Assembly (NCBI GenBank): GCA_021790815.1
Contig: JAJYFT010000008.1
Span: 1-42,438, forward strand
Length of the DNA: 42,438 nt
Source of the DNA: Actinomycetes bacterium
GTDB lineage: Bacteria; Actinomycetota; Acidimicrobiia; Acidimicrobiales; JABEUL01
Direction of reading: 5' to 3'
Below, piece after piece: positions 1-42,438 of this stretch; positions within the stretch are counted from its first letter, which is position 1; every line of letters starts with the position of its first letter. The notes under the pieces are model-generated. The model worked only from the letters and a program-made list of their open reading frames with translations, searched no databases and had not been told where the DNA came from. The position numbers and the translations under genes were made by a program.

Positions 1-400
1 TCGAACAGATTACGACACAATCTGCTTTTGGACTTAAAGGTTCAGAACATGGTCCGCTCAGCCATGGGCACTATCGACAATTCTGGCAAGAACGTCCGAC
101 AGAAGGTGGGACTTAACCGCTCAGTCTCATCCCAAGGTTGGGCGTTGTTCTACCAACACCTCACCGACAAAGCTACCAACTCCATCTCTCAGGTTTACTG
201 GTGGTCGTCAACCCTGCCTACACGAGCCAACGTTGCTCGGAGTGCGCGTACACAGCACAAGAGAACAGCAAGATTCAAGAGGTCTTCCTATGCCAGGCCT
301 GTAGATACTCTGCCAACCCTAACTAAACGCAGCCAAAAAATATACTTACTGCTGGATTGGCGGTCACAGGACGTAAAGAAACACCACTCGTGACGCTAGA
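1..400 (+). pseudogene. tnpB: Decayed TnpB (IS200/IS605 OrfB) C-terminal remnant
   Basis: Frame 1 reads DLKVQNMVRSAMG...LNRSVSSQGWALFYQHLTDKA. Around nt 175-195 the similarity moves to frame 3 (LLVVVNPAYTSQRCSECAYTAQENSKIQEVFLCQACRYSANPN), the TnpB CxxC..CxxC zinc finger. An in-frame TAA follows, then the frame continues NILTAGLAVTGRKETPLV. Confidence 0.85.
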
Positions 401-511
401 AATGGCCGACCACAGTGGCCGAATGAAGTGTCAACTACCTTGTCTGAAAGCGGCTTGAGCCGTCCCTCTGGGCTTGAAATCCCAATCTGTTAGGGCGGGA
501 GGATGTCACAG
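400..511 (+). ncRNA. Candidate IS605 right end / omega-RNA-like scaffold remnant downstream of tnpB
   Basis: Position directly after the tnpB remnant; G/C-rich short hairpins (TGGGCTTGAAATCCCA, CCCAATCTGTTAGGG) ending in GGGCGGGAGGATGTCAC, resembling TnpB-element right ends. Confidence 0.4.
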
Positions 512-542
512 TATAGAATTATTTTTAAAGGAGAACTTTTTG

Positions 543-965
543 ATGACAAATGAGAACAGTTCCAATGAACTAAGTTTTGATATGATAGCGGCAAGTTTAA
601 GGGCTGATGCTTCTGACGTGTCTACTTTTCTAGATGTTTTGGGTGGAAAGTTACTTGCAACACTTCCCGATAATGTGGAAGTTGATGTGCCAAAGAAAAA
701 GAGATTCTTTGGGAAATCCGAGATGGAAGCCACCGCATTTAAGGCAGAGTCGATTTCCGTCAAACTAGGGGATGAGAAGTTCTTCTTAAAGAGAAGTAAG
801 GGTGCCAATTTTAAAGCTTTCGTGGCTCAAGAGGTGCGCGGTATAAATTTAAGAACTGACGAACTTAATCTGGACGAGTGGATTTTAAAGCTTTCTGATG
901 CTTTGTCTAAAGAAGCGGCGAGAAGTGAAAAGGCTCGCAAGGCACTGGGAGGATTAGTTACTTAG
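543..965 (+). CDS. Hypothetical protein
   Basis: Open frame. AAAGGAG Shine-Dalgarno at about 528-534 supports the start at 543 (MTNENSSN) rather than 474. Confidence 0.65.
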   Translation: MTNENSSNELSFDMIAASLRADASDVSTFLDVLGGKLLATLPDNVEVDVPKKKRFFGKSEMEATAFKAESISVKLGDEKFFLKRSKGANFKAFVAQEVRGINLRTDELNLDEWILKLSDALSKEAARSEKARKALGGLVT

Positions 966-1479
966 AAAGCGGTGTAAAATCTATATCCTCGGGTTCACGG
1001 GTGGGAATTTTCCAGACTAAAAATTCTTTGTTGTACTTAGCGTGTAAACGGTTTACTTCTGTAACAATTTCAGCAAAAATATTTTCAAACTCAACCCAAT
1101 TTTCTTTTGCAACCGAGAGTTGGAGTCTTTCTATGTAGTTAGACAAGAAAAGATTCATGTCAGAAAGATATTTTGGTCGCACAAAAGAGCTCATCTTAAG
1201 AAGTTTCACAGCTTCACTGAGTTGAAATCTAGCTAGAGGCGTATTTTTATGTTTGCCAGCGTAAAAGCATTTTGACATGCGACCAGATATTTCAACCATC
1301 AGTCTTGCCATGCCTGGTTGAAGTTCGGCAAGTTGGTCAAGAGTCATAGTTGTTTTACCGTTTGAAACAAAATGAGAATGGCCCAAATAATAGTTTTCTT
1401 TTTGATTTTCCATTTCCTCCATGGATGTATTATCGATTGAACTATTGGCAGTACTGGCAAAATTTTCTTTTTCAGTCAT
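958..1479 (-). CDS. Hypothetical protein
   Basis: 173-aa ORF preceded on the minus strand by AGGAGG (ttaggaggtttt). Confidence 0.65.
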   Translation of the reverse strand: MTEKENFASTANSSIDNTSMEEMENQKENYYLGHSHFVSNGKTTMTLDQLAELQPGMARLMVEISGRMSKCFYAGKHKNTPLARFQLSEAVKLLKMSSFVRPKYLSDMNLFLSNYIERLQLSVAKENWVEFENIFAEIVTEVNRLHAKYNKEFLVWKIPTREPEDIDFTPLSK

Positions 1480-1674
1480 AAAACCTCCTAATTTAGTTTT
1501 CCAGCAACTACACTAGCCTTTTGTAGAATTGTTTTTAGAAACAGTGAAAGTAAAGGCGTCTAACCTCAGTGTACGATTGAAAACACTGTACGATTATATA
1601 TGCATTAAAATAAACTCATAAACTGGCAAAATTGTAAAAACGAGATTTAATATGATTCATAAGCGGAATGATAC

Positions 1675-2682
1675 ATGACTAATAAAGGTGACGTTTCATC
1701 TTCAAAAAAGAGAATAAGACGGAAGTCAAAAATTGAGCAGGCTTCGGAAATTGGTGACTTGCTAAAATCTTCGCGGCAGAAACTTGGCTTAGAAGTTATT
1801 GATGTTGCAAATCAGCTCAAGGTTCCTGCAAACCAAATTGCTGCTCTAGAAATAGGTCAACTTGACATCTTTCCAAGTCAACTGGTTGCAGTTAAAATTC
1901 TTAGGCAGTATGCAACGGCTTTAAAGCTTGACGGAGACTATCTTGCCCTAATATTGATGGATTCATGGAATGAAAACGGTAGTTCAAATGACGCCCTCGA
2001 ACCAGAAAACCAAATATATGATTCCAATGCATCTGGGGTCGTTTCAGGCGTGAAAAGTGGAGGAAAGGTTAGCTCAACTGTTTTGTCTAACTTTGCTGGG
2101 GCGAACCGATCAACTTCTGAAATCCCAATTGTGGGGGGTGGTTCAGCTATCAGAGGTGGGAAGAAAAGCAGTAGAGAAAGAAACTACAATCCAAGAAAAC
2201 CTAGGACTCCCGCATCACTAAAAGTAACTCTGTGGATTCTGGTATTTCTGGTTATAGTTGGTTTGATTGGGCTGTACTCTGAGCATACACATCCTAGCTG
2301 GTTTTTATCCCTTCATGCACCGACAACTATTCCAACTACAGTTCCAGTTACTGCACCTGCGACAACTGCTCCAAGCATTGCACTTAGGACATTAACTTCG
2401 ACAGCGTCGAATGCAACTTATAGCGTTGCATCATCTCAGTTTTCAATTACGGTTGCAGCTTCCGGGCAAGGTTGGGTAGAAGTCTCAGACGTAAATTCTG
2501 GTTCGGTGCTTTTTGAAGGAACGCTCAACTCAGGGGACTCTCAACACTTTGCCAACCTTAAAAATGCAACTATCCAGGCCGGATCGGCAAGTTTAACGGT
2601 TTCAGTTGAAACTGGAAGTACTGTGGTTGGAAACCTCAAACCTCCAAATGCCCCTTATGTATTTACGATCCAAGGCTCGTGA
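1675..2682 (+). CDS. RodZ-like HTH_25 transmembrane protein (cytoplasmic HTH, single TM, DUF4115-like C-terminus)
   Basis: IGDLLKSSRQKLGLEVIDVANQLKVPANQIAALEIGQLDIFPSQLVAVKILRQYA, then a TM segment (VTLWILVFLVIVGLIGLY), Thr/Pro linker and beta-rich tail. Confidence 0.8.
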   Translation: MTNKGDVSSSKKRIRRKSKIEQASEIGDLLKSSRQKLGLEVIDVANQLKVPANQIAALEIGQLDIFPSQLVAVKILRQYATALKLDGDYLALILMDSWNENGSSNDALEPENQIYDSNASGVVSGVKSGGKVSSTVLSNFAGANRSTSEIPIVGGGSAIRGGKKSSRERNYNPRKPRTPASLKVTLWILVFLVIVGLIGLYSEHTHPSWFLSLHAPTTIPTTVPVTAPATTAPSIALRTLTSTASNATYSVASSQFSITVAASGQGWVEVSDVNSGSVLFEGTLNSGDSQHFANLKNATIQAGSASLTVSVETGSTVVGNLKPPNAPYVFTIQGS

Positions 2683-2683
2683 G

Positions 2684-4171
2684 CTAAGTACATTCTTTTC
2701 CAGGTCCAACTGTAACGCTGACCTTACTTTGTCCTTTGTTTGCTACGATTCCTATTGTGTTTCCGCAACCTGAAGATAACTTTCCGCCTATAACTGATAC
2801 CGAGTAGCCGGTTGGGTAAGAATAGGAAGGAACTGCAAAACTTGTGACTGAGCCATCTGGAAATGGCTTATTGTTAACACCCAATGTTGAATAAGTAAAT
2901 GTCAACGTACTTGAACTGAAATTATACGTATCTGATATTGGCGTTCCAGCTACCGCTAAGGGGTATGGCTGGACCAAGGACGAAAGTGTTGAGGAGGTTA
3001 AGTTGCTTGTTGACGGAGCAAGTGATACGTTTTTAATCATCTCACCGAGCGACCAGAAAATCCAGGGGACCATTGCGGAGTTGAATAGTTCACTTTGGCT
3101 TTGAATTTCAGATGAGTTTGTTGTTGCGCCCCACTCAGTATTTAAAAGTGCACCGTTAGTCTGTTTTGACCAGGCTATCGCGTTATTGATTACATTAGGA
3201 TTGTCTGAAGCCGAAAGCGTGTACATATGGAAACTCATTCCAGAATTTGGATCATTGCCAGGGAGACTGATACTGGTTGTCGAAGTACCAAAATTAAAAA
3301 GCACAAATGGTTCTCCAAATATTATGTGATTGTCCCCTTGAGATCTTATTGCTTTAACTGCTCCGGTATAGGCTACATTTAACTCTTTTTGATCTAGAGT
3401 TTTGCATCCATTTGGGTCATTCAGGCAGTTTTGCCATGTTAGACCGGGCCAAGGCTCGTTGAAAAGATCATAACCTATGATGCTAGTGGACCTAGCAAAT
3501 TTTTTAGCTAGAGATTTAAACATGTCATCGTAATAAGTTTGGATTGGCTTACCGTTAACCACTGCGTTGTCCCAAAAACTTTGAAATGCATTTTGAATAG
3601 CCGGGTTACTAATGTAATAGAGGGGAAACCCTACTCCGTTATTAATGGCCCCGTTAGTATCGGTCAACCAGGTGGGAAATCCATCGGAACCAATGGATGG
3701 ACCGTAGCCATCTTGGTGGAAATCGATCAAAGTGTAGATGCCTGCATTTTTCAGAACTTCTACGGTAGAGGCAATGCTGTTTATATAATTTTCATCGATA
3801 TTCCCTGGAGTAGGCATTAGCCCTGTGGCTAATACGCCGAGCCGAACAATCCGAAAGCCATTTTTTGCTAAAAACTCAGCGTCTGCAGCATTAAATCCAG
3901 TAGCAGCTGGTTCATAAGGTGGGCTCTTAACAACTTCATTTGTACCGTGAAATAGTAAAACTCGTCCGTATTGATCTATGATCCACCGACCACTATGACT
4001 CAAAAGCCCTTGTGGGGTAAGGGACGTAGGAATTTGTGACTGTTGAGTGGTAGCTGTCTGTGATGAACTGGTTGAGCTGCATGTACTCAAGAAAAACGCA
4101 AAAATTAGACAAAGTGGAAAGAAAATGGACAGCTTGTTACGATTAGAAAATTGGTTCAATATTGATATCAC
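2684..4171 (-). CDS. Glycoside hydrolase family 5, endoglycoceramidase-like, exported (possible lipoprotein)
   Basis: GRWIIDQYGRVLLFHGTNEV, FRIVRLGV, YTLIDFHQDGYG, GYDLFNEPWPG (acid/base Glu), NTEWGATTN (nucleophile Glu). Signal peptide with LSTC. Confidence 0.8.
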   Translation of the reverse strand: MISILNQFSNRNKLSIFFPLCLIFAFFLSTCSSTSSSQTATTQQSQIPTSLTPQGLLSHSGRWIIDQYGRVLLFHGTNEVVKSPPYEPAATGFNAADAEFLAKNGFRIVRLGVLATGLMPTPGNIDENYINSIASTVEVLKNAGIYTLIDFHQDGYGPSIGSDGFPTWLTDTNGAINNGVGFPLYYISNPAIQNAFQSFWDNAVVNGKPIQTYYDDMFKSLAKKFARSTSIIGYDLFNEPWPGLTWQNCLNDPNGCKTLDQKELNVAYTGAVKAIRSQGDNHIIFGEPFVLFNFGTSTTSISLPGNDPNSGMSFHMYTLSASDNPNVINNAIAWSKQTNGALLNTEWGATTNSSEIQSQSELFNSAMVPWIFWSLGEMIKNVSLAPSTSNLTSSTLSSLVQPYPLAVAGTPISDTYNFSSSTLTFTYSTLGVNNKPFPDGSVTSFAVPSYSYPTGYSVSVIGGKLSSGCGNTIGIVANKGQSKVSVTVGPGKECT

Positions 4172-4262
4172 ACATTTACTATATCGGACAGTTCCAATTT
4201 GGGCGAGTCCAAAGAAAAATTATTGAAAATCTACAGATTGTAAAGATATTCTGAGCGGGAGT

Positions 4263-4763
4263 TTACGCGTATTCAAAGTCTAGAAGTTTTGCTTTGAGCT
4301 TGTTTCCTCCTTCTACCGAAAACCCCCCTATATTTCCGTCGGACCTAATTACTCTGTGGCATGGAACGATTATGGGAATAGGATTTGATTTCAGGGCTTG
4401 TCCTACTGCTCGATAGGTTTTTGGGCGCTTAATCGATCGGGCTACTTCTCCATAAGTTAACGTATTTCCCCATGGAATAGTACGGATAATGTAAAGTACT
4501 GTCTGAGTAAATTCACTTAAACTTGTTAGATCAATTTCAACATGCTCAAATGACCGTTTGTGCCCTTCTAGCGCCATCTTGATGTCATCGATGATGTTTT
4601 TTACGGTGCAATCAATTTCAGACTGATCAAGTCGTTTAAAATCTGGGCTTAATTTCTCTTTAAGTATTTCTGAAGGAAACATCATGTGACGCGAAATTCC
4701 GTTGGCCGTCCAAAATATTGCATGGGAACCTAACGAACTTTCAAATTTATGGTAGAAAGTCAC
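4263..4763 (-). CDS. ogt: Methylated-DNA-[protein]-cysteine S-methyltransferase
   Basis: IPWGNTLTYGEVARSI...VGQALKSNPIPIIVPCHRVIRSDGNIGGF; PCHR active-site motif. Confidence 0.93.
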   Translation of the reverse strand: MTFYHKFESSLGSHAIFWTANGISRHMMFPSEILKEKLSPDFKRLDQSEIDCTVKNIIDDIKMALEGHKRSFEHVEIDLTSLSEFTQTVLYIIRTIPWGNTLTYGEVARSIKRPKTYRAVGQALKSNPIPIIVPCHRVIRSDGNIGGFSVEGGNKLKAKLLDFEYA

Positions 4764-5722
4764 GAGTCCTGTTTATTAGTTGCAAGATTTGCGAAGTATT
4801 CAATGGTAAATTTAAGTCCATCCTCTAGAGCTATTTTTGGTAACCAGTTAAAGTGAGTGTGGGCAATTGAAATGTCGGGATTGCGTCGTTCTGGATCATC
4901 TGGCGATGCAGGCATAAAAACTATCTCAGAACTACTGCCAACCAGGTCTCTTATCGCTGTTGCAATTTGAATGACAGTCATTTCGTTAGGGTTGCCCAAG
5001 TTAACGACTCCTCTAAAGTCCGAATTTGAAATCTGAACAATACCATTTACTAAATCTGACACGTAGCATAAACTTCTCGTCTGAAGTCCCGTCCCGTACA
5101 CTGTTAATGGAGTGTTGTTTAGAGCTTGGACAATGAAATTTGGAACTACTCTTCCATCGTTAGGTCGCATCCTTGGCCCATAGGTATTAAAAATTCTAAT
5201 AATTTTAGTATCAAGTCCAAATTTATTTTTATACGAAGTGGTTAGTGCTTCAGAAAAGCGTTTAGATTCATCGTACATGCTTCTTGGTCCTATTGGATTT
5301 ACGTTGCCAAAGTATGACTCGACTTGAGGATGTACGAGAGGATTACCATAAACCTCGCTGGTTGAGGCCAAAACAAACTTAGAACCCCACTTATTTGCTA
5401 GATCCAACATGTTAAATGTTGCAGTCGATCCTACTTTTAAGGTCTCTATTGGGAATGCAACATAATCAACGGGTGAAGCTATTCCCGCCATGTGCATGAC
5501 AATGTCACATTTCGTACCAATCTCATCTTCTGTGACTACGCATGCGTCAGCCCTGCGGAATTCAAAAGACCCATGTCTCATTAAATCAGCTAAGTTATCT
5601 GGGTTTCCAGTTATAAAGTTGTCAATGCCTATAACAAAATAACCGTCATCAACAAATCGTTCGCAAAGATGAGAGCCAATGAAACCAGCAGCTCCTGTTA
5701 TTAGTACTGACTTTTGAGACAA
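4760..5722 (-). CDS. NAD-dependent sugar epimerase/dehydratase (UDP-glucuronate decarboxylase-like SDR)
   Basis: VLITGAAGFIGSHLCERF, STSEVYGNP, GPRSMYDESKR (YxxxK), GRVVPNFI. Overlaps ogt by 4 nt. Confidence 0.88.
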   Translation of the reverse strand: MSQKSVLITGAAGFIGSHLCERFVDDGYFVIGIDNFITGNPDNLADLMRHGSFEFRRADACVVTEDEIGTKCDIVMHMAGIASPVDYVAFPIETLKVGSTATFNMLDLANKWGSKFVLASTSEVYGNPLVHPQVESYFGNVNPIGPRSMYDESKRFSEALTTSYKNKFGLDTKIIRIFNTYGPRMRPNDGRVVPNFIVQALNNTPLTVYGTGLQTRSLCYVSDLVNGIVQISNSDFRGVVNLGNPNEMTVIQIATAIRDLVGSSSEIVFMPASPDDPERRNPDISIAHTHFNWLPKIALEDGLKFTIEYFANLATNKQDS

Positions 5723-5853
5723 CTATTCTCGCTTTCCTGCTAGTTTGATCTAATGCTTCAAACTTGAGTTTAGTCTCAAACTAATAGTGGAATCGCAAAA
5801 GCACAAATTGCTATTTCGAAACGATAAGCTGAGAACAAAGTTAGGGATTCTTC

Positions 5854-6489
5854 TTAGAACTTGAGCAATTGATAGGTTTCATCTGACGTTGGAGCCGTTA
5901 AAATTGCAACGACTAAATCTTTTAAATGACTTATAAACAGCCTGTTGTCAGATTTCGGGACTTGGCTTGCTCTTCTTCCCAATTCAGAAAAAATAAACCT
6001 GATTGCTGTGAATCTACGGTGAAGTTTAGTTATGGCCTCTTCCGCCATATAGCTTTCAACTAACATTCGAAAACGGTAAGTGCTGTCATGAGTTTCGATA
6101 GAAAAATTTTCAATTAATTTGATAGTTGGGTCATTAATAATTTCAGACATGATCCGTAGAAAATTTCTACCACTTCCAGCATCATCAAGTTTTGAAGCTA
6201 GCGGAACTATGTATGCTTGAACTAATGAACTTAATTCCATAGAACCTGTTGATTCAAGTGTGTCAAAAATAGCGTTTCTTTTAGTTTCTATTTCTTCATA
6301 GTGCGGCATTATTATGGACCGAATAACTCCCTCTTTATTCTTAAAGTGATACTGCACTGCATTTGAGTTTTTTTGACCTGCAGCTATGTTTATCTCGCGC
6401 AACGACACGTTGGCAATTCCTTTTGTCGCGAAAAGTTCCTCAGCGGTTGCTAAAATAATCTGCTTTGAATCTGGAAAACTATTTCTCAT
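5854..6489 (-). CDS. TetR family transcriptional regulator
   Basis: N-terminal HTH: ILATAEELFATKGIANVSLREINIAAGQKNSNAVQYHFKNKEGVI. Confidence 0.9.
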   Translation of the reverse strand: MRNSFPDSKQIILATAEELFATKGIANVSLREINIAAGQKNSNAVQYHFKNKEGVIRSIIMPHYEEIETKRNAIFDTLESTGSMELSSLVQAYIVPLASKLDDAGSGRNFLRIMSEIINDPTIKLIENFSIETHDSTYRFRMLVESYMAEEAITKLHRRFTAIRFIFSELGRRASQVPKSDNRLFISHLKDLVVAILTAPTSDETYQLLKF

Positions 6490-6505
6490 AATTGATTAGA
6501 CAAGT

Positions 6506-6543
6506 TAATATATATGTATTATATACTAATATATATGTATTAT
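6506..6543. promoter_or_regulatory. Tandem pair of near-palindromic 16-17 bp boxes (TAATATATATGTATTAT), candidate TetR operators
   Basis: Identical copies at 6506-6522 and 6527-6543, 21-bp period. Each 16-mer differs from its reverse complement at one symmetric position pair. Lies in the tetR/HAD divergent region. Confidence 0.6.
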
Positions 6544-7248
6544 GGAGTACTTTTTGATTTTGCTGGAACGCTTTTCAGTTTGAGGGATATGAGAAAACAG
6601 TTTCGCGAGGTATTAATCGACGTTTTAGAAAAGGGAAACGTCCAATATGCTACTGATGACATAGGTGCTGCATACAAAGAATCGGTTGCAAAGGCGTTTA
6701 TTGAGGTCGGCGGCACCCCTTTTTACTACCATCGTGATCTATTTAAAGTAGCATTTATTAATTTTCTTGACCATTTTGGTGCTGAAAATACGGAAGAACT
6801 TAGTACTTATGGACTTGAGAGACAGACCTCAATGGCTATTCAAGCCCCAGCCCTAAGATCATCAGTGTTGCCAACCCTAAAATTTTTGAAAGAGAGTGGA
6901 ATTAGCACAGCAATTGTTTCAAATATTGATAATGATCATTTCTATCCAATGTTAGAAAGACTTGACTTGTTTGAACATGTCGATTTTGTAATTAGTTCTG
7001 AAGAAGCATGTTCTTGCAAGCCAGATCCCAAAATTTTTAATATTGCACTTGACAACCTTAAACTTGAGCCTTATCATACTCTCTTCGTTGGAGACACGCC
7101 TTTTGCAGATATCGAAGGAGCCAAATCATTAAACATGGCAACCGCTCTTATTAATGAAAAAAGCGATTTTGGCCTAAAGATCATATCTGATAGGGAATTT
7201 CAAATATCGGACATCAAAGACATCGTTGAAATTGTTAGGGGGAAATGA
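6535..7248 (+). CDS. HAD family hydrolase
   Basis: GVLFDFAGTLFS, STAIVSNIDNDHF, CKPDPKIFNIAL, LFVGDTPFADIEGA. Start ambiguous between 6514 and 6535 because of the repeat. Confidence 0.88.
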   Translation: MYYGVLFDFAGTLFSLRDMRKQFREVLIDVLEKGNVQYATDDIGAAYKESVAKAFIEVGGTPFYYHRDLFKVAFINFLDHFGAENTEELSTYGLERQTSMAIQAPALRSSVLPTLKFLKESGISTAIVSNIDNDHFYPMLERLDLFEHVDFVISSEEACSCKPDPKIFNIALDNLKLEPYHTLFVGDTPFADIEGAKSLNMATALINEKSDFGLKIISDREFQISDIKDIVEIVRGK

Positions 7249-8312
7249 TGGATATTGAGAGCTTAAGTAAACTTCAAGAAGTTGTTGGCAAAGACGTAGT
7301 TGATTTTGAGATACTTCTTGGGTGGATGGACGAACACTCCATTGGTTCAGGGCCTATAGAGAATGTAAGACTCTTAGCCGGTGGTACGCAGAACATTTTA
7401 GTTAGATTCGATAGAGAGAACAAAACTTATGTCTTACGAAGGCCCCCAGTCCATCTTAGAAAGGCGAGTAATGAGGTACTTCGAAGAGAGGCTACAATCC
7501 TCAAATCTCTCGGCAAAACTTCAGTGCCTCACCCCAAATTCATATTAGGTTGTGATGACGAGACTGTTATGGGGGTTGTATTTTATCTTATGGAGTATAT
7601 CGAAGGTTTTAATCCTGCAACTGGTTTACCTGAGTGTTACTTGAAGAATGAATCTTTTCGATTTGAGATGGGTCTGGATGCGGTAAAGGGCGCAGCAGTA
7701 CTTGGATCTCAGGACTATATTTCACTTGAACTTCAAGACTATGGAAAGCCTGAGGGGTTTTTAGAGAGACAGGTCAATAGGTGGCTGAGTGAACTTGAAT
7801 CATATTCGGTCATTGAAGGTTATGAAGGTCCTCAAATAGCTGGTCTAGAAGAGGTGTCTAGATGGCTTGAAGAGTTTAGACCAATAACTTTTGAACCAGG
7901 AATCATGCATGGAGATTATCATCTCGCAAATCTCTACTTTGATTTAAACACACCTAAACTTTCAGCAATTCTTGATTGGGAAATGTCAACTATTGGAGAT
8001 CCGCTAGTAGATTTAGGCTGGCTTATAGCAACTTGGCCAGGTGATGACGCTCTTGCGGTGGGCCCAGCTATGGGCCTAAAGGATGTAACAGGTTTCCCAA
8101 CCAAAAGTGAGATGATTGAGCACTACTCAAAGTTTTCCACTAGAGATCTAGTTCAGATTGACTGGTATGTCGTCTTTGCCTGTTTCAAGTTAGGAATTAT
8201 ATTAGAAGGAACTCACGCAAGAGCTTGTGGTGGAAAGGCTGATAAAGGAGTTGGAGATTTGTTGCACTCGATAACGGTAGCGCTTTTCGATAAAGCGTTA
8301 AAACTATGTTGA
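7245..8312 (+). CDS. Aminoglycoside phosphotransferase-fold kinase, ACAD10/11 N-terminal type (LvaA-like)
   Basis: GGTQNILVRFDRENKTYVLRRPP, IMHGDYHLANLYFD (HGDxxxxN), ILDWEMSTIGDPLVDLGWL. Confidence 0.9.
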   Translation: MMDIESLSKLQEVVGKDVVDFEILLGWMDEHSIGSGPIENVRLLAGGTQNILVRFDRENKTYVLRRPPVHLRKASNEVLRREATILKSLGKTSVPHPKFILGCDDETVMGVVFYLMEYIEGFNPATGLPECYLKNESFRFEMGLDAVKGAAVLGSQDYISLELQDYGKPEGFLERQVNRWLSELESYSVIEGYEGPQIAGLEEVSRWLEEFRPITFEPGIMHGDYHLANLYFDLNTPKLSAILDWEMSTIGDPLVDLGWLIATWPGDDALAVGPAMGLKDVTGFPTKSEMIEHYSKFSTRDLVQIDWYVVFACFKLGIILEGTHARACGGKADKGVGDLLHSITVALFDKALKLC

Positions 8313-8355
8313 ATTATTCAAGCGAAAAGTTTGTCATTTAAAGAAAGGATAGAAG

Positions 8356-9591
8356 ATGCCAATTGATTTTACACTTTCAAAGGAAGTAGAGGAGATTCGG
8401 AATAGAGTTAAGGTTTTTGTGGAAGACACAATTATGCCTGCAATAAAGGATTTTGATGACGAAGAGAAGTTACTTTCTCGCCAGGAGTATATCCTTACAA
8501 TTCTGGATTTGAGGGAGAAAGCGAAACAAGAAGGTTTGTGGTTGCCCCACATGCCAAAAGAGTGGGGAGGCATGGGGCTTGGCCACGTCGAACTCGCCAT
8601 GGTTCAAGCTGAAGCTGCAAAAACCAGGCTAGGACCGTGGATTCTGAACTGTCAGGCGCCTGATGAGGGAAACATGCATACGTTGTTACATTGGGGAACT
8701 GACGAACAAAAAGAACAGTATTTAAGACCTCTTTGTGAGGGAACTACAATGAGCTGTTTTGCGATGACTGAACCGGAAGTTGCGGGTAGTGATCCAACTT
8801 TAATTCGCACAACTGCGATAAAAGATGGGGATGAGTGGGTTATCAATGGACATAAATGGTTTATATCAAATGCAAGAAGAGCAAGTTTTGCAATCTTGAT
8901 TGCCCGAACTGAGCTAGATGTTCCAGGAGGATCGAGAGGTGCTACAACTGCATTCTTGGTCGAAACTTCAAAGAGTGGCTGGAACGAAGTAAGAGAAATT
9001 GAAACAATGCATGGCTCAACTGGTCATAGTGAAATTCTGATTCAGGATCTACATGTGGATGATTCGAAGGTCTTAGGAGGCCGAGGAAATGGACATAGGC
9101 TAGGGCAGTACAGGTTGGGTCCAGCAAGGCTTGCGCACTGTATGAGATGGATCGCTCAAGCAGAAACAGCACTAAATATGATGGTAGATAGGTCTTTAAG
9201 TCGGTATTCCCATGGCTCTCTTTTGGCAGAAAAGCAAGGTATTCAGTGGTTGATAGCAGATTCTGCAATGGAACTGTATCAGTGTAAATTGATGGTTTTA
9301 CATGCTGCTTATAAGATTGATAAAGGTGAAGATTTTAGAACGGAGGTCTCGATGGCAAAGCACTTTGTTGCAAACAGTCTCAACCGAATCGTAGATCGAG
9401 CAATTCAAGTTCATGGTGCACTTGGATATTCAACAGATACACCATTAGCAAGTATGTTTCAGCATGCAAGATGGTCTCGTTTTGCTGATGGTGCGGACGA
9501 GATTCATCAGATGAGAATTGCTGAAAGAACAATCTCAGCGTACAGAGATACAGGGTCTGTAAATAAGGCAACTGGGAGCCTTCCAATTTAA
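8356..9591 (+). CDS. Acyl-CoA dehydrogenase (ACAD10/11-like)
   Basis: CFAMTEPEVAGSDPTLIRTTA, GDEWVINGHKWFISNA, RIVDRAIQVHGALGYSTDTPLASMFQHAR. Confidence 0.93.
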   Translation: MPIDFTLSKEVEEIRNRVKVFVEDTIMPAIKDFDDEEKLLSRQEYILTILDLREKAKQEGLWLPHMPKEWGGMGLGHVELAMVQAEAAKTRLGPWILNCQAPDEGNMHTLLHWGTDEQKEQYLRPLCEGTTMSCFAMTEPEVAGSDPTLIRTTAIKDGDEWVINGHKWFISNARRASFAILIARTELDVPGGSRGATTAFLVETSKSGWNEVREIETMHGSTGHSEILIQDLHVDDSKVLGGRGNGHRLGQYRLGPARLAHCMRWIAQAETALNMMVDRSLSRYSHGSLLAEKQGIQWLIADSAMELYQCKLMVLHAAYKIDKGEDFRTEVSMAKHFVANSLNRIVDRAIQVHGALGYSTDTPLASMFQHARWSRFADGADEIHQMRIAERTISAYRDTGSVNKATGSLPI

Positions 9592-9606
9592 GCAGGAGAG
9601 TAATAA

Positions 9607-10341
9607 ATGAAATATGAAGGAAAGGTCGCGTTTGTAACGGGTGCTGCAAATGGGATAGGGCGCGAAGCAGCTAAGAGGTTTAAGGAAACTGGCGCAAAAG
9701 TAATTCTTAGTGATATTGACGTTGAAAAAGGTGCACTACTTGCTAAAGAACTAGATTCTTACTTTATCAAGCTTGACGTATCAAGTTACGATGAAAATCA
9801 AAGTGCATTTAAAGTAGCGAATGAAGTACATGGCAAACTCGACATTGTCTTTTTAAATGCTGGAGTGTCGAGTAACATAGGGATTGACAGCACTTTTAAC
9901 GCCGCGCGTTACCGAGAGGTGATGGGTATAAATCTAGATGGTGTGGTCTATGGGCTTAACTCAGCACTTCCGTATCTCTCATCAAATGGAGGGCAAATAG
10001 TAGCAACAGCAAGCATGGCAGGAATAGTAGCTTTGCCACAAGACCCAATTTACTCTGCGAATAAACACGGTGTTGTAGGTTTAATTAGGTCCGTTGGTGA
10101 GGGTGTTGCTCAAAATATAAAGGTTAATGCCATCTGTCCATCTTTTGCTGACACAAATATAATAAAAGATGTCAAAGCTGTTTTGGAAGAATTAAAATTT
10201 CCAATTTTAAAGGTTTCTGAAGTTATCGATACTTTGTTTGAGATTCTTGACTCGAATGAAAGAGGTAAATGTTGGTTTGTAATTCCGGGGAGAAAGTCAG
10301 AACCATTTAGTTTCAGAAATGCACCAGGACCAAGAGTTTAG
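9607..10341 (+). CDS. Short-chain dehydrogenase/reductase
   Basis: AFVTGAANGIGREAAKRF, LNAGVSSN, YSANKHGVVGL (YxxxK). Confidence 0.92.
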   Translation: MKYEGKVAFVTGAANGIGREAAKRFKETGAKVILSDIDVEKGALLAKELDSYFIKLDVSSYDENQSAFKVANEVHGKLDIVFLNAGVSSNIGIDSTFNAARYREVMGINLDGVVYGLNSALPYLSSNGGQIVATASMAGIVALPQDPIYSANKHGVVGLIRSVGEGVAQNIKVNAICPSFADTNIIKDVKAVLEELKFPILKVSEVIDTLFEILDSNERGKCWFVIPGRKSEPFSFRNAPGPRV

Positions 10342-10402
10342 AAAAATCCATATTTTGTCTAATCATAAAAATGTTTCTTATGTTTAGTAGGTGTTGACAG
10401 TT

Positions 10403-11089
10403 TTAACCATTCTTAAGGTTTTCGAGAACTCTTTTAGCAGCATCAATCATATTTGGTGAATTTGTTATGGATCGACCTAACACTATAAAATCAGCACCTG
10501 ATTTGAAAGCTTCAGAGGGTGTTGCAACACGTTTTTGATCGTTGTTTTCATTTCCCTTAAGTCTTATCCCAGGAACCAGCGTAAGAAGGTTTGGCGCAAA
10601 ATTGTTTACGAACTTTAAGTCACTCGACGCGCAAACAACGCCTTCAATATTGGTGTTCTTAGCAATCGATAATCTCTCTGTCATCGTAGCTTCCGTGGCT
10701 TGTGGTTCGCTTGTCAGTACTGTCACTCCAAGCACAGTTGTTGGTGCACTGCCAACTATTAATCCGTCTCTCACCCCTTCCTTGCATGCTAATACCATCT
10801 CTTCTCCACCACTCAAATGAACCGTTATGAAGTCAACGCCAAGCTTTGCCAATGCTTTAGTTGCTGAGTAGACGGTGTTAGGTATATCAAAAAGCTTTAA
10901 GTCGATGAATACTTTCAAATTTATACTTTTTAGTTCGCTAATTATTTCAGGGCCAACATTTGAAAAAAGCTGTAAGCCAACTTTAACAATTCCAAAGAAA
11001 GGATTGAGTGATGAAGCAATGCTTAAAGCATCTCGCTTTTCATCCAAATCTAATGCCAGCACTAACGAATCACGCCAAATATTTTCCAA
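10403..11089 (-). CDS. pyrF: Orotidine 5'-phosphate decarboxylase
   Basis: LVLALDLDEKRDAL, VKVGLQLF, VFIDLKLFDIPNTV (DxKxxD), DFITVHLSGG, LGRSIT. Confidence 0.95.
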   Translation of the reverse strand: MENIWRDSLVLALDLDEKRDALSIASSLNPFFGIVKVGLQLFSNVGPEIISELKSINLKVFIDLKLFDIPNTVYSATKALAKLGVDFITVHLSGGEEMVLACKEGVRDGLIVGSAPTTVLGVTVLTSEPQATEATMTERLSIAKNTNIEGVVCASSDLKFVNNFAPNLLTLVPGIRLKGNENNDQKRVATPSEAFKSGADFIVLGRSITNSPNMIDAAKRVLENLKNG

Positions 11090-11252
11090 GTTCTCTCCGT
11101 ATCAATTAAATAATTACCTTAAGCAAGTCTTTCAATTAGCTTCTAACAAGATTCTAACTCGATCATAAATTTGTCCAGAATTAATTGCAGGTTATGCAGG
11201 GTTATTTTAAATTAAGATACGCTCAAAATTTAATATGTGTAGGCTTAATAGT

Positions 11253-12596
11253 ATGACTACCACGGAACCAATATATTTAGAGGGAGTATTTTTGATCGAC
11301 ATCGTCGACGGGTCACCTGCAACTATTCCAGGTAATTGGACCAGATTTGACGAAAGAGGTATTACTTTTAAAGGATCAGATGATACGCACTCAAAAAGCT
11401 TTTTGTATGGCGAAATTCGAAATATAACTGTTGGTTCACCTGCCAGGCTTTATGATGGTTCAGACGGATGGGAAATTGATATTTTACTTGCTGATAGAAG
11501 CGTTTCATTCTTAGTCCCAATGGCTCGTTATGGACAAGATTGGGTTACTTCGCTTTCTGCTCATATTAATAACTGGCAGGCACTTAGTAAAACTAGCTTT
11601 TCTCAGCCTAACGACGTTCCGGTATCAGTGCCAACAGTTCAAAGCAACCAAATCACAACGGTAGTTCCCCCAGCAGCTTTTTACCAAGGGCACGTTGACC
11701 AGGGTCAATCACGGTCAATGACTTCTGTGTCAAGCAAATCTAAAAAGAAAAAAGTAGTTTTATTGGGTGGTGTTGTAACGGTATTAGTAGCTGCTCTAGT
11801 TGCAGTTGCGGTAATCATGATGTCTTCATCACCACTGAGTGGCCCGCCTGCTGGAACTTCTTTAGCTGCCGTTGGTCCAGAAATGTCACTTCAGCCAAGT
11901 GATCTACCTTCAACTTTTGCGACAACTATAGTGGGAAATGAGTGCAGCCCAACCTCGCATTCCGCTCAGATCTGTCAAAATAGTTCTTATAATGGTGGTG
12001 TTGCTGCTCTGGCATCTTGTTTGTCACTCCCGCAAAGCGATATTGCGTCAGTTCTAGGAAATTACGTAAATGGTTCTGACGTTTATTTATCCAACAACTT
12101 TAAAATTGAGAGCTTGAACACCACTCTTCCTTCAGCAATTACCAGTATGGTTAAAGATTCAACCTCACTTCAATCGTCCGCACAGCTATTTGCTACAACC
12201 TCTGAAGAAGCGGAGGTCATTGCAGCTCTTCAGAGTTCTCTTGGCGCAAGTTGCTTTACGCAGATGCTTAAAAATAATTTGCTTCCTGGAATTCAGAATT
12301 CGGTAGCAGGAGCTGGAATAAAGTTAACGGTTACCAGCCCTGTTCAAATTACCGTTCCTTCTTATTCTGGACTTAAGATAACGGGGTTCAGTGTCGGGTT
12401 TATTATGAATTTGCCATCCCCAATTGGAAATTTTAGCTCTATAGAGTTTAATTTTTATTTGTACATAGCAGGTGCGGGTAGAGTAGTTGAATCAATGCTA
12501 GCTACTGACACAAGTCCAGTAAGAATTCCAGAGAGTGTTAAAACGCAAGCTTTTAAAGATGTTGAAGCTGGGTTATATTCTGTGGTGAGCAAGTAG
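11253..12596 (+). CDS. Membrane protein with N-terminal PH-like domain and large exported domain
   Basis: Beta-rich N-terminus (WTRFDERGITFKG...), Lys-rich stop-transfer and TM (KKKVVLLGGVVTVLVAALVAVAVIMM), then Ser/Thr-rich exported region. Start 11235 or 11253. Confidence 0.65.
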   Translation: MTTTEPIYLEGVFLIDIVDGSPATIPGNWTRFDERGITFKGSDDTHSKSFLYGEIRNITVGSPARLYDGSDGWEIDILLADRSVSFLVPMARYGQDWVTSLSAHINNWQALSKTSFSQPNDVPVSVPTVQSNQITTVVPPAAFYQGHVDQGQSRSMTSVSSKSKKKKVVLLGGVVTVLVAALVAVAVIMMSSSPLSGPPAGTSLAAVGPEMSLQPSDLPSTFATTIVGNECSPTSHSAQICQNSSYNGGVAALASCLSLPQSDIASVLGNYVNGSDVYLSNNFKIESLNTTLPSAITSMVKDSTSLQSSAQLFATTSEEAEVIAALQSSLGASCFTQMLKNNLLPGIQNSVAGAGIKLTVTSPVQITVPSYSGLKITGFSVGFIMNLPSPIGNFSSIEFNFYLYIAGAGRVVESMLATDTSPVRIPESVKTQAFKDVEAGLYSVVSK

Positions 12597-12624
12597 AGAA
12601 AAGAGTCTTTCAAAAGTTAATGGT

Positions 12625-13245
12625 CTAAGGGTGGTGGAACCATGCTAACCAGGTGCTTGTGTTTTCTGCAAAAAGAAATGCAAGTGGAAGCGAAAGAACT
12701 ACAGAGATTGCTGCGGTTATGTACGTAATCCTTGGTACTTTTTTATGGCTTACAAGCTTTGAACCGTACTGAACCATTTCTCTTAAATGACCAAGTACAT
12801 GAATAGTCATTGCGCCAAACCAAAGGATAAAAGAAGCTTTGTGGATGAAGAGAAGGTTTAGTCTAAGAGACTTAGGTCCTACTGTCAGTAGCACACCAGA
12901 AACGATTAACACATAGGTCAAAATTACTACGAATGGACCCAACAAACGCAAGATGGCGTTCGGTGGACCTTTTCTTAAGTAAGCGTCTGATCTTGTGTAA
13001 TAGCGTAACATTTTATACCCTGTTGTAATTGTTTTAAATATGATGGGGATAATTAAGAGTGATCCTAGAAAAATATGAATATATAGATTTATTTTTATAA
13101 GAGGCAAAGTCAATCCGACTAGGGCTAATAAAATAAATAGAGCTATTCCAATTGAGGTTGTAAACATTGAATTAAGTTCAACGCCAAAAGTTTTGCGTCT
13201 GAGTTTTCGACTCTGTTGGGTGTTAGTTTGCATAGGTAATAACAT
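12625..13245 (-). CDS. Four-TM membrane protein, cytochrome b561/ferric-reductase-like
   Basis: Four hydrophobic spans with His in TM segments (LYIHIFLG, LLFIHKASFILWFGAMTIHVLGHL). Confidence 0.55.
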   Translation of the reverse strand: MLLPMQTNTQQSRKLRRKTFGVELNSMFTTSIGIALFILLALVGLTLPLIKINLYIHIFLGSLLIIPIIFKTITTGYKMLRYYTRSDAYLRKGPPNAILRLLGPFVVILTYVLIVSGVLLTVGPKSLRLNLLFIHKASFILWFGAMTIHVLGHLREMVQYGSKLVSHKKVPRITYITAAISVVLSLPLAFLFAENTSTWLAWFHHP

Positions 13246-13308
13246 ATGCGCTAAATTACCTTTTGTGAGCGCGCCCAGAAGAAATCGCGCATGTTTTAAG
13301 GAGATTTT

Positions 13309-13698
13309 ATGGCATACGACGAAGTATCGGTAGAGATTGACAAGAGCGCATCAAATGCATGGGAAATTGTAGGTGATTTCGGCGGCCTTAAGCGCTTCGC
13401 ACCTGGAGTAGAAGAGTGCATTCTCGATGGGGACGTAAGAAACTTAACAATTATGGGAAACAAGGTTGCTGAGAAACTTGTGAGTAATGACAGTTCAAAT
13501 ATGGAGCTAAAGTATACAATTATCGAAGGTTTTCCATTGACAAGCCACGAGTCAACAATGAAAGTTGAATCTCTATCTCCTACAAGTTGTAAAGTGACGT
13601 GGAGTGTGAATGCAGAGCCTGATGACATGGCATCATTTCTTTCTACTATCTACAAAGCAGGTCTGGATGCCTTAAAGCAGACTTTGGAAAGAAGCTGA
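13309..13698 (+). CDS. SRPBCC/polyketide-cyclase family protein
   Basis: DEVSVEIDKSASNAWEIVGDFGGLKRFAPGVEEC...VTWSVNAEP; START-like fold pattern. Confidence 0.8.
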   Translation: MAYDEVSVEIDKSASNAWEIVGDFGGLKRFAPGVEECILDGDVRNLTIMGNKVAEKLVSNDSSNMELKYTIIEGFPLTSHESTMKVESLSPTSCKVTWSVNAEPDDMASFLSTIYKAGLDALKQTLERS

Positions 13699-13739
13699 TA
13701 TTTGATTTTGACTCCACTAAAAAATAGTACTATTCCTTG

Positions 13740-14525
13740 ATGCAGAAAATGCCTCTTTGGTTTTGGGTAAGTGTTGCTTTCGTAGCTGGCGCAATTATTG
13801 GTTCATTTTTGAATGTTGTTATTTACAGAGTCCCTGAGAAGAAATCTCTAGTTAAACCGCCTTCACACTGCCCAAAGTGCAACGCAAACATAAAGCCTTA
13901 TGACAATATTCCAATATTTTCATGGTTAATCCTGGGTGGACACTGCCGAAACTGCAAGCAAAGCATCAGCGCAAGGTACCCAATTGTTGAATTCATTACA
14001 GCTGTCCTCTATGCAGCTGTAGTTTTTACTGCACGTCCCATAACCGCATCATTAAGCGAGTGTGTAGCTGTTTCAGGCATGTTAGTTGCGACTGTTGTTG
14101 ATTTTGAAAGGATGAGAATTCCTACAAAGGTCATTTATGCAACATTTTTGATCGGATTTCCTCTTCTCGTTGTTCCAACTATTCAAGATGGTCAGTGGTG
14201 GAGACTTGGAATAGCAGCTGCGTGCGGAGCAGGTGGTGGGCTTGTATTCTTTTTATTTTTCCTTCTCCTCCCTCCGGGTGGTTTTGGGCTCGGAGATGTG
14301 AGGTTAATTGCGATGCAATCCGCGTTTTTAGGGTGGTTTGGATGGAGGGTAGCAGTATCTGCAGTAATAGTTGGTTTTATCGCAGGGGGTTTTATCGCAA
14401 TGTTTCTTCTTGCAACAGGAATTAAGAAGATGAAAGACAAAATACCTTTTGGGCCGTATCTAGCCCTCGGAGCCCTTATTATGTTTTATCTTGTACCTGT
14501 TTTGCCGCCAAAGTGGATTATTTAG
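13740..14525 (+). CDS. pilD: Prepilin peptidase (type IV, A24 family)
   Basis: GSFLNVVIYRVPEKKS, CPKC..CRNC, VVDFERMRIP and GFGLGDVRL aspartate motifs. Confidence 0.9.
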   Translation: MQKMPLWFWVSVAFVAGAIIGSFLNVVIYRVPEKKSLVKPPSHCPKCNANIKPYDNIPIFSWLILGGHCRNCKQSISARYPIVEFITAVLYAAVVFTARPITASLSECVAVSGMLVATVVDFERMRIPTKVIYATFLIGFPLLVVPTIQDGQWWRLGIAAACGAGGGLVFFLFFLLLPPGGFGLGDVRLIAMQSAFLGWFGWRVAVSAVIVGFIAGGFIAMFLLATGIKKMKDKIPFGPYLALGALIMFYLVPVLPPKWII

Positions 14526-14708
14526 ACTGAGCAAGTTTAGTTTTTCCGCTCTATATTGGTTCCCATCATCTTCAAGTCTCTTGTGGCCAAGACTAAAAGA
14601 AGTTTTTTGGGAGTTTAAGATCGCAGCAAATCACGACAGTTAATCTAATATTGACCTTTACCCACACCAAACTAACTGCGCAAGGACAAAAACTAGAATA
14701 AGCGTTAA

Positions 14709-15812
14709 TTAACCTTCTCTAGAAGTGACCTGTAGAAGCCCTCTATTTTGAAGCATAACTCTTAAGTCGTGAGAGTTTGTTGCGGTCATCATTGCTGATC
14801 GAAGATCAATTACGCCATCTTCAAAAAGATCGGCCAGGCTCTGGTCGAATGTAGTCATTCCGTAGTAGTCACCTTCTTGAATGATTTGGACGATATCACC
14901 AGTTTTTTCAGGGTCAAGAATGCACTGCTGAATTCTTCCATTGCTAATCATTACTTCCACAGCCGGAACACGAGACTTTCCATCTGCGGTTGGAACAAGT
15001 CTTTGACAGACAGTTCCTTTTAGCGCACCAGCTAGTGTAACTCGTGCTTGGTGCTGTTGACTGCTCGGGAAGAAGTCTATAACACGGTTTATCGTTTCTG
15101 TAGCGTCTATTGTGTGGAGCGTTGAAAGGACAAGGTGACCCGTCTCAGCTGCTGTCAAAGCGGTGGAAACTGTTTCAAAGTCACGCATTTCGCCAACTAG
15201 TATTACATCCGGGTCTTCCCTAAGTGCTGCTCTAAGAGCTGTCAAGAAGGAGTTGGTGTCAAAACCAACTTCGCGTTGATTGATTGCGGCAAGTTCATCT
15301 CGGTGCAGGACTTCAATAGGATCTTCGATAGTAATGATATGGCACTCGCGTGTTTTGTTGATATGATCAATCATCGCAGCTAAAGTAGTAGTTTTCCCAC
15401 TTCCAGTCGGCCCAGTTACCAGTATTAAACCTCTTTGTTCATTGGATATTTGGCGAATTGATTCAGGAAGTCCTAACTCTTCAATTGTAGTAGTTGTGTG
15501 GCGGACTCGCCTAAAGACCATCCCAACTGATCCTCGCTGTCTAAAGGCATTTACCCTAAATCTTCCAAGCCCTGTTACACCGTAGGCAAAGTCAGCCTCA
15601 TTGTCTTGGTGGAACTTAATTGCTGTGTCTGGATGCATGATTGCTTCAGCGATCGCTGAAGTATCTGTAGGTCTTAATGCCTGCTCTTCTGGTAGCTTTC
15701 TTAGCTGGCCATTGACCCGAATCCTAGGTTCTGATCCAACTTTTAAATGCAGGTCAGAACCTTCAAGATCTGCCAACATATGTAACAAACGGTCTAAATC
15801 ACCTTTTTCCAT
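14709..15812 (-). CDS. pilT: Type IV pilus retraction ATPase PilT
   Basis: GSDLHLKVGSEPRIRVNG, GPTGSGKTTTLAAMID, IEDPIEVLH, VILVGEMRDFETVSTALTAAETGHLVLSTLHT. Confidence 0.95.
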   Translation of the reverse strand: MEKGDLDRLLHMLADLEGSDLHLKVGSEPRIRVNGQLRKLPEEQALRPTDTSAIAEAIMHPDTAIKFHQDNEADFAYGVTGLGRFRVNAFRQRGSVGMVFRRVRHTTTTIEELGLPESIRQISNEQRGLILVTGPTGSGKTTTLAAMIDHINKTRECHIITIEDPIEVLHRDELAAINQREVGFDTNSFLTALRAALREDPDVILVGEMRDFETVSTALTAAETGHLVLSTLHTIDATETINRVIDFFPSSQQHQARVTLAGALKGTVCQRLVPTADGKSRVPAVEVMISNGRIQQCILDPEKTGDIVQIIQEGDYYGMTTFDQSLADLFEDGVIDLRSAMMTATNSHDLRVMLQNRGLLQVTSREG

Positions 15813-16028
15813 CTATATATCATGCACCTTTCTTTATAGTATTTCAATTGTTTTGGTTATTTATTTTACAGATTCGATGAAAATACTCTTCATTATCAAT
15901 GCAAAATGCCAGTATAAAAAGAATATATATCTCATTTGCGTATGGCATTAAAAAAAACACTATTATGAAATATTGTAAAGTATCTATTAAATTAATAGAT
16001 TTTAGATTTGCTAATGAGGAGTAGCGGT

Positions 16029-16559
16029 ATGACGCAGGTGCCGGAAAACGCTGGTATGGACCAGGTGGCAACGGGGGTTCAAACTACCTCTACAAGTGGA
16101 GATTTATCTGGTTTTAGTCCGATTCAACTATCGGAAGTCTCGCTTGTTACACAAAGTGATACTGGATTAGTTGAAGTTCCAGGTTTGAACCTGTCATTCG
16201 ATGATAACGGGATGACGATTAGAAAGAGAACAGGTGATCTAGTTAAGGTGCTGCCGTGGGAAGCGCTTTTAGATATTACCATCGAAGATATACAAATAAA
16301 TCCTATTGATCCGATAGCGTCTGCTATGTCTGTTGCGACAGAACGGCGTTCGCATGAGTTTCGAATTAAAGGACTCGAGGCAAGAGAACTGTCAGATAAT
16401 TTGGCAAAACTTGCTAAGCATTACACAGGCAGTCAAGGAATTGTAGAAGGTGATGGTGGTACTTTAAGCCTATTGCTTCCATATATAGTATTTGCCGGTA
16501 TTGCTTTGTTAGGCCTAGTTCTGTTGGTTGGCCACTTGACAGGTCATGTATCTGTTTAG
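16029..16559 (+). CDS. Hypothetical C-terminally anchored membrane protein with PH-like domain
   Basis: LSFDDNGMTIRKRTGDLVKVLPWEALLDITIED, TM at C-terminus (LLPYIVFAGIALLGLVLLVG). AGGAG upstream favours the start at 16029. Confidence 0.6.
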   Translation: MTQVPENAGMDQVATGVQTTSTSGDLSGFSPIQLSEVSLVTQSDTGLVEVPGLNLSFDDNGMTIRKRTGDLVKVLPWEALLDITIEDIQINPIDPIASAMSVATERRSHEFRIKGLEARELSDNLAKLAKHYTGSQGIVEGDGGTLSLLLPYIVFAGIALLGLVLLVGHLTGHVSV

Positions 16560-16641
16560 ACGGCCTAGCAAAAATATCTCGATTGCACTGTTGCTAACAA
16601 CTGGCCATATGTGGCAGCGTAATTGGTGAGGCAAGTGTTTT

Positions 16642-16962
16642 ATGCCAAACCATGATGGGAAAGATTACATTGTATTGGAGTCATGTAACTCGACGTGGCT
16701 GTTTAATGAAGAAAAATGGGAGTTTAAGCGAGTCCTGAAAGGACTTGACTTAGATAATAATTCAGCAAGTACTGAGTGGCGTAAATATTTCGGTTTGGAA
16801 GTCGATGATGAAAGCGATGCTTTTGTGATTAAACTTAATGAAAGTGGCTCAAGACTTTTGAGAGCGTGGCAACACCGTGACCCATGTAAACAGTGTGGCT
16901 ATACCGAAACTAGTGAAATATCACTTGCTGAGATAAAGGATCAATTAAGAGAGGACATATGA
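16642..16962 (+). CDS. Hypothetical protein with CxxC
   Basis: ORF overlapping the next gene by 4 nt; CKQCGY motif near C-terminus. Confidence 0.6.
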   Translation: MPNHDGKDYIVLESCNSTWLFNEEKWEFKRVLKGLDLDNNSASTEWRKYFGLEVDDESDAFVIKLNESGSRLLRAWQHRDPCKQCGYTETSEISLAEIKDQLREDI

Positions 16963-18005
16963 AGTCAGCTCTATTGAGAGGTGGGAATATTGTTGTCGAT
17001 GAAATAGATGATCCAAAAATTTCAAAGGGGCAGGTTCTTGTTAAGACAAAAGCTTGTGGGATATGTGGATCCGATCTTCACTTTAAAGTACATGGCAGCG
17101 AACTTATCCATAAAATGAAGGAAATGGAAGACTCAATGGGGAAGGGTCCAATCTCAAGTTCCGATGTCGATATTTCTAAAGATGTCTTTATGGGGCATGA
17201 ATTTTGTGCAGAAGTACTTGAAACTAATACGGATACAAAATCATTTAAAAGCGGAACACTTGTTGTTTCAGTCCCGATTGTAATCGACGGTAGCAACATT
17301 CACCAACTTGCATATAATAACCTCTTCCCAGCGGGTTTTTCTGAGAAAATGGTTTTATCAGCCCCTTTTCTGCTCGAAGTGCCAAATGGAATTGACGCAA
17401 AAATCGCATCAATGACTGAGCCTCTGGCAGTGGGCGTCCACGCCGTCAATATCTCTCAGTTAATTGGCGATGAGGCTACTGTAGTTATCGGTTGTGGGCC
17501 AGTTGGCATGTGTGTAATTTCGGCACTTAAGGCGAGAAATATTAGTCCAGTTGTAGCAGTAGATTTTTCTTTATTAAGAAGAGATGTAGCTCTAAAGATC
17601 GGAGCTGATTTTGTTGTAGACCCGGCGGAGGAAAGCGCCTTCAAGTTATTAGACAAAATCGCTCCTTTTCGCAAAACTTGCGTATTTGAGGCTGTCGGGG
17701 TGCCTGGCGTGATTGGGAAGGTACTTGATGAAGCCCCAAGAGGCACCAAATTGACCGTAGTTGGGGTCTGTATGGAAAAGGATACTTTTGTACCATTTTC
17801 TGGAGTCATTAAGGAGTGTGAAATTAGATTTTCTTTTGCATATACTCCTGATGAGTTTAAGCATGCTCTAAAGCTTATTTCAGAAGGAACTGTAGATGTA
17901 CAACCAATGATTTCAGGACAAGTTGGTTTAGATGATGTAGCAATGGCTTTTGATCAAATGTCAAATGCTAAAGAAGTATCTAAGCTACTTGTAGTTCCAA
18001 ATTAG
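16959..18005 (+). CDS. Zinc-binding alcohol dehydrogenase (MDR superfamily)
   Basis: ACGICGSDLHF, MGHEFCAEV, VVIGCGPVGMCVISALKA. Confidence 0.92.
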   Translation: MKSALLRGGNIVVDEIDDPKISKGQVLVKTKACGICGSDLHFKVHGSELIHKMKEMEDSMGKGPISSSDVDISKDVFMGHEFCAEVLETNTDTKSFKSGTLVVSVPIVIDGSNIHQLAYNNLFPAGFSEKMVLSAPFLLEVPNGIDAKIASMTEPLAVGVHAVNISQLIGDEATVVIGCGPVGMCVISALKARNISPVVAVDFSLLRRDVALKIGADFVVDPAEESAFKLLDKIAPFRKTCVFEAVGVPGVIGKVLDEAPRGTKLTVVGVCMEKDTFVPFSGVIKECEIRFSFAYTPDEFKHALKLISEGTVDVQPMISGQVGLDDVAMAFDQMSNAKEVSKLLVVPN

Positions 18006-18061
18006 CGAGGGCTTTGCTTGTCACAGAGTTACTTCATTTGTAGTTTTCTGTTGAGGATATT

Positions 18062-19006
18062 TTGTCAAATATGAATGATGTGCGCAGTGATAAATTAAAT
18101 CAGTTGGAAAGAGCAACAGATCTATTTTTGCTTCTTAAACACTCCAACAAACCTCTTTCTTTGCGTGAGATTGCTCAATCAATCAGACTTTATGCAGATT
18201 ACGAGCATCAGATCTATGCATGCAGGAAGCAGATAGATAGAGATAAGGCACTTCTACACTCGCAGGGGATCGAAATTGAATCGATAAGAATTGAAAATGA
18301 CGATCAGGTGGGATATCGTTTAATTGACAAGTCTCCCAGTACATTTTTTAACCAATTGACGAAGGTGGAACGTGAAGCACTTGCAAAGGCGTCTGTGATG
18401 CTTGAAGTTGGGTACATCGATAACCCAGAGGTCGATGTAGGACTAGACCCATTTAAAGTGATGAGGCTACTTTCGTTGTCGCAGAATTTAGTTAAGTTTC
18501 ATAGGATCCTAAGAGAAAAACGACGGATATCTTTTAAATACAGGGGAGAAGAAAGGCTGGCAGATCCAGGTGGTTTAATTTTTAAAAATGGATCGTGGTA
18601 TTTGGCGGCATATGATGTAAACAAGGAAGATACTCGGATCTTCAAACTTGATCGAATTGAAGGTGACGCAACTGAGTATGATGCTGAATCAGCTTTGCAG
18701 TATTCTAAGGTCAAATTAAATGAGGAAGCACAATCATTTTCGATGATCGAACAGGCAAAGGATACTGAAATTGTAAAAGTTTGCTTGGACTTTAGCAAGT
18801 ATCTAGAGATTGAAGAACTGGGCTTGAGTAAATTTAAGGCAGAAGTTCTTGATAATGGGAAAGTGCTTCTTGAAATTCCTATTACCTCGAGGTCAATGTT
18901 TTTGTCATGGCTTTTTAATTTCATTGACCATGCAGAGGTATTAGAGCCGCTTGAAATCAGAGAAAGTGTTGTCGAGTGGCTTGAAGCTATGGCAGCGGAA
19001 AGTTAG
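18062..19006 (+). CDS. pafB: WYL-domain HTH regulator, PafB-like
   Basis: ERATDLFLLLKHSNKPLSLREIAQSI; WYL-type core (ISFKYRGEERLADPGGLIFKNGSWYLAAYD). TTG start. Confidence 0.82.
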   Translation: MSNMNDVRSDKLNQLERATDLFLLLKHSNKPLSLREIAQSIRLYADYEHQIYACRKQIDRDKALLHSQGIEIESIRIENDDQVGYRLIDKSPSTFFNQLTKVEREALAKASVMLEVGYIDNPEVDVGLDPFKVMRLLSLSQNLVKFHRILREKRRISFKYRGEERLADPGGLIFKNGSWYLAAYDVNKEDTRIFKLDRIEGDATEYDAESALQYSKVKLNEEAQSFSMIEQAKDTEIVKVCLDFSKYLEIEELGLSKFKAEVLDNGKVLLEIPITSRSMFLSWLFNFIDHAEVLEPLEIRESVVEWLEAMAAES

Positions 19007-19011
19007 AGTGG

Positions 19012-19983
19012 TTGACAGTGGGGAATACTAGTAATTCAAAAAGGTTTAATGAGTTAATCTCAGTTCTTGAGTGGCTGCATCTTTTTGGGGGTGCAACTGT
19101 TGGTGAGATAGGAAGAGTATTTAATTTTCAACCTGATCATGTAGTAGAACTTTTAGAGCTTGCTTCATGCTGTGGTGTTACGCCATTTACGCCGGATTCA
19201 CTTTTGGAGGTTTGGATAGATTTTGATGATGATGGTGAAGACGACATTAAGGATGCGGTAGTCCACGCAAAGATGAGTGACTTTTTCGATCAACAAGAAA
19301 TTACCGAAGAACGTTTATCGTACATAGCTTCAGTTGCCAGAACTTTGTTACAGTTGCCAGGGTTAAATCCGGACGAACCTCTAATGACCGCACTTGAAAA
19401 ACTCAAGAAATTCTATCCAGCCCGTATTCTGGTTGACTTCAGCATACCGAAGGTAGTCAATCAAATCAATTCTTCTATTGATTTGAAAAGGCCGATCTGT
19501 TTGGAGTATTTTTCAAACTATGAAAATGAGTTTGTTGAAAAAGTAATTGTACCGCTCGACATTAAATTTTTAGATGGAAAATTGTATGTTGATGGATATG
19601 ATTTAGAAGAACGGATAAACAAACGTTTTAGAGCTGATCGTGTAATTGACGTTATTCAATTAGATGATACTGCAGTTACGTCAGACACTTTCCCTAACAC
19701 GCTAGACGAGGCGAAAGCATTTTCTGCTAACGAAAACAAATCTTTTGAAGTTGTTATTTTGATACCAAGCAAATCATCTTGGCTATTAGACGCTGTTGAA
19801 ATTAAAAATCTCGATCAAAGTGAAAACTCCAGCTTAAAAATTACTTTTGATGTAATGAGCGTGAAATGGCTTGAAAGGATACTGCTTTTGGCTGGACCCG
19901 GTACAAAAGTGTTAAGCCCAGCTTATCTACGAGATCTACCAGGGAAAACAGCGAAAAGATTACTTAAAAAGTACCAAGAGTAA
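19012..19983 (+). CDS. pafC: WYL-domain regulator, PafC-like
   Basis: RFNELISVLEWLHLFGGATVGEIGRVFNF...KRPICLEYFSNYENEFVEKVIVPLDIKFLDGKLYVDGYD; tandem with the PafB-like gene. Confidence 0.8.
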   Translation: MTVGNTSNSKRFNELISVLEWLHLFGGATVGEIGRVFNFQPDHVVELLELASCCGVTPFTPDSLLEVWIDFDDDGEDDIKDAVVHAKMSDFFDQQEITEERLSYIASVARTLLQLPGLNPDEPLMTALEKLKKFYPARILVDFSIPKVVNQINSSIDLKRPICLEYFSNYENEFVEKVIVPLDIKFLDGKLYVDGYDLEERINKRFRADRVIDVIQLDDTAVTSDTFPNTLDEAKAFSANENKSFEVVILIPSKSSWLLDAVEIKNLDQSENSSLKITFDVMSVKWLERILLLAGPGTKVLSPAYLRDLPGKTAKRLLKKYQE

Positions 19984-19993
19984 GTTTTATGTA

Positions 19994-20020
19994 TTAACAT
20001 GTAATGACATGATATATAAT
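19994..20020 (+). promoter_or_regulatory. Candidate promoter with embedded dyad for the relaxase gene (leaderless)
   Basis: TATAAT at 20015-20020, 8 nt before the ATG at 20029. TTAACA at 19994-19999 (15-nt spacing). Perfect dyad CATGT-aatg-ACATG at 19998-20011. Confidence 0.45.
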
Positions 20021-20028
20021 TAAAGATC

Positions 20029-21207
20029 ATGTTTAAAATTCAGGCATTCAGATCTGGCCACGAGCAGTATTACTTTCAAACTGCTAGTTATGGCAGAGTA
20101 AAAGGGATCGAGCCTGCAGGACTGTGGACTGAAGCTTCTGACAGGAACTTGGGTATTGAAGGGGAAGTTCGCCCAGATGAGTTCTCAAAGTTTTTAATGG
20201 GCATTCATCCGTACTCAGAGTCTGTATTAGATGAAAATGTTTCAAAGCGAAAGATAGCTACTTTTGATTTTATATTGTCTGCTCCAAAATCAGTGAGTTT
20301 AATTGGATTGATAGGAAGTAACGAAGTTGAAACGAAAGTATTTGAAGCCCATAGAAATGCAGTGAGAGAAACGATAAATTGGCTTGAATGCGATTTGGTT
20401 AAGGCGCGGCGGGGTTCGTCGAAAGAAAATATCAGAGTTAATATCTCCGGTCTTTATGGTGCTCAATTTCTCCATAGAACTTCTAGAATGAATGATCCAC
20501 ATCTTCATTCTCATGTAGTAATCGCTAATATGGTGAGGGGACCCGACGGATATTTTAGTGGTGCAGACATGAGAAATGTGTTCTCTCTAAGCACCAATAT
20601 CGGCTCGAGATATCAGTCACTATTACGAAATGAATTGACAAAAACTCTTAATTTGAACTGGGACAGATATAGAAATGGTGTAGCTGATGTTTGTGGTGTT
20701 TCCCAAGAGGCAATCGAATTATTTTCAAAAAGATCTCAATACTTAAAGTCTTTCGCAATTAGAGATGGTTTCGATGCTTCGACTGTTGCAAAACCTGAAA
20801 AAGATTTGACTGTATCGGTAGATTCACTGAAGTCTATTTGGAGAGAACAAGCAACACATATAGGGCTTTCAATAGATAAAGTACTAAGAGATAGTTACAA
20901 AAATGTTGGCTTTGAAAAAGGTGTACCTGATTACATAAAAAGCGAAATTGGTGAAATGCCAAAAGGTTCAGAAAGTTTTAATAACTGGGCAAAACTGCGA
21001 AACTCAATTGAAAATTATAGAGAAAAATGGAACATAAATGATAAATTCCGTGCGCTAGGCAAAAGTAAAATAGAGCTTTCTCAACTGAAAAATGTCCAAA
21101 CTTTGCGACTCAGTAATGTTGACGCCCTCGAAAAGCAAATATACGCATTTAACAGGGGATATTCACGTTCTTTAGACAAGAAACGCTCACTTGAAATTTC
21201 TCTTTAA
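20029..21207 (+). CDS. MobF/TrwC-type relaxase domain protein (no helicase domain)
   Basis: EQYYFQTASYG (N-terminal YY), FDFILSAPKSVSLIGLIG, DPHLHSHVVIANMV (HxHxH metal triad at 20500-20514). ORF ends at 392 aa. Confidence 0.88.
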   Translation: MFKIQAFRSGHEQYYFQTASYGRVKGIEPAGLWTEASDRNLGIEGEVRPDEFSKFLMGIHPYSESVLDENVSKRKIATFDFILSAPKSVSLIGLIGSNEVETKVFEAHRNAVRETINWLECDLVKARRGSSKENIRVNISGLYGAQFLHRTSRMNDPHLHSHVVIANMVRGPDGYFSGADMRNVFSLSTNIGSRYQSLLRNELTKTLNLNWDRYRNGVADVCGVSQEAIELFSKRSQYLKSFAIRDGFDASTVAKPEKDLTVSVDSLKSIWREQATHIGLSIDKVLRDSYKNVGFEKGVPDYIKSEIGEMPKGSESFNNWAKLRNSIENYREKWNINDKFRALGKSKIELSQLKNVQTLRLSNVDALEKQIYAFNRGYSRSLDKKRSLEISL

Positions 21208-21287
21208 AAAATATTTACCCCTAAATACTTGACCTAGAGCGAAAAAAGCTCTTTTATGGTAAGAAATGAAACCACGAGGAGGTGGCG

Positions 21288-21647
21288 GTGAATAAGACAG
21301 AGCTCGCAGGAGCTATTAGTAGTAAAAGCGGGTTAACCCGGAAACAGGCAAGCGAAGCGTTGGAGGCAACTCTAGGCGCGATCATGACTGAAATTAAAAA
21401 GGGTGAGAAGGTGATGATTCCAGGTTTTGGAACGTATCATCCCGTTTCACGACCGGCCAGAATGGGACGCAACCCAAGAACTGGAGAGCCACAGAAAATT
21501 GCGGCCTCTAAGAGTGTAAGGTTTGCTGTTGGAAGTTCGTTCAAAGAGCTACTCAACTCAAAGAGTGCAGCAAAGAAAGCTCCAGCAAAGAAAGCTCCAG
21601 CAAAGAAAGCTCCAGCAAAGAAAGCAGCTGCTAAGAAGAAAAAGTAA
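21288..21647 (+). CDS. hupB: HU family DNA-binding protein with Lys/Ala/Pro C-terminal tail
   Basis: NKTELAGAISSKSGLTRKQASEALEATLGAI...GFGTYHPVSRPARMGRNPRTGEP; KKAPAKKAPAKKAPAKKAAAKKKK tail. AGGAGG at 21277-21282 supports GTG 21288. Confidence 0.95.
   Translation: MNKTELAGAISSKSGLTRKQASEALEATLGAIMTEIKKGEKVMIPGFGTYHPVSRPARMGRNPRTGEPQKIAASKSVRFAVGSSFKELLNSKSAAKKAPAKKAPAKKAPAKKAAAKKKK
21570..21625 (+). repeat. 15-bp tandem repeat GCAAAGAAAGCTCCA (3 perfect copies plus partial)
   Basis: Copies at 21570, 21585, 21600; partial copy at 21615. Encodes AKKAP. Confidence 0.95.
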
Positions 21648-21671
21648 GCTTAAAATTTAAGCTTTGAATTG

Positions 21672-21705
21672 AGCCTGTCCTGAGACTTTCAGGGCAGGCT
21701 TTATT
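21672..21705 (+). terminator. Rho-independent terminator of the HU gene
   Basis: AGCCTGTCCTGAGACTTTCAGGGCAGGCTTTATTTT: 12-bp stem (one T.G pair) followed by a T-rich tract. Confidence 0.85.
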
Positions 21706-21738
21706 TTAATTAGATTTAATCATTGCTAACTTTAAACT

Positions 21739-22452
21739 TTACAAATGCGACAACTTTTTAAAACTTTCACATGGGTAGCGTCGGTCCGAATTTTCAAGAG
21801 CAATGTGTTTAACCCAATCTGAAAATTTTTTAATTTCAGAGTTTAAGTCATTATTGGCTTTAATGTCCATAGTACTTACGTGTTGGCTTTTATGTTCAAG
21901 CAGTGCTGATATTTTAATATCAATACTTTGACTTATATCTTCGAAATGATCTGGCTCATCAGCTTCAAAAAGAAAAAGCAACTCTGGTCTAAAAGGTGCC
22001 AAATTGAGATCTCTGTAAAACAAGTGATCTCTTGCAGCAACGATGGCAGAGATTACCAGCCATCCAGCTACTCTGTGATCAGGATGTAAACGGTACCGTT
22101 TCCACGGGTCATGCGTAAGCACCACTTCCGGTTTAATCTCTCTAATCCACTTGCAAATCTCCTTAACATTTTCACGGCTTTCCTCAAGTTCTCCGTCAAT
22201 CGCATCGAGGAAAAGTACTTCGTGTGCCTGAAACAGTTTTGCTGAATTAAGTTGTTCAGTTTTTCGAAGTCTTATTAGATCGATTTGATCAATATTTTGT
22301 TCCCATGATCCTTTAGATCCATCAGTGAGAACTCCAAAGAAGATTTTTGTACCGAGACTAGCCCACTTAGAAAGTGTGCCTCCAGCGTTGAATTCAATGT
22401 CATCTGGGTGCGCTCCAATTGCAAGGGCAGATTTTGGGAAGTAGTCATTCAT
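21739..22452 (-). CDS. PIG-L family deacetylase (LmbE-like)
   Basis: ALAIGAHPDDIEFNAGGTLSKW, VVLTHDPWKRYRLHPDHR. Confidence 0.93.
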   Translation of the reverse strand: MNDYFPKSALAIGAHPDDIEFNAGGTLSKWASLGTKIFFGVLTDGSKGSWEQNIDQIDLIRLRKTEQLNSAKLFQAHEVLFLDAIDGELEESRENVKEICKWIREIKPEVVLTHDPWKRYRLHPDHRVAGWLVISAIVAARDHLFYRDLNLAPFRPELLFLFEADEPDHFEDISQSIDIKISALLEHKSQHVSTMDIKANNDLNSEIKKFSDWVKHIALENSDRRYPCESFKKLSHL

Positions 22453-23074
22453 AAGTAGTATCCTTTAAGTACTTTAAGTCTGCTTCAGTGTCAACGTCGA
22501 ATGAGAATGGTGAATTTTCAATGATAGTTATGTTTGCTCCGAGGTCAAGAGCAGTTTTAACATGTTTTTTGAATGAATGTACTCCATACTGAAATTTGAA
22601 GTTCAGGTTTAAAGGGAATGACAGAACATTGGTACCATCCTTGTATCTGTCTGGCACTACGAATATTTCATCTTTGAAAAATTTTGATGATTCAATAATG
22701 GGAAATGTATAGTTAGATAGCGGCAAAGCAAGATCGCCGTGCACAACGGTTGCTCTTTTAAGTCCAATATCAAGCAACTTGTTACTTGCCACAGTAATCG
22801 AACTATTAAGATCGGTACAATTGACACTAATAAAATCAATGCCTTCGTTCTCTGCCCATACCATCACCGCTTTGTCTTCAGTGATTATTTTCAGTTGGTG
22901 AGGTTGAATGGACAAAACTGTGTTTTTGAGTAAAGTTTTTGTTAAATCGTACCTATCTCCATCAGTAAATAAATGCTTTAGCCGATGTTTTCCTTGCGCA
23001 AATCCTTTAACAGGTATTAAGAAAATATGAGAGTCGTCAGGAACTGATGTTAAATCTGTAGTTTGTGTAGACAT
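22445..23074 (-). CDS. cofC: 2-phospholactate/PEP guanylyltransferase, CofC/FbiD-like (F420 biosynthesis)
   Basis: FLIPVKGFAQGKHRLKHLF...VVHGDLALPLSN, VVPDRYKDGTNVLSFP, DVDTEADL. Confidence 0.88.
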   Translation of the reverse strand: MSTQTTDLTSVPDDSHIFLIPVKGFAQGKHRLKHLFTDGDRYDLTKTLLKNTVLSIQPHQLKIITEDKAVMVWAENEGIDFISVNCTDLNSSITVASNKLLDIGLKRATVVHGDLALPLSNYTFPIIESSKFFKDEIFVVPDRYKDGTNVLSFPLNLNFKFQYGVHSFKKHVKTALDLGANITIIENSPFSFDVDTEADLKYLKDTTYE

Positions 23075-23245
23075 GTTAATGTACTCATTATAATTAAAGT
23101 ACTTAGCTCTGTAGCAAGTTTGATAAAGTGAGGTAACTAAACTTGTAATATCACCAGACTCAGAAATGTTGATTTATTACAATGTTGAGTAACTAATTTC
23201 ACTTAAAAACTAGGATAAGATGTCGAGAATATTGGAAGTTCAAAA

Positions 23246-24520
23246 ATGGAATATGACGTTAGCAAGTCTGAAAAAGCAGAAGAGCATTGGAAATCTATTG
23301 TAGGGGAATCTGTCGAACACCCTCCTTCGTTGGATTATGTAAAAAATCTACTTAATAACGCTGGTCTCAGTGATGAGGAAATAGCTTTAGCGGAACGTGA
23401 AGATAAGCTGACTCTTCTTGTCATAGAACACCTAATGGTTGGGAAAAGCAAAGCTATGACTGAAGAAGAACTTCTGCAAAAGACCGGTTTAGACCAAGAC
23501 CTTGCAAGAAGATTTTGGAGAGCGTTGGGATTTCCAGAGGTAAGTCCATATGACTATGTTTTTACTGACTTCGATGTTGAAGTAATAAATGCTATGCGTT
23601 CCTTAATAGGTTTAGGGGTAGCGGATGAAGATCGAGCAATTCAAATTGCAAGGGTGATTGGATCAAGTGTCGCGCGAATTGCTGAAGCTGAAGTAACTAT
23701 GTCGCAGGCTCTTATGACTGAAGATTTGGGTACAGAATCAGCAGTATTACTTGCTGTTGCTTTTGAAGCGTTACTTCCAAAATTGGCGATGGTTTTAGAG
23801 TATGCATGGAGGAGACACCTTCAGGCTGCCGCAAGGAGAGCTTGGTCGAATCGACAACAAAACGATGAATTTGGCCCAGTGGATTTAGCAGTTGGCTTTG
23901 CGGATATGGTTGGGTTTACGTACTTAGCTCAGCAACTTGATGAAGTTCAGTTAGCTGAAATAGTAACTAGATTTGAGACTGTGGCTCACGACACCATTGT
24001 AAGTGGTGGGGGTCGAATAGTAAAGATGATTGGCGATGAAGCAATGTTTGTGATTGAAAATATTGGAGACGCTGCTTCAATTGCTCTGAACTTGGCCGCT
24101 GCTTATGCGGATGACGATTTACTCTCAGACGTAAGGGTAGGCATGGCTTTTGGCCCAGTTCTTGCTTGGGATGGTGACTATTTTGGGAGTATTGTAAATA
24201 AAGCTAGCAGAATAGTCAATTTAGCAAATCCTGGTTCGGTTCTGGTGTCTGGTGAGTTTTACAGCGCCCTCCATGAAGATGATCGATTTGTTTTTCGCCC
24301 GCTTAGGCCGAGGGTACTAAAAGATATTGGACGAACCGAGCTTTGGTCTATGGCTTATGCGGGCAGTGACAGTGACGATGCAAATAGGAGAATGGGAGTT
24401 AGATGGCGGAAAATCACCGAAGTTTTACGTGATCTTGATGAATTACGTGAGCACGGCCAGCGACTTGTTATAGGTTCCCTCCAACCTGACAGTGACAATA
24501 GTCCAAGGGGACAGGTTTAG
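23246..24520 (+). CDS. Class III adenylate/guanylate cyclase with Rv1264-like N-terminal regulatory domain
   Basis: LLQKTGLDQDLARRFWRALGFPEV; VGFADMVGFTYLAQQL, GGRIVKMIGDEAMFV, GDYFGSIVNKASRIVNLANPGSVLVS. Confidence 0.92.
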   Translation: MEYDVSKSEKAEEHWKSIVGESVEHPPSLDYVKNLLNNAGLSDEEIALAEREDKLTLLVIEHLMVGKSKAMTEEELLQKTGLDQDLARRFWRALGFPEVSPYDYVFTDFDVEVINAMRSLIGLGVADEDRAIQIARVIGSSVARIAEAEVTMSQALMTEDLGTESAVLLAVAFEALLPKLAMVLEYAWRRHLQAAARRAWSNRQQNDEFGPVDLAVGFADMVGFTYLAQQLDEVQLAEIVTRFETVAHDTIVSGGGRIVKMIGDEAMFVIENIGDAASIALNLAAAYADDDLLSDVRVGMAFGPVLAWDGDYFGSIVNKASRIVNLANPGSVLVSGEFYSALHEDDRFVFRPLRPRVLKDIGRTELWSMAYAGSDSDDANRRMGVRWRKITEVLRDLDELREHGQRLVIGSLQPDSDNSPRGQV

Positions 24521-27142
24521 CGCATTATTGAAGGCGTAGAGAGGCTTACCTGCTAAATCTATTACATATCCGCTATGGGTCCCAAAGTCTGCAGTTACTT
24601 GTGCATCAGTCGGATTAAATATTCGGATTTCAATATTTCCTGAAACCCGTCTAATTGACGAAACTTCAACACCGGAAATTGATAGGTAGTGCCCAGTTGG
24701 GGGTAGAGTTCCCATTCCTCTTGAAATTGCGCAAATTAGTGGGTTCAAGAAGTTGTCTGCTAATACGTACGGATTATTTTCTCCAACGCTTATGGCGTAG
24801 TGTGAGGTTATGTAGCCTTCAAGCTGAGGTCCTTTAACCGGGATAGGTGGCCCTGCTGATAATGGTCTGTAGGTCATCGTGATTTGGCTTAACATGCCAG
24901 TGCATCTTGCAATTGTGAGTGCAATTTCATTAGCTTCGTTTGGTCTGTTAGAAGAGATTCCTACCATTTCATATTCACTAACTCCACGGTGAACAATAGT
25001 GAGGTTAGATGCAGTTACAAAACGAAGTGAAGGGAATGTTGGTAAACCTCTTTCGCTTATGCCACCTTCAGCCTGCAGTCCTCTCGTTACAACTCCAAAT
25101 GCTGTTTCTGATTGTGAGTATGCGGAGGGAAACGGAAGTGGAAAATGAGCACGAAGCCTATGGTCTTTGGCCATATTTTTAAATGAAGTAGTGATCCTTA
25201 TGATGTTCTCTAATGTTCTAAGTTCAAGTCGGGAAGTTATTTCAGTTTCAAGGGTTCCAACTCGTGATCGAGACGCTGAATCAATATGAGAAGGGAATTC
25301 ATAAGTTCTAATTACGTCTACAATTGCCCTAACTGGACCTTGCTCAATTACGTTTATTTCTACAGAAATTGGTGTATCGACTATTTTGTCATTGTCTGGT
25401 GGAGAATAGTTGTAAGTGTCTCCATGATCTCCCATGTCTACGAGTCTGTTCATGCCGCTTACCCCGTTTAAAGTGAAGGTTCCACTTGTCTTGTCAATAA
25501 GAGTTTCGACCGTTAAGTTCTTTAGAATAATATTTTCATCGGTTACTTCAGTACTTACTGGGTCAATTAAATCCCTTTCATTCCAGCTTAAGTATCCATA
25601 ACCTGGAACATCATTGACAAATCCTAAGAGTCTCATTTCATTTGGCCCTTCAAGCTTTACGTGGACCATACTATTTGGATGTAGTGATAGAAGTGCCGCA
25701 ATATCTCTCTTTGCCGCATCGGCTGAAAATGATGGATTTAACTCGGGTGACGTCTTAATTAGAATTTCGATATTATTATCTACTACTTTTGACATAACTC
25801 CAGCAATGAATGTATGGTCGTCAATTGATTGGCCGTTGAGCTGAACTAATATTGCCGATACTTCAGCAGCTGTCAGCACGAGTTCAGTTCCGTCCATAGC
25901 GCTTCCAGTTTTAAAGAGCAACTGTGTACCGGGAGGAGGGACTGTACCAGGAAGCATGAATTCAATTATGCCCGAACGTTGACGGTTGGACATGTTGAGG
26001 GCCACAGGTCCCTCGTGGGACAGATTATTGGTGAACTCAGAAATAATGTTTGTGCTAATTCCCGTAGCAATTTGTTGAGTTTCTTTAAATCGGACGAGAA
26101 CTTGATCAACGACGTCATCTACCGAGCAGGCACAAATTGAATCGTGTGCTGAGTTTAATATCATATTTTTCCATGCAATATCCAGAAGAGACTCAGGATA
26201 TTTATCGGGATCTGCAAATATGCTACTTAGGGGTTCAGCTAGTTTTTCAAGCGCAAATTCAGCATTAAACGCATTTAACCTTACGTCAACCCGGTTAGAT
26301 GTTACGCCCATAAGAAGGTTAGAGCGCCATCCAGATCTAAGTTCTCCTTTAAACGCAGGTAGGTTAGTTTTAGGCGAGTGTTCAATAGCTTCGGACAAAC
26401 TTACGATTGAAAATTCATATTCATCTTGAGTCTCGTTGGCTTCCTTGACAACTTGGCCTAACCATGGTTGGGGCTTTTGGTGGTCAGTGCCGTTCATCAA
26501 CAAAATGCTTTCGTTGTTTTCTTTTGTTAAGAAATCAGTTTCTTGGGTAAAGCCTTTTACACGAGCGATAAGCGATTCTGCATCGTCTGGCAGCCCAGCT
26601 CCGTTGCCGTATCCCATTGGAAGAAATTCCGTAACAACAGATGAACCATCTAATGAAACCCAATTGAATGTTCGTCTGTCTACCTGTGACGGTACACCTC
26701 TCCAAACCACGGCGTGACTAAGTCCAGCAAGTTTGAGAATTTGTGGCATTTGAGCAATGTGACCAAACATGTCTGGCAGGTATCCAATTTTCATGGCACC
26801 ACCAAATTCTTGAGCCTTCTTCATTCCAAGTTGAAGATCCCTGATTATTGTTTCTCCAGACACTAAGAACTCGTCTAGGAGTATGTACCAAGGTCCCATG
26901 CTTACTCTGCCCTCTAAAGCAAGACTTTTTATCCGATCACGATCGTTCGGTCTTACTTCAAGATAATCGTCAATAACTGCCATTTGGCCGTCTACAAGGA
27001 AATGCCTATAGGACGGGCAGTTTTCTAAAAGAGGCAGTAGATCGTCAAATAAATCGACTAACCTGAGTCTAAAAGATTGAAAAGGTGAGTACCACTCACG
27101 GTCCCAATGAGTGTGGGGAACTATAAAAACTTGACGACGCAT
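24443..27142 (-). CDS. Alpha-mannosidase, glycoside hydrolase family 38
   Basis: VPHTHWDREWYSPFQSFR, IGYLPDMFGHIAQMPQIL, NSAHDSICACSVDDVVDQV, C-terminal LSPWTIVTVRL. Confidence 0.94.
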   Translation of the reverse strand: MRRQVFIVPHTHWDREWYSPFQSFRLRLVDLFDDLLPLLENCPSYRHFLVDGQMAVIDDYLEVRPNDRDRIKSLALEGRVSMGPWYILLDEFLVSGETIIRDLQLGMKKAQEFGGAMKIGYLPDMFGHIAQMPQILKLAGLSHAVVWRGVPSQVDRRTFNWVSLDGSSVVTEFLPMGYGNGAGLPDDAESLIARVKGFTQETDFLTKENNESILLMNGTDHQKPQPWLGQVVKEANETQDEYEFSIVSLSEAIEHSPKTNLPAFKGELRSGWRSNLLMGVTSNRVDVRLNAFNAEFALEKLAEPLSSIFADPDKYPESLLDIAWKNMILNSAHDSICACSVDDVVDQVLVRFKETQQIATGISTNIISEFTNNLSHEGPVALNMSNRQRSGIIEFMLPGTVPPPGTQLLFKTGSAMDGTELVLTAAEVSAILVQLNGQSIDDHTFIAGVMSKVVDNNIEILIKTSPELNPSFSADAAKRDIAALLSLHPNSMVHVKLEGPNEMRLLGFVNDVPGYGYLSWNERDLIDPVSTEVTDENIILKNLTVETLIDKTSGTFTLNGVSGMNRLVDMGDHGDTYNYSPPDNDKIVDTPISVEINVIEQGPVRAIVDVIRTYEFPSHIDSASRSRVGTLETEITSRLELRTLENIIRITTSFKNMAKDHRLRAHFPLPFPSAYSQSETAFGVVTRGLQAEGGISERGLPTFPSLRFVTASNLTIVHRGVSEYEMVGISSNRPNEANEIALTIARCTGMLSQITMTYRPLSAGPPIPVKGPQLEGYITSHYAISVGENNPYVLADNFLNPLICAISRGMGTLPPTGHYLSISGVEVSSIRRVSGNIEIRIFNPTDAQVTADFGTHSGYVIDLAGKPLYAFNNALNLSPWTIVTVRLEGTYNKSLAVLT

Positions 27143-27236
27143 ACTTGAAGATTACAATTAATTTTGATACCAATCAATAAAATAAGCAAAAATGGTATAA
27201 ACAAATTCTAGGTACATGTGATGAAAGGCAGGTATT

Positions 27237-27653
27237 ATGTTGGTAGCGTTTGGTTCCGATGAAAGGTGCCCCACTTCCGAATTCGTACTTAAATGTTTAA
27301 TGAAACAGTATGACGTAGATGTATTAGCTCATGGCGAACATTGGATTGAGGTTGGATTTCGCCTGGGTCGCTTTGTTTCAAGCTATCCCGATTCGTTTGG
27401 TGTGGGCTTGTGTTGGACAGGTACTGGTGTTTCTATTGCTGCAAACAAAGTAAAAGGTGCCAGAGCAGCACTTTGTTTCGATTCTGAGACTGCGCATGGA
27501 GCAAGGAAATGGAATAACGCAAATATTTTAGCTATGAGCATTAGGCAGGTTGGATATGGAACGTGTGAAGAAATAATTGAAACATTCTTTGCTTCAATGC
27601 CAGACCCCGATCAACTTAATGAACTAAATAGATTAGATATAGTGACAAACTGA
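27237..27653 (+). CDS. RpiB/LacA/LacB family sugar-phosphate isomerase-like protein
   Basis: CWTGTGVSIAANKVKGARAALCFDSETAHGARKWNNANILAMSIRQVG matches the RpiB core; N-terminal GSD present. Confidence 0.82.
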   Translation: MLVAFGSDERCPTSEFVLKCLMKQYDVDVLAHGEHWIEVGFRLGRFVSSYPDSFGVGLCWTGTGVSIAANKVKGARAALCFDSETAHGARKWNNANILAMSIRQVGYGTCEEIIETFFASMPDPDQLNELNRLDIVTN

Positions 27654-27676
27654 CGCAACAGTATTAAGATGTAAGA

Positions 27677-27964
27677 ATGGCAACATATCTTATGCTATCA
27701 ACGTTAGGACCCGATGGGGCAGCCAGGCTTCGTGACAATCCGCAGAGGTTACTTGAAGTAAACGACGAAGTGGAATCAATGGGAGTAAAAGTAATTGCTC
27801 AGTATGCGCTACTTGGGCAGTATGACTTTTGTACTGTTTTAGAAGCTCCGGATGAGTCTGTTATGGCGCGGGTAGCCGTAACCTTAGGGGCCAGAGGGAC
27901 ACTGAAGACACTTACTCTCACTGCTATGCCGATAGGTGAATTTATATCTTCTCTGAAGGGATGA
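27677..27964 (+). CDS. GYD domain protein
   Basis: YLMLSTLGPDGAARLRDNPQRLLEVNDEVESMGVKVIAQYALLGQYDFCTVLEAPD. Confidence 0.85.
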   Translation: MATYLMLSTLGPDGAARLRDNPQRLLEVNDEVESMGVKVIAQYALLGQYDFCTVLEAPDESVMARVAVTLGARGTLKTLTLTAMPIGEFISSLKG

Positions 27965-28006
27965 GTATTTTCCGAAAGTGTGAATGGGAGTACGTGATAA
28001 TGAAAA

Positions 28007-28246
28007 TTAGAACCACCACATATTCTTTTTCTTTTCTTTGTGCACGTCTTCCATCCTAAATGGTTCTGGCATCAATAGACCGTCTGAGTTTCTCGTTACC
28101 CAAACAAGGTAATTGTCTAAATTGATTTTGGATACTTTAAATCCTCTTACCCAAGATCGTTCAAATTTATCTCTTACTTCAACAGCATCACCAATATTAA
28201 GAGGTCTAGTCTTTGATTCATCATCTTCTGTCGGGTTGAGAGCCAA
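28007..28246 (-). CDS. Small hypothetical protein
   Basis: 79-aa ORF, GDAVEVRDKFERSWVRGFKV (SH3/Tudor-like pattern). Confidence 0.6.
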   Translation of the reverse strand: MALNPTEDDESKTRPLNIGDAVEVRDKFERSWVRGFKVSKINLDNYLVWVTRNSDGLLMPEPFRMEDVHKEKKKNMWWF

Positions 28247-28280
28247 TTTAAAAGTTCTTTCTAAAGGAAATGAGCATTAA

Positions 28281-28913
28281 TTGTATCCTACATTTGAATA
28301 TGAAGGTTGTCTACATCATAAAGGACATAATTTTATCGCTGGAATAGACGAGGTTGGAAGAGGTGCTTGGGCTGGTCCGATGTGCGTTGGTATAGTTGTA
28401 ATAGGCCTCAAACAAGTTGATTCATTTAAGCAGTATGACCTTGGAAAAATCAATGACTCCAAAAAACTTACTGCTTTGAAGAGAAGTTACCTTGAGCCGA
28501 TAATTAAAGCTTGGTGTGCCGATTGGTCAGTTGGAAGCGCGAGTGAGAACGAATGTGATGAGTTCGGTATTACAAAGTCTTTAAAACTAGCTTCAGAAAG
28601 AGCAATTAGGTGCTTAAATATTAAACCAACGCATTTTCTAGTTGATGGCCCAAATCGAATTTTATCTGGAGACGAGCAAACCAACATTGTTAAAGGTGAT
28701 CAAAAATCTATAGCCATCGCTGCAGCTTCTATTGTTGCAAAGGTGTCTAGAGATAATTACATGAAAAGCATTGAGGATAGTTTCCCTCCATTTGATTTTG
28801 GATCAAATAAAGGCTATCCTTCGTACCACCATCGTCGCACTCTATTAGGTTATGGACTTACGTCGATTCACCGGAGATCCTGGAAATATGTGGCCGATCT
28901 GCCATGGCCATAA
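28281..28913 (+). CDS. rnhB: Ribonuclease HII
   Basis: FIAGIDEVGRGAWAGPMCVGIVV, LVDGPNRI, SIAIAAASIVAKVSRDNYM, GYPSYHHRR. TTG start. Confidence 0.95.
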   Translation: MYPTFEYEGCLHHKGHNFIAGIDEVGRGAWAGPMCVGIVVIGLKQVDSFKQYDLGKINDSKKLTALKRSYLEPIIKAWCADWSVGSASENECDEFGITKSLKLASERAIRCLNIKPTHFLVDGPNRILSGDEQTNIVKGDQKSIAIAAASIVAKVSRDNYMKSIEDSFPPFDFGSNKGYPSYHHRRTLLGYGLTSIHRRSWKYVADLPWP

Positions 28914-29003
28914 TTGCCACTTAGAGTGTGAATGTGCACACAGTCAAAAAAAGGAATAAAATATAAGTGTGCGCATACTTTTTTCTGCTTATGTGAGGGC
29001 ATC

Positions 29004-30059
29004 ATGACGTCAAATTCGTCAGACGCGTTCGATTTAGAGGCTTTGTTGGATCAAGCGCTCAGCACGCCTAAGGCTAATGGAAATGGAGCGGCTGGGACCG
29101 TAGAAATTCCTAGTTCAGCCTCCGACATTCCCGCTTGGCAACAGATCGAACAGCTAAAGCGAGATTTGGTAAAGGCCACTGAGAGTGTTCCACAGATTAA
29201 TTCTCTGGATAAAGTAGAAAATTCTCATGCAATTGAAAACATTGCTCCTGCCAGCCAAAATGATGATCTTTTAATTCCTCCACCGCCTGTACCTGTTATG
29301 GATTCAAATGTAGCCACATCTAATGCTGACTTTTTTAATACAGATGAAATGTTGAATGAAGTAGTTGCAGCCACAAATTTGGACAGGGGTGTAGCCGAAA
29401 GTAAACCAGTGTTAAAATCTTATGATTTTCCACATAAGACAGCGTCGAGTGTGAAGGAGGAGAGTTCTTCTGTAATTGAACTAGAAAATATTAGTGTTGG
29501 GCCAGCAGCAGCTATTTCACTCGCCAATGAAGATAAAGTAGACGATCTTCTAGCGGCCGAGTTTGATTTTGATGATGAACCCTCGTACGCAAGTGTTACT
29601 TCTTCGAGAAGCGAAGCCTCGTTTGAAGTTCAGATGCCTCCCGCAGCAGCTATACCACCTCAACCAATAGCGCCGCCGCAAGCCGCACCTCAAGTTCAGA
29701 TGCCTCCCGCAGCAGCTATACCACCTCAACCAATAGCGCCGCCGCAAGCCGCACCTCAAGTTCAGATGCCTCCCGCAGCAGCTATACCACCTCAACCAGT
29801 TGCTCCGCTTCGAGTGGCACCACAAGTTTCTGCAAATGGTAATGGACAGCCCAATACTGTTTCGTTACCTAATACTGGTTCAAATGAAAGTATTTCAGTC
29901 GAAGTTTCTATGTCCAATACTTTTGGAGAAGACTTGAAATATATGAACCAACAGCATGCTGAGAATGAAAAATCTAAACCAGAACCTGAGCCTGAGTTTA
30001 GAACCCAGTCATTTATTTTGCGGTCAGATAATAATAAGAAAAAAGGGCGAAAGCGTTAA
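29004..30059 (+). CDS. Hypothetical protein with Pro/Ala-rich tandem repeats
   Basis: ORF with acidic N-terminus, PAAAIPPQP repeats and Lys-rich C-terminus. ATG at 29004 preferred over 28932. Confidence 0.7.
   Translation: MTSNSSDAFDLEALLDQALSTPKANGNGAAGTVEIPSSASDIPAWQQIEQLKRDLVKATESVPQINSLDKVENSHAIENIAPASQNDDLLIPPPPVPVMDSNVATSNADFFNTDEMLNEVVAATNLDRGVAESKPVLKSYDFPHKTASSVKEESSSVIELENISVGPAAAISLANEDKVDDLLAAEFDFDDEPSYASVTSSRSEASFEVQMPPAAAIPPQPIAPPQAAPQVQMPPAAAIPPQPIAPPQAAPQVQMPPAAAIPPQPVAPLRVAPQVSANGNGQPNTVSLPNTGSNESISVEVSMSNTFGEDLKYMNQQHAENEKSKPEPEPEFRTQSFILRSDNNKKKGRKR
29628..29825 (+). repeat. 66-bp in-frame tandem repeat (2 identical copies plus a third diverged copy)
   Basis: GTTCAGATGCCTCCCGCAGCAGCTATACCACCTCAACCA... 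at 29628, 29694 and 29760; encodes VQMPPAAAIPPQPIAPPQAAPQ. Confidence 0.95.
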
Positions 30060-30098
30060 TTGTAGTCAGAGATTAAATTTGATAGGTCTTGTAAGAGG

Positions 30099-31313
30099 TT
30101 ATTTTGGAAGTCCTAAGACCCTCTCCGATATTATATTTCTCATTATTTCATCTGTCCCGCCTGCAACTCGGAGACCAGGAGTGCCCAATATTATTTGAGA
30201 CCAAGCGTAAGTTCCCCATTCTCCAGAGTTGGCAACTAGCTTAGGGCCAAGTACTAACGAACATAGGTCGCCTATCCTTCTTAAGTTTTCCGTGAGTGAA
30301 AGCTTTCCAATAGACATCTCCGGACCTGGGAGTTTCCCAGCAGTCAGTTTTGCAAGTGCGCGTTGACTTGTGAAACTTGCAATCCTTGAATTAATATAAA
30401 TTTCTACAAAAAGTTGGCGAACTAATGGCTCATCGTCTGCACCAAAATGTTTGATCATCTCCAGCATTCTCGAAGACATTGATCCCGAGGAAATTCCACC
30501 ACCACCACTTCCAATTGCAGCTCGCTCATTCATGAGCGTTGTTAGTGCAACTGTCCAGCCTCCATCTATTTCACCAAGCCTGTGGCTATCTGCAATAACT
30601 ACGTCATTGAAAAATATTTCGTTAAAGGTAGCTCCGCCAGTCATTTGTTTAAGTGGTCTAATTTCGACGCCTTTAGCTTTCATGTCAACCACAAAAACAG
30701 TCAAGCCTTTGTGCTTTGGGACATCGTTGTTTGTTCGACATATTATCTCGCCGATGTCAGAGTATTGAGCACCAGAAGTCCAGACCTTTTGACCGTTTAT
30801 TATCCATTGGTCGCCATCTTTGGAAGCCTTAGTCTGTATCCCGGCTAAATCGCTCCCGGCGATAGGTTCACTGAAAAGCTGACATGCGATAATATCACCT
30901 CCATAAAGCTTGGACAGGTATAGTTTCTTGACTAAAGGGGTACCGTGTGCAAGTATCGTTGGTGCTACCATCCCTAGTCCTATGCCTCTACAATTATCAG
31001 ATGGAATTTCATACTCAGAACGCAGCTGTTCCCAACATGTTTGGTAGTCTTTTGGTAGTTCTCTTCCTCCAAATTCTGAAGGACCAGTAATCCAACCAAA
31101 GCCTGCGTCAAAAACTTTTCTTGCAAACTCTTTTGCAGATCGAACTTCAAGTTGCTCTTGTTCTGGTGTGTTTTCAGAAAACAAACTAACGTCGTCATCT
31201 CCTTCACCCCAGACAAAAGCTCTGTCGGTTTTTTTTGCTGCGTTACTATCTAGAAAGTTCCTTGCTTCATTTTCGAATTGTTTTAGTGAAATGGGCTCAG
31301 GTAGAATTGACAC
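30099..31313 (-). CDS. Acyl-CoA dehydrogenase
   Basis: QLFSEPIAGSDLAGIQTKASKDGDQWIINGQKVWTSGA, GTPGLRVAGGTDEIMRNIISERVLGLP. Confidence 0.94.
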   Translation of the reverse strand: MSILPEPISLKQFENEARNFLDSNAAKKTDRAFVWGEGDDDVSLFSENTPEQEQLEVRSAKEFARKVFDAGFGWITGPSEFGGRELPKDYQTCWEQLRSEYEIPSDNCRGIGLGMVAPTILAHGTPLVKKLYLSKLYGGDIIACQLFSEPIAGSDLAGIQTKASKDGDQWIINGQKVWTSGAQYSDIGEIICRTNNDVPKHKGLTVFVVDMKAKGVEIRPLKQMTGGATFNEIFFNDVVIADSHRLGEIDGGWTVALTTLMNERAAIGSGGGGISSGSMSSRMLEMIKHFGADDEPLVRQLFVEIYINSRIASFTSQRALAKLTAGKLPGPEMSIGKLSLTENLRRIGDLCSLVLGPKLVANSGEWGTYAWSQIILGTPGLRVAGGTDEIMRNIISERVLGLPK

Positions 31314-31384
31314 ATTTATAACGATACACTTATACGGAGATTAGATGTCAAATTTTTCGCTAAATTAATTAGGATTTGAAACGT

Positions 31385-34300
31385 ATGGAGACAATGGTTA
31401 GCCCTGAATCAGACTTGCAAGCTGATGATTTGCAACGAACAAAATGGATTAGAGGGTTACTTCCATTTTTAGCAGCGCACAAGTTAAAGCTATTCGTGGC
31501 ATTCGCGGCTTCGTTGCTAGGAATGGCTATAAATTCTTTAACTCCATTAATACAAAAAGTAATAGTGGATAATTTAACAAAAGAAGGCGCTGTCAGCAAT
31601 TTACGTATATGGATATTTCTTCTAGTATTAGCAGGTGTTCTGGGGTTTATCTTATCCTATGTCAGGCGTTATTGGGGAGGGCGAGTTTCTTTAGATGTTC
31701 AAAATGATCTCCGAAAAGCTATATATAGCCATCTCCAAAGATTAGATTTTGCACGACATGATGACATGGAAACTGGGCAACTCGTTTCTCGCGCGAACTC
31801 TGATACTGGTCTTCTACAAGGTCTGTTGGGATTTCTACCGATGATGACGGGTAATTTTCTCTCTCTGTTGGTTTCACTAGTTATAATGTTCGTTCTTTCA
31901 GTCAAACTTGCTGTAGTTGTACTTTTTGCAATACCAATCATGTTTGTAGTTTCAATGAGGCTGAGGTCATCAGTATTCCCTGCCTCATGGGTGGCTCAGC
32001 AAAATATTGGAGAAGTAGCTTCTATAGTTGACGATAATGTGACAGGGGTAAGGGTCGTAAAAGCATTTGGTAATGAATCGCGCGAATTCAGTAGACTAAG
32101 AAATACAGCGCTAAAAGTATTCCAATCGAGGGTTAGAGTTGTTAGGCTTTCGTCAAAATTTCAATCGACGCTTCAAGCTGTCCCTGCAATTACTCAGGTT
32201 GTCGTTGTAGGATTTGGGGGGTATCTGGCATTAAAAGGAGATATAACCCTTGGGACATTCTTGGCGTTTACAAACTATGTTTTGCAACTAATAGCTCCAG
32301 TAAGGATGTTGGCGGGACTTATGGCATTTGGTCAACAAGCAAGAGCTGGTGCAGAAAGAATTTTAGATCTTCTAGCTTCAAGCCCGGTTGTGCAAGAAAA
32401 TGATCATGCGGTTGACTTAACTCACTTTAATTCAAGCATCGAATTCGACTCATTAAGATTTGGTTACGTTAGTTCGAAACCAGTACTAGATAACTTTTCT
32501 TTAAAAATTAATAAAGGTGAAACGGTTGCACTAGTAGGTACGTCAGGGTCCGGGAAATCAACAATTGCTCTGTTGCTTCCAAGATTTTACGATGTTCAAA
32601 AAGGGAGCATTCGGATTGATGGATGTGATATTCGAACACTGACTTTAAATTCACTAAGAAGGAAAATAGGCGTTGTATTTGAAGAGTCGTTTCTCTTTTC
32701 AGATACTGTAAAGGCAAATATAGCTTTTGGTGCAACCTTAGCATCGGATGAAGACATAGTTAAGGCTGCTAAAGTTGCGGAAGCTCATGATTTTATAATG
32801 TCTCTACCACTTGGATATAACACTATTGTTGGTGAGAGAGGTCTTACACTATCCGGTGGACAAAGGCAGCGAATAGCTTTAGCACGAGCGTTGGTAGGTG
32901 ATCCCGAAATTCTAATATTAGATGATGCTACAAGTGCTGTAGATGCAACAACTGAAGAAGATATCCATCGAACGTTGAATAAGTTGATGTCTGGAAGAAC
33001 AACATTATTGATAGCCCATCGAAAGTCAACATTGAAACTAGCTGACAGAATTGTTATTATCGAGCAAGGCAAGGTTGAAGAAGAAGGCGTTGAAATCTCT
33101 TTAAGTAGAGACAGTGAGATGTTTAAAATGCTCTTTTCTTCACAAAATGATTTTATTATTGAAGGCGAGTTAGATTTAGATTATTTAAGAAGCATTTCGA
33201 CTAATAATGATGAAGAAAATCTTGAACCTACGTCAAGCGTTATCGACACAACAGCCTGGCCAGAGTCGTTTAATGATGGCCTTGGCGCGGCAAACGTTCC
33301 TCCTCGTCAACAGGCAAATTTAGGCATGGGATTGGGCGGGGGGTTTCAAGGAGGAGGTGGGCTAGGTAGTATGTTGGCACCAACAAAAGAGTTACTTGAA
33401 CAAGTTGCGCTACTCAAAGATGAAACTAGTGATCCTAATGTCGACATTGACAGCGAGTCACTTGGTAGTTCAAAATTTAGCTTGAGTTCATTTCTAAGGG
33501 CGTTTAAGGGGGGTCTTATTATTGGGCTATCTTTAATAGTCGCAGATACTTTGATGACATTAGCCGGTCCATTGTTAATTAGAAATGTAGTTGATGCAGG
33601 TGTGATTCATAAATCGGTTGGAGCAATAGTCGGAGGGTCGACAATTTACCTTTTGATTGCAATCCTTGACTACCTCGACACTTGGTTGGAACTCTATGTG
33701 GTAGGAAAGACTTCAGAAAGAATATTATTTAAGCTTAGGTGTTATATTTTCTCCCACCTGTCAAGACTGGGACTTAACTTCTATGAGAGCGAAATGGCAG
33801 GTCGTATAATGACGCGAATGACCACCGATGTTGATGCGCTATCTCAACTCTTCCAGGGTGGTTTGGTAAATGCTCTAGTCAACGTTTTTACTTTTCTTGG
33901 GGTCGGGATAGCATTATTCGTAGTTAACTCTAAGTTGGCTTTAGCAACATTTACCGTTGTCCCAGTATTATTCGTTGCTACGTGGGTGTTTAGAAACTAC
34001 TCTAGAAGAGCTTACAGGTTGGCTCGAGAAAGAATTGCACTTGTCAATGCGAGCCTCCAAGAAGGTATTTCTGGGATTAGAGTTACGAAAGCTTTTGGGC
34101 GTGAGAATCAGAATAATGCATCTTTCGCAAGCTTAAGTGAAAACTATTTAGAAGCTAGAGTTGGAGCACAAAGGCTAGTTGCAATTTATTTTCCGTTTGT
34201 ACTTTTTATTTCCGATGTGGCTACTGCTATCGTCTTAGGGTACGGAAGTCATCTTGTCGGCAATAAGCAACTCGGAATCGGTTCTCTCATAGCTTTTGTG

Positions 34301-35215
34301 CTGTTAGTTGGACAGTTTTTTAACCCTATCCAACAACTTTCTCAAACTTTTGACCAATGGCAACAAGCACAAGCGTCCATGCGCAAGATTAAAGAATTGA
34401 TGGATATTCAGTCAAGCGAAATTTATAAAACTGATGCTCATCAAGTCTCGATAGACGGACACGTTTATTTTCAAAATGTTGATTTTTCATATTCGTCTTC
34501 TGGCGCAAAAGTACTCAGTGATCTTAACGCTGAGATACTTCCCAACCAAGTGACGGCGATAGTGGGCGAGACGGGTGCTGGTAAATCTACGGTTATGAAA
34601 CTGCTGGCTCGATTTTATCAGCCTTCAGGTGGCAAGATAATAGTTGATAGTGTTCCTTTGGAGGATATAGAAATTAGAAGCTACCGGAGTCAGGTAGCTT
34701 TTGTCCCCCAAGAACCTTTCTTATTTTCAACAACAATTGAGGCAAATATTGCCTACGGTAAACAAGATGCGACTAAAGAAGAGATTGAAGCTGCTGCGAG
34801 AAGAGTAGGAGCTCATGAATTTATTCGTAAGTTAGACGGAGGTTACTACCGAAAAGTTGGTGTCCAGGGAAGGGCACTTTCTTCTGGTCAGAAACAGCTA
34901 ATATCTTTGGCTAGAGCAGAAATTATGAAGCCAAAATTGTTGTTACTTGACGAGGCTACTTCAAATTTAGACCTTGCAACTGAAAAAGCTGTCTCAAATG
35001 CGATGGGGTTATTGCTGAGAGGGAGAACAACCGTGATAATAGCTCATAGATTACAAAGCGCAATGAATGCAGACAGGATAATAGTAATGGCCGATGGAGC
35101 AGTAAAAGAAGTTGGAAGTCATGATGAATTGTTGGCACTTGATGGTGAATATTCTAGAATGTGGGAATCTTACGTAGCTACTTCAGTTTCAAATCAAAAG
35201 CAAGTTAGGTTTTAA
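31385..35215 (+). CDS. Fused ABC exporter, TMD1-NBD1-TMD2-NBD2 in one polypeptide
   Basis: Two ABCB-type TMDs; NBD1: GTSGSGKST, LSGGQRQR, ILILDDATS, LIAHR; NBD2: GETGAGKST, LSSGQKQL, LLLLDEATS, IIAHR. Gly-rich linker around 33325-33363. Confidence 0.95.
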   Translation: METMVSPESDLQADDLQRTKWIRGLLPFLAAHKLKLFVAFAASLLGMAINSLTPLIQKVIVDNLTKEGAVSNLRIWIFLLVLAGVLGFILSYVRRYWGGRVSLDVQNDLRKAIYSHLQRLDFARHDDMETGQLVSRANSDTGLLQGLLGFLPMMTGNFLSLLVSLVIMFVLSVKLAVVVLFAIPIMFVVSMRLRSSVFPASWVAQQNIGEVASIVDDNVTGVRVVKAFGNESREFSRLRNTALKVFQSRVRVVRLSSKFQSTLQAVPAITQVVVVGFGGYLALKGDITLGTFLAFTNYVLQLIAPVRMLAGLMAFGQQARAGAERILDLLASSPVVQENDHAVDLTHFNSSIEFDSLRFGYVSSKPVLDNFSLKINKGETVALVGTSGSGKSTIALLLPRFYDVQKGSIRIDGCDIRTLTLNSLRRKIGVVFEESFLFSDTVKANIAFGATLASDEDIVKAAKVAEAHDFIMSLPLGYNTIVGERGLTLSGGQRQRIALARALVGDPEILILDDATSAVDATTEEDIHRTLNKLMSGRTTLLIAHRKSTLKLADRIVIIEQGKVEEEGVEISLSRDSEMFKMLFSSQNDFIIEGELDLDYLRSISTNNDEENLEPTSSVIDTTAWPESFNDGLGAANVPPRQQANLGMGLGGGFQGGGGLGSMLAPTKELLEQVALLKDETSDPNVDIDSESLGSSKFSLSSFLRAFKGGLIIGLSLIVADTLMTLAGPLLIRNVVDAGVIHKSVGAIVGGSTIYLLIAILDYLDTWLELYVVGKTSERILFKLRCYIFSHLSRLGLNFYESEMAGRIMTRMTTDVDALSQLFQGGLVNALVNVFTFLGVGIALFVVNSKLALATFTVVPVLFVATWVFRNYSRRAYRLARERIALVNASLQEGISGIRVTKAFGRENQNNASFASLSENYLEARVGAQRLVAIYFPFVLFISDVATAIVLGYGSHLVGNKQLGIGSLIAFVLLVGQFFNPIQQLSQTFDQWQQAQASMRKIKELMDIQSSEIYKTDAHQVSIDGHVYFQNVDFSYSSSGAKVLSDLNAEILPNQVTAIVGETGAGKSTVMKLLARFYQPSGGKIIVDSVPLEDIEIRSYRSQVAFVPQEPFLFSTTIEANIAYGKQDATKEEIEAAARRVGAHEFIRKLDGGYYRKVGVQGRALSSGQKQLISLARAEIMKPKLLLLDEATSNLDLATEKAVSNAMGLLLRGRTTVIIAHRLQSAMNADRIIVMADGAVKEVGSHDELLALDGEYSRMWESYVATSVSNQKQVRF

Positions 35216-35224
35216 GGAAAAGAT

Positions 35225-35338
35225 ATGTCAGGAATAGAAGAATGGAATGCAGTTAAAGGTCGAATAGTTGCATGTGCCAGACGAGCAAATATTGATGAAT
35301 CAATCTGTAATTTGATAGTTGAGCCAGAAAAGTACTAG
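35225..35338 (+). pseudogene. N-terminal fragment of glutamate dehydrogenase, out of frame with the main ORF
   Basis: AAGGAAA Shine-Dalgarno then MSGIEEWNAVKGRIVACARRANIDESICNLIVEPEKY*. A -1 shift at 35326-35332 continues into KVLEVSIPIKLDNGEIKLFKGWRVHHD. Confidence 0.8.
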
Positions 35339-35340
35339 AA

Positions 35341-36471
35341 GTGTCTATTCCGATAAAATTAGACAACGGCGAGATCAAACTTTTTAAGGGTTGGAGAGTT
35401 CATCACGATACAACTAGGGGACCGGGAAAAGGTGGATTACGATTTCATGAAGAAGTTGATGTGGAGACGCTAAAAGCTCTTGCAGCAGATATGACTTTAA
35501 AAAATGCTTTAGTAGATATTCCATTTGGTGGAGCTAAAGGTGGGATTAGAGTAGAGCCTTCAATATTAAGTATTGGTGAGTTGGAAAGACTCACAAGGAG
35601 ATTTGCCATTGAGATAAAAGAAATGATAGGTGAATCAAAAGACGTCCCTGCGCCCGATATCAACACCGATGAACGTGTAATGGCTTGGTTTGCAGACACG
35701 TTGTGGACTACTTCAGATAAACATGACAACGGCTTAATAACAGGTAAGCCATTTGCAATTGGTGGCGTATTGGGCCATCAAGGTTCAACTTCTCAAGGGG
35801 TACTCAATGCTGTAAGGAATTACCTTAAAAGAAGTGAGGGTAGTTTTTCTCAGCTCAGGGCTGTGGTTCAAGGGTTTGGAAAGGTTGGTGCGCCACTTTG
35901 CTACCTACTTTCTTCGGTTGGTGTCAAAATATTAGGAATATCAGATGTAACTGGTGGTATTTACTGTTCAGCTGGCATTGAAATGACAGAACTGTCTAAG
36001 CATTTAAGAAATGGTGGTCAAATATTAAACTTTCCGGGAGCAGAAGCGGTGAGCAAAGAAGATATTTTCCAGATTGAGTGTGATGTCTTTATTCCCGCAG
36101 CACTTGGAGGTGTAATTACTGAAAAGGTTGCACAGACTATACCTGCCCAGTTCATTGTTGAAGCAGCTAACGGACCGACAACTCTAGAAGCTGACAAGGT
36201 TTTTGCTCAAAGAGATATTCCAGTAATTCCAGATATTTTGGCCAACACTGGGGGGGTAGTTTCATCTTATTTTGAATGGGTACAAAATCGACAAGGTATT
36301 CGATGGGATGAAGGTGAAATTTCTAGTCGATTGCTCTCGTATCTCGATCTTGCATTTGAAGCAGCTTGGATAAAAGCCTCCATAGACGGAGTTACTTTAA
36401 GGGATGCTGCAACTCAAATTGCCCTTGAAAGAGTTGTGGATGCTCATAAGCTCAGAGGTTTATTCCCATAA
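35341..36471 (+). CDS. gdhA: Glutamate dehydrogenase (Glu/Leu/Phe/Val dehydrogenase family)
   Basis: SIPIKLDNGEIKLFKGWRVHHDTTRGPGKGGLRFHEEVD, MTLKNALVDIPFGGAKGGIRV, VPAPDINTDERVMAWFAD, VVQGFGKVGAPL. The true start is probably 35225, after a frameshift. Confidence 0.93.
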   Translation: MSIPIKLDNGEIKLFKGWRVHHDTTRGPGKGGLRFHEEVDVETLKALAADMTLKNALVDIPFGGAKGGIRVEPSILSIGELERLTRRFAIEIKEMIGESKDVPAPDINTDERVMAWFADTLWTTSDKHDNGLITGKPFAIGGVLGHQGSTSQGVLNAVRNYLKRSEGSFSQLRAVVQGFGKVGAPLCYLLSSVGVKILGISDVTGGIYCSAGIEMTELSKHLRNGGQILNFPGAEAVSKEDIFQIECDVFIPAALGGVITEKVAQTIPAQFIVEAANGPTTLEADKVFAQRDIPVIPDILANTGGVVSSYFEWVQNRQGIRWDEGEISSRLLSYLDLAFEAAWIKASIDGVTLRDAATQIALERVVDAHKLRGLFP

Positions 36472-36530
36472 ATCATGTCTTTAGGCTGTCTGCCTTTTAT
36501 TTGACTGACAGTCTTTATTGAACTAACTTT

Positions 36531-37313
36531 TTAAAGTGCACTTACAGCAATAAACCCTCCGTCAACGATTAATGAAGTTCCAGTAATAAATGAAGCCTCA
36601 TTTGAAAGCAAAAATCGAATCGATGTTGCTATTTCGTCCGGTGAACAAACCCTCCCTAAAGGCGCTTGTTTTTCGAGTTTTTCCTTAAGTTCGCCAAATG
36701 CAAGTACCGGAGCCATCATTGGAGTGTCAACTACACCGGGGCATATAGAGTTGACTCTTATCGAGTCTGTGCCGAGACGCTGCGCAAGTGAGCGAGTGAG
36801 TCCAAGAAGACCTGCCTTTGAGGCGCAGTATGCGGGGAGGAACCCACTACCCACATGACCCTCAATTGATGATAGAAAAACGATTGCCGATCCTGGATTC
36901 GCCTCTTTAAGCGTTGGAATCAAGTTTTTAGTCAAAATTGCAGCTGCTCTTAGATTTACATCAAGTACAGAATCCCATAATTCATCATCAACCATATCTA
37001 TAGGCCCAGGCCCAGGAATTCCCGCAGCATGAACGAAACCTCCTATAGGCCCTATCTGATTCTTGCAAGTGTTTAGAGCATCATCAAATAAATATGAATT
37101 CCTCACATCAATTTGAAGAAATGCAGTCTTTACGCCGTAAAGATCATTACACTCGTTTGCAACATGTTGGGCATTTTCTCCGTTCAAGTCCCAAATGCCT
37201 ACTGGTCGACCAACTTGGGCAAGCGCAAGTGCAGTTGACTTTCCTATTCCAGAGCCTCCACCTGTTATTAACACTCCGGAACACGGCTTTCCCAAAAAAT
37301 TTTCCTTATTCAT
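36531..37313 (-). CDS. Short-chain dehydrogenase/reductase
   Basis: VLITGGGSGIGKSTALAL, HAAGIPG, YCASKAGLLGLTRSLA, ITGTSLIVDGGF. Confidence 0.93.
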   Translation of the reverse strand: MNKENFLGKPCSGVLITGGGSGIGKSTALALAQVGRPVGIWDLNGENAQHVANECNDLYGVKTAFLQIDVRNSYLFDDALNTCKNQIGPIGGFVHAAGIPGPGPIDMVDDELWDSVLDVNLRAAAILTKNLIPTLKEANPGSAIVFLSSIEGHVGSGFLPAYCASKAGLLGLTRSLAQRLGTDSIRVNSICPGVVDTPMMAPVLAFGELKEKLEKQAPLGRVCSPDEIATSIRFLLSNEASFITGTSLIVDGGFIAVSAL

Positions 37314-37324
37314 GTTTACTCTCC

Positions 37325-38575
37325 TTATATTTTCATCGATGCTGGAATTGAAAAGTTTAAATCTGACTTTCTAGCTGGTTCTCTCCTTTTAAGTGCTGAG
37401 GCTACAAAAGGTTCAAGCTCACTTTCTTTTTTCTGATCAATCTGAAGCTGCCGTTCTTTAAAAGAAGGCATGACTTCGGAAGCGAATAGCTGAAGAGATT
37501 CGATTATATGTTCGGATTTATTTCGTCCACACTGAGATACGAAGATTAGTTGGTCAACTCCCACAGCTTCGTAACGGCTAACTAAATCAAGAATCTGATC
37601 AGGTGTGCCAATGGCGCCTCTCAACGCTTTAGTTCCATCATTTATAATTTGGGCTCCTAGAACCTCGCCTTTGGTAGCCGCTACTTGTCGACTGAATCCA
37701 AAGAGAGCCCTATTTTTCTCGAACTCTTCGCTAATATTTGTTTTACCAGGTGTGTGATCGCCAAAAACGTAATAATGAGCTAACGAGTAACCGAAAAAAT
37801 GACCACCGTCCAGGCCCCTCTCTATCGCTGTTTCTTCATCCTTGTGACACATCAAAGGGATAACACAGGCAACTTGCGCATTAACAGAGAATCCAGCAGG
37901 TACGCAGTTTTCTGATTTTATTGTCTCGTAGTAGTCGTCAACCCAAGCTTTAGCTTCTTCAGGTTCTATGAAGGAAAATGAAAGCGCACCGATACCAAGC
38001 GTAGCTGCAAGATGAATAGTCTCACGCCTAGAGCAAGCAACCCACAACGGTGGGTGTGGCTTCTGAACCGATTTAGGAACGATATTTCGGGGCGGCATGG
38101 AAAAGAAATTTCCGTTATAACCGCTAAAAGGAGATTCCACCATCATTTTGGTTATTGCATCGAGCGACTCGCGCCACTCATCTCGCTTGTGTTCTCGATT
38201 GACATTAAATCCTTGAAGTTCAACTTCCGAAGACGATTCTCCCGTACCAAAATCAACTCGTCCATTAGAAATTAAATCAAGAGTAGCTATTCTTTCTGCA
38301 ACCCTCACTGGGTGATTGAATTGAAATGGAAGTTGCACAATCCCATGCCCGAGCCTTATATTTTTAGTTCGTTGGCTAACCGCTCCAAGAAAGACCTCTG
38401 GTGCAGAAGAGTGAGAGTACTCTTCTAAAAAATGATGTTCTACTTCCCAAACATAGTCGAAACCCAGTTTGTCCGCGATCTCTATTTGATCGAGGGCATC
38501 TTGAAATAATCTATTCTCATCTCCACTTTGCCATGGTCTAGGTAGTTGGAGTTCGTAAAAGATGCCAAATTTCAT
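37325..38575 (-). CDS. LLM-class (luciferase-like) flavin-dependent oxidoreductase
   Basis: MKFGIFYELQLPRPW, GFDYVWEVEHHFLEEYSHSSAPEVFLGAVSQRTKNIRLGHGI, RVDFGTGESSSEVELQGF. Confidence 0.92.
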   Translation of the reverse strand: MKFGIFYELQLPRPWQSGDENRLFQDALDQIEIADKLGFDYVWEVEHHFLEEYSHSSAPEVFLGAVSQRTKNIRLGHGIVQLPFQFNHPVRVAERIATLDLISNGRVDFGTGESSSEVELQGFNVNREHKRDEWRESLDAITKMMVESPFSGYNGNFFSMPPRNIVPKSVQKPHPPLWVACSRRETIHLAATLGIGALSFSFIEPEEAKAWVDDYYETIKSENCVPAGFSVNAQVACVIPLMCHKDEETAIERGLDGGHFFGYSLAHYYVFGDHTPGKTNISEEFEKNRALFGFSRQVAATKGEVLGAQIINDGTKALRGAIGTPDQILDLVSRYEAVGVDQLIFVSQCGRNKSEHIIESLQLFASEVMPSFKERQLQIDQKKESELEPFVASALKRREPARKSDLNFSIPASMKI

Positions 38576-38695
38576 ATGACCTCCTTTGGTCTGTTATCAC
38601 ATTTCTGGAAGGGAAGCGTAGCGTCATTCGTATAAATATACTATTTGCAGTACCACTGCATCAAATCAAGTTCAAAATCGCGATAGTTTCTTATT

Positions 38696-39394
38696 ATGGA
38701 TTTGGACTATAAAAGTGACTTTGAGGAGTCAGAGCTCAGTGGCAAAATAACTGAACTGAGAAAGCAGGGACAAGAAAATTCGACGGAAACAGATAAGTCA
38801 AATTTAATTGACGGACGTCAAGAGAGGGCGACCAGAACACGGTTATCTATAATCGATGCGCTTCTAGACTTAATAGTTGAAGGGGACCTTTCTCCAACTG
38901 CCAGACAGATTGCCGTCCGTGCAGGTGTATCGGAACGCAGTGTATTTCAACATTTCGTTGATCTGGAATCTTTGCATAGGGCGGTGGCAGAACGTCAATT
39001 GGAGAGAACGTTAAGTATGGTGGAGGAAATTCCGTCGATTCTGTCGTTTCATGAAAGAGTGGAGATGTTTATAGACCAAAGAGGACGCATTCTGGAAGCG
39101 CTAACTCCAGTTAGAAGAGCTGCACTGGCTATTGAGCCACATTCTCAAGAAATTAGAAGGAGTCGCGATCTTTTTTACTCACTTGCGAAGGAACAAATTG
39201 AAAAAGTGTTTCAACTCGAGATAGAGTCTAGTATAGAGACGGACAAAGAGAGTTTTATCTCAGCGCTAGATTTGGTTTGTTCTTGGAATTCTTGGGAATA
39301 CTTAAGAGTACAGGGTCATTCTATTGTAGGTTCAAAAGCGGTAATGAAGCGAGCGCTACTAGCACTGCTAAAGGAGAGCTGCAAGATTAATTGA
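38696..39394 (+). CDS. TetR-type transcriptional regulator
   Basis: RTRLSIIDALLDLIVEGDLSPTARQIAVRAGVSERSVFQHFVDLESLHRAV. Confidence 0.87.
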   Translation: MDLDYKSDFEESELSGKITELRKQGQENSTETDKSNLIDGRQERATRTRLSIIDALLDLIVEGDLSPTARQIAVRAGVSERSVFQHFVDLESLHRAVAERQLERTLSMVEEIPSILSFHERVEMFIDQRGRILEALTPVRRAALAIEPHSQEIRRSRDLFYSLAKEQIEKVFQLEIESSIETDKESFISALDLVCSWNSWEYLRVQGHSIVGSKAVMKRALLALLKESCKIN

Positions 39395-40329
39395 CTAGTG
39401 TTTTAACCACGAAGAACCTTGTAAAGAGATATGGCGATAGATTAGCAGTTGATGGCATAAGCTTTGAAATTCAACGTGGCGAATGCTATGGCCTTTTGGG
39501 TCCAAATGGTGCAGGGAAAACAACGACAATCTCTATGGCCTGCGGACTACTTGCCCGTGATAATGGAGAAGTTTATATTAACGGCATTCCTCTTACCCAC
39601 AGGTCAATCGAAACTAAAAAATATATTGGTTATGTCCCACAAGACCTTGCTCTGTACCCAGAAATTTCTGTCTCCGACAACCTTAGATTTTTTGGGAAAC
39701 TTTATGGTTTAGTAGGGGAAGACCTGGAGAAGAGGGTTGATCAAACACTAGAGATTGTCGGATTAAAAGACAGAAAAAAAGATAAAGTTGCGAGTTTTTC
39801 TGGTGGTATGAAAAGGCGAGCAAATATTGCTGCAGGTCTTTTACATAAACCGTCTCTTTTGGTCCTAGACGAACCAACCGTAGGAGTTGATCCTCAAAGC
39901 CGGAATGCAATATTAGAGGCAGTTTCAGTTTTAGGAGATGAAGGTATGGCTATTCTGTATACAACTCACTATATGGAGGAAGCTGAGAGGCTCTGCGACA
40001 GAATAGGAATCGTTGACCTTGGGAAAATAGTGGAAGAGGGCACTAAAGAAGAACTTGTTGAGAAAGTTGGGACTAAGGACCGGATCCGAATTGGCATTAG
40101 AAACAATTACGAGTTAGCGGTCAAGATCTTAAAAGAAAAAGAACCTAGTGCCAGCCTCGAGCTAGGCAATAATTTTATTGGAGTAAGCACAGAAAATGCA
40201 CCCTCAAAACTTCCTGATTTAGCTGGTATTTTAGTGTCAAATGGTGTTGAAATCTCGTCACTAGTTGTAGTTGAACCTAACCTAGAAGCTGTATTCTTGA
40301 AATTAACAGGCAAGGAGCTAAGAGACTGA
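39391..40329 (+). CDS. ABC transporter ATP-binding protein (DrrA-like, ABC-2 system)
   Basis: YGLLGPNGAGKTTTISM, FSGGMKRRANIAAGLLHKPSLLVLDEPTVGVDPQSR. TTG start overlapping the tetR stop. Confidence 0.95.
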   Translation: MTSVLTTKNLVKRYGDRLAVDGISFEIQRGECYGLLGPNGAGKTTTISMACGLLARDNGEVYINGIPLTHRSIETKKYIGYVPQDLALYPEISVSDNLRFFGKLYGLVGEDLEKRVDQTLEIVGLKDRKKDKVASFSGGMKRRANIAAGLLHKPSLLVLDEPTVGVDPQSRNAILEAVSVLGDEGMAILYTTHYMEEAERLCDRIGIVDLGKIVEEGTKEELVEKVGTKDRIRIGIRNNYELAVKILKEKEPSASLELGNNFIGVSTENAPSKLPDLAGILVSNGVEISSLVVVEPNLEAVFLKLTGKELRD

Positions 40330-40367
40330 AACCTCCTAACTCACTTCGCGTCGTTTTCTATGTTCAT

Positions 40368-41606
40368 ATGCTTGACATAAGGCGCAGGCTTCTAGATAAA
40401 AGTGCATTAATTACATCATTTGTTGCCCCTTTTTTACTAGCTAGTATCCTTGGTCTCGCTTTTGGGAACTCCCAGTCATCTGGAGTGATGACAATTGGCA
40501 TTGCATTTTCTAATCCAAATAGTTATGTAAGAAATCTTTCAAATGCAGGGCTTGCATCTGCTTCTCTTCCCGCTTTAATTAAAGTAGATAAAAACTTAAC
40601 TGTTGCGAATTTAGAGCATGAAGTAAAACTCAACAAAATAAGTGCAGGAGTAATACTGGATGGGTCGCTGGGTAGTCCTTCAAATATTGAATCATTGGTT
40701 AATGATGTAAATGGGTTGTTATCTGCTACTTTCGTTCACCCAAATGATACGAAGGTTAATATTGGAATTGATGTTGTTTCGGGTTCTTCAAGTTTGGCTG
40801 GACAAGTGGCACAAGGTATCGCAGCAAGTATTTTGGGTCGAATTTACAACGGTATACTCGTTGCGACAGTAGTTAGTTCAAACAGAACAGGGTATTCTGC
40901 GACTATTCCTAAATCAGAGCAAACCAAAACGTTTTTTAGAATTGCCGAGAGCTCAGCGATCACACCGCTGCCATTTATTTTGAAAAATGACAATTTTGGA
41001 ACTGGAAGGAACGTAATTGGTTATTTTGCACCGTCAATGGCTGTTGTCTTTTTGTTTATAGGGGCAGGGCTTGGAGCGCGAAGTATAGTGCAAGAAAGAG
41101 GTGAGGGGACTTTGGCACGTTTGGCAGCTTCGCCAGTGAAATCGGGTGCAATTGTTTTTGGGAAAATGGCATCAATAATTGTTATGTCCCTTGTAAGCGT
41201 CTTCTTGTTATGGGGAGAAACGGTGTTGATATTTGGTGCATCTTGGGGAGATCCGACTGGGGTAATAGCTATGTGTGTTGCTACAACACTAGCTATGTGT
41301 GGACTTTCTATTTTTCTAACTTCACTTGCAAAAACTGAACAACAGGCTTTTAATGCATCAGTAATAGTCGGATTTGTGCTTGCTTTAATCGGAGGTAATT
41401 TCTTTCCACCTGGCAGCCTTCCGCCATTTATGCAGACATTGAGTTTATTCACTCCAAATGGGTGGGCTCTTGTTGGGTTTGGTCGTTTGTCACAGGAAGG
41501 TTTGGGCTTTACAGGAATTTTGGGCCCAATAGAAGTTTTGGGCTCAATTGCATTGGTTTTTGTTGTGGCGTCACTCTTTAGGATTGGAAGAGTTATCGAA
41601 CTATGA
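40368..41606 (+). CDS. ABC-2 type transporter permease
   Basis: Cytoplasmic RRRLLDKSALITSF, TM1, large extracytoplasmic loop, then GARSIVQERGEGTLARLAASPVKSGAIVFGKM. The start may lie upstream of 40368. Confidence 0.9.
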   Translation: MLDIRRRLLDKSALITSFVAPFLLASILGLAFGNSQSSGVMTIGIAFSNPNSYVRNLSNAGLASASLPALIKVDKNLTVANLEHEVKLNKISAGVILDGSLGSPSNIESLVNDVNGLLSATFVHPNDTKVNIGIDVVSGSSSLAGQVAQGIAASILGRIYNGILVATVVSSNRTGYSATIPKSEQTKTFFRIAESSAITPLPFILKNDNFGTGRNVIGYFAPSMAVVFLFIGAGLGARSIVQERGEGTLARLAASPVKSGAIVFGKMASIIVMSLVSVFLLWGETVLIFGASWGDPTGVIAMCVATTLAMCGLSIFLTSLAKTEQQAFNASVIVGFVLALIGGNFFPPGSLPPFMQTLSLFTPNGWALVGFGRLSQEGLGFTGILGPIEVLGSIALVFVVASLFRIGRVIEL

Positions 41607-42438
41607 GGGCATTTCTTGCGTTTTTGTGGGTTGGGAGAAAACAAGCTGGCACAGACCGCAGACTTGTTTTAGTAGCTTTAGGTTTACCGGTACTTATAAT
41701 GCTATTAGTTGGTATTGTTTTTGGCACGAACAAGCCAGCTCCGCTTGGCATAATTTCCAATAGTAAGGACCAGTTATCAGCCAGAATTGTTGATCTTTTA
41801 AATGTGTCAGGGTCTGTTGCAGTCCGAACCTATTCAAATGAAGCATCACTTAAAGATGACATAATGAGAGGAAGAGTAGTCGCAGGACTTATCATTCCAT
41901 CTAATTTTACTGCTCAAGTAGAATCTAAGAGATATCCAGCAATGGACCTCATTGCCCCTGTTGGGCAAGCACCGGCAGTTACTGCCAGAGAAGCTGTTGG
42001 AGCTGCGTACGATGTTGCCGCTGCAGAATGGCTTGCAGCACTAAGTTCATCGAGTATAAATAAAGTTAGATTCAATCAGGCACTAAAAACTGCGCAAATT
42101 TATACAAATGGCGTTTCTTCCTATTTAGACAAGAAAATTACTCACTCAATGAGCCCATATTCGTACACTGCACCTTCAAACTTGGTCTTATTTGTCTTTC
42201 TGACTCTTTTTGGCTCTGCTTCAGCAATTGTAGAAACGAGAAAATTAGGTATATATAGGCGCGTGTTAGCAACTCCGACAAGACCAGGTTCTATAGTGCT
42301 CAGTCAGACAGCAGGGTTTTTCTTTTTGGCATTTGGTCAGTCTGTGATGCTGTTAGTAGTTGGTAAATATTTGTTTGGAGTTAATTTTGGACCCGTTTTA
42401 GCCGTATTTTGCGTAGTTTTTGCTCTTTCGCTATGTGC
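41603..42438 (+). CDS. ABC-2 type transporter permease, truncated by window end
   Basis: ATG at 41603 overlaps the preceding stop; reads MRAFLAFLWVGRKQAGTDRRLVLVALGLPVLIMLLVGIVFGTNKPAPLGIISNSKDQLSARIVDLLNV... open to the end. Not in the ORF track. Confidence 0.85.
   Translation, partial: MRAFLAFLWVGRKQAGTDRRLVLVALGLPVLIMLLVGIVFGTNKPAPLGIISNSKDQLSARIVDLLNVSGSVAVRTYSNEASLKDDIMRGRVVAGLIIPSNFTAQVESKRYPAMDLIAPVGQAPAVTAREAVGAAYDVAAAEWLAALSSSSINKVRFNQALKTAQIYTNGVSSYLDKKITHSMSPYSYTAPSNLVLFVFLTLFGSASAIVETRKLGIYRRVLATPTRPGSIVLSQTAGFFFLAFGQSVMLLVVGKYLFGVNFGPVLAVFCVVFALSLC

Follow-up and report, generated by a model that had tools for sequence, protein, structure and literature searches.

A family of HAD proteins that lack the general acid/base residue is recurrently linked to kinases, and this combination is the new point of our analysis and the part worth following. 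The member described here opens an operon in which it is followed by an APH-fold kinase, an acyl-CoA dehydrogenase (ACAD) and a short-chain dehydrogenase/reductase (SDR). Through this operon, 4-hydroxy fatty acids would probably be fed into fat breakdown by the enzyme pair that is fused in human ACAD10 and ACAD11. We consider it fairly likely that the operon as a whole, under TetR control, brings 4-hydroxy and 4-oxo acyl-CoAs into beta-oxidation, with the HAD protein as an accessory partner of the kinase.

Organization and conservation of the locus

The whole block, TetR // HAD-APH kinase-ACAD-SDR, spans positions 5854-10341 of the window, that is, the complete stretch of 42,438 nucleotides that was analysed (Table 1). 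In the genome assembly, which comprises 179 contigs and 2.44 Mb, the window corresponds to contig C131. The initial annotation had described a divergent TetR gene and four tightly packed genes, and the open reading frames, junctions and Pfam matches agree with it: the HAD and kinase genes overlap by 4 nt (ATGA), gaps of 43 nt and 15 nt separate kinase from ACAD and ACAD from SDR, and TetR_N, Hydrolase/HAD_2, APH, Acyl-CoA_dh N/M/1 and adh_short all score above their gathering thresholds. The kinase-ACAD interval is free of open reading frames, and the SDR gene is the last of the operon. The start that had been placed at position 6506 was corrected, as this is the first base of a direct repeat and not a gene start; for the HAD gene, a start at 6535 is likelier than one at 6514, because the alignment with its relatives begins there. 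The repeated TAATATATATGTATTAT, located in the divergent promoter region, is a candidate TetR operator. Neither a CoA ligase nor a thiolase gene is present in the operon, and the context therefore leaves the substrate unfixed.

Table 1. Features of the locus, with positions in the window
Feature	Position	Strand	Remarks
TetR-family regulator	5854..6489	-	Divergent from operon; TetR_N 31.8 bits
Two exact copies of TAATATATATGTATTAT, 21 bp apart	6506..6543	.	17-bp direct repeat, 6506-6522 and 6527-6543
HAD-IA protein, PH0459/TIGR02253 type	6514..7248	+	Motif I DFAGT; probable start 6535
APH-fold kinase, ACAD10/11-LvaA type	7245..8312	+	Catalytic loop HGDYHLANL; PF01636 120 bits
Acyl-CoA dehydrogenase, ACAD10/11-LvaC type	8356..9591	+	RLGPARLAHCMR phosphate-binding set and FADGADEIH with catalytic Asp
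Short-chain dehydrogenase/reductase (SDR)	9607..10341	+	adh_short 147 bits; function inferred

Three other genomes of the family (G001, G003 and G005; loci L103, L104 and L105) carry all five genes with order and orientation unchanged, a recurrence which argues against a chance arrangement; the genes flanking the intact block vary between these genomes. Amino acid identity to the window is lowest for the HAD protein (38-40%) and highest for the ACAD (81-89%). A TetR orthologue, 45-47% identical, lies divergent from the HAD gene in L103-L106, and SDR orthologues (48-55%) lie 3' of the ACAD gene in L103-L106 and L108. Between G001 and G003, dN/dS was 0.09 for HAD and 0.01-0.06 for the other four genes, indicating that all five are proteins maintained under purifying selection. 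The kinase alone has been lost in G004 (L106, also L143), where about 160 nt separate HAD and ACAD and a search of this interval found no kinase remnant. G027, which belongs to a different family, carries APH-ACAD-SDR without HAD, and the ACAD clade is found without an adjoining kinase in many members of the order.

Kinase and acyl-CoA dehydrogenase

The closest solved relatives of the kinase are ACAD11 and ACAD11-like kinases (9o56, 3dxp and ACAD11 itself). Its catalytic loop aligns with that of ACAD11, the HGD....N pattern with the catalytic Asp and Asn being kept, and the Arg of its RQV aligns by residue count with ACAD11 R176, in a comparison that leaves out R86, which has no match by numbering. 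Neither a loss of kinase residues nor a grouping with antibiotic kinases, both of which the initial annotation had considered, was thus observed, and these nearest relatives led us to reject an antibiotic kinase. Phosphorylation of 4-hydroxyacyl-CoA is the best guess for the kinase, predicted from homology. Two distant kinases (C32 and C138) occur elsewhere in the same genome.

The best PDB match of the ACAD is ACAD11 (2wbi) with 229 bits, versus 160 bits for MCAD. The residues linked to 4-phosphoacyl-CoA in the mouse enzyme are R626, H634, R637 and the catalytic D753 (PMC12440821). In the ACAD of the window, RLGPARLAHCMR at residue 253 and FADGADEIH at residue 376 align with R626, R631, H634 and R637 (R....R..HCMR) and with a catalytic Asp replacing Glu. 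Six further ACADs encoded in this genome, one of them read only in part, lack these diagnostic residues, and every 64-89% identical ACAD orthologue read over the region, across the order, has them. At the sequence level, the assignment to the LvaC/ACAD10-11 type holds, and the protein does not group with the ordinary beta-oxidation dehydrogenases, a grouping that had been envisaged beforehand. A second ACAD of the same type is present elsewhere in the genome (C11, 42-45%). Since kinase and ACAD are both of the ACAD10/11-LvaA/LvaC type, the catabolism of 4-hydroxy acids proposed in the initial annotation is still the best guess from the PDB matches and the diagnostic residues.

SDR and related modules without HAD

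In Sulfitobacter, Sphingomonas, Caulobacter, Massilia and Pseudomonadales, kinases 44-53% identical to that of the window occur together with an LvaC-type ACAD and an SDR, and a TetR homologue is often encoded divergently from them; in Rhodococcus a TetR or an SDR gene adjoins the kinase. The TetR homologues beside the kinase are 40% identical in Rhodococcus, 44% (over part) in Sulfitobacter and 40% in a Pseudomonadales genome, and the one adjoining the Caulobacter module is 31% identical. The stretches from these six taxa yielded no homologue of the window HAD. The existence of TetR/APH/ACAD/SDR modules without HAD in other phyla indicates that the HAD protein is an accessory of a widespread module.

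The lva genes of P. putida and P. citronellolis encode a kinase, an ACAD, an SDR and a variable extra protein, LvaB or a histidine phosphatase; the gene for the latter stands in lvaB's stead in P. citronellolis, where a role in phosphate removal has been proposed, and LvaD reduces levulinyl-CoA to 4-hydroxyvaleryl-CoA (PMC6692424). The Pseudomonas lva operon has the same expected chemistry as the operon studied here and, in the order A-C-D, likewise has separate genes for an APH-fold kinase, an ACAD of the LvaC type and an SDR. It differs by its sigma54-dependent LvaR, LvaB and the CoA ligase LvaE, whereas the window has a TetR regulator and neither LvaB nor LvaE; moreover, a HAD gene precedes the kinase gene in the window. 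Since the SDR occupies the place of LvaD in lva operons, reduction of 4-oxoacyl-CoA seems likelier than the 3-hydroxyacyl-CoA oxidation that had been suggested initially, the likeness to LvaD being one of position and fold. Three large-genome loci considered as candidates for a Pseudomonas lva operon (kinase 30-31%) could not be named as lva because tblastn gave no LvaC-type ACAD.

The HAD family and its linkage to kinases

The HAD protein scores 99 bits with TIGR02253 and 43 bits with TIGR02247 (cut-off 125). In a midpoint-rooted tree in which control branches are very long, and which was used only to place the window HAD and the TIGR02247 group, it lies far from the TIGR02247-type HADs (support 100/99). 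The best PDB match of its AlphaFold2 model (pLDDT 96) is PH0459 (1x42), which is also its best solved natural relative (139 bits with the family profile, TM 0.83). This PH0459-type HAD-IA (TIGR02253), the closest known protein in sequence and fold, likewise lacks the second Asp (DFVGT) and is named in the records merely as a hypothetical or HAD family protein.

In motif I of the window HAD (DFAGT), the second catalytic Asp, the general acid/base, is replaced by Ala, and DxAGT is found in the HADs of all five family members. The +2 residue of 45 clustered relatives is either Gly (34) or Ala (11) and in no case Asp, with Ala in 9/9 ACAD-linked HADs, and only G or A was seen in a profile-search sample of 11; the relatives were found partly with a pattern containing AGT, another pattern avoids motif I, and the 11 are partly the same genes. 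The loss of the second Asp is family-wide and includes kinase-free loci, and is thus not specific to the kinase partnership. The nucleophile Asp, the Ser, the Lys and the Mg-binding Asps are kept (motif IV GDxxxxD), and D8, G11, T12, S129, K162, D187 and D192 are invariant in an alignment of 40 sequences. No Arg before residue 108 (N-terminal cap region) and no cap Lys is invariant in this alignment. Phosphonatase also has a DxAGT motif; this identity was rejected because the invariant cap Lys is absent.

A scan of the genome collection gave 52 loci, mainly in Actinomycetota, Pseudomonadota and Myxococcota. At the thresholds used the HAD is rare (3/395 genomes of the class, 6/201 in one family and 4/295 in a gammaproteobacterial order), and a plasmid search returned only weak matches, 24-31% among the matches listed.

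In 25/45 loci the HAD gene has an APH-fold kinase gene within 1.5 kb, versus 1/37 control HAD loci (Fisher p 1.3e-7, a value which overstates the linkage because the loci are related and this was not corrected for). In 23 of these 25 loci the kinase gene immediately follows the HAD gene in the same orientation, often with an overlap, and the HMM-found sample was kinase-adjacent in 4/11. The sole control locus with an APH neighbour, L028, contains an ordinary DLDDT protein, and no APH or EcKL kinase was found within 1.5 kb of TIGR02247-type HADs at 12 loci, all from a set of 11 genomes with a HAD of the window type. Two types of partner kinase were observed: the ACAD10/11 type in the window's family, in the MAGs with loci L128, L129, L130 and L134 and in Haliea (L156), and the EcKL type in Pseudomonadales and Myxococcota. 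As to the gene-order survey proposed in the initial annotation, the five-gene order is kept in the three family members, and other ACAD-linked HAD operons are ordered differently. Three arrangements were seen (HAD-APH-ACAD-SDR; ACAD-HAD-APH...TetR-SDR-SDR; TetR // ACAD-APH-SDR-HAD), which fit a shared partnership better than an inherited gene order. No bacterial HAD-kinase-ACAD operon was found in the open-access literature.

Discussion

In the proposed pathway, the SDR would interconvert 4-oxoacyl-CoA and 4-hydroxyacyl-CoA, a role and a direction that we infer; the kinase would, by homology, convert 4-hydroxyacyl-CoA and ATP to 4-phosphoacyl-CoA; and the ACAD, judging from homology and residues, would expel the phosphate in a FAD-dependent manner to give 2-enoyl-CoA. 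The HAD protein might restrain the kinase or sense its phospho-product, by analogy with ACAD10. It is conceivable, although rather unlikely, that the substrate is another hydroxylated acyl-CoA, for example a sterol, terpenoid or aromatic side chain, subject to the same phosphorylate-and-eliminate chemistry. Other degradation genes are clustered with the closest kinases outside the class, those of Rhodococcus, Sphingomonas and Massilia, and the EcKL kinases adjoining HAD relatives have P450, SDR and RPE65-like genes nearby; however, all diagnostic ACAD residues match those of enzymes proven on 4-phosphoacyl-CoA, and with 4-hydroxyhexanoyl-CoA as substrate a pair of bacterial orthologues could take the place of the ACAD10 domains in vitro (PMC11342911).

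Mammalian ACAD10 (HAD-kinase-ACAD) and ACAD11 (kinase-ACAD) contain homologous kinase and ACAD domains with the key residues kept. As in the window, the HAD of ACAD10 lies ahead of the kinase and lacks the second catalytic Asp; in the window, the proteins are separate and the HAD is PH0459/TIGR02253-like rather than TIGR02247-like, the latter (ACAD10/soluble-epoxide-hydrolase type) being what we take the human ACAD10 HAD to be. The HADs of ACAD10 and of the window are apparently members of different subfamilies, and the common HAD-first order looks convergent. The description as a "dissected ACAD10" is rejected in the sense of descent, given the HAD subfamily and the shuffled gene order (ACAD-HAD-APH and ACAD-APH-SDR-HAD elsewhere).

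Our preferred reading is that the HAD protein may act as a kinase-restraining partner, or brake. It draws on human ACAD10, whose HAD, with its second Asp missing, has negligible phosphatase activity, including on 4-phospho-hydroxyhexanoyl-CoA, and restrains the kinase, the mutation D48A in its remaining Asp raising kinase activity (PMC11342911). Restraint of the kinase or sensing of its phospho-product is also likelier than an efficient phosphatase because the HAD lacks the general acid/base Asp. We put forward more tentatively, and at less than even confidence, that in several bacterial phyla the family without acid/base could provide a dedicated regulatory subunit, as a protein of its own, for small-molecule kinases of the APH superfamily, both ACAD10/11-type and EcKL-type, and that the pairing in ACAD10 would be the same brake invented separately in fused form. 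Alternatively, the HAD might be a true, if slow, phosphatase acting in proofreading or salvage, on free 4-phospho acid or on 4-phosphoacyl-CoA that is stalled or is the wrong stereoisomer. The invariant nucleophile Asp, Lys and both motif IV Asps are typical of Mg-dependent phosphatases, and the histidine-phosphatase gene of P. citronellolis points in the same direction; against it stand the Ala or Gly in place of the general acid/base Asp in every member read and the negligible activity of the ACAD10 HAD with the same loss, and we regard it as unlikely. The proofreading of a phosphate intermediate suggested earlier has accordingly lost ground. That the HAD is a dehalogenase or hydrolase for an unrelated substrate, merely co-transcribed, is improbable: haloacid dehalogenases occur among the fold matches and likewise lack a second Asp, but GDxxxxD is the Mg-binding phosphatase form of motif IV, an invariant Arg is missing from the N-terminal cap region, and three different arrangements show the linkage to APH kinases and LvaC-type ACADs.

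With the kinase-restraining role in mind, the bacterial operon offers the HAD, kinase and ACAD as separate proteins, each of which can be added to or omitted from an assay, so that the restraint seen in ACAD10 becomes directly testable. Should the pairing of HAD and kinase prove general, a regulatory partner has been overlooked for many APH and EcKL kinases that lack annotation. The operon is also a concrete, predicted 4-hydroxyacyl-CoA route in uncultured Acidimicrobiales. The named records of the family members are metagenome assemblies from Acidimicrobiales/Actinomycetes.

Relatives of the operon genes in other genomes

The acyl-CoA dehydrogenase (ACAD) was also found at loci of other genomes (L107, L109-L112, L198), Nonomuraea among them (81% identity), where it is strongly conserved (73-82% identical) with all phosphate-binding residues retained, and where no kinase, HAD or SDR homologue was detected adjoining it. 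At a locus from the same family as the window genome (L106:7933-10136, the same place as L143), TetR, HAD, ACAD and SDR are retained and the HAD-ACAD interval contains no kinase. The HAD gene is directly followed by an APH-fold kinase of the ecdysteroid kinase-like (EcKL) type in Pseudomonadales and Myxococcota (L122, L127, L135, L137, L138, L141, L144-L148, L150, L152, L157, L159), and genes for SDR, P450 or RPE65-like proteins lie near these pairs.

Other features of the window

The GH5 protein is possibly endoglycoceramidase-like. After the SDR, the operon is bounded by a minus-strand gene that, judged by eye, reads like an orotidine-5'-phosphate decarboxylase. Each copy of the repeat between TetR and HAD contains a possible ATG start of HAD.

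Further features in the window
Feature	Position	Strand	Remark
Glycoside hydrolase family 5 protein	2684-4171		GH5 C-terminal domain present
Perfect 17-bp repeat, two copies	6506-6543		TAATATATATGTATTAT; copies 21 bp apart
Orotidine-5'-phosphate decarboxylase-like gene	10403-11089	minus	3' of SDR
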